Part shown: positions 1 through 64,000 of the stretch, piece by piece | How the letters are laid out: every line of letters begins with the position of its first letter | How positions within the stretch are numbered: the first letter of the stretch is position 1 | Assembly: GCF_022662575.1 (NCBI RefSeq) | Contig: NZ_JALBFU010000001.1 | Span: forward strand, 568,381-632,380 | Length of the DNA stretch: 64,000 nt | Direction of reading: 5' to 3' | DNA from: Luteimonas aquatica | GTDB lineage: Bacteria > Pseudomonadota > Gammaproteobacteria > Xanthomonadales > Xanthomonadaceae | Program-made: the position numbers and the translations under genes | Notes under the pieces: model-generated | Seen by the model: the letters and a program-made list of their open reading frames with translations, nothing else | Told to the model about the DNA's origin: nothing | Databases searched by the model: none

Positions 1-766
1 GATCGAACAGCAGATCCCCCTCGCCGCCCGGATAGCGCGCAGGCAATGCGGCCACCTGGCTCGTGCCGGCCGCCAGCGCCTGCGCCGTGGCATCGTCGCT
101 GAACATGCCCGCATGCGGCGATGGCATCCGCACGCCCGCGGCGGGCAAGGTGCCGCCGCCCCAGAACCACAGCGCGTTGATGGGCGGCAGGCCGCGCGCC
201 GCGCGCTGCGCGTTCCAGGGATGGTTGTGCAGGACGATCTGCGCCTCGTTCTCCAGCGCGCGCCAGCGGCGCGCCTCGGCGCCGGCGTCCATGTGCTCGA
301 ACAGATCGTCGCCCAATGCCTCGGCGGGATCGGCGAAGGCGGGAATTCTGGCCTCTCGCGGCAGGCGCAGGTACCAGCGCGCGGGCAATGGCGCGTCGAG
401 CGCGAAGCCGGCGTCGCCGAACACCGGCTTGAGCGCAGGCAACAGCGCCTCGCAATCCGCCTGCGTGGCCTGCAGCGCCTCGCCGTGCGCCATCAGCCGC
501 ACGCCGTTGATGTCGGGGCGCAGCCATACCGGATCGGCGCGCAGCCACGCCGCGCCCTCGGCATCGCCCGCGTCGGCCTGCCGCGACAGCGCGGCGATCG
601 GCCACTGGCCTTCGGGCAGCGCGAAATGGCGCAGCAGTTGCGCGCGCCGGCCCGGGGATTGCGGCGGCAGCCGGTCGCCGCGCCCCAGGGCGGCATCGCA
701 GGCGGCCGAGAGACGTTGCGCGCCGAAGCGGGCGGCGGAGGGCAGCAGGAAGGTGGCGCGTGACAT
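1..766 (-). CDS. rpfE: RpfE-like conserved protein (often annotated phosphoglycerate mutase), 3' end missing
   Basis: The frame is open from an ATG at 764-766 through the left edge of the window, so only the first 255 or so residues are visible. It carries the motif HNHPWNAQRAARGLPPINAL followed by WFWGGG, which I recognise from the RpfE-type (COG4255) proteins of xanthomonads, sometimes labelled phosphoglycerate mutase. No phosphatase or mutase active site is visible, so the enzymatic name is doubtful. In Xanthomonas the rpfE-type gene lies between recJ and greA; here greA lies just upstream on the same strand, which fits. No strong ribosome binding site precedes the ATG. The family assignment is from memory of motif and context; its function is not established by the sequence. 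Confidence 0.6.
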   Translation of the reverse strand, partial: MSRATFLLPSAARFGAQRLSAACDAALGRGDRLPPQSPGRRAQLLRHFALPEGQWPIAALSRQADAGDAEGAAWLRADPVWLRPDINGVRLMAHGEALQATQADCEALLPALKPVFGDAGFALDAPLPARWYLRLPREARIPAFADPAEALGDDLFEHMDAGAEARRWRALENEAQIVLHNHPWNAQRAARGLPPINALWFWGGGTLPAAGVRMPSPHAGMFSDDATAQALAAGTSQVAALPARYPGGEGDLLFD

Positions 767-840
767 GGTCAGGGCCGGCTGGCGGCGACGCGGTTTGCGT
801 TCGTTGCGGCAGCCTCCGCCGACAGGGCATCGGTCTTGCT

Positions 841-984
841 TGGGAGGTGTATTGGTCGCCGTCCGCGGCGCGACAGGGCTGGCTTCGGAACGTCCGGCCC
901 CCTCGCCGCGCTGACGGCGCGGCTCGAAGTCCGTGGCCGGGCGTTCGCAACCGCAGCCGATGCCGATAGGGCATCGGTCTTGCT
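841..984 (-). repeat. Interspersed repeat, long form
   Basis: This is the reverse-oriented long form of the window-wide repeat. It reads ...TTCGGAACGTCCGG, then a GCCGCGCTGACGGCGCGGC internal hairpin, then GTGGCCGGGCGTTCGCAACC and a GATGCC...GGCATC tail. It abuts a short-form copy at 985-1103 that shares both flanks but lacks the internal hairpin module. Confidence 0.75.
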
Positions 985-1103
985 TGGGAAGTCTTTTGGC
1001 CGCCGTCCGTGGCGCGACAGGGCTGGCTTCGGAACGTCCGGCCCGGCCGTCCGTGGCCGGGCGTTCGCAACCGCAGCCGATGCCAATAAGGCATCGGCTA
1101 AGC
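985..1103 (-). repeat. Interspersed repeat, short form
   Basis: This short-form copy is directly downstream of the long form and shares TTCGGAACGTCCGG and the GCGTTCGCAACCGCAGCCGA segment with it. The roughly 24-bp internal hairpin module is missing, so the core becomes CCGGCCGTCCGTGGCCGG. It ends a few bases from the greA stop codon. Confidence 0.75.
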
Positions 1104-1111
1104 GCGGTTGC

Positions 1112-1581
1112 TCACCCATAGTTGACCGCGACGATCTCGTATTCGCGGGTGCCGCCCGGGGCCTCGATGGTGACGCTGTCGCCCTCGTGCTTGCCGATCA
1201 GCGCCCGCGCCACCGGCGAGGAAATGGCGATCAGGCCCTGCTTGATGTCCGCCTCCAGGTCGCCGACGATCTGGTAGCGGCGCTCCTCGTCCGTGTCCAT
1301 GTCGGCCAGGGTGACGTTGGCGCCAAAGACGATCTTGGAGCCGGCGTTCAGTGTCGACACGTCGATCACCTGGGCGTGCGACAGCTCGGCCTCCAGCTGC
1401 TTGATGCGGCCTTCGATGAATCCCTGCTGCTCGCGCGCGGCGTGGTACTCGGCGTTTTCCTTCAGGTCGCCGTGCGCGCGCGCCTCGGCGATCGCATTGA
1501 TCACCGCCGGGCGCTGCACGCTCTTGAGTTCTTCCAGTTCCGCACGCAGGCGCTGCGCTCCTTGCGTTGTCAGTGGCGCTC

Positions 1582-1585
<4 letters not shown>
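1112..1585 (-). CDS. greA: Transcription elongation factor GreA
   Basis: The 157-residue protein matches GreA in length (E. coli 158). The N-terminal coiled coil contains the signature [11 protein letters not shown], and the C-terminal FKBP-like domain ends IVAVNYG. GreA enters the secondary channel of RNA polymerase and stimulates cleavage of backtracked transcripts. Its ATG overlaps the carB stop by four bases (ATGA), so it is the last gene of a carA–(small gene)–carB–greA operon and is probably translated by coupling. This gene order is typical of xanthomonads. No odd features. Confidence 0.97.
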
Positions 1586-4881
<3,296 letters not shown>

Positions 4882-4889
4882 CGTCTTCC

Positions 4890-5342
4890 TCAGTACAGGC
4901 GGTTCTGCCACCGCTCGGGCGGCAGCCAGGTGATCTGTTGCGCGTCGGCGGCGCCGACGCTCCCGTGGCCGACGGCGGCAAGCACGTCGGCCTGCATCTG
5001 CGACCAGCTTTCGGCATGCGTGCCGATGCGGGCGCCGATGCGGTTGTTGTGCGCATCCATGGCGCGGCTGTCGTTGCCCAGCCCGTCGCGCTCCATCACC
5101 GCGGTCACCCAGGCGACCCAGCGCGGCGAGCCGGAGTAGGCCACGGTGGCGCTGGCCAGCGCGTGCCGGTAGGCATCGGCCGGGCCGTTGCGCCCGCCCG
5201 GCAGGTCGGCGGCGAACCAGTGCGCGTAGACGCTGGCGAGGACGAAGCACGGATAGGCGGCCAGCACGAGCAGCGCCGCCAGCGGCCATTTCCACCGTTT
5301 CCGCAGTGGCCGGCGGCCGGTCTTCTGGCGGCCGATCTTCAA
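4890..5342 (-). CDS. Small DUF6973-like membrane-anchored protein between carA and carB
   Basis: This 150-residue protein has a basic N-terminus and one membrane segment at about residues 18-37 ([20 protein letters not shown]). A soluble domain follows with [13 protein letters not shown] and later [13 protein letters not shown]. The paired DAxRHA and MDxHNNxxG motifs resemble DUF6973, a family without a settled function. I chose the TTG at 5340-5342 because it overlaps the carA stop as TTGA and has GGAG eight bases upstream; no ATG in this frame would keep the membrane segment. The setting between carA and carB suggests translational coupling. A role in carbamoyl phosphate synthesis is not implied by the sequence. 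The domain is probably exported or periplasmic. Confidence 0.75.
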
Positions 5343-6529
5343 GCCGCGCGCTCCATCAGCGCGACGAAGCGGTCGAACAGCGGCGCGACGTCGTGCGGGC
5401 CGGGCGAGGCTTCCGGGTGTCCCTGGAAACTGAACGCCGGCGCGTCGGTCAGCGCGATGCCCTGGTTGCTGCCGTCGAACAGCGAGCGATGGGTGACGCG
5501 CACGTTGTCCGGCAGCGTCGCCTCGTCGACCGCGAAGCCGTGGTTCTGCGAGGTGATCATCACGCGCTTGCGGCCTTCGTCGAAGATGCCCAGGTCGATC
5601 ACCGGATGGTTGGCGCCGTGGTGGCCGAACTTCATCTTCAGCGTGCACGCGCCCGAGGCCAGGCCGAGCAGCTGGTGGCCGAGGCAGATGCCGAAGGTCG
5701 GGATTTTCTGCTCGATGAAAACGCGGATCGCGGCGATCGCGTAGTCGCAAGGCTCCGGATCGCCTGGGCCGTTGGACAGGAATATGCCATCAGGTTTCAG
5801 CGCCAGCACGTCCGCGGCCGGCGTCTGCGCCGGCACCACGGTCACGTCGCAGCCGCGCTCGGCCAGCATGCGCAGGATGTTGCGCTTCACGCCGAAGTCG
5901 TAGGCCACGACACGGTATGCGAGTCCCTCGCCAGAACCCGCACCTGCCTGTGCGGACTTTGCAATGCGCTTCGCCCCCAGGCTGGCGAATGTGTCCGTGT
6001 CGAGGTCGAGCTGGCCTTCGCGCCAGGGATAAGCCTCGCGCGTGCAGACTTCCTTGGCCAGGTCCATGCCCTTCAGGCCGGGGAACTTGCGCGCGGCCTC
6101 GATGGCCCTGTCCGCATCGATGGCGCCGGCCATCAGCGCGCCGTTCTGCGCGCCGCGGTCGCGCAGCAGGCGCGTGAGCTTGCGGGTGTCGATATCGGCG
6201 ATGGCGACCACGCCGCGCTGGCGCAGCCACTCCGGCAATGCGACCTGGCTGCGCCAGTTGCTGGGACGGCGCGGCACGTCGCGCACGATCAGGCCCGAGG
6301 CCCAGACCTGGCCGGCCTCGTCGTCCTGGTCGGTACAGCCGGTGTTGCCGATGTGCGGATAGGTCAGCGTGACGAGCTGACGGGCATAGGACGGATCGGT
6401 GAGGATTTCCTGGTAGCCGGTCATGGCGGTGTTGAACACCACCTCGCCGACCGAAAGGCCGGGCGCGCCTACGGAAACGCCCTCGAAGACGGTGCCGTCT
6501 TCAAGCGCGAGGATTGCTGTATCGGTCAC
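5339..6529 (-). CDS. carA: Carbamoyl-phosphate synthase small subunit (glutamine amidotransferase)
   Basis: The 396-residue protein has the N-terminal CPSase small-chain domain ([18 protein letters not shown]) and a class I glutamine amidotransferase domain. The catalytic Cys is in [12 protein letters not shown] near residue 280, and the His-Glu pair is in [11 protein letters not shown] near residue 370. It hydrolyses glutamine and passes ammonia to CarB. The start codon is GTG (6527-6529). It is the first gene of the carA–carB–greA operon and is divergent from the Lgt-like gene at 6696. Length agrees with the family. Confidence 0.97.
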
Positions 6530-6613
6530 GGGGATCGCCTACGTCAGGTTGCAAGAAACCGCCGGAGCGGCGCGGAACCGGTCCGGAGGCGGGGGGGAAT
6601 CAGGCGAGCGAGA

Positions 6614-6619
6614 ATTGTA
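6614..6619 (-). promoter_or_regulatory. Possible carA -10 element
   Basis: Read on the minus strand, TACAAT lies about 85 bases upstream of the carA GTG in the carA/lgt-like divergent gap. It is a near-consensus -10 hexamer in an otherwise very GC-rich stretch. No good -35 is visible at 16-18 bases, so this is weak. Confidence 0.35.
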
Positions 6620-6695
6620 GCGGCCTTCGCGCCGCTCCGCCAGCCCGCTCCGCCGATTTTCCGTGCCGCCGCCCCGCAGGGCCTACACTGCGGCG

Positions 6696-7433
6696 ATGCC
6701 GCCGAGCCCGTACTGGATCCACACACTGTTCGAGGTCGCCGCCTACGCCATCGGCTTCCGCCTTTACCTGCGCGAGCGCCAGCGCCAGGCGCTGCCGGCC
6801 CTGGCCTCGCGCGAGCACGCGATCGCGGTGGCCGCCGGCGCGATCATCGGCGCCGCGCTCGGCAGCAAGCTCGCCTACTGGCTGTACGACCCGCTTTACG
6901 CCTTCGCCGGCTTCCCCGACCCGCGCCGCCTCCTGGAGGGGAAATCGATCATCGGCGCGCTGCTCGGCGGCCTGGCGGGCGTGGAGATCGCCAAGCGCCT
7001 GGAGGGCGTGCGCGGCTCCACCGGCGATGCCTTCGTGCTGCCGCTGATCGCGGGCATGTGCATCGGGCGCATCGGCTGCTTCCTGGCCGGCCTGAACGAC
7101 CATACCTACGGCAACCCCACCGCCCTGCCCTGGGGCGTGGATTTCGGCGACGGCGTGCCCCGGCACCCGACGCAGCTGTACGAGATCGCCTTCCTGCTGG
7201 CGCTGGGCGCCTGGATCGCGCGGCACGGCGGGCGCTTCGCGCGCGAGGGCGACCGGTTCCGCGCCTTCATGGTCGCCTACCTCGGCTACCGCCTGCTGAT
7301 CGAATGGATCCGCCCCATCCCGCTGCACTACCTCGGCCTGTTCTCCGGCCTGCAGCTGTTGTGCCTGGCGGGCCTGCTCTACTATCTGCGCGACATCCCC
7401 AGGATCGCAGGGACGCTGGCATGGCGAAGGTAA
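6696..7433 (+). CDS. Divergent Lgt-fold membrane protein (prolipoprotein diacylglyceryl transferase family)
   Basis: This 245-residue polytopic membrane protein has the Lgt family blocks GRIGCFLAGLNDHTYG and PRHPTQLYE, with about six or seven hydrophobic segments. It departs from canonical Lgt. The E. coli histidine in the WHGGLLG loop is missing (here GKSIIGALLGGLAG), and the GRIGNFINGE motif reads GRIGCFLAGL. It may therefore not be the housekeeping lipoprotein enzyme. I chose ATG 6696; a TACACT -10-like hexamer ends 7 bases before it, suggesting a leaderless or near-leaderless transcript. A GTG at 6663 is possible but lies upstream of that hexamer. Its 3' end overlaps the next gene by 13 bp, implying co-expression with the radical SAM enzyme. 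Confidence 0.85.
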   Translation: MPPSPYWIHTLFEVAAYAIGFRLYLRERQRQALPALASREHAIAVAAGAIIGAALGSKLAYWLYDPLYAFAGFPDPRRLLEGKSIIGALLGGLAGVEIAKRLEGVRGSTGDAFVLPLIAGMCIGRIGCFLAGLNDHTYGNPTALPWGVDFGDGVPRHPTQLYEIAFLLALGAWIARHGGRFAREGDRFRAFMVAYLGYRLLIEWIRPIPLHYLGLFSGLQLLCLAGLLYYLRDIPRIAGTLAWRR

Positions 7434-8851
7434 GGCCGTACCTGTTCTATGACAGCGCCGTCTCGGTCTGCTCGACCTGCCTGCGCCGCGTGGAGGCCAG
7501 CATCCTGATCAAGGACGAACGCGTCTACCTGGAGAAGTGGTGCCCGCAGCACGGACGCGAGCGCGTGCTGGTCGCCGACGACGCCGCCTACTACCGCCTG
7601 TGCCGCGAGCGCTTCGTCAAGCCGCCGGAGCTGCCGCAGCGCTTCAACACCGAGCGCCGCTGGGGCTGCCCCTACGACTGCGGCCTGTGCCCGGAACACA
7701 TGCAGCACAGCTGCCTCACCCTGATCGAGGTGACCGATCAGTGCAACCTGCGCTGCCCGATCTGCTATGCCGACTCCGGTCCGCACCGCCCCGGCTTCCG
7801 CGACCTGGCCACCATCGAGCGCATGCTCGACGCGGTGGTCGCCAACGAGGGCGAGCCGGACGTGGTGCAGATTTCCGGCGGCGAGCCGACCCTGCACCCG
7901 GAGTTCTTCGCCATCCTCGATGCCGCCAAGGCGCGCCCGATCCGCCACCTGATGGTCAACACCAACGGGCTGCGCATCGCCAGGGAGCCTGAGTTCGTCG
8001 CGCGCCTGGCCGACTACATGCCCGGCTTCGAGCTGTACCTGCAGTTCGACTCGCTGCGCGACGAAGTCCACCAGGAACTGCGGGGCGCGCGCCTGCGCGA
8101 GATCCGGCTGCGCGCGCTGGAGGCGCTCAACCGCCACGACATTTCCACCACGCTGGTGGTGACGGTCAAGAAGGGCCTCAACGACGGCGAGCTCGGGGAG
8201 ATCGTCGAATTCGCGCGCCGCCAGCCCTGCGTGCGCGGCGTGACCTTCCAGCCGATCCAGCATGCCGGCCGCACCGAGGGCTACGACGCCGCGCGCGACC
8301 GCCTCACCCTGACCGAGGTGCGCCGCGGCATCCTCGAACAGAGCGGCCTGTTCCGCCCGGAAGACCTGATCCCGGTGCCTTGCCATCCCGACAGCCTGGC
8401 GATGGCCTATGCGCTCAAGCTCGGCGACGACATCGTGCCGCTGACCGGCCTGGTGCCGCCGGAGGTGCTGATCGAGGGCGGCCGCAACAGCATCGTGCTG
8501 GAGAAGGACGAGGGCCTGCGCGAGGCGCTGTTCAAGCTGTTCGCGACCAACCACTCGCCGCAATCGCAGGCCTGCTCGCTGGCCGACCTGCTGTGCTGCC
8601 TGCCGCAGGTGCAGGCGCCGGCCGGCCTTGGCTACCGCAACGTGTTCCGGGTGCTGATCATGGCCTTCATCGACGCCGAGGGCTTCGACCTGCGCTCGGT
8701 GAAGAAGAGCTGCGTGCACATCGCCCAGCCCGACGGCAGCATCGTGCCCTTCGATACGTTCAACCTGTTCTACCGCGACGGCCTGCGGCAGCGGCTGGAG
8801 AAGCTGCGCGCCCAGGTCGAGGCCGGCAACGCCGTGGAGGTGATGGCATGA
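7421..8851 (+). CDS. Radical SAM protein resembling archaeal tetraether synthase (Tes/MJ0619 family)
   Basis: The 476-residue protein has several cysteine clusters. Near the N-terminus is CSTC followed later by CPQHG, a rubredoxin-like arrangement. Next is CPYDCGLCPEH, and then the radical SAM motif CNLRCPIC (CxxxCxxC) near residue 108, followed by the GGEP motif (QISGGEPTLHPEFF). More cysteines lie in the C-terminal third (CSLADLLCCLPQ, KKSC). From memory this arrangement is that of the MJ0619 family, whose archaeal members include Tes, which joins lipid tails through sp3 carbons. The overlap with a lipid-binding Lgt-fold gene upstream and a small membrane protein gene downstream (ATGA overlap) suggests a lipid-modifying role. 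The substrate in this bacterium is unknown. Confidence 0.85.
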   Translation: MAKVRPYLFYDSAVSVCSTCLRRVEASILIKDERVYLEKWCPQHGRERVLVADDAAYYRLCRERFVKPPELPQRFNTERRWGCPYDCGLCPEHMQHSCLTLIEVTDQCNLRCPICYADSGPHRPGFRDLATIERMLDAVVANEGEPDVVQISGGEPTLHPEFFAILDAAKARPIRHLMVNTNGLRIAREPEFVARLADYMPGFELYLQFDSLRDEVHQELRGARLREIRLRALEALNRHDISTTLVVTVKKGLNDGELGEIVEFARRQPCVRGVTFQPIQHAGRTEGYDAARDRLTLTEVRRGILEQSGLFRPEDLIPVPCHPDSLAMAYALKLGDDIVPLTGLVPPEVLIEGGRNSIVLEKDEGLREALFKLFATNHSPQSQACSLADLLCCLPQVQAPAGLGYRNVFRVLIMAFIDAEGFDLRSVKKSCVHIAQPDGSIVPFDTFNLFYRDGLRQRLEKLRAQVEAGNAVEVMA

Positions 8852-9234
8852 GCGAGGACCAGACCCCGTACACCCCGCCGCAATCGCCGATCGGCGGACC
8901 CCAGGCGCGGCCGCCGGCCGATGCCCGCGGCTCGCTGGGCATCGGCATCGCCCTGTTCTTCGCCTGCCTGGTCGGCGGCGCCGCGGTCGCCTTCCTGCTG
9001 CGCATCGTGCTGATGGCCGCGCTGCTGCAATGGGATTCGACGGGCCCGGGCCCGACCATCGTGCTCGTTGTGATCCCGCTGCTGCTGCCCTGGCTGGCCG
9101 TGGCGTGGCTGGCCGTTCACCTCGTGCGCCGCGGACAGACGCGCAGCGCGCTCGGCCTGCTGGTCGGCTTCGGCATCCTCGCCGCCATCGTGCTGCTGCT
9201 GGTGGCGGCCTGCTTCAGCCTGTTCGCCCTCTGA
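8848..9234 (+). CDS. Small membrane protein, third gene of the radical SAM/Lgt-like cassette
   Basis: The 128-residue protein has a proline-rich hydrophilic N-terminus (about 30 residues). Three hydrophobic segments follow, at about residues 32-56, 62-88 and 98-126, the second and third separated by a basic loop (VRRGQTRS). I recognise no family. Its ATG overlaps the stop of the radical SAM gene (ATGA), so it is very likely translated from the same mRNA. It ends about 40 bp from the convergent dapB. Confidence 0.75.
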   Translation: MSEDQTPYTPPQSPIGGPQARPPADARGSLGIGIALFFACLVGGAAVAFLLRIVLMAALLQWDSTGPGPTIVLVVIPLLLPWLAVAWLAVHLVRRGQTRSALGLLVGFGILAAIVLLLVAACFSLFAL

Positions 9235-9237
9235 CGA

Positions 9238-9257
9238 CGGCCGCGGGCACGCGGCCG
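9238..9257. terminator. Hairpin between convergent genes
   Basis: CGGCCGCG-GGCA-CGCGGCCG is a perfect 8-bp stem between the stop codons of the small membrane protein gene (plus) and dapB (minus). There is no T-run on either side, so it is at best a weak or Rho-assisted bidirectional terminator. Confidence 0.4.
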
Positions 9258-9276
9258 CGCCGTTCGCAGGGCACCC

Positions 9277-10002
9277 TCAGAGCAGGTCGCGCAGGCGATA
9301 TTCGGCCGCCGGGCGCCCGGCCAGGCGGACCGCCGCGTGCAGCGCGCCGCGGGCGAAGATGTCGCGGTTGCCGGCGCGGTGGATCAGCTCGATCCGTTCG
9401 CCGGCGCCGGTGAACTGCACCATGTGCTCGCCGACGATGTCGCCGGCGCGCAGGCTGGCGTAATGCGGCCGCGCATCGCCGCGCTGCGCCGCGGCGCCGA
9501 GCGCGAGCGCGGTGCCGGACGGGGCATCCTTCTTCTGCGTGTGATGCGCCTCGACGATGTCGCAGTCCCAGCCGCGCAGCGTCGAGGCGGCACGCTCGAC
9601 CAGGTCCTCGAGCACGGCCACGCCCAGGCTGAAGTTCGCCGCCCACAGCACCGGCACGCGCGCGGCGGCGGCCTGCAGATCGGCGCGCTGCGCCTCGGAC
9701 AGGCCGGTGGTGCCGGACACGAAGGCGGCGCCGCGCTGCACGCACAGCGCCAGCACCGCGCCGAAACCGTCGGGCAGGCTGAAATCGATGGCCGCGTCGA
9801 ACTCCGGCGCGCCGCCCAGTTCGCTGGCGGCGAAGTGCGGCACGCCCTCGACCACGCGCTGCGCCGGCGAGCGCGCCGAGACCGCCGCGACGACGCGGCA
9901 GTCCTGGCGCGCGCCGGCAAGCCGCAGCAGGGCTTGCCCCATGCGCCCGGAGGCGCCATGGATCAGGATGCGGACGGGCAAAAGGCGGACGGGTTCGCTC
10001 AT
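9277..10002 (-). CDS. dapB: 4-hydroxy-tetrahydrodipicolinate reductase
   Basis: The 241-residue protein has the NAD(P)-binding loop IHGASGRMGQ and the catalytic/substrate motif EAHHTQKKDAPSGTAL. The FSLGVAVLEDLVERAA helix is also present. It reduces the dehydrated product of DapA to tetrahydrodipicolinate in the lysine/meso-diaminopimelate pathway. The length is slightly below the E. coli enzyme (273). In xanthomonads dapB usually lies near carAB, as here, although the plus-strand radical SAM cassette sits between them in this window. The ATG at 10000-10002 is the only good start. Confidence 0.96.
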   Translation of the reverse strand: MSEPVRLLPVRILIHGASGRMGQALLRLAGARQDCRVVAAVSARSPAQRVVEGVPHFAASELGGAPEFDAAIDFSLPDGFGAVLALCVQRGAAFVSGTTGLSEAQRADLQAAAARVPVLWAANFSLGVAVLEDLVERAASTLRGWDCDIVEAHHTQKKDAPSGTALALGAAAQRGDARPHYASLRAGDIVGEHMVQFTGAGERIELIHRAGNRDIFARGALHAAVRLAGRPAAEYRLRDLL

Positions 10003-10124
10003 GCATGCAGGCTAGCGACGCGCGCACGCGCCGGCAAGCAGGGCCGTCGCTCCCCGGCCGCGCCGGGCGAGGTTATGATCGGGCGCAACGCAACAGGCCG
10101 ACTCCGCCCTCGCCGTCGCTTGCC

Positions 10125-10805
10125 ATGCTGCTCGATCCCGCCCGCCTCGATCGTCCCGACGTGCTGGTCGCCTCGGCGCCCTTCGCGTTCCTGGTCGCGC
10201 CCAGGCAGTTGCCCGACGCGCAGCGCGATGCGCTGGCCGCCGATTTTCCGCGCTATGGCTGCGCCGGCTTCTTTCCTTATCGGGCGCAGGATTGCGGAGA
10301 TTCGGTGCGGGCGCTGGTGGCCGAGATGATCTCGCCGGCCGTCGCCGACGCCATCGGCGCGCGCCTGGGGCTGGAACGGCTGTCCGAGCGGCCTGCCATC
10401 GTCACCCTGAGCGATGCCGTCCACCTGCGCCACGGCACGATCCATACCGACAGCAAGTCGAAGATCGCCACCGCCCTGCTCTATCTCAACCTCGACTGGC
10501 CGCAGGCCAGCGAGGGCTGCCTGCGCCTGCTCCATCGCGGCGACGACATCCAGGCGCTGGCGGCGCCGGAAATCCGTCCCGAGTACGGCACCCTGGTCGC
10601 GTTCCGGCGCGCCGACAACTCCTGGCACGGACACCTGCCCTTCGAAGGCGAACGCCGCGTGGTGCAGGTCGCCTGGCTGACCAGCGCCGGGGAGCTCTCG
10701 CGCAAGCAGCGCCGCGGGCGGTTCTCGCGCTGGGTGAAGAAGATCGCCGGCGCGCTCGACGCCCGCTGGGGCGCGAGGCGCGGGATCAATGCGCGGCATG
10801 ACTAA
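10125..10805 (+). CDS. 2-oxoglutarate/Fe(II)-dependent oxygenase family protein
   Basis: The 226-residue protein shows the double-stranded beta-helix iron motif. The first pair is in GTIHTDSKSK (HxD), and the distal His and the Arg that would bind 2-oxoglutarate are in SWHGHLPFEGERRVVQVAW. The C-terminus is basic (RKQRRGRFSRWVKK), which could contact RNA, DNA or membrane. The substrate is unknown. A TATGAT hexamer at 10074-10079 may be its -10 element, but no clear -35 is seen. It is a single-gene unit, divergent from dapB. Confidence 0.8.
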   Translation: MLLDPARLDRPDVLVASAPFAFLVAPRQLPDAQRDALAADFPRYGCAGFFPYRAQDCGDSVRALVAEMISPAVADAIGARLGLERLSERPAIVTLSDAVHLRHGTIHTDSKSKIATALLYLNLDWPQASEGCLRLLHRGDDIQALAAPEIRPEYGTLVAFRRADNSWHGHLPFEGERRVVQVAWLTSAGELSRKQRRGRFSRWVKKIAGALDARWGARRGINARHD

Positions 10806-10900
10806 GGCGCCCGGTTGGCGCTCATGGCTGACGTTTCTGGCTGACGCTTTTGGTGGGCATTTTCCGGCGGCGCCCTTTGCCGGAGCCCTGCTCCTCCACC

Positions 10901-10986
10901 GTCGTCCCGGCGGAAGCCGGGATCCATGTTGCCCTTGGCTGTAGGGCGGAGAAGCAAAAATGGGTCCCAGCTTTTGCTGGGACGAC
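10901..10986. repeat. REPIN-like inverted REP doublet
   Basis: Two imperfect palindromes face each other. One is 10901-10927, starting GTCGTCCCGGC and ending GGGATCCAT. The other is 10960-10986, starting ATGGGTCCCAGC and ending GGGACGAC. The second is close to the reverse complement of the first, with a 32-base spacer. This is the layout of a REP doublet in inverted orientation, an element mobilised by RAYT transposases in other genomes; no RAYT gene is in this window. Confidence 0.75.
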
Positions 10987-11065
10987 GCTAGAGGGGGCAT
11001 TGCCGGGAAACGCGTCCTGATGTGCCGTCGCGACCGCCGGATGGACATGAAATCCGCAGGCATGA

Positions 11066-11093
11066 AAAAGCCCGCGCGGGAACGCGGGCTTTT
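11066..11093 (-). terminator. Rho-independent terminator of the hrcA–grpE–dnaK–dnaJ cluster
   Basis: On the minus strand an AAAAGCCCGCG / CGCGGGCTTTT stem is followed by a T-run (GGGCTTTTTC), about 30 bases after the dnaJ stop codon. It is a textbook intrinsic terminator. Confidence 0.85.
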
Positions 11094-11124
11094 GCGGGGC
11101 GCCCTTGATTGACGCTCGCAAGCG

Positions 11125-12249
11125 CTACGAGGTCATCCGCTCCCAGAAGCCCTTGACGCCGTCGACGAAGGTGCTGGACCTGGGCGAATGGCGGCGCGCG
11201 CCCTCGCCGACGAAGGTGGCCTCGAACTTCTCCAGCAGGTCGCGCTGCTCGGCGGTGAGATTGACCGGGGTTTCGACCACGGCCTTGCAGTAGAGGTCGC
11301 CGACGCCGCGGCTGCGCACCGACTTCACGCCCTTCTCGCGCAGGCGGAAGACCTTGCCGGTCTGGGTCTCGGCGGGGATGCGGATCTCGGCCTCGCCGTT
11401 GAGGGTGGGCACGCGCACCACGTCGCCGAGCGCGGCCTGGGAAATGCGGATCGGCACCTCGCAATGCAGGTCGTCGCCGTCGCGCTCGAAGATCTCGTGC
11501 GGGCGTACCCGCACCTCGACGTAGAGGTCGCCGGGCGGCGAGCCGGGCGGACCGGCCTCGCCCTCGCCGGACAGGCGGATGCGATCGCCGTTGTCCACGC
11601 CTGCCGGGATCTTCACCGACAGCACCTTCTCCTCCTCGATGCGGCCGCTGCCGCGGCACACCTTGCAGGCGTTCTTGAAGCTCTGGCCGCGGCCATGGCA
11701 ATCCGGGCACGGCTGCTGCATCGAGAAGATGCCGCGCTGGAAGCGCACCTGGCCCCGGCCGTGGCAGGTGGTGCAGGTCTCCAGCTTGCCGTCCTCCGAG
11801 CCCGTGCCCTTGCAGGGCTCGCAGGCCGCCAGGGTCGGCAGCTCGATGCGCTTCTCGACGCCGGCGACGGCCTCCTCCAGGTCGAGCTCCATCACGTAGC
11901 CGATGTCGGCGCCGCGGCGCGGGCCGCGGGCGGCGCCGCCGCCGAAGATGTTGCCGAAGATGTCGCCGAAGATGTCGCCCATGTCGGCGAACCCGGGACC
12001 GGCGTTGCCGCCGCCCATGCCGTGCTCGAACGCGGCGTGGCCGTGCTGGTCGTACAGGCGGCGCTTGCCCCCGTCCGAGAGCACTTCATAGGCTTCCTTG
12101 CATTCCTTGAACGCGGCTTCGGCGGCCTTGTCGCCGGGATTGCGGTCGGGGTGGTGCTTCATCGCGCAGCGGCGATAGGCCTTTTTCAGCTCTTCGTCGC
12201 CGGCGTTGCGGGCCACGCCCAGGACTTCGTAGTAGTCGCGTTTGCTCAT
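11125..12249 (-). CDS. dnaJ: Chaperone DnaJ (Hsp40)
   Basis: The 374-residue protein has an N-terminal J domain ([12 protein letters not shown]) with the HPD tripeptide in [10 protein letters not shown], then a Gly/Phe-rich linker. A zinc-binding region follows with four CxxCxGxG repeats ([32 protein letters not shown]), and then the C-terminal substrate-binding domains. It stimulates DnaK ATPase and delivers unfolded clients. The gene follows dnaK by 95 bp and is last in the chaperone cluster, with a strong terminator after it. Confidence 0.98.
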
Positions 12250-12344
12250 GGTGTGCCAGGTGGTGCGAAACGGAAGCAAGGCGAGCGGCAAGCGGAAACG
12301 GGAACGCCGCGAGGCGTCTCCCGTCTCCCGTCCCGCCTGGCGCC

Positions 12345-14267
<1,923 letters not shown>

Positions 14268-14323
14268 TGCTGTTTCCCTCTCGAAATCTTTGTCTGGTTG
14301 GCGGTCGGGCCGCCGCTAGGGGC

Positions 14324-14352
14324 TATCTGGGGCCGGGCGCCGGGCGTTCAAG
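14324..14352 (-). promoter_or_regulatory. Sigma-32 (heat-shock) type promoter of dnaK
   Basis: On the minus strand, CTTGAA (14347-14352) is followed after 14 bases by CCCCAGATA (14324-14332). The sigma-32 consensus is CTTGAAA, 13-17 bases, CCCCATnT. The site lies some 55-85 bases upstream of the dnaK ATG. The element is seen directly; its use in heat shock is inferred. Confidence 0.7.
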
Positions 14353-14391
14353 CGCCTGTCATGCAAGCGCCCCGCCCCGGGGCACGTCCGT

Positions 14392-14898
14392 TCAGTCGTG
14401 CCGGGCCACCACCACCAGCGCCGGCCGCAGCAGGCGCTCGTTGAGCAGGTAGCCCTTCTGGAACAGCTGCGCGACCGCGCCCGGCGGCACGCCCGTCGCC
14501 TCCACCATGCTCATCGCCTGGTGTTTGTCCGGGTCGAAGCTGTCGCCGGCCTGCGGCGCCACTTCGGTCAGCCCGTTGGCCTCGGCGATGCGGTGCAGCT
14601 GCTTCAGGGTCAATTCCAGCCCGGCGCGCAGCGGATCGGCCTCGGCCGCCGCCGCGAGCCCAGCCTCCATGCTGTCGAACAGCGGCAGCAGTTCGCCCAG
14701 CAGGCGCTCGTTGGCGAATTTGCGGGCGATCTCGATGTCGCGGGCCAGGCGCTTGCGCTGGTTTTCCAGATCGGCGCGCTCGAGCAGCGACTGCGCGCGC
14801 AATTGCTCGAGCTCGGCCTTCAGGGTCTCGATCTCGGCGGCCTGCGCCTCGGCTTCGGACGCCTGGGCATTGGGGTCGAACGGCGGTTCTGTGGTCAT
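14392..14898 (-). CDS. grpE: Nucleotide exchange factor GrpE
   Basis: The 168-residue protein has a long N-terminal coiled coil ([15 protein letters not shown] and following) with the [20 protein letters not shown] segment. The C-terminal beta domain has [13 protein letters not shown] and [16 protein letters not shown]. It releases ADP from DnaK. I chose the ATG at 14896-14898, with AGGA eight bases upstream; an in-frame longer start would add a low-complexity leader. It follows hrcA and precedes dnaK on the minus strand. Confidence 0.96.
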
Positions 14899-15017
14899 CA
14901 CGTGTCCTGAAAACGTTTCATCCGGGATCGCGGCGGGCTCGGCAACGCTGTCCCTGCCGGGCACGATCGCCCCGCTCCGCCGCGGACCGGCTAGCTATGG
15001 GGCTTGGCGCCCGCGAT

Positions 15018-16145
15018 TCAACCCTGGCGGCCGGGATCGCCCGGCCCGGCGCCGGGCCGCGGCGGCGCGCCGCCCGCGCGCATCCCTGCCTCGCCCAGGG
15101 CCGCGCCGAGCACCTCGGCGGTGGCCTGCACCACCGGAATCACCCGGTCGTAGGCCATGCGCGTGGGGCCGATGACCCCCAGCACGCCCAGCACGCGGCC
15201 GTCGGCGGCGTACGGGGCGGTCACCAGCGACACCCCTTCCAGCGGCGCCAGGCCGGTTTCCTCGCCGATGAAGATGCGCACGCCCGGAGCGCGCACGGTG
15301 CGTTCGAGCAACTGCAGGATCTCGCGCTTGCGGGCGAAGGCCTCGAACAGGTCGCGCAGGCGGTCCAGGTCGGCCAGGTCCTGCACGCCGATCAGGCGGG
15401 TCTGCCCGGCGACCACCATGTCCTCGTTGCCGCGGTCGATCACCTCCGGCGCCAGCACCTGCTCGGCCAGCTCGACGGTCTGCGACAGCAGGCTTTCCAT
15501 CTCGTTGCGCGCCACCCGCATCTCGTGCAGCAGCGTGGCGCGGATCTCCGACAGCGGCCGGCCGGCGAAGTTGATGTTGAGGTAGTTGGCCACGCGCTCG
15601 AGCTCGCCCGGGTCGAAGGCGCGGCGCGGCTCGACGATGCGGTTCTGCACGTCGTTGTCGGCGAACACCAGGATCGCCATGATCCGCTTGCCGTCCAGCG
15701 GCACGAAATCGATGTGCCGGAAGGCGAACTGCTCGCGCCGCGGCACGCTGACCACGCCGACGAAATGGGTCATCGCCGAGACCAGTTCCGAGGCGCTGCC
15801 CAGCAGCGACTGGGTGCCTCCGCCCAGCGGCAGTTCGTTCTTCAGCCGCGCCATCTCGTTGTCCGGCAGCGGCCGCACCTGCAGCAGCGAGTCGACGAAG
15901 ACGCGATAGCCCTGCGGCGTGGGCACGCGCCCGCTGGAGGTGTGCGGCGCCGACAGCAGGCCGATCTCCTCCAGGTCGGCGAGGATGTTGCGGATCGTGG
16001 CCGGGCTGACGTCGAGCCCGGCGTGCCGGGCCAGCGTCTGCGACCCGACCGGCTCGCCGTCGCGGATGTGGCGCGCGATCAGGGTGCGCAGCAGTTGGCG
16101 TGCGCGCGGGTCGAGGGTCGGATCGCGGTCTGGAGGCCTGGCCAT
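15018..16145 (-). CDS. hrcA: Heat-inducible transcription repressor HrcA
   Basis: The 375-residue protein has the N-terminal winged helix (QLLRTLIARHIRDGEPVGSQ, then DVSPATIRNILADLEEIGLL and HTSSGRVPTPQGYR). The conserved HrcA core and a Pro/Gly-rich C-terminal tail follow. HrcA normally binds CIRCE (TTAGCACTC-N9-GAGTGCTAA) to repress chaperone genes. I could not find a CIRCE element near hrcA or dnaK in this window, so its operator is either degenerate or elsewhere. It is first in the hrcA–grpE–dnaK–dnaJ cluster and divergent from recN. Confidence 0.94.
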   Translation of the reverse strand: MARPPDRDPTLDPRARQLLRTLIARHIRDGEPVGSQTLARHAGLDVSPATIRNILADLEEIGLLSAPHTSSGRVPTPQGYRVFVDSLLQVRPLPDNEMARLKNELPLGGGTQSLLGSASELVSAMTHFVGVVSVPRREQFAFRHIDFVPLDGKRIMAILVFADNDVQNRIVEPRRAFDPGELERVANYLNINFAGRPLSEIRATLLHEMRVARNEMESLLSQTVELAEQVLAPEVIDRGNEDMVVAGQTRLIGVQDLADLDRLRDLFEAFARKREILQLLERTVRAPGVRIFIGEETGLAPLEGVSLVTAPYAADGRVLGVLGVIGPTRMAYDRVIPVVQATAEVLGAALGEAGMRAGGAPPRPGAGPGDPGRQG

Positions 16146-16172
16146 CGCAAGCGGGCGGAAAAGGACGTCAAC

Positions 16173-16201
16173 GGTATAAGCCCGCCTCCGCGAAGTGGCA
16201 A
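16173..16201 (-). promoter_or_regulatory. Vegetative-type promoter of hrcA
   Basis: On the minus strand, TTGCCA (16196-16201) and TATACC (16173-16178) are separated by exactly 17 bases. The -10 lies 27 bases upstream of the hrcA ATG. This fits a sigma-70 promoter for the hrcA–grpE transcript. Confidence 0.65.
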
Positions 16202-16270
16202 GCCCGGAGTCGCAAGCCTTGCGCCGCCCCGATGACACGCTGGCGGGCCTCACGGCACAATTCGCGCCAC

Positions 16271-17971
16271 ATGCTCACCCGCCTTGCCATTCGAGATTTC
16301 GCCGTCGTCGCCAGCAGCGAACTGGAGTTCGGCCCCGGCCTGACCGTGATTTCCGGCGAGACCGGCGCGGGCAAGTCGCTGCTGGTGGACGCGCTGGGCT
16401 TCCTCTCCGGCCAGCGCGCCGACAGCGGCATGGTGCGCCACGGCAGCGAACGCGCCGAGCTGCATGCCGAGTTCGACCTGTGCGACGCTCCGGCCGCCCG
16501 CGAGTGGCTGCGCGAGCAGGACATGCTCGAGGAGGGCGGCGAGGCCGGGCTCTGCATGCTGCGCCGCACCCTGCGCGCCGACGGCGGTTCGCGCGCCTGG
16601 ATCAACGGTCGCCCGGCGCCGCTCTCGCAATTGGCGGCGCTGTCGGCGCACCTGGTCGAGATCCACGGCCAGCACGAGCATCAGGCCCTGCTCTCCAGGC
16701 CCAGCCAGCTCGCCCTGCTCGATGCCTTCGGCGGCCACGAGGCCGCGCTGGCCCGGGTGCAGGCCGCCGCACGGCACTGGAGTGGCCTGCTGCGCGAGCG
16801 CGAGGCGCTGTCGAATGCATACCTATCAAAGCCGGGAGACGTGTCCGAGCGCAGCGACTGGCTGCGCCACCAGCTGGACGAGCTGGAACGCGAGACGCTG
16901 GCGCCGGAGGCGATCGCCGAGCTCAACGCCGCGCATCGCCGCCACGCCCATGCCGCAGGCCTGATCGCCGCCTGCGAGAGCGCCCTGGCCCGCCTCGGCG
17001 GCGATGGCGAGGAACTGCCGGCGCTGCCGCAGCAACTGCAGCAGTTGCGCGGCGACCTGGCGCGGGTACAGGAGCACGAGCCGCGCCTGGCGGAGGTCGA
17101 CGCCATGCTCGAGGCGGCCGCCATCCAGGTCGACGAAGCCGCCGCCCTGCTCGATCGCGTGCGCGCCGACCTCGACCTCGATCCCGCCCGGTTCGAGGAA
17201 CTGGAAGCCACGCTTTCGCGTCTCCACGATCTCGCCCGCAAGCACCGCGTCGCCCCCGACGCCCTGGCCGCGCACCGCGATGCGCTGGCACTGGAATTGG
17301 AGGGCCTGCGCAACGCCGGCGCGCGGCTGCAGGCGCTGGACGGCGAAATCGAGGCCGCCGCCGGCGACTGGCGCCAGGCGGCCCAGGCCCTGGGCCGGGC
17401 GCGGGCGGCCGCGGCGAAGACGCTCTCGGCCTCCACCACCGCCCTGATCGACGAACTGGGCATGGGCGGCGGCCGCTTCGAGGCCGCCCTGGAACCGCAG
17501 CCGCAGGACCGCCCCGACCCGCAGGGGGCCGAGCGCGTGGAGTTCCTGGTTTCGGCCAATGCCGGCCAGCCGCCGCGCGCGCTGCGCAAGGTCGCCTCGG
17601 GCGGCGAGCTCTCGCGCATCTCCCTGGCCATCGAGGTCGCCGCGCTCGGCTCGGACGCGGTGCCGACGATGGTCTTCGACGAGGTCGATTCGGGCATCGG
17701 CGGCGCGGTCGCCGAGATCGTCGGCCAGAAGCTGCGCGCCCTGGGCGACCGCCGCCAGGCGCTGTGCGTGACCCACCTGCCCCAGGTCGCCGCGCAGGGC
17801 CACACGCACTACCGCGTCAGCAAGGCGCCCGTGGAAGGCATGACCCAGAGCGCGGTAGAGGTGCTCGATCCCGAAGGGCGCGTCGCCGAGCTGGCGCGCA
17901 TGCTCGGCGGCGTCAAGGTGACCGAGCAGGCCCGCGCCGCGGCGGTGCAGCTCCTGGACGGCGCGGGCTGA
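16271..17971 (+). CDS. recN: DNA repair protein RecN (SMC-like ATPase)
   Basis: The 566-residue protein has an N-terminal ATPase half (LTRLAIRDFAVV, Walker A GETGAGKSLL) and a central Gln/Glu/Ala-rich coiled coil. The C-terminal half has the ABC signature ASGGELSRISLA and Walker B TMVFDEVDSGIGG. RecN acts early in recombinational repair of double-strand breaks. The ATG at 16271 starts the conserved N-terminus. It is divergent from hrcA. I see no LexA box in the 125-bp gap. Confidence 0.96.
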   Translation: MLTRLAIRDFAVVASSELEFGPGLTVISGETGAGKSLLVDALGFLSGQRADSGMVRHGSERAELHAEFDLCDAPAAREWLREQDMLEEGGEAGLCMLRRTLRADGGSRAWINGRPAPLSQLAALSAHLVEIHGQHEHQALLSRPSQLALLDAFGGHEAALARVQAAARHWSGLLREREALSNAYLSKPGDVSERSDWLRHQLDELERETLAPEAIAELNAAHRRHAHAAGLIAACESALARLGGDGEELPALPQQLQQLRGDLARVQEHEPRLAEVDAMLEAAAIQVDEAAALLDRVRADLDLDPARFEELEATLSRLHDLARKHRVAPDALAAHRDALALELEGLRNAGARLQALDGEIEAAAGDWRQAAQALGRARAAAAKTLSASTTALIDELGMGGGRFEAALEPQPQDRPDPQGAERVEFLVSANAGQPPRALRKVASGGELSRISLAIEVAALGSDAVPTMVFDEVDSGIGGAVAEIVGQKLRALGDRRQALCVTHLPQVAAQGHTHYRVSKAPVEGMTQSAVEVLDPEGRVAELARMLGGVKVTEQARAAAVQLLDGAG

Positions 17972-17989
17972 CCCGGGACCGCCCCGCGC

Positions 17990-18434
17990 CTACTCCTCGG
18001 GCGTAGGCCCGGCGAGCTTGGGGTCCGGGAACGGCAGATGATCCTGCGAGGTACTGGACCGGGCCTCCCAGGCACAGCCGTTCCAATGGAAATCGGCCTG
18101 GGTTTCCAGGGTGCCCGCGCCGATGGTGACCGCCACCGCGCAAGCCTTCTGCCCGGGGCGCTCGGCGTTGACGGCTGGGATGCAGGTGCCGAGCCGGACC
18201 CTGGCATAGGCATATTCGGGCATGTCCCCGAACGCGTCGCGGTACAGCGCCAGCATCGCCGCCTTGGCCCCGGCCTTGTCGGGAAGCTCCCCCGGGCGCA
18301 GGCCGCTTGATCCCGCCGCAGCCTTCGGCAGCGGCTTCCTGCCACGCGCATCCCGCCAGCAGCAGCGCCGTCGCGGCCAGCGCCGCCGCGAGCCGCAGCC
18401 CGCGTTGGCGCCGGTGGGCGCGTCGAAACGGCAT
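17990..18434 (-). pseudogene. Lipoprotein gene with an apparent frameshift
   Basis: From ATG 18432-18434 a lipoprotein signal peptide is read (basic start, hydrophobic core, LLLAGC lipobox). That frame then turns into Arg/Gly-rich nonsense. One base over, a protein-like frame continues (LRPGELPDKAGAKAAMLALY, then FGDMPEYAYARVRLGTCIPA) and stops at 17990. The two frames fit together if one base is extra, or two are missing, between about 18300 and 18350. Joined, they would give a lipoprotein of about 147 residues. The cause may be a sequencing error, a real mutation or a programmed shift. I do not recognise the family. It lies between recN (convergent) and fur. Confidence 0.6.
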
Positions 18435-18457
18435 GCCTCGCGTTTCCCCGTCCGGCC

Positions 18458-18865
18458 TTATCCGCGCTTCTTGCGCACGTACAGCACCAGCGAGTGCTCC
18501 TCGAGCACATAGCCGTGCCGTTCGGCGATCTCGCGCTGCAGCTTCTCGATTTCGGTGCTCTCGAATTCGATGATCTTGCCGGTGTCCACGTCCACCATGT
18601 GGTCGTGATGGCCGCCGCGGTCGAGCTCGTAGACGGCCGTGCCGCCCTCGAAATTGTGCTTGAGGACCAGGCCGGCGGCCTCGAACTGGGTGAGCACCCG
18701 GTAGACCGTGGCCAAGCCGATCTCGTCGCCGCTCTCCAGCAGCTGCTTGTAGATGTCCTCGGCCGTGAAGTGGTGGCGGGCGCCCTTCTGCTCCAGCAGC
18801 TCCAGGATGCGCATCCGCGGATGCGTCACCTTCAGCCCCACCTTGCGTAATTCTTGCGATTCCAT
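18458..18865 (-). CDS. fur: Ferric uptake regulator Fur
   Basis: The 135-residue protein has the Fur winged helix (LKVTHPRMRILELL, AEDIYKQLLE, IGLATVYRVLTQFEAAGLV) and the metal-binding HHDHM motif. Like Pseudomonas Fur it lacks the C-terminal CxxC zinc site of E. coli Fur, reading VDVDTGK where E. coli has CLDCGK. It represses iron uptake genes with Fe2+ as co-repressor. It is divergent from bamE; the 105-bp gap has overlapping -10-like hexamers on the two strands (TATCAT at 18937-18942 plus, TACACT at 18933-18938 minus). No clear Fur box is seen. Confidence 0.97.
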   Translation of the reverse strand: MESQELRKVGLKVTHPRMRILELLEQKGARHHFTAEDIYKQLLESGDEIGLATVYRVLTQFEAAGLVLKHNFEGGTAVYELDRGGHHDHMVDVDTGKIIEFESTEIEKLQREIAERHGYVLEEHSLVLYVRKKRG

Positions 18866-18970
18866 CGGGAGTCTCCATTCACTGACGGTTTAGCGCCAGC
18901 TGCCTGGGGAGTGGGTCGCGGCGGTCGCCGGGAGTGTATCATCGCCGTGATTTCCCTCGACCGGCCGTTC

Positions 18971-19366
18971 ATGCGCAAGCTCCTGATCCTCGCCTTCCTG
19001 ACCCTGGCCACGGCCGGCTGCGGCATCTTCTACCGCCAGCCGATCTATCAGGGCAACCTGCTCGAGAAGAGCGCCGTCGACCAGCTGCAGGCCGGCATGA
19101 GCAAGCAGCAGGTGATCACGCTGCTGGGCTCGCCCTCGGTCGCCGACCCCTTCCACAACCAGCGCTGGGACTACACCGCTTCGCAGCGCACCGGCCGCAT
19201 CGGCCGCGCCGAGGTCAAGAACCTGACGCTGTACTTCGAGAACGACACGCTCGCCAAGTGGGACGGCGACTACTTCCCGGAGCAGGACGAGCAGCTGTCC
19301 AAGGACCTGCGCAAATCCTTCGGCCCCAACCTGGCCAAGGACAAGAAGAAGGGCCGCGGCCGCTGA
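18971..19366 (+). CDS. bamE: Outer membrane protein assembly factor BamE (SmpA/OmlA)
   Basis: The 131-residue lipoprotein has signal peptide MRKLLILAFLTLATAGC with lipobox LATAGC, and the BamE core IYQGNLLEKSAVDQLQAGMS and LLGSPSVADPFHNQRWDY. The tail is lysine-rich. BamE is a periplasm-facing outer membrane lipoprotein of the BAM complex that inserts beta-barrel proteins. The start at 18971 puts the lipobox at the usual place; an upstream in-frame GTG/ATG would bury the signal peptide. The fur–bamE divergent pair is a conserved gammaproteobacterial arrangement (fur and omlA in xanthomonads). Confidence 0.95.
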   Translation: MRKLLILAFLTLATAGCGIFYRQPIYQGNLLEKSAVDQLQAGMSKQQVITLLGSPSVADPFHNQRWDYTASQRTGRIGRAEVKNLTLYFENDTLAKWDGDYFPEQDEQLSKDLRKSFGPNLAKDKKKGRGR

Positions 19367-19397
19367 GGGCGGTCGCCTTCGGCCCGACCGAAGCTCC

Positions 19398-19661
19398 CTA
19401 TTCCTTGTTGCGCAGGGCGCGCCGCCGGCGCGCCTGCTTCGGATCGGCCAGCAGCGGCTGCAGCAGCTCCACCCGATCGCCTTCGCGCAATACGCGCCCG
19501 GCGTCGGCACGCTCTCCGTACACGGCGTAGCCGCCGACCCCCTCCAGCTGCAGGCCGCTGGCCGCCAGCGCGTCGGCGACCGTCGCACCGGCTTCCAGTC
19601 GCAGCTCGACCGTCTGATGGCGCCGCGGCCAGGCCCGCACCACCTGCACGCGGATGCTCAT
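19398..19661 (-). CDS. rnfH: RnfH family ubiquitin-like protein
   Basis: The 87-residue protein has the RnfH/UPF0125 pattern: IRVQVVRAWPRRHQTVELRL, then GATVADALAASGL, VGGYAVYGERA and LREGDRVELLQPLLADPKQA. The beta-grasp fold is ubiquitin-like and its biochemical role is unsettled. It overlaps ratA by four bases (ATGA). The ratA–rnfH pair is conserved in many proteobacteria next to smpB, as here. Confidence 0.93.
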   Translation of the reverse strand: MSIRVQVVRAWPRRHQTVELRLEAGATVADALAASGLQLEGVGGYAVYGERADAGRVLREGDRVELLQPLLADPKQARRRRALRNKE

Positions 19662-20089
19662 GCCTCGGCGCGGTCGGCCACGCGCACGAAATCGTCGACC
19701 ATGCGGTCGGCCAGCGCCTGGAAGCCCAGGGCCAGGGCCGGGCCGAGCAGGCGGTTCTGCGGTTCGAAGTCCAGGGTCAGCGTCACCTTGCAGGCGCACT
19801 CGTCCAGGGCGTGGAACTGCCAGCGGCCGTGCAGGCGCTTGAACGGCCCCTCGCGCAGCGCCATGTCGATGTGGTGCGGCGGCGAAAGCGTGTTCTCGGT
19901 GGTGAACCAGGTGCGCAGGGCGCCGAAGCCCAGGTCCAGCCGCGCCACCACCCTGGCCTCGTCGGCCTCCAGTACCTGCGCCGCCTCGCACCATTCGAAG
20001 CGGCGCGGATAGGCCGCGACGTCGTTGACGAGGGCGAACATGCGGGCGGCGGAGTGTTCGACGAGGGCGCTGCGCTGGATCGTGGGCAT
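19658..20089 (-). CDS. ratA: RatA-type START-domain protein (ribosome association toxin/coenzyme Q-binding family)
   Basis: The 143-residue protein has the polyketide cyclase/START fold pattern [20 protein letters not shown] and [11 protein letters not shown]. The ending [19 protein letters not shown] is also typical. E. coli RatA is reported to hinder 70S assembly; the eukaryotic relative COQ10 binds coenzyme Q. Which role applies here cannot be read from the sequence. The ATG at 20087-20089 begins the conserved block. It is divergent from smpB with an 80-bp gap. Confidence 0.92.
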
Positions 20090-20169
20090 GGACGGACGAG
20101 GCAAGACGGAACTGGACGGAACGGCGCGGAGCGGTGCACGCGCTCCTGCCGGCATGGGACAATGGAGCG

Positions 20170-20664
20170 ATGAGCAAGAAGGGTCACAAGGATAAGGCAA
20201 ACGGCACCGGCACCGTGGCGCTGAACAAGCGCGCGCGCCACGAGTACCACATCGAGGACCGCTACGAGGCCGGCCTCGCCCTGCAGGGCTGGGAGCTGAA
20301 GTCGATCCGCGCCGGCCGCGCCAACATCGGCGACAGCTACGCGGTGGTGCTCAAGGGCGAGCTGTTCCTGATCGGCGCGCAGATCACGCCGCTGATCTCC
20401 GCCTCCACCCATGTGGTCGCCGAGGAGCGCCGCACCCGCAAGCTGCTCCTGCATCGCAACGAGATCGACACCCTGATCGGCCGCGTCCAGCGCGACGGCT
20501 ATACCCTGGTGCCCACCGCCCTGTACTGGAAGGGCAACCGCATCAAGGCCGAACTCGCCCTGGCCAAGGGCAAGCAGGCCCACGACAAGCGCGAGGCCAG
20601 CAAGGAGCGCGACTGGGCGCGCGAGAAGCAGCGGCTGATGCGGCGCCACAACAAGGACGCCTGA
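20170..20664 (+). CDS. smpB: SsrA-binding protein SmpB
   Basis: The 164-residue protein has the SmpB signatures [39 protein letters not shown] and a basic C-terminal tail ([20 protein letters not shown]) that enters the mRNA channel. It binds tmRNA and delivers it to stalled ribosomes. tmRNA itself is encoded 2.3 kb downstream on the same strand, beyond the histidine kinase. An AATGGAG sequence just before the ATG may act as ribosome binding site. Confidence 0.97.
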
Positions 20665-20673
20665 GCCTCGGCT

Positions 20674-22881
20674 TCAGGCCTCCGTGTCCTCGGCGCTCCT
20701 CGGCAGCGTGAACCAGAACGTGACACCCTCCCCGAGCCGGCTTTCGGCGCGGATGCTGCCGCCATGGCGCTCGATGATCCGCCGCACCGACGCCAGGCCG
20801 ATGCCGTAGCCGGGAAACTCCTGCTGGCTGTGCAGGCGCTGGAACGGCCGGAACAGCTTGCCGGCGTATTCGGGCGAAAAGCCGGCGCCGTTGTCGCGGA
20901 TGAAGAATTCGGCCTGCTCGCCCTGCCCGGGCCCCTTGCCGAACGCGATGCGCGCCTGGTCGCGGCCGCCGGTGAACTTCCAGGCGTTGTCGAGCAGGTT
21001 CTGCAGCAGGTTGCGCACCAGCGCGGCGTCGCCGACCGCGTGCAGGCCGGGCTCGATCTCGACGCGGACCTCGCGTTGCGGCTCGCTCTCGCGCAATTCG
21101 CGCACCAGGTCCGCGGCGATCGCCGACAGGTCCAGCGGCGCCCAGGTCAGCGGGCTGCGGCTGACGCGCGACATGCGCAGCAGCGCATCGATCAGCCCGT
21201 CCATGCGGCTGGTGGCGTTGCGCACGCGCGTGAGGTAGTCGCGGCCCTCGGCGTCGATGCGGTCGCCGTAGCGTTCGGCGAGCAGGCGGCTGAAGCCCTC
21301 GATGCTGCGCAGCGGCGTGCGCAGGTCGTGCGAAACGCTGTAGGCGAAGGATTCCAGCTCCTGGTTGGCGTGGGTAAGCTCGCGCGTGCGCATCGCCACC
21401 CGCGCCTCGAGCAGGCGATTGAGCGCCTGTTCCTGCGCCTGCGCGCGCAGGCGCTCGGTCACGTCCTCCACCTCCACCAGGCTGGTCACGTCCTGGCCGA
21501 TGTTGCCGGACACCGGGGCGTAGGTGAGCTGCAGGTCGCGCAGCTCGCCGTCGGCGCGGCGCAGCCTGCGGGTGACGCGGCGCACGCCCTGCCCCGGGGC
21601 CCAGCCGTCGTTCGCCTCGTCCCTCCCGCCGACGAAGCGGCGCGTGAACGGCTCGCCCACCAGCAGTTCCGGCGTGCTGCCGAGGATGGCGGCGAGCGAG
21701 GGATTGGCCTCCACGATCGTGCCGTGATGGTCGAGCAGCGCCTTGCCGCTGGCCGAATAGCGCATCGCGTTGCGAAAGCGCAGCTCGCTGCGCCGGTACG
21801 ACTCGCTCATCTGCGCCGCCCGCAGCTGTGCGGTCGCCTCGGTGCGCGCCAGGGCCAGGGTGATGCCCGAGAGCAGCAACGAGGCGATCACGCCCACGAT
21901 CAGCACCGCCAGCAGTCCGGACGATCCGGCCAGCAGGCCGCCCTGCGCCTGCGAGCTGAAGTGCAGCAGCCAGTGGCGGCCATAGATGTCGAGTTCGGTG
22001 GTGCGCTCGAACAGCGGCCGCCCCTCGCGCTCGGCGGACAGCGCGCCGGGATAGACCGACAGGCCGCCCTTGGCGGCGTCCACGATGCTGATCTCGATCG
22101 GGCGCGGCGTGGTGCGCAGGATCTCCTCCAGCAGCGCCCGCGTATCCAGCGGCATGCACACCCATCCCTGCAACGCGCTCAGGCGCTCCGCGACCGTCCT
22201 GTGCGGCGGTTCGCCGCCGTAGACCGGCACGTACAGCATCAGCCCCGGGGCCGTCCAGCGCGTTCCGGGCATCAGCCGCAACGGCTCGGTCATCCGCGCC
22301 ATGCTGCTCTTCGCCGCGGCGTTCATGGCCGTCCGGCGCGCGGTCTCCGAGTACATGTCGAAACCGATCGCCTCCACGTTGGAGGGAATCGTCGGCTGCA
22401 GGTAGAGCATGGGCCCGTAGCGCTGGCGCACGCCCGCGGGACGGATCGTGAAACCCGGCTTTCCGTTCGCCTGCGAGGACGCCTGCAGCGCCAGCAGTTG
22501 CGCGTGGTCGAGGTAGGGAGCGAAGCCGAGTCCCGCCAGCGCCGGAAAGTGCTTGTCGATGTTCAGGCCGTCGACGTAGTCCTTCCATTGCTCCGGACTC
22601 GGCCGTTCCAGCGAGGCGAACAGCGACACGCCGCCGCGGATCACCAGCTCGTAGTTGAGCAGCCGCTGCCGCAGCAGCTTGGTGATGCCTTCGGCCTCGG
22701 CCACAAACTCGGCGTGCGCCGCGCGCAATTCGTTGCGCTGCGCATTGCGCCAGTACAGGAAGACCAGCAGCAGCGAGGCCAGCAGCACCAGCCCCGACAG
22801 CAGATAGCCGCGGATCGGCGCGCGCGGCTCCTTGTCTGCGTCGAGCGGTGGATGCGCTGGCGAATTCATCGCGTTCAGCAT
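20674..22881 (-). CDS. CHASE-domain PAS sensor histidine kinase
   Basis: The 735-residue membrane kinase has membrane segment 1 at about residues 25-43 (YLLSGLVLLASLLLVFLYW). An extracytoplasmic CHASE-type sensor spans about 60-300 (with FPALAGLGFAPYL), and membrane segment 2 lies at about 325-347. A PAS domain follows at about 370-485. The HisKA helix has the phospho-acceptor His in SVSHDLRTPLRSIEGF near 515. The HATPase domain has N box NLLDNAWKFT, DNGAGFSPEYAGKLF and GYGIGLASVRRI. The region around HisKA resembles phytochrome-type kinases. No response regulator gene is adjacent, so its partner and ligand are unknown. The gene overlaps nothing and ends 9 bp from convergent smpB. Confidence 0.92.
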   Translation of the reverse strand: MLNAMNSPAHPPLDADKEPRAPIRGYLLSGLVLLASLLLVFLYWRNAQRNELRAAHAEFVAEAEGITKLLRQRLLNYELVIRGGVSLFASLERPSPEQWKDYVDGLNIDKHFPALAGLGFAPYLDHAQLLALQASSQANGKPGFTIRPAGVRQRYGPMLYLQPTIPSNVEAIGFDMYSETARRTAMNAAAKSSMARMTEPLRLMPGTRWTAPGLMLYVPVYGGEPPHRTVAERLSALQGWVCMPLDTRALLEEILRTTPRPIEISIVDAAKGGLSVYPGALSAEREGRPLFERTTELDIYGRHWLLHFSSQAQGGLLAGSSGLLAVLIVGVIASLLLSGITLALARTEATAQLRAAQMSESYRRSELRFRNAMRYSASGKALLDHHGTIVEANPSLAAILGSTPELLVGEPFTRRFVGGRDEANDGWAPGQGVRRVTRRLRRADGELRDLQLTYAPVSGNIGQDVTSLVEVEDVTERLRAQAQEQALNRLLEARVAMRTRELTHANQELESFAYSVSHDLRTPLRSIEGFSRLLAERYGDRIDAEGRDYLTRVRNATSRMDGLIDALLRMSRVSRSPLTWAPLDLSAIAADLVRELRESEPQREVRVEIEPGLHAVGDAALVRNLLQNLLDNAWKFTGGRDQARIAFGKGPGQGEQAEFFIRDNGAGFSPEYAGKLFRPFQRLHSQQEFPGYGIGLASVRRIIERHGGSIRAESRLGEGVTFWFTLPRSAEDTEA

Positions 22882-22939
22882 ACCGACAGTCCCCGCCGCT
22901 GCCGAGCGCGACGCTGCGCGGGCGGCCGCTTCGCCGGCC

Positions 22940-22967
22940 TTGCGCCGGCCCGCCCCGCCCCTATACT
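22940..22967 (+). promoter_or_regulatory. Promoter of ssrA (tmRNA)
   Basis: A TATACT -10 element (22962-22967) lies 26 bases upstream of the predicted mature 5' end of tmRNA. TTGCGC (22940-22945) sits 16 bases before it. The -10 is strong and the -35 moderate. Confidence 0.6.
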
Positions 22968-22993
22968 GGTGAGGTCAGCAATGGTCTTTCCCC

Positions 22994-23346
22994 GGGGGTG
23001 CACTGGCTTCGACGGGGGTCGCGAAGTTGCCTGGCGCATGCCGAGGGGGCAGCTTTCCTCGTAAATCCAGCGGCAAAACTCATAGTTGCCAACGACGACA
23101 ACTACGCTCTGGCCGCTTAAGGCCTAAGCCCCGAACCCACTTGTGCCCGTGCTCGTGGATGTAGGGTCATCATCACGGGACCGCCGGGGCGGTTGTCTGC
23201 CAACCCCGGTTAAATCCAGCAGACTGGTCCGCCGATGCGCTTTGCGCGCCGTGCTGTCGGTGGACGAGATCTAACGGAGCGCTAAGCATGTAGTGCCGGG
23301 GATGGAGTGCCTTCGGACGCGGGTTCGATTCCCGCCACCTCCACCA
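22994..23346 (+). ncRNA. ssrA: tmRNA (SsrA)
   Basis: The RNA is about 353 nt. The 5' end GGGGGTGCACTGGCTTCGAC pairs with the 3' CACCTCC before an encoded CCA, making the alanyl acceptor stem, and GGGTTCGATTCCCGCC near the 3' end is the T-arm. The tag frame at 23088-23120 reads GCC AAC GAC GAC AAC TAC GCT CTG GCC GCT TAA, encoding ANDDNYALAA. tmRNA with SmpB rescues stalled ribosomes and marks the nascent chain for ClpXP/ClpAP. The one-piece form is intact. The 3' end, a common integration site, shows no integrase or att duplication. Confidence 0.97.
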
Positions 23347-23355
23347 TCCTTAAAG

Positions 23356-23383
23356 AACCGACGGGCCTCCGTCGGTTTTTTTT
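23356..23383 (+). terminator. Rho-independent terminator of ssrA
   Basis: A 9-bp stem AACCGACGG / CCGTCGGTT with a GCCT loop is followed by a run of eight Ts. It begins ten bases after the tmRNA CCA end. Confidence 0.9.
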
Positions 23384-23517
23384 CGTCCGCTCCCGGTTCG
23401 CTGCGGCGAATTCGGATGGCGTCCAGCAGCGCGCCTTCGGCGCCGGCGGTTGTCGCCATGGCGCTCCGCATGCCCGCCGGCTGAACCCGTGCGCGCGCCT
23501 GCAAGGCCGCGCAAACG

Positions 23518-23543
23518 AAAAAAAAGGCCGCCCGGAGGCGGCC
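23518..23543 (-). terminator. Rho-independent terminator of the OmpA-like gene
   Basis: On the minus strand the stem GGCCGCC / GGCGGCC with a TCCG loop is followed by eight Ts. It sits about 28 bases after the stop of the OmpA-like lipoprotein gene. Confidence 0.88.
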
Positions 23544-23570
23544 TCGTTCCACAGCGGCGTACGCTCAGCC

Positions 23571-24260
23571 TCAGCTGCGCACCGGCACCAGCGTGATCTC
23601 CACGCGGCGGTTGGCGGCGCGGCCGCTGTCGGTGTCGTTGCTGGCGATCGGGCGGGTCTTGCCGGCGCCGACGGTGATCATGCGGTCGCGCACGATGCCG
23701 CGCGAGGACAGGTAGGCCGCCACCGCGTCGGCGCGACGCTGCGAGAGCTGCTGGTTGTAGGCGTCGGTGCCGACGTTGTCGGTGTGGCCGGCCACTTCGA
23801 TCACGGTCTGGTTGTACTGCTGCAGCGTGCTGGCGACGTTGTCCAGCACCGGATAGAACTGCGACTGGATGTCCGACTTGTCGAAATCGAAGGTAACGTT
23901 GCCGGGCATGTTGAGGGTGATGTTGTCGCCCTGGCGCACCACGTCGACGCCGGTGCCGGCCATCTTGCGGCGCAGCTCGGCTTCCTGGCGATCCTGGTAG
24001 GCGCCGATGCCGCCGCCGGCCAGGCCGCCGATGCCGGCGCCGATCAGCGCGCGCTGGCGGCGCTCGGTGGCGTCGCTGCCGCTGAGCAGGCCGGCGACCA
24101 CGCCGATGCCGGCGCCGATCAGCGCGCCGGTGCGGGTGCGGTTGGGGTCGTCCGGGGCATTGGTCTGGCCGGTGTAGCTGGCGCAGCTGCTGAGCAGCAG
24201 GCTGCCGGCGAGCGCGGCGGCGGTCGCGGCCGTGGGGAGTCGTGTGGACAGGCGCTTCAT
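23571..24260 (-). CDS. OmpA-family lipoprotein with glycine-zipper segment (YiaD/Pal-like)
   Basis: The 229-residue protein starts with a lipoprotein signal peptide ending LLLSSC. Glycine-zipper repeats follow (GALIGAGIGVVAGLLSG and ALIGAGIGGLAGGGIGAYQD, about residues 45-90). The C-terminal OmpA domain has FDFDKSDIQSQFYPVL, EVAGHTDNVGT and YNQQLSQRRADAVAAYL. The OmpA domain should bind peptidoglycan non-covalently while the lipid anchors in the outer membrane, so the likely role is envelope tethering. I chose ATG 24258-24260, which gives a proper signal peptide. A strong terminator follows. It is probably monocistronic. Confidence 0.92.
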   Translation of the reverse strand: MKRLSTRLPTAATAAALAGSLLLSSCASYTGQTNAPDDPNRTRTGALIGAGIGVVAGLLSGSDATERRQRALIGAGIGGLAGGGIGAYQDRQEAELRRKMAGTGVDVVRQGDNITLNMPGNVTFDFDKSDIQSQFYPVLDNVASTLQQYNQTVIEVAGHTDNVGTDAYNQQLSQRRADAVAAYLSSRGIVRDRMITVGAGKTRPIASNDTDSGRAANRRVEITLVPVRS

Positions 24261-24386
24261 GGCTATACCTCGTCGTCCGGCGGGGGCCGGCATGCATGGG
24301 AGCCACAAGCTAACCTGTCGCCGCCGTCCGAGTGTGACGGATACCCGAATGCCGGGCTGCGCCGTGACGCCCGGTTCAGCGGGCCC

Positions 24387-25850
24387 TTAGTCGATCAGCG
24401 CCTGCGCTGCCACCGAGTTGAGCGCGTTGTCCCAGTTGCCCATCAGCGCCAGGTACAGCAGCTTGTCGAACTCGGTGCCGAAGCGGCGGATGACCGCGTC
24501 CGGATCGGGAATGAGCTTGGCATCGGCGATCAGGCCGAAATGCACCTGGCCGTTGTAGCTCATGATCGAAATGCCGATGCCGATCGAGCCGGTCTGCGGC
24601 ACCCAGAACATCAGGTCGCGGATCTTGCAGCCGGCCAGGTACAGGGGCTGCGGAGGCCCGGGGACATTGGTCGCCACCGCCGTGGCCTTGCGGCTGAACA
24701 GCTCCAGCGCAAGCTCCTGTACTGCTTGAGGTGCCATGCCTAAAGCGGCAAGAAGCCCATATGCAACAATGGCTTGCCTGGAATTCTTGAGCTGATTCAT
24801 GCACTCGGCGACATGCTCCAGCCGCCGGATCGGGTTCGGTTCGCCCACCGGCAGGTCGAGGAACACCAGGCCGAAATGGTTGCCAAGCTTGCGCGCATGC
24901 TCCAGCGGCCGCAGGTTCACCGGCACCGTCGCGCGCAGGATCAGGCCGTCCACGTCCTCGCCGCGCTCGATCATGTAGTCGCGCAGGGCGCCGGCCGCGG
25001 CCGCCATCAGCACGTCGTTGACCGTGCAGTCGCAGGCGCGTCCCACCGCCTTCACCTCCTCCAGGTCGAGCGGCTTGGCCCAGGCCACGCGCTTGCTCAC
25101 GCCCAGCTTGCCGCGCAGCAGCGAGGGCGGATCGTCCGGCAGGGTCAGCGCCTGCAGCAGCTCGCGGGTGATCTCCCCGCCCTCCTTCGCCAGCATCGCG
25201 GCCAGGGTCGGGTCCTGCACCATCTCCATGCTCTTGCCGAGCATCTTGCCGCCGAGCTTGGCGTAGCGCTCCACCGCGCCGACACGCTTGGCCACCTCGG
25301 CGCCGTCCTCCTTGAGCCAGGCCTTGGCCAGCGCCTTGTCCTTGCCGGCATCGCGCGAAGTGTCGGTGAGCGAGAGCAGTACCTGCACCAGGGCGATGCC
25401 GTCGGCATAGCTGTGGTGCAGGCGCGCCACCAGCGCCGAGCCGCCGTCGTAGTGCTCGACCAGGTGGAACTGCCAGAGCGGCCGGCTCTTGTCGAGCGGG
25501 CTGGAGGCCAGCTGGCTGACGAAGCGCTCCAGCGCGCGCTTGTCCGAGCCGCCCTGGCCGCGCCGCCCGGGCAATGCCGCCAGCTGCACGTGCCAGTCCA
25601 GTTCGAAGTGCGGGTCGTCCACCCAGGCCGCGCCGGTGGGCGAGTCGACCGCCTTCTGGCGGAAACGCGAATAGGCCAGGAAACGCTTGTCGATGACCTG
25701 CTTCAGGCGTTCGAGCGACATCGGCTCCTCGAACATCAGCACGCCGGTGATCATCATCGGATTGGTGGCACGCTCCATCCGCAACCAGGCGGTATCGACG
25801 CGCGACATCGGTTCGCGATTGGCGCGCTTGCGCGGTTTCTGCGTGGCCAT
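24387..25850 (-). CDS. Wax ester synthase/diacylglycerol acyltransferase (WS/DGAT)
   Basis: The 487-residue protein has the N-terminal acyltransferase active-site motif HHSYADG (HHxxxDG) near residue 150. WS/DGAT blocks follow: the early MSRVDTAWLRMERATNPMMI, RATVPVNLRP, NHFGLVFLDLPVGE and the C-terminal TNVPGPPQPLYLAG. The family esterifies fatty alcohols or diacylglycerol with acyl-CoA to make storage wax or triacylglycerol. Substrate preference cannot be told from sequence. A patch at about 24715-24800 is more AT-rich than its surroundings, but the frame is intact and protein-like. The gene appears monocistronic between the OmpA-like gene and the photolyase gene. Confidence 0.93.
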   Translation of the reverse strand: MATQKPRKRANREPMSRVDTAWLRMERATNPMMITGVLMFEEPMSLERLKQVIDKRFLAYSRFRQKAVDSPTGAAWVDDPHFELDWHVQLAALPGRRGQGGSDKRALERFVSQLASSPLDKSRPLWQFHLVEHYDGGSALVARLHHSYADGIALVQVLLSLTDTSRDAGKDKALAKAWLKEDGAEVAKRVGAVERYAKLGGKMLGKSMEMVQDPTLAAMLAKEGGEITRELLQALTLPDDPPSLLRGKLGVSKRVAWAKPLDLEEVKAVGRACDCTVNDVLMAAAAGALRDYMIERGEDVDGLILRATVPVNLRPLEHARKLGNHFGLVFLDLPVGEPNPIRRLEHVAECMNQLKNSRQAIVAYGLLAALGMAPQAVQELALELFSRKATAVATNVPGPPQPLYLAGCKIRDLMFWVPQTGSIGIGISIMSYNGQVHFGLIADAKLIPDPDAVIRRFGTEFDKLLYLALMGNWDNALNSVAAQALID

Positions 25851-25920
25851 CCACTCCCTCCCGGATCAGGAACCGGAGTGAATCACGCGGCCCTGCGCCG
25901 GTCAACGCGAACGCGTTGCG

Positions 25921-27336
25921 CTAGCGCAACCGGCGGTAGGCCGCCAGCGCCTCGTCCCTGCCCCGGGCCAGGTCGACGATCGGCTGCGGCGGATAGCCGG
26001 GCGCGCGCGCGGCGGCCTGCCGGGGATCGGTCCATGGCGCGAAGCGCAGCGGCGTCGGCAGCGCGGCCAGCTCCGGCACCCAGCGCGCGATGTAGGCGCC
26101 GTCCGGATCGCAGCGCTGCGCCTGGGTGACCGGGTTGAAGACCCGGAAGTACGGCGCCGCGTCGGCGCCGGTGCCGGCCACCCACTGCCAGCCGAGGGTG
26201 TTGTTGGCCAGGTCGGCGTCGACCAGGGTGCTCCAGAACCAGCGCGCGCCCTCCAGCCAGTGCAGGCGCATGTGCTTGCACAGGTAGCTGGCGACGATCA
26301 TGCGCACGCGGTTGTGCATCCAGCCGGTGGCCCAGAGCTCGCGCATGCCCGCGTCCACGATCGGCACGCCGGTGGTGCCGGTCTGCCAGGCGCGCAGCCG
26401 CGACGGATCGGGGCGCGCCCAGTCGAAGCGATCGAACCGCGCATCGAGGTTGCGCCCGGCGCTTTCCGGGAAATGGTGCAGCAGCGCATGCGCGAACTCG
26501 CGCCACCCCAGCTCGCGCAGGTAGGCATCGGCGTCGGCGGCGTTGCCGGCGTTGCGTTCGGCCTCGATCGCCGCCGCCACCCGCCAGGGCGCGATCTCGC
26601 CGAAGTGCAGGTGCGGCGACAGCCGCGAGCTGCCGGCGCGGTCGGGCCGCTCGCGCTGCTCGCGATAGCCGCGCAGCGCGCCGTCGACGAACACCTCCAG
26701 GGCCTCGCGCGCGCCCGCCTCGCCCGGCGTCCACATCGTCCAGAAGCCGGCGTCCCAGGCCGGCTGGGCCGACAGCCGCAACGCCTCCACGGCGAGGCCG
26801 TCGGGGCCGCCCACGGCCTCGGGCAGCGTGGCGGGGGCATCCCGGACGCCGGGAATCCGCCAGTCCGCCAACGCCGCGCGCCAGAACGGCGTGAACACCT
26901 TGTACGGCCCGCCCTGCTTGGTGCGCAAGCGCCACGGTTCGAACAGCAGGGCGCCGTCGAAACTCTCGGCGCGCGTGCCCTGCCCGCGCAGCGTCTGCTT
27001 GATCGCCGCGTCGCGGCGCTCGATGGCGGGCTCGTAGCGGCGGTTCCAGAACACCGCCTCGGCGTCGCAGGCCGCCACCAGGGTGCGCAGCGTCTGCAGG
27101 CTGGGCCCGGCGAAGCAGCGCAGGCGGGAGCCGCGCCGCCGCAACTGCGCGTCCAGCGCGATCAGCGAGCGGTGGCGCCAGGCATCGGAGGCGGCGCCGG
27201 GCGCCCAGTCGCCCTCCTCGTCCGGGGCGTGGATATAGACGCACACCGGCGCGCAGCCGGCGTCCAGCGCGGCCTGCAGGGCCGGATGATCGTCCAGGCG
27301 CAGATCGTTGCGGAACCAGACCAGGGCATTGGGCAT
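25921..27336 (-). CDS. phrB: Deoxyribodipyrimidine photolyase
   Basis: The 471-residue protein has the N-terminal photolyase domain (LVWFRNDLRLDDHPALQAAL) for an antenna chromophore. The C-terminal FAD domain contains SRLSPHLHFGEIAPW, ELGWREFAHALLHHFPE, PIVDAGMRELWATGWMHNR and NNTLGWQWVAGTGADAAPYF. It uses blue light to split cyclobutane pyrimidine dimers. The NNTLGWQW-type ending is of class I CPD photolyases rather than cryptochromes. Start ATG 27334-27336. The length matches E. coli PhrB (472). Confidence 0.96.
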   Translation of the reverse strand: MPNALVWFRNDLRLDDHPALQAALDAGCAPVCVYIHAPDEEGDWAPGAASDAWRHRSLIALDAQLRRRGSRLRCFAGPSLQTLRTLVAACDAEAVFWNRRYEPAIERRDAAIKQTLRGQGTRAESFDGALLFEPWRLRTKQGGPYKVFTPFWRAALADWRIPGVRDAPATLPEAVGGPDGLAVEALRLSAQPAWDAGFWTMWTPGEAGAREALEVFVDGALRGYREQRERPDRAGSSRLSPHLHFGEIAPWRVAAAIEAERNAGNAADADAYLRELGWREFAHALLHHFPESAGRNLDARFDRFDWARPDPSRLRAWQTGTTGVPIVDAGMRELWATGWMHNRVRMIVASYLCKHMRLHWLEGARWFWSTLVDADLANNTLGWQWVAGTGADAAPYFRVFNPVTQAQRCDPDGAYIARWVPELAALPTPLRFAPWTDPRQAAARAPGYPPQPIVDLARGRDEALAAYRRLR

Positions 27337-27389
27337 GGCCCAGTATCCACGGCGCGCGCCGCCGCGTCAGCGGCCGGCGGCCGTGCCGT

Positions 27390-28514
27390 TCACGCGGCGA
27401 CGTACTGGCGCGGAATCCGCTCGTTCAAGCCGACCAGGATCTCGTAGGCGCTCATCCCGGCGGCCCGGGCCAGCGACTCGACGCTGACGGCCGCCCCGTC
27501 CTGCTCGCCGATCAGCACCACCTCGTCCTCGTTCCAGGCGCTCCCGCTGCCGATGTCGACCATGAACTGGTCCATGCATACGCGCCCGACCACCGGATAA
27601 GCCTGGCCGCGGATCAGCACCCGTCCGCGCGAGGACAGCCCGCGCGGATAGCCGTCGCCGTAGCCGATCGGCACGGTGACCACGCGCGTGTCGCGCTGCG
27701 GCGCCCAGGTGGCGCCGTAGCTGACCGGATTGCCCGCCCTCACCACCTTGAAGTAGATCACCTGCGAGCGCAGCGACAGCGCCGCCCTCGTATCGACGGT
27801 GGCGCGCGAGGCCGGATCGGGCAGCACGCCGTAGAGCAGGATGCCCGGACGCACCATGTCCAGGTAGGTGTCGGGGAAGTGCAGCACGCCGCCGGAGTTG
27901 GCCAGGTGGCGCAGCGGCATCGGCGCGCCGATGCGCTCGAAATGCGCGCAGGCGTCCAGGAAGCGCTCCAGCTGCTGCGCGGTCATCGGCGAGTCCGGAT
28001 CGTCGGCGCAGGCCAGGTGCGAGTACACGCCCTTGAGCACGCACCAGCGCGAGGCCGCCGCCGCCTCGATGAAGGGGCCGGCGGAATAGCTGTGCACGCC
28101 GATGCGTTCCATGCCGGTGTCGATCTTCAGGTGGATCACCGCCTTGCGGCCCAGCGCCTCGGCGGCCGCTTCCACCTGGCGCAGCTTGGCCAGCGAGGAC
28201 ACGGTGATCTCCAGGTCGTGCTCGATGAACTGCGCCGCCTGCGGCCCGAAGATGCCGCCCATCACCAGGATCGGCAGGGCGATGCCGTGCTGGCGCAGCT
28301 TCATGCCCTCTTCCAGGAACGCCACGCCGAGCTGGTCCACGCCCTGCGCCTGCAGGTGCCGCGCCACCGCGACCAGGCCGTGCCCGTAGGCGTTGGCCTT
28401 GACGATGCCCATCACCGGCACGCCGACGCGTTCGCGGATGCCGCGCAGGTTGTGCGAAAGGCGGTCGAGGTCGACCACGATGCGGCTGGGGCGTTGGTCG
28501 ATGGGATCCTGCAT
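27390..28514 (-). CDS. alr: Alanine racemase
   Basis: The 374-residue PLP enzyme has the PLP-lysine motif VMGIVKANAYGHG near residue 37. The catalytic tyrosine region is in PVSYGATWAPQ, and GYGDGYPRG and GRVCMDQFMVDIG are also present. It makes D-alanine for peptidoglycan. The ATG at 28512-28514 starts the conserved N-terminus; upstream the frame stays open but is not protein-like. In xanthomonads alr usually follows dnaB on the same strand. Here a plus-strand serine hydrolase gene lies between them. Confidence 0.96.
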   Translation of the reverse strand: MQDPIDQRPSRIVVDLDRLSHNLRGIRERVGVPVMGIVKANAYGHGLVAVARHLQAQGVDQLGVAFLEEGMKLRQHGIALPILVMGGIFGPQAAQFIEHDLEITVSSLAKLRQVEAAAEALGRKAVIHLKIDTGMERIGVHSYSAGPFIEAAAASRWCVLKGVYSHLACADDPDSPMTAQQLERFLDACAHFERIGAPMPLRHLANSGGVLHFPDTYLDMVRPGILLYGVLPDPASRATVDTRAALSLRSQVIYFKVVRAGNPVSYGATWAPQRDTRVVTVPIGYGDGYPRGLSSRGRVLIRGQAYPVVGRVCMDQFMVDIGSGSAWNEDEVVLIGEQDGAAVSVESLARAAGMSAYEILVGLNERIPRQYVAA

Positions 28515-28744
28515 GGTGCTGTCCAAAACCGCCGGCCGGAACGCGCGCATCCGAGCGCGCGCATCCGAGTGAGTGATCGCGCCGGCGATTGTCGCATACC
28601 GGAATCGCCCGCCCGCGCCGGCCGCGGCCGTCGCGCCCGATCGCCGCGGCGACAGGAGCCGATGGCATACTGCGCCGGCGCAGCGCGCGCACTCCCGCAG
28701 CCGACCGATGGACCGGCCGCGCCATCCCGCCAATGGAGGCAGGC

Positions 28745-30172
28745 TTGAATCTTCTGCGCGGCCTATGCCTGGCGCTGCTGCTGACCGGACTGCCGACCGG
28801 CAACGCGTTCGGCGCGACCGACGGCGCATCGGCCGCGCCGAAGCAGCGCATGCAGGCCGCAATGCAGGCCAACCGGGAGCGCTACGGCATCGCCGGCCAG
28901 GCGGTCATGGTGGTGCACAACGGCCAGGTGCTCTTCCGCGGCGCGGACGGCCAGGCCGACGTCGAGGCCGGGAAGCGCCTGACGCCCGGACATGTCTTTC
29001 CGGTGTACTCGCTGAGCAAGCTGTTCGTCAGCACGCTGGTGATGCAACTCGTCGACCGGGGAAGCGTCGATCCGGACGCGGCCGCCAGCGCCTACCTTCC
29101 CGACCTGCCCGGCGCCTGGCGGAACATCACGGTGCGCCAGTTCCTCGACCATACCTCCGGCGTGGCGGAGTACTTCGAGGGCGAATCCCCCGCGACCTTC
29201 CCGCCCGACCTGTCCGCCGCGCTCTCGGCCGCCGGCGCAAAGCCGCCGCAGTTCGCGCCCGGGACGCAGTCGCGCTACACGCAGACCAACTACCTCGTGC
29301 TCTCGGCGCTGCTTCAGGCCCACTACGGCAAGCCGTACGTGGAGATCGCCGAGGAGCGCATCATTCGCCGGCTGCATCTGCGCCACACCTGGCTCGGTCC
29401 CGCCCGCCTGCCCGGGCGCGGCGTGGCGGCCGCCTACCTCGGCAAGGACGGCCGGCTGCAGAGGCAGCAGGAGATCCCCTGGCCGGACTACAGCTACGCC
29501 CATGGCTCCCTCTACGCGAGCCTGGACGACCTCGCGCGCTTCCTGCGGGCGCTGGGCAAGGGCGAACTGGTCGGCAAGGCGACGCTGCAGCGGCTCTGGC
29601 GGGCGCAGACGCTGCGCGATGGCCGGCGCGGCACGTTCGCCGGCGGCTGGGAATACGGCGAGAGCGCCCCCTATCGCTTCGTCGGACACGATGGCGGCGC
29701 CCGCGTCCGGGTGCGCCTCGTGTTCGAGGACGCGCTCGACGGCGATCTCTACGCCTTCCTCTATCTGACCAACGGCAGCGCGCGCAACGTCTGGTCGCGG
29801 ACCCTGGTGGACAGCGCGATGGCGGCCGTGGCGCCGCGCCGCTTCCCGTCCCAGGCCCTGTCGGAGCGGCTGATCGGCCTCGCCTGGCAAGGCGCCGACG
29901 CCGCCGCGATGGATGCGGCGGTCGCCGCGGCGCGCAAGCAGGCGGCGATGGCGGACGCAGCGCTGGAAGGCACGATCAACAATGCCGGCTACGCCGCGCG
30001 CGAGAGCCTCGGGGCGGAGGCGGCGATCCGGCTGTTTCGCCTCAACACCCGCCTTTTCCCCGGCTCGGCCAACACCTGGGACAGCCTGGCCGAGACCTAC
30101 CAGGCCAATGGCGAGCAGGAACGGGCGCGGGCGCTGTACGAAAAAGCGCGCAGCCTGACGGCCAAGCCCTAG
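28745..30172 (+). CDS. Secreted serine hydrolase (beta-lactamase class C/penicillin-binding protein fold) with TPR-like tail
   Basis: A signal peptide (NLLRGLCLALLLTGLPTGNA) precedes a serine beta-lactamase-like domain. The SxxK motif is in YSLSKLFVS (about residue 90), the Tyr-Asn element is in RYTQTNYLVLS, and HDGG stands in the KTG position near residue 315. After about residue 370 the tail resembles TPR helices (WDSLAETYQANGEQERARAL). Members include esterases, D-aminopeptidases and peptidases; the substrate is unknown and antibiotic resistance should not be assumed. I chose TTG 28745 because GGAGG lies five bases upstream; an in-frame ATG at 28733 contains that GGAGG and would add four residues. 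The gene is inserted between alr and dnaB on the opposite strand. Confidence 0.85.
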   Translation: MNLLRGLCLALLLTGLPTGNAFGATDGASAAPKQRMQAAMQANRERYGIAGQAVMVVHNGQVLFRGADGQADVEAGKRLTPGHVFPVYSLSKLFVSTLVMQLVDRGSVDPDAAASAYLPDLPGAWRNITVRQFLDHTSGVAEYFEGESPATFPPDLSAALSAAGAKPPQFAPGTQSRYTQTNYLVLSALLQAHYGKPYVEIAEERIIRRLHLRHTWLGPARLPGRGVAAAYLGKDGRLQRQQEIPWPDYSYAHGSLYASLDDLARFLRALGKGELVGKATLQRLWRAQTLRDGRRGTFAGGWEYGESAPYRFVGHDGGARVRVRLVFEDALDGDLYAFLYLTNGSARNVWSRTLVDSAMAAVAPRRFPSQALSERLIGLAWQGADAAAMDAAVAAARKQAAMADAALEGTINNAGYAARESLGAEAAIRLFRLNTRLFPGSANTWDSLAETYQANGEQERARALYEKARSLTAKP

Positions 30173-30224
30173 CGCGGCGCGATAAGCGCCCTCCGGACAC
30201 CCACCCACCGACCGTCGCGGGCGA

Positions 30225-31712
30225 CTACTCGAAGCTGCCGACCGAGTCGTGCGCGAGGTTGTCGAAGCGCGTGTACTCGCCGAAGAACTTCAGCTTCACC
30301 GAGCCGGTCGGGCCGTTACGCTGCTTGCCGATGATCACCTCGGCCAGGCCCTTGTCCGGCGAGCTTTCCTTGTTGTAGTACTCGTCGCGGTAGATGAAGA
30401 TGATCACGTCGGCGTCCTGCTCGATGGCGCCCGATTCGCGCAGGTCGGCCATCACCGGGCGCTTGTCGGTGCGGGTCTCCAGCGAGCGGTTGAGCTGGCT
30501 GAGCGCGATCACCGGCACGTTGAGCTCCTTGGCCAGCGCCTTGAGCGAGCGCGAGATCTCGGAGATCTCGGTGGCGCGGTTCTCGCTGTTGCCCGGCACC
30601 TGCATCAGCTGCAGGTAGTCGATCACGATCAGGCCGAGGTCGTGCTCGCGCTTCAGGCGCCGCGCCTTGGCGCGCAGCACCTCCGGCGACAGCGCCGGGG
30701 TGTCGTCGATGAAGATCTTGGTTTCCTTGAGCAGGCGGATCGCGCTGGTGACGCGGCTCCAGTCCTCGTCCTCGAGCTGGCCGGTACGCAGGCGCGTGGC
30801 GTTGACGCGGCCGACCGAGGAGATCAGGCGCAGCGCCAGCTGGCTGGCCGACATTTCCATCGAGAACACCGCCACCGCCTTCTTGGTCTTCATGGCGGCG
30901 TACTCGGCCATGTTCAGCGCCAGCGTGGTCTTGCCCATCGCCGGACGCGCGGCCAGGATCAGCAGGTCGGTCGGCTGCAGGCCGGCGGTCATCTCGTCGA
31001 ATTCGGTGTAGCCGGTCGGCATGCCGGTGATGCCGCCGCCGTTGGCGTAGCGCGTCTGCAGGACGTCGAAGGCCTCGGCCATGGCCTTGTTGACCGGGGT
31101 GAAGTCGGTGCGCCCGCGCGCGCCGGCCTCGGCGATGGCGAACACCTCCTGCTCGGCCTTGGCCAGCAGTTCGCTGCTCTCGCGCCCCTCCGGCTGGAAG
31201 CCGTCGTTGACGATGCCGGTGCCGACCTCGATCAGCTGGCGCAGCACGGCCTTGTCGCGGACGATCTCGGCATAGGCGGCGATGTTGGCCGCCGAGGGCG
31301 TGGTGCTGGCCAGCTCGATCAGGTAGGCGCCGCCGGCGACCTGTTCGGCCAAGCCCTGCGACTCGAACCATTCGCCGAGCGTGACCGCGTCGAAGGGCTT
31401 GTTCTTCTCCGCCAGCTCGCGGATGGCGCGGTAGATCAGCTGGTGGTCGCGGCGGTAGAAGTCGCTGTCGACCAGTTGGTCGGCGACGCGGTCGAAGGCG
31501 TCCGGGGCCAGCATCAGGCCGCCGAGCACCGCCTGTTCGGCTTCCACCGACTGCGGCGGCACGCGCAGCTGTTCGATGCGGCTGTCGGCACGTCCCGGAT
31601 AAGTGGGCCCATCGTTGCGGAAGCCCGGTCTTGCGCTCATCAGTGACGTGACTCCCCTAGACGGACCGTCGTCGCGATCCTGTTGTTGTCGTGCTGGCAT
31701 CGAAGTGGACAT
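30225..31712 (-). CDS. dnaB: Replicative DNA helicase DnaB
   Basis: The 495-residue protein has the N-terminal primase-interacting domain (VPPQSVEAEQAVLGGLMLAP) and the RecA-like helicase domain. Walker A is in ARPAMGKTTLALNMAEY, Walker B in LGLIVIDYLQLMQV, and ALSQLNRSLETRTDKRP and ESGAIEQDADVIIF follow. It is the hexameric fork helicase. I kept the ATG at 31712; an internal ATG at 31640 (MSARPGFRND), preceded by GGGGAG, is an equally good start and would remove 24 poorly conserved residues. No intein is present. It lies downstream of rplI, as in many gammaproteobacteria. Confidence 0.97.
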   Translation of the reverse strand: MSTSMPARQQQDRDDGPSRGVTSLMSARPGFRNDGPTYPGRADSRIEQLRVPPQSVEAEQAVLGGLMLAPDAFDRVADQLVDSDFYRRDHQLIYRAIRELAEKNKPFDAVTLGEWFESQGLAEQVAGGAYLIELASTTPSAANIAAYAEIVRDKAVLRQLIEVGTGIVNDGFQPEGRESSELLAKAEQEVFAIAEAGARGRTDFTPVNKAMAEAFDVLQTRYANGGGITGMPTGYTEFDEMTAGLQPTDLLILAARPAMGKTTLALNMAEYAAMKTKKAVAVFSMEMSASQLALRLISSVGRVNATRLRTGQLEDEDWSRVTSAIRLLKETKIFIDDTPALSPEVLRAKARRLKREHDLGLIVIDYLQLMQVPGNSENRATEISEISRSLKALAKELNVPVIALSQLNRSLETRTDKRPVMADLRESGAIEQDADVIIFIYRDEYYNKESSPDKGLAEVIIGKQRNGPTGSVKLKFFGEYTRFDNLAHDSVGSFE

Positions 31713-31804
31713 CGTAGCGGCGTTCCTGCGATCCGGTTGCAGACAAGTCTTGGGACATGCTGTGCATAACTTTCCCCGGACGCGTCTCAGGCGCTGCGAC
31801 GCAA

Positions 31805-31868
31805 CAAAAACACAGGCGCCTCCCGGCGCCGCGACCCAACGAAAAACGGGCGCCTCCCGGCGCCCGTT
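31805..31868 (-). terminator. Two tandem Rho-independent terminators after rplI
   Basis: On the minus strand a GGGCGCC-GGGA-GGCGCCC stem with GTTTTT (31842-31868) is followed 11 bases on by a second GGCGCC-GGGA-GGCGCC stem with TGTGTTTTT (31805-31830). The two look like duplicates of one unit. They would insulate dnaB from ribosomal protein transcription. Confidence 0.8.
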
Positions 31869-31914
31869 CGTCTGGAAGCCCGCGCGTCGCCGCGCGGCTT
31901 CCGGAGGTGCCGCA

Positions 31915-32367
31915 TCACGCCACTTCCGGCGCCACGATCACCTTGACGGTGGTCTCGACGTCGGCGTGCAGGTGCACGATGACCTCGAACTCGCCGACGT
32001 TGCGCAGCGGGCCTTCGCCCATCACCACTTCCGACTTCTCGACCGGGGTGCCGGCCTTGGTCAGCGCCTCGGCGATGTCGCGCGGGCCGACCGAGCCGTA
32101 CAGCTTGCCCTCGGTGGAGGCGTTGGCGTAGATGGTGACGCTGGCGCCTTCCAGCTTGGTCAGGCGGTCATTGGCGCCGTCGTGGATGGCCTTGGCCTTG
32201 GCTTCGTACTCGGCGCGCTTAGCTTCGAACTCGGCCAGGTTGGCGGCGGTGGCCGGCACGGCCTTGCCCTGCGGAACGAGGTAGTTGCGGCCGTAGCCCG
32301 GCTTGACCTTGACCTTGTCGCCCAGGTTGCCGAGGTTGGTGACTTTCTGCAGGAGGATCAGTTCCAT
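31915..32367 (-). CDS. rplI: 50S ribosomal protein bL9
   Basis: The 150-residue protein has the bL9 N-terminal domain ([20 protein letters not shown], then [16 protein letters not shown]), the long connecting helix and the C-terminal domain ([17 protein letters not shown]). It binds 23S rRNA domain V near the L1 stalk and limits frameshifting. It is third in the rpsF–rpsR–rplI operon. Length is normal. Confidence 0.98.
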
Positions 32368-32491
32368 GGTGGTGCTCCCGTGCTCCTAATGAGCTCGATT
32401 CGTTAGCGGCGCCCAGGCGCCGCAACTGGTGGCTGTCCGAATGGACGGGGATGGAAGGCGACGACGGGCCCCTGCCCGGGGCCCGCGCCGC

Positions 32492-32722
32492 TTACACGTT
32501 GTGGTTGTCCGTGTACGGGATCAGGGCCAGGAAACGCGCGCGCTTGACGGCGGTGGCGAGCTGGCGCTGGTAGCGGGACTTGGTGCCGGTGATGCGGCTG
32601 GGGACGATCTTGCCGTTCTCGGTGAGGTTCTGGCGCAGGGTGTTGAGATCCTTGTAGTCGATCTCTTTCACACCCTCGGCGGTGAACTTGCAGAACTTGC
32701 GGCGGCGGAAGAACTTGGACAT
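32492..32722 (-). CDS. rpsR: 30S ribosomal protein bS18
   Basis: The 76-residue basic protein has [40 protein letters not shown] and [20 protein letters not shown], all typical of bS18. The single Cys form lacks a full zinc site. It binds the 30S platform with bS6. The gene sits between rpsF and rplI, about 23 bp after rpsF. Confidence 0.98.
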
Positions 32723-32745
32723 GTCGGTGCGGCTCCTAGAGGGGC

Positions 32746-33168
32746 TCAGGCGGCTTCGGCTTCGGCGTCGGTGGCATCGTCGGCGGTGCCGACCTTGCCT
32801 TCATCCTCGTCGTCGCGGCGGCGACGCTCGGGCTTGTCGCTCTTCTCGTCCTTGTTCTTCATGATCAGCGACTGCTCGGTCTCCGGGCCGTCGCGGCGCA
32901 CGACCAGGTGGCGCAGGATCGCGTCGTTGAAGCGGAACAGCTCGACCAGCTCGTTGAGCACGGACTGCTCGGCCTCGACGTTGAACAGGACGTAGTGGGC
33001 CTTGACCAGGTTGTTGATCGGATAGGCCAGCTGCCGGCGACCCCAGTCCTCGAGACGGTGGATCGTGCCGTTGCCGCCCTCGACCAGCGCCTTGTAGCGC
33101 TCGATCATGGCGGGCACCTGCTCGCTCTGGTCCGGGTGGACCAGGAAGACGATTTCGTAGTGACGCAT
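32746..33168 (-). CDS. rpsF: 30S ribosomal protein bS6
   Basis: The 140-residue protein has [40 protein letters not shown] and [14 protein letters not shown], followed by a long charged tail (about residues 105-140) rich in Glu/Asp/Lys/Arg. It partners bS18 on the 30S platform. The acidic tail is longer than in many bacteria; in E. coli the tail is glutamylated by RimK. AAGGA precedes the ATG by seven bases. It is the first gene of the operon, with a leader of about 130 bases. Confidence 0.98.
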
Positions 33169-33307
33169 TGTGGTTTCCTTGTGGATATTCGGCGGCCGTT
33201 CCCCGGGAAATCCCGCGGGAATCCGGCAGCCCGGATAGCCCCCCGACCGTCCGCAGCGGACGCGGTGGAGCAAGGTCTCCCGGCGGCCAGGCCGCAGGGA
33301 GCCGTAT

Positions 33308-33336
33308 ATTATGGGAGATCAATGGCTTAGGGGCAA
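33308..33336 (-). promoter_or_regulatory. Promoter of rpsF–rpsR–rplI
   Basis: On the minus strand TTGCCC (33331-33336) and CATAAT (33308-33313) are 17 bases apart, about 140 bases upstream of the rpsF ATG. The surrounding CCCATAATATACGG is the only AT-rich spot in this gap. The long, GC-rich leader may hold an autoregulatory S6:S18 site. Confidence 0.6.
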
Positions 33337-33349
33337 GTCCGGCGGCTCG

Positions 33350-33460
33350 GCGATCCGCGTTTGCCGTCCATGGCGCATCTGCCCCGCTTTCGGAACGTCC
33401 GCCCCCCTCGCCGCGCTGACGGCGCGGCTCGAAATCCATGGCCGGGCGCTCGCCGGGGCA
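33350..33460 (-). repeat. Interspersed repeat, long form
   Basis: This is a reverse-oriented copy of the window-wide family: TTTCGGAACGTCCGCC, then the GCCGCGCTGACGGCGCGGC hairpin module, then CATGGCCGGGCG. It lies between the iscA stop and the rpsF promoter, and its right half runs to within about 20 bp of iscA. Confidence 0.75.
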
Positions 33461-33476
33461 GCGCGGCAGCGCCGCG

Positions 33477-33830
33477 CTAGGCGTGCCCCGGCTCGCCCTT
33501 GTCGGCGTCCGTGGTGAAGCTTTCCCCGCAGCCGCATTCGGCCGCGACATTGGGATTGCGGAACACGAACTGCTCGTTCAGGCCCTGCTTGAGGAAGTCG
33601 ATCTCGGTGCCGTCCACCAGCGGAAGGCTGTCGGCATCCACGTAGATCCGCACCCCGTCCTGCTCGGACACGTTGTCGCCCTCGCGCGGCTCCCTGGCCA
33701 GGTCGACCAGGTAGCCCCAGCCGGAGCAGCCGGTGCGGGTCACGCCCAGGCGCAGGCCGATCGCGCCCGGGGTGCCGGCGATGTAGCCCTTGACGCGTTC
33801 GAAGGCGGCGGGTGCGAGGGTGATGCTCAT
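33477..33830 (-). CDS. iscA: Iron-sulfur cluster assembly protein, IscA/HesB family
   Basis: The 117-residue protein has the three cysteines of the A-type carriers: one in TRTGCSGWGYLVDL and two in ECGCGESF near the C-terminus. MSITLAPAAFERV and the segment DFLKQGLNEQFVFRNPNVAA closely follow E. coli IscA. It carries Fe or Fe-S clusters to apoproteins. No isc or suf partners are adjacent, so it acts as a stand-alone carrier gene here; ErpA-type assignment cannot be excluded. ATG 33828-33830 is chosen; a longer start would read into the asnS upstream region. Confidence 0.92.
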   Translation of the reverse strand: MSITLAPAAFERVKGYIAGTPGAIGLRLGVTRTGCSGWGYLVDLAREPREGDNVSEQDGVRIYVDADSLPLVDGTEIDFLKQGLNEQFVFRNPNVAAECGCGESFTTDADKGEPGHA

Positions 33831-33946
33831 GGCGATGCTGGCGGCCGGGACTCGGAAACGATTGTGATGATACCTACCAATGCCGCCTCGCGGCTTAGGT
33901 AGACTGTACGGCTTCCAGATCGGTGCGTTCCGCAGGAATTCAAGGC

Positions 33947-35347
33947 ATGACAACGTTGAGTGTCGAACAGGCGCTGGCCGGCAAGGTGCCGGAAGGCGGC
34001 GAGGTGACGGTCCGGGGCTGGGTGCGCACCCGGCGCGATTCCAAGGCGGGCCTGAGCTTCGTGAACGTCAGCGACGGCTCCTGTTTCGCGCCGATCCAGG
34101 TGGTGGCGCCGAGCACCCTGCCCAACTACGAGGGCGAGGTGAAGCGTCTCACCGCCGGCTGCGCCGTGGTCGCGCGCGGCCGCCTGGTGGCCTCGCAGGG
34201 CCAGGGGCAGAGCTTCGAGATCCAGGCCGAGGCGCTGGAGGTGGTTGGCTGGGTCGAGGACCCGGAGACCTATCCGATCCAGCCCAAGGCGCACTCGCTG
34301 GAATTCCTGCGCGAGGTCGCGCACCTGCGCCCGCGCACCAACCTGTTCGGCGCGGTGACGCGCATCCGCGACTGCCTGGCCAAGGCGGCGCATCGCTACT
34401 TCCACGAGAACGGCTACTACTGGATCAGCACGCCGATCATCACCACCTCCGACGCCGAGGGCGCCGGGCAGATGTTCCGCGTCTCCACCCTGGACCTGGC
34501 CAACCTGCCGCGCGGCAAGGACGGCGCGGTCGACTTCTCCGGCGACTTCTTCGGCAAGGAGACCTTCCTCACCGTCTCCGGCCAGCTCAACGTCGAGGCG
34601 TACTGCCTGAGCCTGAGCAAGGTCTATACCTTCGGCCCGACCTTCCGCGCCGAGAACAGCAACACCACCCGCCACCTGGCCGAGTTCTGGATGGTCGAGC
34701 CGGAGATCGCCTTCGCCGACCTGGCCGAGGACGCGCGCGTGGCCGAGGAATTCCTCAAGTACCTGTTCCGCGCGGTGCTGGCCGAGCGCGCCGACGACAT
34801 GGCCTTCATCGCCGAGCGCGTGCAGAAGGACGCGATCACGCGGCTGGAAGCCTTCGTCAACGCGCCGTTCGAGCGCATCGACTACACCGATGCGGTGACG
34901 CTGCTGCAGAAGTCCGGCCAGAAGTTCGACTTCCCGGTGGAATGGGGCCTGGACCTGCAGACCGAGCACGAGCGCTGGCTGACCGAGCAGCACGTCGGCC
35001 GCCCGGTGGTGGTGACCAACTATCCCGAGCACATCAAGGCCTTCTACATGCGCCTGAACGACGACGGCAGGACGGTCGCCGCGATGGACGTGCTGGCGCC
35101 GGGCATCGGCGAGATCATCGGCGGTTCGCAGCGCGAGGAACGCCTGGACGTGCTCGACGCGCGCATGGCGCAGTTCGGCCTGGACCCGGCGCACTACGGC
35201 TGGTACCGCGACTTCCGCCGCTACGGCACCGTGCCGCACGCCGGCTTCGGCCTGGGCTTCGAGCGCCTGGTGGTGTACGTGTGCGGGCTGTCCAACATCC
35301 GCGACGCGATCCCCTACCCGCGCGCGCCCGGCAATGCGGAATTCTAG
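33947..35347 (+). CDS. asnS: Asparaginyl-tRNA synthetase
   Basis: The 466-residue class IIb synthetase has an N-terminal OB fold ([20 protein letters not shown]). Class II motif 2 is in [20 protein letters not shown], and motif 3 is in [16 protein letters not shown]. The segment [20 protein letters not shown] is typical of AsnRS. It charges tRNA-Asn directly. I chose ATG 33947 ([10 protein letters not shown]), with AGGA and AAGG upstream, over an earlier in-frame ATG. Two small genes follow closely downstream on the same strand. Confidence 0.98.
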
Positions 35348-35353
35348 GGCCCC

Positions 35354-35662
35354 ATGATCCTGTTCTTCGCCCTGCTGTTCGTCGCCGCCGCCATCGCCGG
35401 CGCCTGCGCCTTCGTGATCTTCTGGCCGCTGGCGCTGGTGCACCTGCGCGACCGCCATGCCGAGGTGCGCGCGGGCTTCGGCGAGGGCGCGTTCCTCAAG
35501 CCCGCGGCGCTCGGCTGGCTGCTCAGCGGCCGCTACCGGCAGGTGGCCGATCCGCAGTTCACCGGCCTGGCCACTCCGGCGCGGCTGTCGCTGATGACGA
35601 TCCTCGGCGGGCTCGCCTGCGCGGGCGGACTCTGGCTGCTGTCCGCGGTGGTGCCGGCATGA
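35354..35662 (+). CDS. Small two-span membrane protein downstream of asnS
   Basis: The 102-residue protein has hydrophobic segments at about residues 1-28 (MILFFALLFVAAAIAGACAF) and 78-100 (LMTILGGLACAGGLWLLSAV), with a soluble loop of about 50 residues between them. I do not recognise a family. It starts 6 bp after the asnS stop and overlaps the next gene by four bases (ATGA), so the three genes are likely co-transcribed. Confidence 0.75.
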   Translation: MILFFALLFVAAAIAGACAFVIFWPLALVHLRDRHAEVRAGFGEGAFLKPAALGWLLSGRYRQVADPQFTGLATPARLSLMTILGGLACAGGLWLLSAVVPA

Positions 35663-35994
35663 ACGCGTCCGGGACGACTTCCGGCGAAGGCGGCACGGCG
35701 CGCACGCAATGGTGGCTGGCCACACTCGGCCGCACCATCGTCTGGGCGCGCCTGCAGGTGCGCGAGGCCGGCACCGCGACGGTGCTCGACAGCGACGGCA
35801 ACACCCTGGTCTACGACAGCGAGGACAGCGCGCGCGCGGCGCTGATGGACGCCGAGTTCGTCGCCTTCGACGGCCTCGACGAGGAGGATGCGCTCGCGCG
35901 CGGCTTCGCCCCCGGCGAGATCCAGCCGCCGCAGGCGCGCGACGACGCGCAGCTGCGCGAACGCATGGTGCAACGGCTCGGCAGCCGCGCCTGA
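35659..35994 (+). CDS. Conserved hypothetical protein
   Basis: The 111-residue soluble protein has LGRTIVWARLQVREAGTATV, then DSDGNTLVYDSEDSARAALM and an acidic stretch (FDGLDEEDALARGFAPGEI). The pattern of a short beta-rich domain with a DxDGxTLxYxSxxxA core suggests a small fold, but I recognise no named family. The start overlaps the preceding membrane protein gene (ATGA), so it is probably translated with it. Confidence 0.7.
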   Translation: MNASGTTSGEGGTARTQWWLATLGRTIVWARLQVREAGTATVLDSDGNTLVYDSEDSARAALMDAEFVAFDGLDEEDALARGFAPGEIQPPQARDDAQLRERMVQRLGSRA

Positions 35995-36029
35995 CGCGGC
36001 GATCCGGCTCGACTGCTGACTCGCCCCGC

Positions 36030-36692
36030 ATGTACACCCCGCGCGCCTTCGCCAGCGACGACCTCACCCGCCTCGACGCGCTGTTCGAGGGCGACGCCTT
36101 CGTCACCCTGATCACCGGCGGCGGCGACGGCGCGCCCATCGCCACCCACCTGCCCGTGCTGTACCGGCGCACGGCGCAGTCGATCCTGATCGAGGGGCAC
36201 TGGGCCAGGCCGAACCCGCAGGCCCGCCACGGCGGCGAGGCGCTGATGATCGTGCACGGGCCGCATGCCTACGTCTCGCCCGGCTGGTATCCGGACAAGG
36301 AACCGGCGGCGCGCGTGCCGACCTGGAACTACGCGGTCGCGCATCTGTCCGGGCCGCTGCAGCGCTTCGAGGACGAAGCGGCGCTCGCCGACCTCGTCGT
36401 CCGCACCAGCGCGCGTTTCGAGGCCACGGTCGGCAGCGACTGGCGCTTCGAGCCCGAGCGCGAGGACCATCGCGTGCAGCTGCGCGGCATCGTCGGCTTC
36501 CGCTTCGTGCCCGCGCGCGTGGAATTGAAATTCAAGCTCAGCCAGAACCACCCCGAAGCCAACCGCCGCGCGGTGGCCGAGGCGCTCGGCGCGCGCGACG
36601 ATGCCGGGGCGCGGGCCGTGGCGGCGATGATGCATGCGCTGTCGCTGCCGCCCTCCATGCGAGCCGGGGACGGGACGGCACCACAGGAGTAA
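36030..36692 (+). CDS. PaiB-like FMN-binding negative transcriptional regulator family protein
   Basis: The 220-residue protein has the PaiB pattern: MYTPRAFASDD at the N-terminus, the flavin-fold segment IATHLPVLYRR, then HAYVSPGWYPDKEPAARVPT followed by WNYAVAHLSG. Near the C-terminus is KFKLSQNHPEANR. The fold is a split-barrel flavin or haem binder. Bacillus PaiB was named for a regulatory effect on sporulation and protease genes; binding of DNA is not evident here. It lies 4 bp before the SDR gene at 36697, so it may share a transcript with the kynurenine block. Confidence 0.88.
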   Translation: MYTPRAFASDDLTRLDALFEGDAFVTLITGGGDGAPIATHLPVLYRRTAQSILIEGHWARPNPQARHGGEALMIVHGPHAYVSPGWYPDKEPAARVPTWNYAVAHLSGPLQRFEDEAALADLVVRTSARFEATVGSDWRFEPEREDHRVQLRGIVGFRFVPARVELKFKLSQNHPEANRRAVAEALGARDDAGARAVAAMMHALSLPPSMRAGDGTAPQE

Positions 36693-36696
36693 CGCG

Positions 36697-37485
36697 ATGG
36701 ACCTGAACCTCACCGGCCGGCATGCGCTGGTCTGCGGAGCCTCCGAAGGCATCGGCCGCGCCGCCGCGCACGAGCTCGCCCTGCTGGGCGCCGACGTCAC
36801 CGTGCTGGCGCGGCGCGCCGACGCCCTGCAGGCCGTGGCCGACGCCCTGCCCCGCGCGCAGCCGCAGCAGCGGCACGGCTTCCTGGTCGCGGACGTGTCC
36901 GCCACCGAGGCCATGCGCGAAGCCGTCGCGGCACTGGCCGCGCGCGCGCCCGTGCACATCCTGGTCAACAACAGCGCCGGCCCGGCCGGCGGGCCCGCGT
37001 TCGAGGCCGAGCCGTCCGCCTTCCTCGAGGCCTTCCAGCGGCACCTGATCGCCAACCAGGTGCTGGTGCAGGCGGTGCTGCCCGGCATGCGCGCGGCGCG
37101 CTGGGGACGGATCGTCAACGTCGTCTCCACCTCGGTGAAGGAGCCGATCGCCGGGCTCGGCGTGTCCAACACCGTGCGTGGCGCGGTGGCGGGCTGGGCC
37201 AAGACCCTGTCGCGCGAGCTCGGCGGCGACGGCATCACCGTCAACAACGTGCTGCCCGGCTACACCGAGACGGCACGCGTGGAGCAGATCGTGCGCGAGC
37301 GCAGCCGCGCCACCGGCAAGAGCACCGAGGACGTGCTGGCCGGCATGCGCGCGAGCGTGCCCGCCGGCCGCTTCGCCAAACCGGAGGAAACCGGCGGCGT
37401 GATCGCCTTCCTGTGCTCGCCGGCGGCGGGCTACGTCAACGGCGTGAGCCTGGCCGTCGACGGCGGGCGGATGAACTCGATCTGA
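36697..37485 (+). CDS. Short-chain dehydrogenase/reductase at the head of the kynurenine block
   Basis: The 262-residue SDR has the cofactor motif CGASEGIGRAAAHELA (TGxxxGxG type), the NNSAG motif in ILVNNSAGPAGGPA, and catalytic Ser in NVVSTSVKEPIAGLG. The usual catalytic Tyr (YxxxK) is not evident: after the Ser, where YxxxK is expected, the sequence reads VSNTVRGAVAGWAKTL. The C-terminus has AGYVNGVSLAVDGGRMNSI. Because the Tyr-Lys pair appears altered, its chemistry is uncertain. It sits 100 bp upstream of the aldehyde dehydrogenase gene, and similar SDR genes accompany kynurenine-type clusters in xanthomonads as far as I recall. Confidence 0.85.
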   Translation: MDLNLTGRHALVCGASEGIGRAAAHELALLGADVTVLARRADALQAVADALPRAQPQQRHGFLVADVSATEAMREAVAALAARAPVHILVNNSAGPAGGPAFEAEPSAFLEAFQRHLIANQVLVQAVLPGMRAARWGRIVNVVSTSVKEPIAGLGVSNTVRGAVAGWAKTLSRELGGDGITVNNVLPGYTETARVEQIVRERSRATGKSTEDVLAGMRASVPAGRFAKPEETGGVIAFLCSPAAGYVNGVSLAVDGGRMNSI

Positions 37486-37584
37486 GGACACGCGCGCGCC
37501 CGCGCATCCGTGCCTCGGCGTACGGCGCGCCTGGCCCGCGATCGCCCGCGCGCGCCGTTCATCGCCGTGCTTTAAGCTAGGCGC

Positions 37585-39018
37585 ATGCAGCGACTGCCCC
37601 ACTGGATCGACGGCGAGGCCCGGGCTTCCGACAGCGGTCGCTGGCTCGACGTGTTCGATCCGGCCTCGGGCCGGGCCTATGCGCAGGTCGCCTCCGGCAG
37701 CGCCGCCGACGTGGCCGCGGCCGTCGCCGCCGCGCAGGCCGCGCAACCGGCGTGGGCGCGCCTGCCCAACAGCGAGCGCGCGCACTGGCTCGACGCGCTG
37801 GCGACCGCCCTGCACGCGCGCCTGGACGATTTCGCGCACGCCGAGTCGCGCGACGGCGGCAAGCCCTTCGCGCTGGCGCGCGATGTCGAGATCCCGCGCG
37901 CGATCTCCAACCTGCGTTTCTTCGCCCACGCCGCCACCCAGTTCGCCAGCGAATCGCACCACGGCGAGGCCGGCCTGAACTACACGCTGCGCCAGCCGCT
38001 GGGCACGGTCGGCACGATCTCGCCGTGGAACCTGCCGCTGTACCTGTTCACCTGGAAGATCGCCCCCGCGCTGGCCGCGGGCAATGCCGTGGTCGCCAAG
38101 CCTTCCGAGATCACCCCGGCCACGGCCACCCTGCTCGGCGAGCTGGCGGCGCAGATCGGCTTCCCGCGCGGCGTGCTCAACATCGTCCACGGCCTCGGCC
38201 CGGAGGTCGGCGAGGCGATCGTCGCCCACGAGGCGATCAAGGCGGTGTCCTTCACCGGCAGCACCGCGGTCGGGCGGCGCATCGCCGGCGTCGCCGGGCC
38301 GATGCTGAAGAAGGTCTCGCTGGAGCTGGGCGGCAAGAACCCGACCCTGGTGTTCGCCGACAGCCACTGGCGCGACCACCTGGACACGCTGGTGCGCTCG
38401 GCGTTCCAGAACAGCGGCCAGATCTGCCTGTGCGGCTCGCGCATCCTGGTCGAGCGCGGCATCTACAGCGAGTTCCGCGACGCCTTCGTCGAGCGCGCGG
38501 CGGCGTTGCGCGTGGGCGATCCGATGGACTCCGACGCGCGGCTCGGGCCGCTGGTCTCGCAGGCGCATTTCGACAAGGTGGTCGCGGCCATCGCCCGCGC
38601 CCGCGCCGAGGGCGGCACGACCCTGTGCGGCGGGCAGGCGCTGCAGCGTCCGGGCTGGTTCGTGGCGCCGACGGTGATCGAGGGCCTGGGCCCGGACACC
38701 GCCAGCAACCGCGAGGAGATCTTCGGGCCGGTCGCCACCTTGCAGCCCTTCGACGACGACGACGATGCGCTGCGCCTGGCCAACGCCGGCGACTACGGCC
38801 TGTGCGCCATGCTCTGGACCCGCGACCTCGACCGCGCCCACCGCCTCGCCGCCGGCGTCCGCGCCGGCATCGTTTGGATCAACACCTGGCTGGCGCGCGA
38901 CCTGCGCACGCCCTTCGGCGGCGTCGGCCAGTCCGGCCTGGGCCGCGAGGGCGGCGCCGAGGCGCTGCGCTTCTTCACCGAACCCAAGAACGTCTGCCTG
39001 CACCTGCCCGCCCCATGA
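37585..39018 (+). CDS. amnC: Aldehyde dehydrogenase, probable 2-aminomuconate semialdehyde dehydrogenase
   Basis: The 477-residue ALDH has NAD-binding GTVGTISPWNLPLYLFTWKI, the general base Glu in VSLELGGKNPTLVFAD near residue 250 and the nucleophilic Cys in NSGQICLCGSR near 283. FGGVGQSGLGREGG lies near the end. The sequence resembles 2-hydroxymuconic/2-aminomuconic semialdehyde dehydrogenases. The adjacent deaminase, HaaO and ACMS decarboxylase genes make 2-aminomuconate semialdehyde the likely substrate. Its stop overlaps the carbonic anhydrase start (ATGA). The activity is inferred from context, not measured. Confidence 0.88.
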   Translation: MQRLPHWIDGEARASDSGRWLDVFDPASGRAYAQVASGSAADVAAAVAAAQAAQPAWARLPNSERAHWLDALATALHARLDDFAHAESRDGGKPFALARDVEIPRAISNLRFFAHAATQFASESHHGEAGLNYTLRQPLGTVGTISPWNLPLYLFTWKIAPALAAGNAVVAKPSEITPATATLLGELAAQIGFPRGVLNIVHGLGPEVGEAIVAHEAIKAVSFTGSTAVGRRIAGVAGPMLKKVSLELGGKNPTLVFADSHWRDHLDTLVRSAFQNSGQICLCGSRILVERGIYSEFRDAFVERAAALRVGDPMDSDARLGPLVSQAHFDKVVAAIARARAEGGTTLCGGQALQRPGWFVAPTVIEGLGPDTASNREEIFGPVATLQPFDDDDDALRLANAGDYGLCAMLWTRDLDRAHRLAAGVRAGIVWINTWLARDLRTPFGGVGQSGLGREGGAEALRFFTEPKNVCLHLPAP

Positions 39019-39680
39019 GCACCCTCGACGAACTGCTGCTGCGCAACCGCATCTGGTCCGAACGCATCCGCGCGGAGGACCCGGAATTCTTCGCGCGCCT
39101 CTCGCGCCAGCAGGCGCCCGAGTACCTGTGGATCGGATGCTCCGACTCGCGCGTGCCGGCCAACCAGATCATCGACCTGGCGCCGGGCGAGGTGTTCGTC
39201 CACCGCAACATCGCCAACGTCGTGGTGCATACCGACCTGAACTGCCTGTCGGTGATCCAGTTCGCCGTCGACGTACTGCAGGTCAAGCACATCCTGGTGG
39301 TCGGCCACTACGGCTGCGGCGGCGTGCACGCGGCGCTGCACGGCCACCGCGTCGGCCTGGCCGACAACTGGCTGCGGCATGTCGCCGACGTCGCCGACAA
39401 GCACGCCGCGATGCTCGCGCGCGCGCGCCCGAACGAGCGCCACGACCGCCTGTGCGAGCTGAACGTGATCGAGCAGGTGCAGAACGTCTGCCTGTCCACC
39501 ATCGCCCGCGACGCCTGGGCACGCGGACAGTCGCTCACCGTGCACGGCTGGGTGTACAGCCTGCAGAACGGGCGCGCGCACGACATGGGCATCAGCATCG
39601 ACGCCTACGAGAAGCTGGAAGCGGCCTACGACGCCGCCATCGCCCGCGTGCAGCGCACCCAGGGCGGGTCGCCGCGATGA
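39015..39680 (+). CDS. can: Beta-carbonic anhydrase
   Basis: The 221-residue protein has the beta-class zinc ligands: Cys in WIGCSDSRVPANQI with the adjacent Asp-Arg dyad, then His and Cys in VVGHYGCGGVHAAL. DNWLRHVADV and QNVCLSTIARDAW are typical of the Can type of E. coli. It interconverts CO2 and bicarbonate in the cytoplasm. It is embedded in the tryptophan-degradation operon with 4-bp overlaps on both sides, so it is co-translated with pathway enzymes. ACMS decarboxylase in the same block releases CO2, which may explain the linkage (inference). Confidence 0.96.
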   Translation: MSTLDELLLRNRIWSERIRAEDPEFFARLSRQQAPEYLWIGCSDSRVPANQIIDLAPGEVFVHRNIANVVVHTDLNCLSVIQFAVDVLQVKHILVVGHYGCGGVHAALHGHRVGLADNWLRHVADVADKHAAMLARARPNERHDRLCELNVIEQVQNVCLSTIARDAWARGQSLTVHGWVYSLQNGRAHDMGISIDAYEKLEAAYDAAIARVQRTQGGSPR

Positions 39681-40111
39681 GCGAGGCCATCCAGGCCGGC
39701 GCCGCGCCGCGCCCGGTCGGCGCGTATCCGCACGCGCGCCGCGTGGGCGAGCTGCTGTTCCTCTCCGGCATCGGCCCGCGCGAGCCGGCCAGCGACGCGA
39801 TCCCGGGCAACGTCTACGACGGCGACGGCCGCGTGCGCGACTACGACATCCGGGCACAGGCGCGCGCGGTGTTCGCCAACGTGCGCGCGGTGCTGGAGGC
39901 CAGCGGCGCGCGCTGGGAGGACCTGGTCGACGTGACCGTCTACCTCACCGACATGGCGCGCGACTTCCGCGCCTACAACGCCGTGTGGGCCGAATATTTC
40001 CCCGACCCGGCCAGCGCCCCCTGCCGCACCACGCTCGGCATCACCGCGCTGCCGACCCCGATCGCGATCGAACTCAAGTGCACCGCCGTCGTGAAGGCGG
40101 CCTCCGCCTAG
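39677..40111 (+). CDS. amnD: RidA-family protein, probable 2-aminomuconate deaminase
   Basis: The 144-residue YjgF/RidA protein has PRPVGAYPHARRVGELLFLS, the conserved Arg in APCRTTLGITALPTPIAIEL (the carboxylate-binding Arg of RidA) and NVRAVLEASGARWEDLVDVT. Its overlap with the carbonic anhydrase gene, and haaO only 9 bp downstream, point to the deaminase that turns 2-aminomuconate into 4-oxalocrotonate with ammonia release. A general enamine/imine deaminase is the alternative. Confidence 0.85.
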   Translation: MSEAIQAGAAPRPVGAYPHARRVGELLFLSGIGPREPASDAIPGNVYDGDGRVRDYDIRAQARAVFANVRAVLEASGARWEDLVDVTVYLTDMARDFRAYNAVWAEYFPDPASAPCRTTLGITALPTPIAIELKCTAVVKAASA

Positions 40112-40120
40112 GACCTCGCC

Positions 40121-40651
40121 ATGCTTCCCGCCCCGCTCAATCTCCAGAAGTGGATCGACGAGCACCGCCACCTGCTCAAGCCGCCGGTCGGCAACAAGTG
40201 CATCTACGACGGCGACTTCATCGTCATGGTGGTGGGCGGCCCCAACCAGCGCACCGACTACCACTGGGACGAGGGGCCGGAGTGGTTCTACCAGCTCGAG
40301 GGCGAGATGGTGCTGCGCATCCAAGAGGACGGCGCGGTGCGCGATATCCCGATCAAGGCCGGCGAGATCTTCCTGCTGCCGCCGCGCACGCCGCATTCGC
40401 CGCAGCGCATGCCCGACTCGGTCGGCCTGGTGATCGAGCGCAAGCGCCTGCCGCACGAGGACGACGGCCTGATGTGGTTCTGCGAGCAGTGCAACCACAA
40501 GCTGTACGAGGAGTACTTCTTCCTGCACGACATCGAGAAGGACTTCCCGCCGGTGTTCGAGCGCTTCTACTCCTCGCGCGAGCACCGCACCTGCAAGCAC
40601 TGCGGGCACCTGAACCCCGCGCCGTCGAAGTACGAGTTCCCGGATACGTGA
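40121..40651 (+). CDS. haaO: 3-hydroxyanthranilate 3,4-dioxygenase
   Basis: The 176-residue cupin has the Fe(II)-binding residues in [20 protein letters not shown] (His and Glu) and the distal His in [12 protein letters not shown]-terminal rubredoxin-like iron site of two CxxC motifs (CEQC near 125, CKHC near 162) is typical of the bacterial enzyme (NbaC). It opens the ring of 3-hydroxyanthranilate to 2-amino-3-carboxymuconate semialdehyde, which either closes to quinolinate or is decarboxylated. It follows the deaminase gene by 9 bp. Confidence 0.97.
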
Positions 40652-40719
40652 CGGCTGGAGAGACGTCCCATGGCGATCTGCGCAGGCTCGCGGCGGATGG
40701 CGGCCACCATTGCTCCCAC

Positions 40720-40800
40720 CCGCCCATTCGCCGTCCCTGGCGCAGCATGCCCGCTGTGCTGAACGTCCAGCCCGGCCATCTCTGGCCGGGCGCTCGGCGG
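40720..40800 (-). repeat. Interspersed repeat, degenerate short form
   Basis: Between haaO and the FUSC gene the stretch CTGAACGTCCAGCCCGGCCA followed by TCTCTGGCCGGGCGCTCGG matches the reverse-oriented short form. It keeps the CCCGGCCA/TGGCCGGG hairpin but has diverged flanks. It divides the kynurenine block into two parts. Confidence 0.6.
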
Positions 40801-40838
40801 CGCGCGAGCCAGTGGCTCGCAAGCGCGCCGTTTCGCCC

Positions 40839-42998
40839 ATGCTGCGCTCGCTGATCGTCTTCCAGCCGCGCGAGGTGCCCGCCCGCGTCGCCCTGCGCAA
40901 CACGGTGACGGTCGTCGCGCCGCTGGCGGTGGGCATCGCCATCGACCAGGTGCCGGCCGGGCTGGCGATGACGGTCGGCGCGCTGAACACCATGTTCACC
41001 GACCTGCCCGGTCCCTACCGCCTGCGCATGCAGCGCATGCTGCTGGCGGCGGCCTCGGCGGGGCTGGCCGCGCTGATCGGCATCCTGGTCGGCCCCTGCA
41101 CGCCGCTGTTCGTCGCCACCGTGGCGGTGTTCGGCGCGGTCGGCGGGCTGCTGGTCGCGCTCGGGCCGGTGGCCGCGCGCGTCGGGCTGACCAATACCAT
41201 CGTGATGATGATCACCGCGGAGATGCAGGTCGCGCCCGGGCACGCGCCCGGCGTGGCGGCGCTGATCCTGGCCGGCGGCCTGCTGCAGACGCTCATGGCC
41301 GTGGCCGCCTGGCCGCTGCAGCGCTACCGGCCCGAGCGCTTCGCGCTGGCCACGGTGCTGGAGCAACTGGCCGACACCGCGCGCATCCGCCCCGATCCCT
41401 CGCAGCCGCCGCCGGTCTCGCAGGCGGCCACCGACGCCTTGCAGCTGCTGCATGGCCAGCACCGCTCGCGTGGCATCGCGGTGCAGTCGTTCCGCATCGT
41501 CGCCGAGCTGTGCGAGCGCGTGCGCATCGACTTGCTTTCGCTGGGCGAGCTGCACGGCCGCATCCGCGAGCCGGCGGTGCTGGCCGCGATCGATGCCGTG
41601 CTCAACTCGGCCGAGCGCGTGCTGCAGCGGCTGGCCGTGGCGATGCGCGAGGCCGAGCCGCCGCTGCGCGCGGAAAGCGAGGCCGCCGGCTTCGCCGCCC
41701 TGGTGGAAGCGTTGGCGCAGGCGCGACAGGGCCTGACCGACGCGCAGCAGCCCAGCGCCTTGCGCGAGCGCCGCCTCTCGCGCATCGCCCTGGCGCGGGC
41801 GCAGAGCCTGGCCGGCCAGCTGCGCGCGCTGGTGCGCAACAGCGACTGGGCCAGCAGCCGCGGCGAGATCCGCGCCGAACTCGCCGAGGCCCGCTTGCCG
41901 GCGGCGCTGCGCCCCGGCAATCCGCTGCAGACCCTGCGCGCCAACCTCAAGCTGTCCTCGATCGCCTTGCGCCACGCGCTGCGCAGCGCGGTCTGCGTCT
42001 CCATCGCCGCGGCCTGCGAGCGCATGCTGCAGATCCCGCACGGGGTGTGGATCCCGATGACCGCCGCCATCGTGCTCAAGCCCGATTTCGGCGGCACCAT
42101 GCAGTTCGGCGTGCTGCGCGTGGTCGGTACGCTGATCGGCCTGCTGATCGGCACCGCGGTCGCGCACCTGGCCATGGACGGGGTGGCCATGCGCCTGGCG
42201 CTGATGGCCCTGCTGTGCTTCGTGTTCCGCCTGCTGGTGCAGGTCAACTACGCGGTGGGCGTGGCGATGCTCACCGCGATGCTGGTGCTGCTGCTCTCCT
42301 TCGAGGGCATCGCGCCGGGCGAGGCCGTGGAGATGCGCATCCTCGGCACCGTGCTCGGCAGCGCCCTGGCCCTGGCCGCCTACGCGCTGTGGCCGACCTG
42401 GGAAGGCCGGCGCACGACGAACGCGCTGGCCACGCTGGTCGAGGCCTACCGCACGCACATTGCTGCGGTGCTCGGCCGCGATGCCGCAACGGGAAATTTC
42501 ACGGCGCTCTACGAAACCCGCAGCGCGGCGCGCGCGGCCCGCACCAACGCGCTGGCCTCGGTGGAGCGGCTGCGTGCCGAGCCCAAGCGCGGCGCGGCCA
42601 GGGCCCGGCTCGCCTGGACCGAGTCCTTCCTGGCCAATGCGCACCGCCTGATCCGCGCCACCCTGTCGCTGGAAGCGCTGCTGCGCGACGAGACCGGCCT
42701 GCCGCAGCTGCCCGAACTCGGCGCCTTCGCCGAACAGGCCGACCAGGCATTGGCCAGGATCGCCGCCGCCCTGCGCGAGGAGCGGCCGCCGCAGGTCCCG
42801 TCGCTGCGCCCGGCCGAGCGGCGGCTGTCCGAGGCCCTGGCCGCCCTGCCCGATGCCGGTGCCGCCGGCATCGCCCTGGCCGACGCCTGCGACCGCATCG
42901 TCGACGCCGTCGATACGCTGGCCCACCTGCTGCAGCGCGATGCGGCCGCCGCGACGGCCGCGGCGCCCATGACGACCGCCCAGAACCAACGCGGGTAG
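40839..42998 (+). CDS. FUSC-family inner membrane protein (possible aromatic acid exporter)
   Basis: The 719-residue protein has two membrane modules of about five to six spans each (about residues 25-155 and 385-505), separated by a cytoplasmic helical domain, with a further C-terminal helical domain. This is the YccS/AaeB-like FUSC layout. IPHGVWIPMTAAIVLKPDFG in the second module is a typical block. The start ATG 40839 comes after the repeat; the open frame further upstream is repeat-derived. Because it lies between haaO and the ACMS decarboxylase gene, I infer export of an aromatic or muconate-type acid, but there is no direct evidence. It ends 10 bp before the next gene. Confidence 0.85.
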   Translation: MLRSLIVFQPREVPARVALRNTVTVVAPLAVGIAIDQVPAGLAMTVGALNTMFTDLPGPYRLRMQRMLLAAASAGLAALIGILVGPCTPLFVATVAVFGAVGGLLVALGPVAARVGLTNTIVMMITAEMQVAPGHAPGVAALILAGGLLQTLMAVAAWPLQRYRPERFALATVLEQLADTARIRPDPSQPPPVSQAATDALQLLHGQHRSRGIAVQSFRIVAELCERVRIDLLSLGELHGRIREPAVLAAIDAVLNSAERVLQRLAVAMREAEPPLRAESEAAGFAALVEALAQARQGLTDAQQPSALRERRLSRIALARAQSLAGQLRALVRNSDWASSRGEIRAELAEARLPAALRPGNPLQTLRANLKLSSIALRHALRSAVCVSIAAACERMLQIPHGVWIPMTAAIVLKPDFGGTMQFGVLRVVGTLIGLLIGTAVAHLAMDGVAMRLALMALLCFVFRLLVQVNYAVGVAMLTAMLVLLLSFEGIAPGEAVEMRILGTVLGSALALAAYALWPTWEGRRTTNALATLVEAYRTHIAAVLGRDAATGNFTALYETRSAARAARTNALASVERLRAEPKRGAARARLAWTESFLANAHRLIRATLSLEALLRDETGLPQLPELGAFAEQADQALARIAAALREERPPQVPSLRPAERRLSEALAALPDAGAAGIALADACDRIVDAVDTLAHLLQRDAAAATAAAPMTTAQNQRG

Positions 42999-43008
42999 AA
43001 TCCGGCGC

Positions 43009-44019
43009 ATGCTCAAGATCGATACCCACGCCCATTACCTGCCGCGGGACTGGCCCGATCTGGCGAAGAAGTACGGCGACGAGCGCTTCCCGTTGATCCA
43101 TCACACCGACGACGGCCGCCACCGCATCTACAAGGACGGCAAGTTCTTCCGCGAGATCTGGTCCAAGACCTGGGACGCGCGCGAGCGCATCGACGACTAC
43201 GCCCGTTTCGGCGTGCAGGTGCAGGTGATCAGCACCGTACCGGTGATGTTCAGCTACTGGGCCAAGCCCAACCAGGCGCTCGATCTGCACGCCGCGCTCA
43301 ACGAGCACATGGCCGAGACCTGCCGCAGCCATCCGCGCCACTACGCCGGCATCGGCACCGTGCCGATGCAGTCGCCGCGGCTGGCGGTGCAGGAGCTGGA
43401 GCGCTGCATGGACCAGCTCGGGCTGCAGGGCGTGCAGATCGGCTCGCACATCGGGGCCTGGAACCTGGACGCGCCGGAGCTGTTCGAGTTCTTCGAGGCC
43501 GCCAGCGATCTCGGCGCCGCGATCCTGGTGCATCCCTGGGACATGATGGGCAGCGAGTCGATGCCCAAGTACTGGCTGCCCTGGCTGGTGGGCATGCCGG
43601 CCGAGCAGTCGCGCGCGGCCTGCTGCCTGATCTTCGGCGGCGTGCTGGAGCGTCTGCCCAAGCTGAAGATCTGCCTGGCGCACGGCGGCGGCAGCTTCCC
43701 CTACACCGTCGGCCGCATCGAGCACGGCTTCAACATGCGCCCGGACCTGGTGGCCACCGACAACCCGCGCAACCCGCGCGATTACCTGCAGCGCCTGTAC
43801 TTCGACTCCTGGGTGGCCGACCCGCGCGCCCTGCGCTACCTGCTCGACACCTGCGGGCCCGAGCGCGTGATGCTGGGCACCGACTATCCCTTCCCGCTCG
43901 GCGAGCAGGAGCCGGGCGCCGGGATCGCCGCGCTGTCGCTGGATACCGCCGGCCAGGAACGCCTGTACCACGGCACCGCGCTGGAGTGGCTGGGCCTGTC
44001 CAAATCGAGGTTCGCGTGA
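43009..44019 (+). CDS. nbaD: 2-amino-3-carboxymuconate-6-semialdehyde decarboxylase (ACMSD)
   Basis: The 336-residue amidohydrolase-fold decarboxylase has the zinc ligands HxH in IDTHAHYLPRDW, His in ILVHPWDMMG, His in CLAHGGGSFPYTVGR and Asp in MLGTDYPFPLGEQEPG. MLKIDTHAHYLP and the WSKTWDARERIDDYARFGV segment are characteristic of ACMSD. It removes CO2 from the HaaO product, steering carbon away from quinolinate towards 2-aminomuconate semialdehyde. Start ATG 43009. It follows the FUSC gene by 10 bp and precedes kynU. Confidence 0.97.
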   Translation: MLKIDTHAHYLPRDWPDLAKKYGDERFPLIHHTDDGRHRIYKDGKFFREIWSKTWDARERIDDYARFGVQVQVISTVPVMFSYWAKPNQALDLHAALNEHMAETCRSHPRHYAGIGTVPMQSPRLAVQELERCMDQLGLQGVQIGSHIGAWNLDAPELFEFFEAASDLGAAILVHPWDMMGSESMPKYWLPWLVGMPAEQSRAACCLIFGGVLERLPKLKICLAHGGGSFPYTVGRIEHGFNMRPDLVATDNPRNPRDYLQRLYFDSWVADPRALRYLLDTCGPERVMLGTDYPFPLGEQEPGAGIAALSLDTAGQERLYHGTALEWLGLSKSRFA

Positions 44020-44107
44020 GCGCTGCGGCCGTCGCAGCGGGTGATTCCGTGATCCGTCATTCCTGCGGCCGTGGCCAGCCATCCCGTCACCCGAGGATTT
44101 CTCCGCA

Positions 44108-45405
<1,298 letters not shown>

Positions 45406-45409
<4 letters not shown>

Positions 45410-46800
45410 GCAAGTCCCTGACCATCGTCGGCGCGGGCCTGGCCGGCGCGCTGCTCGCCACCCTGCTGGCCCGCCGCGGCTGGCGCGTGCAGGTGTTCGA
45501 GAAGCGCGGCGACCCGCGCGTGAAGGGCTACGAGGGCGGTCGCTCGATCAACCTCGCGCTGGCCGAGCGCGGCCGGCACGCGCTGCGCCAGGCCGACGCG
45601 GACGAGGCCGTGATGCGCCAGGCGGTGATGATGCGCGGACGCATGGTGCATTTCCTGGATGGACGCCTGCAGTTGCAACGCTACGGCCGCGACGATTCCG
45701 AAGTGATCTGGTCGGTGCACCGGGGCGACCTCAACATCACCCTGCTCGACCTGGCCGAGCGCGCCGGCGCCGCGCTGCACTTCCATCGCCGCCTGGACGG
45801 CGTCGATTTCGACGCCGGCATCGCCCGCTTCGTCGACGACCGCGACGGCGTGCGGCACGAGATCGAGGCCGGCGCCCTGGTCGGCGCGGACGGCGCCGGC
45901 TCGGCGCTGCGCGCGGCGATGAACGCGCATGCGCCGCTGGGCGAGCGCAGCGAATTCCTCGACCACGGCTACAAGGAGCTCGAGATCCCGCCGGCGCCCG
46001 ACGGCGGCTTCCGCATCGAGCCCCACGCCCTGCACATCTGGCCGCGCGGGCACTACATGTGCATCGCGCTGCCCAACGACGAGAAGACCTTCACCGTCAC
46101 GCTGTTCTTGCCCAATGCACCGCTGCCGAACGCGCCGATTCCGGGGCAGGACGGGCCGAGCTTCGCCGCGCTGAAGACGCCGGACGACGCGGTGGCGCTG
46201 TTCGAGCGCGACTTCGCCGACGCACTGCCGCTGATCCCGCGCCTGCGCGCCGACTGGGCGAAGAACCCGCCCGGACAGCTGGCCACGCTGTACCTGGATC
46301 GCTGGCACCTGGGCGGCCGCGCCGTCCTGCTGGGCGACGCGGCGCACGCCATGGTGCCCTTCCACGGCCAGGGCATGAACTGCGCCTTCGAGGACTGCGT
46401 GGCGCTGGCCCGGCACCTGGACGCGCACGCCGACGCCGCCGACCTCGCTGCCGCCTTCGCCGCGTTCGAGGACGAGCGCAAGCCCAATGCCGCCGCGATC
46501 CAGCAGATGGCGCTGGAGAACTACCTGGAGATGCGCGACCGCGTCGACGACCCCGACTTCCTGCTGCAGCGCGAACTCGAGCGCGCCCTGCAGGAGCGCC
46601 ACCCGGGCCGCTTCGTTCCGCACTACACCATGGTCACCTTCATGCGCATCCCCTACGCCACCGCCCTGGCGCGCAGCGACATCCAGCGCGAGATCCTGGT
46701 GGAGGCCACGCGCGGGCTGGATTCGCTGGACGGCGTGGACTGGACCGCCGTCGACGCGCGGGTCAACGCGCGGCTGGCACCTCTGCAGGACGCCGCGTGA
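45406..46800 (+). CDS. kmo: Kynurenine 3-monooxygenase
   Basis: The 464-residue FAD monooxygenase has GxGxxG in LTIVGAGLAGALLATLLARR, KGYEGGRSINLALAERGRHA, the flavin motif ALVGADGAGSALR, and LLGDAAHAMVPFHGQGMNCA near residue 310. It hydroxylates kynurenine with NADPH and O2. A hydrophobic C-terminal anchor as in eukaryotic KMO is absent. The gene is translationally coupled to kynU upstream and to sbcB downstream (GTGA overlap). Confidence 0.97.
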
Positions 46801-48239
46801 GCGCCAGTTTCCTCTTCTACGACCTGGAGACCTTCGGCACCGATCCGCGCCGCAGCCGCATCGCCCAGTTCGCCGCGATCCGCACCGATGTCGATCTCAA
46901 CGAGATCGATGCGCCGATCGATTTCTTCGTGCGCCCGGCCGACGACCTGCTGCCGGTGCCGATCGCCTCGCTGGTCACCGGCATCGCACCGCAGGACGCG
47001 CTGCGCGAGGGCATCCGCGAAGCCGAGGCCTTCGCCCGCATCGCCGAGGCGATGTCGCAGCCCGGTACTTGCACGCTCGGCTACAACTCGCTGCGCTTCG
47101 ACGACGAGTTCGTCCGCCACGGCCTGTTCCGCAATTTCTTCGACGCCTACGAGCGCGAATGGCGCAACGGCAACTCGCGCTGGGACCTGCTCGACGTGAT
47201 GCGCCTGGCGCACGCGCTGCGCCCGGACGGCATCGCCTGGCCCAAGCGCGAGGACGGCGCCACCTCGTTCCGTCTCGAACACCTGGCCAGCGCCAACGAA
47301 GTGCGCATCGGCGACGCTCACGAGGCGCTCTCGGACGTGCGCGCGCTGATCGGCATGGCGCGCAAGCTCAAGCAGGCGCAGCCGCGGCTGTGGGACTACG
47401 CCCTGCGCCTGCGCGACAAGCGCTACGCCGCCTCCCTGCTCGACATCACCGCCGCCGCGCCGGTGCTGCACGTCTCCCAGCGCTATCCCGCCGCGCGCCT
47501 GTGCGCCGCGGCGGTGCTGCCGCTGGCGCGGCACCCGCGCATCGACAGCCGCGTGATCGTGTTCGACCTGGACGGCGACCCGGAAGCGCTGCTCGACATG
47601 GACCCGGGCGCGATCGCCGACCGCCTGTACGTGCGCAGCGCCGACCTGCCCGAGGGCGAGGCGCGCATCCCGCTGAAGGAGGTGCACCTGAACCGGTGTC
47701 CCGCGCTGATCGAATGGGCGCACCTGCGCGAGGCCGACTTCCGGCGCCTGTCCATCGATCCGGCGCTGGCCGAGCGCCGCGCGGCGCGGCTGCGCGAGGT
47801 CGCACCGGCCCTGGCCGAGAAGGTGCGCCGCGTGTTCGCCGCGACGCAGGAGCGGCCGCCCTCGGACGCCGACGGCGCGCTATACGAAGGTTTCATGGGC
47901 GACGGCGACAAGCGCCGGCTCGCCGACGTGCGCGGCACGCCGCCCGAGGCGCTGGGGCTGCGCGACTTCGGCTTCCAGGACCCGCGCCTGCCCGAACTGC
48001 TGTTCCGCTTCCGCGCCCGCAACTGGCCCGAGACGCTGACCGTTCCCGAGCAGATGCGCTGGGACGCCTACCGGCGCCATCGCCTGCTCGAGGAGTCGGA
48101 GCTGTCGGAGCTCAGCCTGCCGCGCTACCAGGCGGAGATCGCCGCCCTGCGCGCCGCGCACGCGGACGACGGCGCCAAGCTGGCGCTGCTCGACCGCCTG
48201 GACGCCTGGGGCCGGGAGTTGCATCGCTCGCTGACATGA
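46797..48239 (+). CDS. sbcB: Exodeoxyribonuclease I
   Basis: The 480-residue protein has the DEDD exonuclease motifs: FLFYDLETFGTDPRRSRIAQ (Asp, Glu), LGYNSLRFDDEFVRHGLF and HEALSDVRALIGMA. The SH3-like and C-terminal helical domains of ExoI follow. It degrades single-stranded DNA 3' to 5' in recombination and mismatch repair. The start is GTG 46797, overlapping the kmo stop (GTGA). It is thus fused transcriptionally to the kynurenine genes without an obvious functional link. Confidence 0.95.
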   Translation: MSASFLFYDLETFGTDPRRSRIAQFAAIRTDVDLNEIDAPIDFFVRPADDLLPVPIASLVTGIAPQDALREGIREAEAFARIAEAMSQPGTCTLGYNSLRFDDEFVRHGLFRNFFDAYEREWRNGNSRWDLLDVMRLAHALRPDGIAWPKREDGATSFRLEHLASANEVRIGDAHEALSDVRALIGMARKLKQAQPRLWDYALRLRDKRYAASLLDITAAAPVLHVSQRYPAARLCAAAVLPLARHPRIDSRVIVFDLDGDPEALLDMDPGAIADRLYVRSADLPEGEARIPLKEVHLNRCPALIEWAHLREADFRRLSIDPALAERRAARLREVAPALAEKVRRVFAATQERPPSDADGALYEGFMGDGDKRRLADVRGTPPEALGLRDFGFQDPRLPELLFRFRARNWPETLTVPEQMRWDAYRRHRLLEESELSELSLPRYQAEIAALRAAHADDGAKLALLDRLDAWGRELHRSLT

Positions 48240-48305
48240 GGGAACGTCTGCGCCGGCCGTCGCGACGGCCCTCCATTCGCCGAACACCGCCATGACCCCC
48301 TAGCC

Positions 48306-48992
48306 ATGCCCGCCTATTTCTCCGACAAGAGCCTCAAATTCCTGCGCGGACTGGCGCGCAACAACGACCGCGCCTGGTTCCTCGCCCACAAGGACGATTA
48401 CGATGGCCACGTGCGCGCGCCGTTCCAGCGCCTGCTCGCCGACCTGCAGCCCGACCTGCGCGCGGTCAGCGAGCATTTCCGCTCCGAGCCCAAGACCGTC
48501 GGCGGTTCCCTGTTCCGCATCCAGCGCGACACCCGCTTCGCCAGCGACAAGACGCCCTACAAGACCTGGCAGGGCGCGCGGCTGTTCCACGAGCGCAGCA
48601 AGCAGGTGCCGGCGCCCTCGTTCTACCTGCATCTGCAGCCCGGCAACTGCTTCGTCGGCGCCGGCCTGTGGCATCCGGAAACCGCGACCCAGCGGCAGAT
48701 CCGGCAGTTCATCTTCGACAATCCGGGCAGCTGGAAGGCGGCCGCGCACGCGCCGGCGCTGCGCCGCCGCTTCGACCTGGAGGAGGAGGAGATGCTGGTG
48801 CGCCCGCCGCACGGCTTCCCCGCCGACTTCGAGTTCATCGACGACCTGCGCCACAAGAATTTCGTCGCCTCGCGCCTGATCGAGGACAGCGTCATGCTCG
48901 GTCCCCGGCTGCGGCAGACCCTGGCCAAGGACCTGCAGAGCCTGGGGCCGTTCGTGGACTACCTCTGCGCCGCGCTCGATCTCGAGTTCTGA
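48306..48992 (+). CDS. DUF2461 (TIGR02453) family protein
   Basis: The 228-residue protein has the DUF2461 hallmarks FSDKSLKFLRGLARNNDRAW, FLAHKDDYDGHVRAPFQRLL, GGSLFRIQRDTRFASDKTPY and KTWQGARLFHE. The family is widespread in bacteria and fungi with no established function. Start ATG 48306. It lies 66 bp after sbcB and 37 bp before the DUF2939 gene, so it may belong to the same transcript. Confidence 0.9.
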   Translation: MPAYFSDKSLKFLRGLARNNDRAWFLAHKDDYDGHVRAPFQRLLADLQPDLRAVSEHFRSEPKTVGGSLFRIQRDTRFASDKTPYKTWQGARLFHERSKQVPAPSFYLHLQPGNCFVGAGLWHPETATQRQIRQFIFDNPGSWKAAAHAPALRRRFDLEEEEMLVRPPHGFPADFEFIDDLRHKNFVASRLIEDSVMLGPRLRQTLAKDLQSLGPFVDYLCAALDLEF

Positions 48993-49029
48993 GCGCCGAT
49001 CCCCTCTCCTTCCTCGCGGTAGCGCATCG

Positions 49030-49584
49030 ATGAAGAAATGGCTCTGGCTGGTGGTTCTCGTCCTGGTGGCATTGCTGGCCTATGTCGCCGCAGGCCCGTT
49101 CCTCACCGTGCGCGCGATCCGCGCGGCGGTGAAAGCCGGGGATGCGGCCGCGCTCTCCGAACAGGTCGATTTCCCCGCCTTGCGCAGCAGTTTCAAGGCG
49201 CAGTTCGCCGACCGCCTGGCGCGCCAGGCCGGCGACGCCGGCGGCAACCCGCTCGCCGCCTTCGGCCTGGGCCTGGCCAACAGCCTCGCCGGCAGCGCCA
49301 TCGACGGGCTGGTCACGCCCTCGGGCCTGGGCGCGATGATGGAGGGACGGCAGATCTGGGATCGCGTCAACAACGAGCCGTTCCGCGGGCGCGAGGACGA
49401 GGTCGCGGCGGACGGCAGCGTCGCCGCCGCGCGTCCGGAACCCCTGCACGATCCCAAATACCGCTTCGAGTCGCTGTCGCGCTTCACCGCGACGGTGAGC
49501 GACCGCAACGGCCGCCCGATGGTCTTCGTGTTCACCCGGCACGGACTGGACTGGAAGCTCTCGGATATCGTGCTTCCGCAGTAG
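49030..49584 (+). CDS. DUF2939 family membrane-anchored protein
   Basis: The 184-residue protein has one N-terminal membrane segment (MKKWLWLVVLVLVALLAYVA) followed by GPFLTVRAIRAAVKAGDAAA and ALSEQVDFPALRSSFKAQF, the signature of DUF2939. The rest is probably periplasmic, ending HGLDWKLSDIVLPQ. Function is unknown. It is convergent with the 5'-nucleotidase gene. Confidence 0.88.
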   Translation: MKKWLWLVVLVLVALLAYVAAGPFLTVRAIRAAVKAGDAAALSEQVDFPALRSSFKAQFADRLARQAGDAGGNPLAAFGLGLANSLAGSAIDGLVTPSGLGAMMEGRQIWDRVNNEPFRGREDEVAADGSVAAARPEPLHDPKYRFESLSRFTATVSDRNGRPMVFVFTRHGLDWKLSDIVLPQ

Positions 49585-49650
49585 CCTGCTTCCGCGGCAG
49601 CCCGCTTCCAAAGCGGCTCGCTTGCGCAATGCTCCGCTTGCGCGCCGCGC

Positions 49651-50556
49651 TCAGTCGTTGGAAACGCCGTGCGGAACGTGCCCCGCGGCGACGTGCTGGC
49701 GCGCCGAATCGATGTTGTGCAGCGAGTCGTCGAAGAAGATGTCGGCGCCGAACACGTCCAGGAAGGGACCCTTCGGCCGCCCGCCCAGGAACAGCGCCTC
49801 GTCCAGGCGCACGCCCCATTCGCGCAGGGTGCGGATCACCCGCTCGTGCGCCGGCGCCGAGCGCGCGGTGACCAGCGCGGTGCGGATCGGCGCGGCCTCG
49901 CCCGGCGGATACATCGCCTGCAGACGGTGCAGCGCGTCCAGGAAGCCCCGGAACGGCCCCCCGGACAGCGGTTCGTGGGCGCGCTCGCGCTCGTGGCGAT
50001 GGAAGGCCTCCACGCCGCCCTGGCGCGAGACGCGTTCGCCCTCGTCGTCGAAGATCACCGCGTCGCCGTCGAAGGCGATGCGCAGCTGGTCGTAGCGGTG
50101 CGCGGGCGCCCGCGCCGGCAGGATCGTCGCCGCCGCGGCGCCGTTCTCCAGCGCCCGCCGCACCGAGTCGGGGTTGGCCGAGAGGAACAGCTGCGCGCCG
50201 AACGGGCGCAGGTAGGGCCAGGTCGGCGCGCCCGAGGTGAAGGTCGCGCGCGAGATCGCCAGGCCATGGTGCTGGATCGCGTTGAACACGCGCAGCCCGG
50301 TGTCGGAGGAATTGCGCGAGAGCAGGATCACCTCCACGCGCGGCGCCTCCGGCGGCGCTCCCTGGTTCAGCGCCAGCAGCTTGCGCACCAGCGGGAAGGC
50401 GATGCCCGGCTCGAGCACCTCGTCCTCGCGGTTGCGCTGGTGCTCGGCATAGGCGTCGATGCCCTGCGCCTCGAACAGCGCATGGCTGTCCTCCAGGTCG
50501 AACAGGGCGCGCGAGGAGATCGCGACGGTCAGGATCGGGGCGGCGGGATCGGGCAT
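49651..50556 (-). CDS. 5'-nucleotidase (PF06189 type)
   Basis: The 301-residue protein has ILTVAISSRALFDLEDSHAL, VEVILLSRNSSDTGLRVFNA, the HAD-like acidic motif RIAFDGDAVIFDDEGE, and the C-terminal FLGGRPKGPFLDVFGADIFF with DDS. It matches the cytosolic 5'-nucleotidase family related to animal cN-IA. It should dephosphorylate nucleoside monophosphates in the cytoplasm. The ATG is at 50554-50556. It is next to nadK on the same strand with a 42-bp gap. Confidence 0.9.
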   Translation of the reverse strand: MPDPAAPILTVAISSRALFDLEDSHALFEAQGIDAYAEHQRNREDEVLEPGIAFPLVRKLLALNQGAPPEAPRVEVILLSRNSSDTGLRVFNAIQHHGLAISRATFTSGAPTWPYLRPFGAQLFLSANPDSVRRALENGAAAATILPARAPAHRYDQLRIAFDGDAVIFDDEGERVSRQGGVEAFHRHERERAHEPLSGGPFRGFLDALHRLQAMYPPGEAAPIRTALVTARSAPAHERVIRTLREWGVRLDEALFLGGRPKGPFLDVFGADIFFDDSLHNIDSARQHVAAGHVPHGVSND

Positions 50557-50598
50557 GGCGCGATTATCGCGTATGCGGCGGTGCTTGGACGATGGCGC

Positions 50599-51369
50599 TC
50601 AGACCATGAACTGTTCGCTGAGGATGCGTTCCTCGAGGTTGTGTTCGGGATCGAACAGCAGGGTCACGGTGCGGTCGCGCGATTCGCGGATGGTCACCTC
50701 CACCACGTCGCGCACCTCGTGCGAATCGGCGGTGGCGCTGACCGGGCGCTTGTAGGGATCGAGTACGCGGAAGCGCACCTCGGTCTGGGCCTTGAGCAGG
50801 GCGCCGCGCCAGCGGCGGGGGCGGAACGCGGCGATCGGGGTGAGCGCGATCACCGAGGATCCCAGCGGCAGGATCGGCCCGTGCGCGGAGAAGTTGTAGG
50901 CGGTGCTGCCGGCGGGCGTGGCCACCATCACGCCGTCGCAGATCAGTTCGTCGAGCCGGGTGACGCCGTTCAGGTCGATGCTCAGGTGCGCGGCCTGGCG
51001 GGTCTGGCGCAGCAGCGAGACCTCGTTGTAGGCCAGCGACCCGACCGAGGCGCCCGATTCGGTGGAGGCCACCATCTCCAGCGGCCGCAGCACGGCGGGC
51101 TCGGCGGCGGCGATGCGCGCGAGCAGGTCCTCGCCGCGATACTGGTTCATCAGGAAACCGACCGTGCCCAGCTTCATGCCGAACACCGGCTTGCCGAGCG
51201 CACCGTGGCGGTGCAGCGTCTGCAGCATGAAACCGTCGCCGCCGAGCGCGCAGATCACGTCGGCCTCGGCCGGCTCGGCCTGGCCGTGCAGCGCGATCAG
51301 CTGCGCCTGCGCATCCTGCGCGCCGTCGGCGGGACTGGCGAGAAAGGCGATGCGGTGCGTCGCGGTCAT
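50599..51369 (-). CDS. nadK: NAD kinase
   Basis: The 256-residue protein has the GGDG motif in [19 protein letters not shown], the NE/D motif in [12 protein letters not shown] and the glycine-rich [19 protein letters not shown]. It phosphorylates NAD to NADP. I chose ATG 51367-51369 because GGAG lies seven bases upstream; an ATG at 51381 contains that GGAG and adds only four residues. Short NadK of this length is usual in xanthomonads. Confidence 0.95.
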
Positions 51370-51607
51370 CGTCGGCTCCAAAGCGGTCGATCCAGCATAG
51401 CAGCGCCGCCGTCCCGCCGCGCGGGCGCCCGGTCACGCGGTCTTCTCGCGGCGATGACGCACCTGCCGCCTATCCTCGCCCGGCGCCATCGATCGAAGTG
51501 CGCGTTCGCGCGATCGGCCGCCCACGATCGGCTTTCCGCCATCGGCGGCCGCTTCCGCCACGCTTCGGCGGCGCCCACACATCCCATTCCTGGAGGAGAG
51601 AACTCCT

Positions 51608-52489
51608 ATGTCATCGCTTTCCCGCTGCAAGATCGCGCTGCTGGCCGTCTCCTGCGTACTCGCCGCCCCCGCCGCCTGGTCCACCGAGCAATCCCTGCCG
51701 CCTGGCGTGGCGCCGGACTGGCTGGAACGCCTGAACCCCGACATCGACGCCGCCACCGCGGCCCGCATCGTCACCCAGGACCACGCCATGGGCTCGCAGA
51801 TCCGCCTGCACGAAGGCAGCTGGCAGGTGCCCGGCTATTCCTATCTCGCCACGCCGCTGCTGGCCTCGGTCAAGGGCATGGACGTGAGCGGCTGGCAGGG
51901 CAACGTCAACTGGAGCGCGGCCTGGAGCAACGGCGCCCGTTTCGCCTACGTGAAGGCCACCGAGGGCACCGGCTACACCAATCCCTATTTCGCCCAGCAG
52001 TACAACGGCTCCTACAACGTCGGCATGATCCGCGGCGCCTACCATTTCGCCCGCCCCGACATCTCCAGCGGCGCCACCCAGGCCAACTACTTCGTCGATC
52101 ACGGCGGCGGCTGGTCGCGCGACGGCAAGACCCTGCCCGGCGCGCTCGATGTGGAATACAACCCCTACGGCGCCACCTGCTACGGGCTGAGCAAGGCCGG
52201 CATGGCCAACTGGATCGCCTCCTTCGTCAACCAGTACCACGCCCGCACCGGGCGCTGGGCGGTGATCTACACCAGCACCAGCTGGTGGACGCAGTGCGTG
52301 GGCACCTCGGGTAACTTCAGCAACAACAATCCGCTGTGGGTGGCGCGCTACGCCTCCAGCCCCGGCACCCTGCCCTACGCCTGGGGCTATTACACGATCT
52401 GGCAGTACGCCGACTCGGGCACGTTCCCTGGCGACCAGAATCAATTCAACGGCGCCTACGACCGCCTACAGGCCTTGGCGAATGGGTGA
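51608..52489 (+). CDS. Secreted GH25 lysozyme (muramidase) of actinobacterial type
   Basis: The 293-residue protein has a signal peptide (about residues 1-25, CKIALLAVSCVLAAPAAWS). A linker of some 60 residues is followed by a glycoside hydrolase family 25 domain: KGMDVSGWQGNVNWSAAW, RFAYVKATEGTGYTNPYFAQ, MIRGAYHFARPDISSGATQA and the catalytic DxE in LPGALDVEYNPYGATCYGLS. It should cut the MurNAc-GlcNAc bond of peptidoglycan outside the cell. The domain closely resembles Streptomyces lysozymes (cellosyl/M1) as I recall them. It is flanked downstream by a repeat array. AGGAGAG precedes the ATG. A role in attacking other bacteria is inferred. Confidence 0.93.
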   Translation: MSSLSRCKIALLAVSCVLAAPAAWSTEQSLPPGVAPDWLERLNPDIDAATAARIVTQDHAMGSQIRLHEGSWQVPGYSYLATPLLASVKGMDVSGWQGNVNWSAAWSNGARFAYVKATEGTGYTNPYFAQQYNGSYNVGMIRGAYHFARPDISSGATQANYFVDHGGGWSRDGKTLPGALDVEYNPYGATCYGLSKAGMANWIASFVNQYHARTGRWAVIYTSTSWWTQCVGTSGNFSNNNPLWVARYASSPGTLPYAWGYYTIWQYADSGTFPGDQNQFNGAYDRLQALANG

Positions 52490-52497
52490 GACCCCGC

Positions 52498-52628
52498 ACG
52501 CTTAGCGAATGCCCACAAGGCGTTCGCTGCGGGGTCGAACGCCCGGCCATGGATGGCCGGGCCGGACGTTCCGAAGGCGGCGCGGTCGCGCCAAGGATGG
52601 CATCGAATCAGCATCCAAAACCAGTGGT
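52498..52628 (+). repeat. Interspersed repeat, short form (first of three tandem copies)
   Basis: The unit runs from ACGCTTAGCGAATGCCCACA to ...CCAGTGGT and contains the core CCCGGCCATGGATGGCCGGG. At 131 bp it lacks the 24-bp internal module found in the next two copies. Confidence 0.85.
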
Positions 52629-52783
52629 ACGCTTAGCGAATGCCCACAAGGCGTCCGCTGCGGTTGCGAACGCCCGGCCATGGATTTCGAGCCGCGCCGT
52701 CAGCGCGGCGAGGGGGCCGGACGTTCCGAAGGCGGCGCGGTCGCGCCAAGGAGGGCATCGAATCAGCATCCAACACCAGTGGT
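52629..52783 (+). repeat. Interspersed repeat, long form (second tandem copy)
   Basis: This 155-bp copy has the same ends as the first. Between CCATGGAT and GGGGCCGGACG it carries an extra TTCGAGCCGCGCCGTCAGCG CGGCGA module, itself a GCCGCGC/GCGCGGC hairpin. Confidence 0.85.
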
Positions 52784-52938
52784 ACGCTGAGCGAATGCCC
52801 ACAACGCGTCCGCTGCGGTTGCGAACGCCCGGCCATGGATTTCGAGCCGCGCCGTCAGCGCGGCGAGGGGGCCGGACGTTCCGAAAGCAATACAGTCGCG
52901 CCAGGGATGGCATCGATGCCCCATCCGAAACCAGTGGC
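52784..52938 (+). repeat. Interspersed repeat, long form (third tandem copy)
   Basis: This 155-bp copy is nearly identical to the second in its left two-thirds. The right third has drifted (GAAAGCAATACAGTCGCGCC in place of GAAGGCGGCGCGGTCGCGCC). Confidence 0.85.
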
Positions 52939-53047
52939 ACGCGCGCACCGCCCTCAAGGCATCAACTGCCGACGACAGCATCCCTAGAGCAGCACCGCGC
53001 AAGGCAACAGAAGAGCCGCCCCTCACCCTCGCTCGCTACGCTCGCAT

Positions 53048-53074
53048 CCCCTCTCCCGCAACGCGGGAGAGGGG
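53048..53074. repeat. Perfect palindrome near the end of gdhB
   Basis: CCCCTCTCCCGC-AAC-GCGGGAGAGGGG is a 12-bp perfect stem with a 3-base loop, 15 bases past the gdhB stop. Palindromes of this CCCTCTCCCGC type are dispersed in xanthomonads and pseudomonads. It has no T-run but may act as a transcription stop or 3' stabiliser for gdhB. Confidence 0.7.
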
Positions 53075-53088
53075 CACGGCAGGCCCGC

Positions 53089-56000
53089 TTACCGGCTCAA
53101 CGCCGCCAGCTGCGCCAGCCGCTGCACCGCCACCGAGGCGGTCGGATAGTCCAGCGTCTTCTGCGCCGCCAGCTCGTTGAGCATCGCCAGCGTGAAGCGC
53201 AGTGCGGCGTCCTCGCGCGCGAGCCATTGCTTCACCCGCGCCTCCGGATCCGAGCCGGGAATCGTCAGCACCTGCCCGACCAGGGCGCGCTGCTGGGTGG
53301 CCAGCTCGTCGCGCAACACGCTGCGCGCGATCGCGTGCCAGCGGCCGTCCACCGGCAGCGCGTCGATCTGCGCCAACAGCCAGGGCAGGTGCAAGGCGTC
53401 GCCGAGGCGGAAATGCACGCGGGCGATGTCGGCCGGCTTGAGCCTGCGGTCGCGCGCCAGCTCGATGATGTCGCAGCAGGCCTCCAGGTACGGCAGCGCC
53501 GCCAGCTGTCCGGCCAGGTCGTCCGGCACGCCCTTCTCGCGCCAGTCGCGCAGGCTGGCCTCGTAGGCCGGACGCTGCGAGTCGGCGATGATGTTCTCGC
53601 CGGCGCGCACGTCGCGGAAGCCGTCGTGGTAGCGCTCCACCGCGGTGGTGATGTCCGGAATCGCGCCGGGGCGCGCCAGCAGCCAGCGCGTCATCGAACG
53701 CTGCAGCGTCCAGATCACCTGCAGCGCGTCGATCTGCACGGATTCGGCGACCTTGCCGTCGAGCGCGTCGATCTGCGCCCACAGCTCGCGCGCGTCCAGC
53801 GTCTCGCGGGTGATGGTGAAGGCCTTGGCGACCTCGCCCGGACTGCGGCCGGTGTCCTCCTGCATGCGCAGCAGGAAGGTCGCGCCCATGCGGTTGATGG
53901 TGGAATTGGTGACCGCGGTGGCGATGATCTCGCGCTTCAGGCGGTGGTGCTCCATCGCCTTGGCGTACTTCTTCTGCAGCGGCGCCGGGAAGTAGCGCAC
54001 CAGCTCCTTGGACAGGTAGGCGTCCTCCGGCACGTCGGAGTCGAGCAGTTGCTGGAAGGCGACCAGCTTCGAGTACGACAGCAGCACCGACAGCTCCGGC
54101 CGGGTCAGGCCGATGCCGCGCGCCTTGCGCTCGGCGATCTCGGCATCGGAGGGCAGGAACTCGATCTGGCGGTCGAGCAGGCCCTGCGACTCCAGCGTCT
54201 GGATGAAATGCTGCTTCGAGCCCAGCCGCGTCAGGCTCATGCGCTCCATCAGGCTCAGCGCCTGGTTCTGGCGGTAGTTGTCGTTGAGCACCAGCGCGGC
54301 GACCTCGTCGGTCATCGACGCCAGCAGCTCGTTGCGCGCCTCGAACTTGAGCTTCCTGGCCTGCACCTGCGCATTGAGCAGGATCTTGATGTTGACCTCG
54401 TGGTCGGAGGTGTCCACGCCGGCCGAGTTGTCGATGAAGTCGGTGTTGAGCAGCACGCCCGCCGCCAGCGCCGCCTCGATGCGGCCGCGCTGGGTGAGGC
54501 CGAGGTTGCCGCCCTCGCCCACCACCTTGCAGCGCAGGTCGCGGCCGTCGACGCGGATGGCGTTGTTGGCGCGGTCGCCGACGTCGGCGTGGGTCTCGGT
54601 GCTGGCCTTGACGTAGGTGCCGATGCCGCCGTTCCAGAGCAGGTCGACCGGCGCCTTGAGGATCGCGCTGAGCAGTTCGTTGGGGCTGAGCGCGTTGACG
54701 TTGCCTTCGATGCCGAGCGCCGCGCGCACGTCGGCGCTGATCGGGATCGACTTGGCGCTGCGCGGCCACACGCCGCCGCCCTTGCTGATCAGCGACTTGT
54801 CGTAGTCCTCCCAGCTCGAGCGCGGCAGCTTGAACATGCGCGTGCGCTCCTTGAACGAGCGCGCCGCGTCCGGGTTCGGATCGATGAAGATGTGGCGATG
54901 GTCGAAGGCGGCCAGCAGGCGGATGTGCCTGGACAGCAGCATGCCGTTGCCGAACACGTCGCCGGACATGTCGCCGATGCCCACGCAGGTGAAATCCTGG
55001 GTCTGGCTGTCGCGGCCGAGCGCGCGGAAATGCCGCTTCACCGACTCCCAGGCGCCCTTGGCGGTGATGCCCATGCCCTTGTGGTCGTAGCCGACCGAGC
55101 CGCCCGAGGCGAAGGCGTCGTCGAGCCAGAACCCGTGCTCGCGGGCGATGCCGTTGGCGATGTCGGAGAAGGTCGCGGTGCCCTTGTCGGCGGCCACCAC
55201 CAGGTAGGGGTCGTCGCCGTCGTGGCGGACCACGTTCTTCGGCGGCACCACCTTGCCCTCGACCAGATTGTCGGTGATGTCGAGCAGGCCGTTGATGAAC
55301 TGCTTGTAGCAGGCGATGCCCTCGGCCAGCACGGCGTCGCGGTCGCCTGCCGCGGGCGGGCGCTTGACGAAGAAGCCGCCCTTTGAGCCGACCGGCACGA
55401 TGACGGTGTTCTTCACCATCTGCGCCTTCACCAGGCCGAGCACCTCGGTGCGGAAGTCCTCGCGGCGGTCGGACCAGCGCAGGCCGCCGCGCGCGACCGG
55501 GCCGAAGCGCAGGTGCACGCCCTCCACGCGCGGGCCGTAGACGAAGATCTCGCGGTACGGACGCGGCTTGGGCAGGTCCGGCACCCGGGCCGAGTCGAGC
55601 TTGAAGCTGATGTACTCGCGGTCGGCGGCGACGTAGCCGGCCTTTTCGACCATCTGCGCCTGGTAGTAGCCGGTGCGCAGCGTGGCGTCGATCACGCCCA
55701 TGAAGCTGCGCACGATGCGGTCCTCGTCGAGGCTGGAGACGCGCTCCAGCAGCGCCTTGATCGCCTTGCGCACGCTGTCGTACTGCGCCTCGCGGCCTTC
55801 GCGGCGGGCGTCGATCACCGGCTTGAGCTCCTTCAGCGTCTGCTCGTCGCCGTCGCTGAGCGCGCGCAGCTGGCGGGCGAAACGCTCGGCGCCCTTGGCG
55901 ATCTCGGCCGCGCTCTCGTGCCCGGTGCACGGGTCGAAGCGCGCCTCGAACAGCTCGACCAGCAGGCGCGCCAGCAGCGGATAGCGCGCGAAGGTCTCTT

Positions 56001-58083
56001 CCACGTAGCTTTGCGAGAACGGCACGCCGACCTGCAGCAGGTACTTGCAGTAGCCGCGCAGCATCGCCACTTGGCGCCAGCTCAGGTTGGCGCCGAGCAC
56101 CAGGCGGTTGAAGCCGTCGTTCTCCGCGCCGCCGCGCCATACCTGCTCGAAGGCCTCCTCGAAGCTGGCGGCGACCGCGTCCACGTCGAGCTCGCGGGCC
56201 TGCTTCGACAGGCCGAACTCCACCTCGAAGTCCTGCAGGAACACCGCGCGGCCGTCGATCTGCATCGGATACGGGTGCTCGGAGATCACCCGCATGCCCA
56301 TGTTCTCCATCATCGGCAGCGCGTCGGAGAGCGGGATGTCGTCGTGCCAGCGGTACAGCTTCAGGCGCAGGTCGTTGCCGGTGCGCTGCAGGCTGAGCGC
56401 GATGTCCTCGGCGTCCTGCAGCGAGGCGATGCGGCGCACGTCCTCGGCCGCGGCGTCGGCCGTGGTGCCCTGCAGGTAGGCGGCCGGCAGGGCGCGGCCG
56501 AAGCGGCCGGCCAGGGTCAGGCCGTCGTGCTCGCCGTGCGCGCGCACCAGGCTGTCGCGCAGGTCGTCGTAGCGGTTGCGCACGATCTCAGAGAGGCCGG
56601 CATCGAGCCGGGCGGCGTCGACGTCGGCCTTGGCGCCGCCGCGCGGGCGCACCAGCAGGTGCAGCTGCGCCAGCGGCGACTCGCCGACCTGCAGGTTGGT
56701 GTCGATGTCCTCGGCGTCCAGCTCGCGCTTGAGCATCGCCTCCACGCGCAGGCGCACGTCGGTGTTGTAGCGGTCGCGCGGGATGTAGGCCAGCACCGAG
56801 TAGTAGCGGCCGTAGCGATCGCGGCGCAGGAACAGCTTGTTGCGCACGCGCTCCTGCAGGCCGAGGATGCCGCTGGCCAGCTGGAACAGCTCCTCCTCGC
56901 TGGACTGGAACAGCTCGTCGCGCGGCAGGGTTTCCAGAATGTGCTTGAGCGCCTTGCCGCTATGGCTGTTGGGCTTGAGCCCGGAGGCGCGCATCACGTA
57001 TTCGTAGCGCTCGCGCACCAGCGGGATGTCCCAGGGACGGCGGTTGTAGGCGCTGGAGGTGAACAGGCCGAGGAAGCGCTGCTCCTTCGAGGGCTTGCCC
57101 TTGGCGTCGAAGCTGAGCACGCCGATGTAGTCCATGTAGCCGGGGCGGTGCACGGTGGAGCGCGCGTTGCTCTTGGTCAGGATCAGCGCGTCGACCGAGC
57201 CCGACTGCGGCATCTTCGAGGCGGCCAGGGTCTTGAGCAAGCGCGCCTTGCCCACTTCCTTGCCGCGCAGCAGGCCGAGGCCGCTGCCGGGCACGGTGCG
57301 CAGCACCTCGTCCTTGCCCTGCGTCTCCACCACGTACTCGCGGTAGCCGAAGAAGGTGAAATGGTCGGCGGCGGCCCAGCGCAGGAATTCCTGCGCCTCG
57401 TGCCGGCCGGCGTCGGACACCGGCATCCTGCGCGAGCCGACGTCGTCGGCGACGCCGAGCATCTTCTGCCGCATCACCTCCCAGTCGGCCACGATCGCGC
57501 GCACGTCCTCGAGCACGCCGCGGATCGCGGCCTCGACCTCGGCGCTGTCGGCGGCCGACTGGCGGTCGATCTCCAGGTGCATCATCGACTCGAACTCACC
57601 CTCGCCCACGGCGGTCAGCTTGCCGCCCGGCGTGCGCGAGACCTGCACCATCGGATGCCCCAGCACGTGCACGCCCACGCCATGGTCGGCCAGCGCCATG
57701 GTCACCGAATCGACCAGGAACGGCATGTCGTCGTTGACGATCTGCAGCACGGTGTGCGGCGACTCCCAGCCGTGCGTCTTCTGGGTCGGGTTGAACAGGC
57801 GCACGTTGGCGGTGCCGCGCTTGCGGTTGCCGGCGAAGGCGAGGAAGTCGTTGGCCAGCGCCGCCCAGCCCTCGGGGCTGTGCTGCGGGAACTCGTCCTC
57901 GCTCATGCGCTGGTAGAACGCGCCCGCGAAGGCGACGGCCAGGTCCTGGCCGGACTTGCCGGCGCGCTTGCGCGCGGCCTGGAAGATCGGTTCGAGCAGG
58001 GCCGGCCGGACTTGCTTGGCGCCGGCTTGTACGGAGCCGGCGCGATCCGCTTTGCGGCGCACGGCAGGAGATTTTGGGCTCAT
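53089..58083 (-). CDS. gdhB: NAD-specific glutamate dehydrogenase, large (about 180 kDa) type
   Basis: The 1,664-residue protein has a long N-terminal region with ACT-like regulatory modules (residues 1 to about 720). The catalytic GDH domain has RFGPVARGGLRWSDRREDFR, EVLGLVKAQMVKNTVIVPVG, SKGGFFVKRP and GIGDMSGDVFGNGMLLSRHI (about residues 860-1050). A long C-terminal region follows. It deaminates glutamate to 2-oxoglutarate with NAD, mainly in amino acid catabolism. Length is typical of the L-GDH180 class (about 1,600-1,650). Start ATG 58081-58083. The gene stands alone, 26 bp downstream of the acyl-CoA dehydrogenase gene on the same strand, so co-transcription is possible. Confidence 0.97.
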   Translation of the reverse strand: MSPKSPAVRRKADRAGSVQAGAKQVRPALLEPIFQAARKRAGKSGQDLAVAFAGAFYQRMSEDEFPQHSPEGWAALANDFLAFAGNRKRGTANVRLFNPTQKTHGWESPHTVLQIVNDDMPFLVDSVTMALADHGVGVHVLGHPMVQVSRTPGGKLTAVGEGEFESMMHLEIDRQSAADSAEVEAAIRGVLEDVRAIVADWEVMRQKMLGVADDVGSRRMPVSDAGRHEAQEFLRWAAADHFTFFGYREYVVETQGKDEVLRTVPGSGLGLLRGKEVGKARLLKTLAASKMPQSGSVDALILTKSNARSTVHRPGYMDYIGVLSFDAKGKPSKEQRFLGLFTSSAYNRRPWDIPLVRERYEYVMRASGLKPNSHSGKALKHILETLPRDELFQSSEEELFQLASGILGLQERVRNKLFLRRDRYGRYYSVLAYIPRDRYNTDVRLRVEAMLKRELDAEDIDTNLQVGESPLAQLHLLVRPRGGAKADVDAARLDAGLSEIVRNRYDDLRDSLVRAHGEHDGLTLAGRFGRALPAAYLQGTTADAAAEDVRRIASLQDAEDIALSLQRTGNDLRLKLYRWHDDIPLSDALPMMENMGMRVISEHPYPMQIDGRAVFLQDFEVEFGLSKQARELDVDAVAASFEEAFEQVWRGGAENDGFNRLVLGANLSWRQVAMLRGYCKYLLQVGVPFSQSYVEETFARYPLLARLLVELFEARFDPCTGHESAAEIAKGAERFARQLRALSDGDEQTLKELKPVIDARREGREAQYDSVRKAIKALLERVSSLDEDRIVRSFMGVIDATLRTGYYQAQMVEKAGYVAADREYISFKLDSARVPDLPKPRPYREIFVYGPRVEGVHLRFGPVARGGLRWSDRREDFRTEVLGLVKAQMVKNTVIVPVGSKGGFFVKRPPAAGDRDAVLAEGIACYKQFINGLLDITDNLVEGKVVPPKNVVRHDGDDPYLVVAADKGTATFSDIANGIAREHGFWLDDAFASGGSVGYDHKGMGITAKGAWESVKRHFRALGRDSQTQDFTCVGIGDMSGDVFGNGMLLSRHIRLLAAFDHRHIFIDPNPDAARSFKERTRMFKLPRSSWEDYDKSLISKGGGVWPRSAKSIPISADVRAALGIEGNVNALSPNELLSAILKAPVDLLWNGGIGTYVKASTETHADVGDRANNAIRVDGRDLRCKVVGEGGNLGLTQRGRIEAALAAGVLLNTDFIDNSAGVDTSDHEVNIKILLNAQVQARKLKFEARNELLASMTDEVAALVLNDNYRQNQALSLMERMSLTRLGSKQHFIQTLESQGLLDRQIEFLPSDAEIAERKARGIGLTRPELSVLLSYSKLVAFQQLLDSDVPEDAYLSKELVRYFPAPLQKKYAKAMEHHRLKREIIATAVTNSTINRMGATFLLRMQEDTGRSPGEVAKAFTITRETLDARELWAQIDALDGKVAESVQIDALQVIWTLQRSMTRWLLARPGAIPDITTAVERYHDGFRDVRAGENIIADSQRPAYEASLRDWREKGVPDDLAGQLAALPYLEACCDIIELARDRRLKPADIARVHFRLGDALHLPWLLAQIDALPVDGRWHAIARSVLRDELATQQRALVGQVLTIPGSDPEARVKQWLAREDAALRFTLAMLNELAAQKTLDYPTASVAVQRLAQLAALSR

Positions 58084-58108
58084 TTTTTGCAGTTCCGTTG
58101 GTTGCGGC

Positions 58109-59257
<1,149 letters not shown>

Positions 59258-59316
59258 GTTGCGCTCCGGCTTCGATGCAGATGCGGAATTGTAAATGGGG
59301 TGAGGGCGCGCGTGGT

Positions 59317-59418
59317 TAGAAAACGCCAACAAGGCGTCTGCTGCGCGACGAACGCCCGGCCATGGATGGCCGGGCCGGAGCATCCGAAGCCGATCTGCGC
59401 CGTCAGGGATGGCTGCGA
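59317..59418 (+). repeat. Interspersed repeat, short form
   Basis: This forward-oriented short copy, AACGCCAACAAGGCGTCTGC ... GAACGCCCGGCCATGGATGG followed by CCGGGCCGGAGCATCCGAAG, lies in the gap between the divergent acyl-CoA dehydrogenase and regulator genes. It keeps the exact core hairpin. Confidence 0.75.
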
Positions 59419-59488
59419 AAGCCTTTCCGCAGCAGGCCCGGGCTGCGGACCGCCGTCCGCCCTTGACCTGCCTTGCCGCCGCACCCAC

Positions 59489-59518
59489 AATATCTCTATA
59501 TCGCGATAGGAAGATATT
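59489..59518 (+). promoter_or_regulatory. Palindromic operator overlapping the regulator's RBS
   Basis: A 30-bp imperfect palindrome has perfect outer arms AATATCT / AGATATT and a perfect centre TATCGCGATA. It is AT-rich in a GC-rich region and ends one base before the ATG of the ArsR–methyltransferase gene, covering its GGAAG ribosome binding site. The ATATC...GATAT pattern is what I recall for SahR sites. Autoregulation is inferred. Confidence 0.65.
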
Positions 59519-59519
59519 T

Positions 59520-60449
59520 ATGGATCTGGAAGGCTGGTCGTCCCGGCTCAAAGTCCTGGCCGACGCCACCCGCGTCCGCCTGCTGGCCCTGCTGGAGAGC
59601 GAGGAGCTGACCGTGGCCGAGCTGGCCTCGATCACCCGCCTGGCGCAGCCGCGCGTGTCCACCCACCTGGCCAAGCTCAAGGAAGCCGGGCTGGTGCGCG
59701 ACCGGCGCGCCGGCGTGTCGGCGTACTACCGTTTCGACGAGGCCACCCTCGACCCCGCCCAGCGCGCGCTCTGGCAGGCCCTGTCCACCGGCAGCGACGA
59801 CCCGCTGCTGCGCCAGGACGCCGAGCGCGTGCCGGCCGTGCTGGCGATGCGCGCGGCCGACCGCAACTGGGCCGACTCGGTGGCCGGCGACATGGAGCGC
59901 CATTACTCCCCGGGGCGCACCTGGGAGGCGCTGGCGCGCTCGGCGCTGCCACTGCTGGAGCCGGGCGACGTGCTCGACATCGCCTCCGGCGACGGCGTGC
60001 TGGCCGAGCTGCTGGCCCCGCACGCGCACCGCTACGTCTGCGTGGACACCAGCCCGCGCGTGGTGGCGGCGGCCAGCGAGCGGCTGCGCCGCTTCCGCAA
60101 CGTGGAGGTGCGCGAGGGCGACATGCACGCCCTGCCCTTCGAGCCGGCCAGCTTCGACCTGGTGGTGCTGATGCACGCCCTCACCTACGCCGAAAAGCCG
60201 GCGCAGGCCGTGGCCGAAGCCGCGCGCGTGCTCAAGTCCGGCGGCCGCCTGCTGCTGTGCAGCCTGGCCCACCACGAGCACCGCAGCGCGGTCGAGGCCT
60301 ACGGCCACGCCAACCTCGGCTTCAGCGAGAAGGAACTGCGCCGCTTCGCCGACAAGGCCGGCGTGCGCACGCTCGAGTGCAGCACGGTGACCCGCGAGAA
60401 GCGGCCGCCGCACTTCGAGGTGATCTCGCTGATCGCCAAGAAACCCTGA
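59520..60449 (+). CDS. ArsR-family regulator fused to a SAM-dependent methyltransferase domain (SahR-like)
   Basis: The 309-residue protein has an N-terminal ArsR winged helix (LKVLADATRVRLLALLESEE, AELASITRLAQPRVSTHLAK, about residues 8-75). A class I methyltransferase domain follows (motif I VLDIASGDGVLAELLAPHA near 155; MHALPFEPASFDLVVLMHAL). It is divergent from the acyl-CoA dehydrogenase gene and 54 bp upstream of metH. This layout matches SahR-type regulators that sense S-adenosylhomocysteine and control methionine-cycle genes. The methyltransferase domain may serve as the ligand sensor rather than as an enzyme. Start ATG 59520 lies right after the palindrome. Confidence 0.88.
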   Translation: MDLEGWSSRLKVLADATRVRLLALLESEELTVAELASITRLAQPRVSTHLAKLKEAGLVRDRRAGVSAYYRFDEATLDPAQRALWQALSTGSDDPLLRQDAERVPAVLAMRAADRNWADSVAGDMERHYSPGRTWEALARSALPLLEPGDVLDIASGDGVLAELLAPHAHRYVCVDTSPRVVAAASERLRRFRNVEVREGDMHALPFEPASFDLVVLMHALTYAEKPAQAVAEAARVLKSGGRLLLCSLAHHEHRSAVEAYGHANLGFSEKELRRFADKAGVRTLECSTVTREKRPPHFEVISLIAKKP

Positions 60450-60503
60450 CCCGGCATCCAGGTCTCCAGGTCCCCTGCTTCCCTCCCCCGAGGAACCGGC
60501 CCC

Positions 60504-61682
60504 ATGAAAACGCTCCCCTGGCTCCACCCGCAACGCGTCGCCGCCCTGCAGCGCGCCCTGTCCGAGCGCATCCTCATCATCGACGGCGCGATGGGCACGA
60601 TGATCCAGCGCTACCGCCTGGAGGAGGAGGACTACCGCGGCGAGCGCTTCGCCGACGGCTACGACTCACAATGCGAATCCCTCGCGGAGAGCCCGGCCAT
60701 CCATGGCCGGACTTCCGAATGCGAGCCACACGCGCAAGGACAGGCCGCCGAAGGCCAGCCTTCCGGGCATGGGCACGGGCCGGCCTGCGGCCACGACCTG
60801 AAGGGCAACAACGACCTGCTGCTGCTCACCCGCCCGGACATCATCGGCGCCATCCACGGCGAATACCTGGAGGCCGGCGCGGACCTGATCGAGACCAATA
60901 CCTTCAACGCCACCTCGGTCAGCCAGGCCGACTACCACCTGCAGCACCTGGTCTACGAGTTGAACAAGGCCGGCGCGCGGCTGGCGCGCGAATGCTGCGA
61001 TGCCGCGGAGGCCAGGACCCCGGGCAAGCCGCGCTTCGTGATCGGCGTGCTTGGCCCGACCAGCCGCACCGCCTCGATCAGCCCGGACGTCAACGATCCC
61101 GGCTTCCGCAACACCAGCTTCGACGAGCTGCGCCTGGCCTACCGCGAGGCGGCCGACGGCCTGATCGACGGCGGCGCCGACACGCTGATGGTGGAGACCA
61201 TCTTCGACACGCTCAACGCCAAGGCGGCGCTGTTCGCCATCGAGGAAGCCTTCGACGCGCGCGGCGCGCGGCTGCCGATCATGATTTCCGGCACCATCAC
61301 CGACGCCTCCGGGCGCACCCTGTCCGGGCAGACGGCCGAGGCGTTCTATGCCTCGGTGTCCCATGCCCGGCCGCTGTCGGTGGGCCTGAACTGCGCGCTC
61401 GGCGCCAGCGACCTGCGCCCGCACGTCGAGACACTGGCCACCGTCGCCGACGCCTACGTCAGCGCCCATCCCAACGCCGGCCTGCCCAACGCCTTCGGCG
61501 AATACGACGAGACGCCCGAGGACATGGCCGCCACCTTGAAGGAGTTCGCCGCATCCGGCCTGCTCAATCTGGTCGGCGGCTGCTGCGGCACCACGCCCGC
61601 GCACATCCGCGCGATCGCCGAGGTGATGCGCGGGATCGAGCCGCGGCCGCTGCCGGCCGAAACGCTGGCCGACGCCGCGTGA
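60504..61682 (+). CDS. metH: Methionine synthase MetH, N-terminal homocysteine-binding part
   Basis: The 392-residue protein is the homocysteine S-methyltransferase domain of cobalamin-dependent MetH, encoded separately. It has [57 protein letters not shown] and the zinc ligands Cys in VGLNCALG and the paired Cys in [20 protein letters not shown]. With the C-terminal protein it methylates homocysteine to methionine. Residues about 52-97 are an insertion absent from E. coli MetH (RFAD...DLKGNND). Its first half derives from the interspersed repeat (60675-60725) and its second half is His/Gly-rich. GAGGAA precedes the ATG. Confidence 0.95.
60675..60725 (+). repeat. Repeat-family element inside the metH coding sequence
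   Basis: The stretch contains GCCCGGCCATCCATGGCCGG followed by ACTTCCGAATGCG. This mirrors the intergenic repeat core CCCGGCCATGGATGGCCGGG followed by CCGGACGTTCCGAAGGCG. It is read in frame and encodes residues about 58-74 of the MetH N-terminal protein. Confidence 0.65.
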
Positions 61683-61693
61683 GCCGCCCGTCG

Positions 61694-62293
61694 ATGAAGA
61701 TCCTCCTGGTAGGCGCCAGCGGCACGCTCGGCCGCGCGATCGACGCGGAGCTGTCCGCCGACCACGAAATCCTGCGCGCCGGCCGCGGCAGCGGCGACTT
61801 CCGCGTGGACCTGCGCGATGACGCCAGCGTCGCGGAACTGTTCCGGGCCACCGGCAAGGTCGACGCGATCGTCGCCGCCAGCGGCAACGTGCACTTCGGC
61901 CCGCTGGCGGAGATGACGCCGGCGCAGTTCGACAGCGGCCTGCAGGACAAGCTGCTCGGCCAGGTGCGCCTGGCGCTGATCGGGCAGCACCATCTCAACG
62001 ACGGCGGCTCGATCACCCTGACCACCGGCATCCTCGCCGAGGAGCCGATCCGCCAGGGCGCCAACGCCACCGCGGTCAACGCCGCCGTCGAAGGCTTCGC
62101 GCGCGCCGCCGCCTGCGAGCTCGGGCGCGGCCTGCGCATCAACGTGGTCAGCCCCAACGCGCTGCAGGAATCCTGGGAGGGCTATCGCGCCTACTTCCCG
62201 GGCTTCGAACCGGTGCCCGCCGCCCGCGCCGCGCTCGCCTACCGGCGCAGCGTGGAAGGCGTGCAGAGCGGGCGCGTCTACAAGGTCTGGTAA
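61694..62293 (+). CDS. Short-chain dehydrogenase/reductase between the two metH genes
   Basis: The 199-residue SDR has [20 protein letters not shown] (GxxGxxG cofactor loop), [20 protein letters not shown] and [15 protein letters not shown]. It is shorter than the classical family (about 250). The typical YxxxK is not evident: where it would lie, the sequence reads [20 protein letters not shown]. It starts 12 bp after the metH N-terminal stop and ends 7 bp before the C-terminal metH gene, so all three are on one transcript. Its substrate is unknown. Confidence 0.85.
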
Positions 62294-62299
62294 CCGCCG

Positions 62300-64000
<1,701 letters not shown>

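Follow-up and report, generated by a model that had tools for sequence, protein, structure and literature searches.

A conserved cassette of a divergent Lgt-like protein, a Tes-like radical SAM enzyme and small cysteine-helix membrane proteins as a possible protein-lipidation system

A three-gene cassette and its distribution

In the window, the 64,000-nucleotide stretch of Luteimonas aquatica DNA analysed here, three overlapping genes form a cassette of a kind that recurs across several phyla. We tentatively read it, with confidence somewhat short of even, as a self-contained protein-lipidation system in which the Lgt-like enzyme would lipidate a helix-end cysteine of small membrane proteins and the radical SAM (rSAM) enzyme would act on the lipid or on the lipidated protein. 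The association of Lgt-like gene, rSAM gene and small companion is an observation, while the chemistry is what we infer. All three genes lie on the forward strand and start with ATG. The first (6696–7433, 245 aa) encodes a divergent Lgt-like membrane enzyme, the genome's second PF01790 protein. The second (7421–8851, ATG at 7421, 476 aa) encodes the Tes-like rSAM enzyme and overlaps the first by 13 bp, and the third (8848–9234, 128 aa), overlapping the second by 4 bp, encodes a small membrane protein with a proline-rich N-terminal tail and the C-terminal end LLLVAACFSLFAL. The overlaps and the CPYDCGLC and CNLRCPIC motifs are all as an earlier note on this DNA had described them; its account of the third product as a three-span membrane protein agrees with three hydrophobic segments seen by eye, but missed the probable role of this protein as a substrate. 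A carA-like gene (5339–6529, reverse strand) and a dapB-like gene (9277–10002, reverse strand), both named by eye from the sequence, are the recurrent upstream and downstream neighbours of Xanthomonadales-type loci. One neighbour cluster (c28, 4 loci) resembles an rRNA methyltransferase.

From 143 loci found, 80 were kept, in each of which the best rSAM segment is 56–90% identical and nearly full length. Of 81 loci, counting that of the window itself, 77 also contained a match to the window's Lgt-like protein, and because of these two results the cassette is not attributed to chance. Across 274 Gammaproteobacteria and 119 Acidobacteriota the divergent Lgt was found in 15/16 genomes with a close rSAM vs 1/377 without, related loci not being independent samples. 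Among the Gammaproteobacteria, eight genomes held an rSAM match of at least 518 bits and seven an Lgt-like match of at least 134 bits (next match 94), cut-offs chosen after the gap was seen; all seven were among the eight, with both genes on one contig. In the Acidobacteriota the Lgt-like gene was present in nine genomes, which included all eight with a close rSAM (at least 553 bits), seven of these with both genes on the same contig. Exceptions were G178 (72% complete), which carries a member of the rSAM clade with no Lgt-like gene at 134 bits, and G570, where the Lgt-like gene is present and the rSAM absent; three further rSAM clade loci (L157, L160, L163) showed no Lgt-like match within the short stretch retrieved. 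The pair also occurs in three archaeal MAGs, and across phyla its genes are close or overlapping, so that the conserved Lgt partner anticipated in the earlier note is borne out. Plasmid carriage is rare: at E 1e-60 there were matches in 2 of 72,556 records, one of them with an Lgt-like match. In the literature searched, some of it available in part, no prior account of such an Lgt-like, rSAM and cysteine-helix system was found, in line with the note, whose author knew of none described in bacteria.

The Lgt-like protein is a divergent member of its family

The gene 1 product matched Pfam LGT at 84.7 bits (cut-off 24.9, E 8.3e-24), but scored below the Lgt equivalog cut-offs (TIGR00544, 32.4 vs 118.9; NF000778, 51.8 vs 334). 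A Foldseek comparison of its predicted model with solved structures gave no match at E 0.001, and we rely instead on a sequence profile search, in which it matched the Lgt structure 5azb at 6e-14. Three E. coli Lgt residues are kept, R143 (R125 in the window protein), R239 (R199) and Y235 (Y195), whereas H103, N146 and Y26 are replaced by I86, C128 and H9. This pattern is general: equivalents of R143, R239 and Y235 are present in 81/81 Lgt-like proteins, while the H103 equivalent is V, I or L and the N146 equivalent C in all 81, and the Y26 equivalent is mostly H; the set of ordinary Lgt proteins used for comparison was small, at nine. The two kept arginines are the phosphatidylglycerol-binding ones. 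According to the available part of PMC13251419, H103 and N146 are needed in E. coli Lgt and both vary among distant Lgt proteins. Their absence in 81/81 suggests that the acceptor or the reaction of the Lgt-like enzyme may differ. Of the 28 bacterial genomes with the cassette that were tested, 27 had at least two PF01790 matches, and a MAG (G283) had one. In the archaeal cassette genomes the cassette protein is the sole PF01790 match (3/3), and LspA is absent from all three of these MAGs. Lgt has been reported absent from archaea, and an Lgt-family protein is now seen in three archaeal MAGs.

Small membrane proteins with a helix-end cysteine accompany the pair

The companions of the pair are small, rapidly evolving membrane proteins in which a hydrophobic helix bears a cysteine at its end. 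At least one such ORF was present on the coding strand in 71/88 loci, vs 12/88 on the opposite strand and 10/137 flank windows, under a rule fixed, with its controls, after inspection of the first companion list, and with two distant homologues from one genome (L094, L095) excluded from the 88-locus counts. The cysteine occurred in 90 of 115 small hydrophobic ORFs of the operon region vs 13 of 74 in the flanks (Fisher 7e-17). In 79 of those 90 the last charge before the cysteine is K or R, a median of 20 residues away, and the positive-inside rule places the cysteine end of the helix outside the cytoplasm. In Xanthomonadales-type loci an ORF of this kind lies by the rSAM end in 20/20 cases (mean pairwise identity 41%); these rows were picked by [AS][AI]C near the rSAM stop, and the figure 20/20 means that each of these loci has one and does not come from an unselected alignment. 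Under the strict rule 17/88 loci are without a companion. Six of these (L029, L031, L037, L042, L053, L076) have one below the thresholds, found by eye; in L051 the sequence stops at the rSAM end, and in place of a companion L021 and L046 have a lipoprotein-like gene (ALWACAP) on the opposite strand. One acidobacterial locus holds four companions, and lipoprotein-like companions occur at some loci.

The cysteine of the gene 3 product is Cys122, followed by the last six of the 128 residues (codon 9211–9213, forward strand, counted from the sequence), and is a candidate lipid attachment site. Its context, VAAC, fits the lipobox pattern, although it is not an N-terminal lipobox signal; the surroundings of the cysteine differ between companions, and in many they depart from the standard lipobox. 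Membership of a known family was rejected for this protein, since neither it nor nine of ten sampled companions matched a Pfam family above cut-off, the archaeal companion, with EF-hands, being the one that did. No paralogue was found elsewhere in the genome (best other match E 0.097). The gene 3 product is probably the substrate of the cassette, and we propose that it and the other companions are dedicated substrates.

The rSAM enzyme shares the Tes fold but forms a separate clade

Pfam identified a Radical_SAM domain (4.5e-28) and an HMPTM (MJ0619-type) N-terminal zinc ribbon (1.7e-16) in the gene 2 product. Its ligand sets comprise a rubredoxin-type site (C17/C20/C41/H44), an N-terminal cluster (C83/C87/C90/H93) and the SAM cluster (C108/C112/C115); C98, C321, C392, C393 and C431 are also conserved. 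The fold matches the Tes structure 7tol along its full length (TM 0.76), which bears out the Tes/MJ0619 kinship that the earlier note had proposed. The available text of PMC9433317 gives the Tes N-terminal ligands as C9, C12, C33 and H36 (rubredoxin) and C73, C77, C80 and a histidine ([Fe4S4]N). Their equivalents C17, C20, C41, C83, C87, C90 and H93 are present in 88/88 rSAM proteins, and H44 in 85/88.

An assignment as Tes was nevertheless rejected. The window enzyme reached 256.1 bits on NF045702 (Tes), and four other cassette-type enzymes 268–295.5 bits, against a curated cut-off of 450. In a midpoint-rooted tree of 73 of the 114 extracted proteins, the 12 Tes fall in one group (100/100) and the cassette-type enzymes in another (100/100); within the latter also sit L090 and nine rows retrieved with the TrsS model, four of which are duplicates of cassette loci. 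The C-terminal Tes cysteines, putative cluster ligands judging by conservation, are present in 11–12 of 12 archaeal Tes (those passing a motif filter, from 30 loci of one archaeal phylum), but are replaced in the cassette enzymes by S/T/A at 430 and D/E at 445, with C at position 325 in just 28/88. The equivalent of the labile Met439 of Tes is M in 54/88, and that of Tyr459 is I, F, M or L. With cysteines not at the Tes positions, C–C coupling of the Tes type is not assured. Against SPASM maturase models, among the best 25 of 65 families listed, the enzyme scored far under the cut-offs.

A tentative lipidation mechanism and its alternatives

The pairing of a dedicated Lgt paralogue with small membrane proteins that bear a cysteine favours lipid modification of proteins over cross-linking of bulk membrane lipids. 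In a first step the Lgt-like enzyme would bind phosphatidylglycerol via its two conserved arginines and transfer a diacylglyceryl group, or one much like it, to the single helix-end cysteine of operon-encoded small membrane proteins or lipoproteins, at this locus to Cys122 of the 8848–9234 product. Because the cysteine lies in a C-terminal helix, release of this protein by signal peptidase II is not expected. In a second step the Tes-like rSAM enzyme may take hydrogen from an acyl chain, either in the attached lipid or in the phospholipid from which it derives, and make a new C–C or C–S bond, which would yield an unusual, possibly cross-linked or membrane-spanning protein anchor. The boldest form, a widespread system in which a dedicated Lgt lipidates an uncleaved transmembrane cysteine and the rSAM enzyme welds the lipid tail to the protein itself or to another lipid, giving a covalent membrane-spanning anchor in bacteria and Marine Group II archaea, we regard as doubtful.

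Peptide-directed radical chemistry is a rather unlikely alternative, though the best of those considered. Here the rSAM enzyme would modify the small protein, for example by a thioether or C–C crosslink at the cysteine or close to it, and lipidation or docking of the product would fall to the Lgt-like protein, as in a RiPP-like pathway bound to the membrane. The companions do resemble precursors, since they are small, evolve quickly, sometimes occur in tandem and share a conserved cysteine; the C-terminal cysteines of the enzyme are unlike those of Tes, and the peptide maturases SkfB and SuiB are its best fold matches after Tes. Yet any peptide maturase is ~25 orders of magnitude worse in E-value than the full-length Tes match, no leader/core pattern was seen by eye in the companions, and the conserved cysteine lies in a membrane helix, at the end predicted to be outside the cytoplasm.

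In the reading that goes back to the earlier note, the rSAM enzyme would couple or modify the tails of bulk membrane phospholipids, and the Lgt-like protein would be its partner in handling phosphatidylglycerol. A lipid-linked role is probable; what did not stand is bulk membrane-lipid cross-linking, which we consider distinctly unlikely. The Tes fold and the retained phosphatidylglycerol-binding arginines speak for it, and bacterial Tes homologues have been put forward for brGDGT synthesis (PMC8941075, PMC10087280, as available in part). Against this, the cysteine-helix companions are left unexplained, and neither the Tes score nor the Tes C-terminal cysteines are matched. Carriers include Dyella, Rhodanobacter and Massilia, ordinary aerobic soil bacteria. 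A separate bacterial enzyme, Mss, makes membrane-spanning lipids according to the accessible part of PMC13274423.

A thiol or selenium redox role, with the enzyme in a TrsS-like sulfur/selenium-linked system and the membrane cysteine as redox centre, is improbable. Among NCBIfam models the enzyme does score best with TrsS (NF045646; 325.7 bits over almost the full length), and a Mycolicibacterium plasmid carries a homologue, 40% identical, that adjoins CcdA, a disulfide oxidoreductase and a DVU_1556-type methyltransferase. The score, like those of six relatives (280.7–335.5 bits), is nevertheless far under the cut-off of 490, and identity with TrsS was rejected on this cut-off, the tree and the residues. 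No CcdA, DsbD or DVU_1556-type methyltransferase was seen among the part of the neighbour clusters read by eye, and a redox centre would not usually consist of one unpaired cysteine within a hydrophobic helix. The selenoprotein idea comes solely from the TrsS name; an in-frame TGA flagged in the relative L091 is absent from the extracted L091 protein. That an ordinary second Lgt lies by coincidence beside an unrelated rSAM, as might be suggested by the ~1,300 genomes for which two copies of lgt are reported in the available part of PMC13251419, is contradicted by near-perfect co-occurrence in two samples and by close or overlapping genes across phyla, and is very improbable.

Implications and comparison with known systems

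If the protein-lipidation reading is true, lipoprotein biogenesis and radical-SAM lipid chemistry, which are separate fields, would be joined in one system. Its candidate substrates would be encoded within the cassette, making the function open to co-expression testing. As a caution, some of the bacterial Tes homologues that are taken as possible brGDGT makers may be enzymes with other roles.

Ordinary Lgt (5azb, TIGR00544) has in common with the cassette protein the Pfam LGT match, the R143/R239/Y235 equivalents and an RHP.QLY motif, and is set apart by the three changed residues and the equivalog scores. Copies of lgt on plasmids, next to lipoproteins of their own, likewise place an extra Lgt near candidate substrates; those substrates are conjugation lipoproteins, and the passage available to us mentions no radical SAM enzyme (PMC13251419). 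The TrsS-like plasmid homologue adjoins a DVU_1556-type methyltransferase and CcdA, whereas the cassette rSAM gene adjoins an Lgt-like gene. Mss, said to model like Tes (PMC13274423, PMC11868695), shares the idea of bacterial coupling of lipid tails. In the accessible parts of these sources it is described with the ether-forming enzymes Ger/PlsA and mostly anaerobic conditions, not with Lgt, and it is by this description, not by sequence, that it is distinguished from the cassette enzyme. Tes itself (GDGT-MAS; MJ0619, 7tol, NF045702) shares with the cassette rSAM the full-length fold, the rubredoxin site, the N-terminal [Fe4S4] ligands including the histidine and the CX3CX2C SAM cluster; the cassette enzyme differs in having an Lgt partner and cysteine-helix proteins, and conserves C321, C392, C393 and C431 instead of the C-terminal Tes cysteines.

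A three-gene cassette in Luteimonas aquatica

The earlier note described three overlapping genes, and these are indeed present on the forward strand: an Lgt-like gene (6696-7433), a radical SAM (rSAM) gene (7421-8851) and a gene for a small membrane protein (8848-9234), overlapping by 13 and 4 bp. That observation can now be enlarged. The cassette, in a window of 69-73% G+C, is flanked by carA-like and dapB-like genes, both on the opposite strand, an order found repeatedly in Xanthomonadales-type loci (gene names by eye). An ordinary Lgt is encoded on another contig of the same genome, making the cassette protein a second Lgt protein. Beyond dapB, the product of 10005-10805, judged by eye, resembles a 2-oxoglutarate oxygenase and matches a cluster of neighbour ORFs (c8) seen near the cassette in Rhodanobacteraceae loci. 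A tmRNA gene with the tag ANDDNYALAA lies at 22994-23346. Among the matches listed in a search of the open literature, no title or abstract concerned a cassette of this make-up, three annotation-type papers with both Lgt and radical SAM terms lying outside its scope.

The Lgt-like and rSAM genes occur together

Across genomes the Lgt-like and rSAM genes are strongly associated, with both present in 7 gammaproteobacterial and 8 acidobacterial genomes at score limits chosen once the gaps had been seen. In 274 evenly drawn Gammaproteobacteria genomes, rSAM was detected at 518-1097 bits in eight; the Lgt-like profile, run on the same 274, gave 134-334 bits in seven, the next score (94 bits) lying in the range of ordinary Lgt. 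All seven fall within the eight, with the genes on the same contig and about 400 bp or less apart. The eighth genome (G178), without an Lgt-like match at 134 bits or more, is 72% complete, and a further one (G239) has distant rSAM homologues only. Among 119 Acidobacteriota genomes, nine contained the Lgt-like gene and eight rSAM (at least 553 bits). All eight are among the nine, seven of them with both genes on one contig within 2.6 kb; the remaining Lgt-like genome (G570) lacks rSAM, and four genomes gave only weaker rSAM matches (274-413 bits).

The distribution of the pair is patchy, rSAM being absent from both sampled same-family relatives. By record title, the 80 loci kept of 143 found belong to Pseudomonadota, Acidobacteriota, Bacillota, Planctomycetota, Omnitrophota, Bacteroidota, Myxococcota, Actinomycetota and archaea, several of these groups being represented there by MAGs only; the best-matching named rSAM locus among them is from Pseudoxanthomonas winnipegensis (90% identical). 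The pair is also found on a complete Persicobacter (Bacteroidota) plasmid record.

Small membrane proteins with a helix-end cysteine accompany the pair

Only the rSAM (81) and Lgt-like (64) clusters of neighbour ORFs reached more than 17 of 81 loci; a small-protein cluster (c10) covers 10 loci from at least three phyla. Small membrane proteins recur near the pair, and beyond plain similarity they share a cysteine following a hydrophobic helix: LLLVAACFG in Xanthomonadales, FLLNAACFG in Bacilli, AGFGLCGA in Massilia, GVGLCGLD and GLGSCFGF in Acidobacteria, and LLFGFCMLM in archaea. These companions are encoded 3' of rSAM, between the pair genes or upstream of the Lgt-like gene. Under a fixed rule, at least one was found on the coding strand in 71 of 88 loci; on the opposite strand companion-type ORFs occurred in 12 of 88, and in the flanks in 10 of 137 windows. 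The helix-end cysteine is present in 90 of 115 small hydrophobic ORFs of the operon region versus 13 of 74 flank ORFs (Fisher 7e-17). Kinship among loci inflates these counts, and the p-value serves as a rough guide. In 79 of the 90, the last charge preceding the cysteine comes from K or R (median distance 20 residues); F directly follows the cysteine in 33 and G in 32. The pattern resembles a lipoprotein signal placed inside a protein.

Twenty loci (L001-L020, Xanthomonadales-type by similarity, L018 being titled Methylobacillus) all have a companion ORF, chosen by cysteine motif, at the rSAM end, with AAC in 19. Mean identity is 41% for the companion versus 83% for rSAM and 64% for the Lgt-like protein. 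The L002 companion has 63 aa, a tail and a single cysteine helix. Eleven of these companions (L003-L008, L010, L015, L017, L018, L020) have FH, YH or WH at the C-terminus, a histidine preceded by an aromatic residue, as do two acidobacterial ones (L028, L030).

Several Massilia-type loci carry, between the pair, a gene with a lipobox-like N-terminus (GGTGC, STGC, AGGC), and four acidobacterial loci add a GACF-bearing family. ALWACAP-start proteins of about 210-240 aa, with a lipoprotein-like start, are encoded beside the pair in MAG loci: at L021, L023 and L046 (c25), on the other strand, and at L081:5285-5986. Judged by eye, all three kinds would be lipoproteins.

The Lgt-like protein keeps some of the key residues of Lgt

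Residues were compared between 81 cassette proteins and 9 ordinary Lgt, with E. coli numbering taken from motifs quoted in an excerpt of PMC13251419 and a profile alignment to the Lgt structure 5azb. No variation is seen at the positions matching R143, R239 and Y235; E243 aligns with D/E in 80 of 81 proteins and R246 with K/R in 81. H103 is replaced by V/I/L and N146 by C in all 81, and Y26 by H in 76. According to the same excerpt, E. coli Lgt requires Y26, H103, R143, N146, G154 and R239. From the residues kept and replaced we infer that the phospholipid side is apparently functional and the acceptor side changed. Foldseek with the Lgt-like model returned no match among solved structures at E 0.001.

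Three archaeal genomes contain the pair (G275, G274 and G276; loci L065, L068 and L079), and the single PF01790 protein of each is the cassette one. LspA was found in none of the three versus 7 of 7 bacterial genomes tested alongside; the three are MAGs of 1.4-1.5 Mb, and such absences and the binning of the MAGs need care. Two are titled Thalassarchaeaceae/Thalassarchaeum, names within Marine Group II, and the third Euryarchaeota archaeon only. Their companions form one family, with an EF-hand in the one tested. An Lgt-family protein in Marine Group II-type MAGs contrasts with the absence of Lgt from archaea reported in the excerpt of PMC13251419.

The radical SAM enzyme has a Tes fold and forms a separate group

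The rSAM had been described as Tes/MJ0619-like, which stands for the fold and the N-terminal and SAM-cluster ligands but not for family membership or the C-terminal cysteines. The best solved-structure relative is MJ0619/Tes (7tol, 7.2e-61). The AlphaFold model (mean pLDDT 83, residues 370-400 poor) matched 7tol along its length (TM 0.76, E 4.6e-35), the best non-Tes match reaching 1e-9. Neither curated family accepts the protein: TrsS, which appears in a table excerpted from PMC13188914, was the nearest model (325.7 bits, cut-off 490) and Tes the second-nearest (256.1 bits, cut-off 450).

The Tes rubredoxin-type, N-terminal cluster and SAM-cluster ligands are retained in 88 of 88 relatives, except H44 (85 of 88). 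The C-terminal cysteines conserved in 12 archaeal Tes (those passing a motif filter from 30 fetched loci, one archaeal phylum) are replaced in the relatives, with C at position 325 in 28 of 88; C98, C321 and C431 are found in all 88, C392 and C393 in 87. A different ligand set for the C-terminal cluster may be inferred, C392/C393 sitting in the poorly predicted stretch. Met439, a labile Tes ligand whose alanine mutant is still active (excerpt of PMC9433317), has a Met equivalent in 54 of 88.

In a midpoint-rooted tree built on 73 of 114 proteins extracted, with some long branches and odd compositions flagged by the program, the 12 Tes formed one group and 56 cassette-type rows another, each at 100/100, with five distant rows outside both. 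The 56 include L090 and nine rows that the TrsS model picked up in the phylum to which genome G304 belongs; at L157, L160, L163 and L090 no Lgt-like match lay within the fetched stretch. Three contigs of that phylum (G445:C309, G479:C586, G485:C568) each carry two or three clustered Tes/TrsS-like radical SAM genes.

Proposed mode of action and comparison with known systems

The cassette is proposed to act by placing a lipid on a cysteine, followed by rSAM chemistry on the lipid or product. Initially, the Lgt-like enzyme would attach a group taken from phosphatidylglycerol to the helix-end cysteine of the companion, a step suggested by its homology to Lgt, the arginines that it retains and the cysteine-bearing partners encoded with it. 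The rSAM may then modify either the chain of the lipid or the lipidated product, as its Tes fold suggests; the main rival reading has the rSAM act on the polypeptide instead.

A second mycobacterial Lgt is given as Y26H/N146C in the excerpt of PMC13251419. On a Mycolicibacterium vanbaalenii plasmid (L194:2299-7339), a 40% identical rSAM homologue has neighbours unlike the cassette: a second radical SAM gene, CcdA, a disulfide oxidoreductase and a DVU_1556-type methyltransferase. Bacterial Tes homologues are of unproven function according to an excerpt of PMC8941075; that paper and PMC10087280 propose them for brGDGT synthesis. PMC13274423 and PMC11868695 report a separate bacterial synthase of membrane-spanning lipids, Mss. 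As the C-terminal cysteines of the cassette rSAM are altered, the bond that it forms may differ from that made by Tes.
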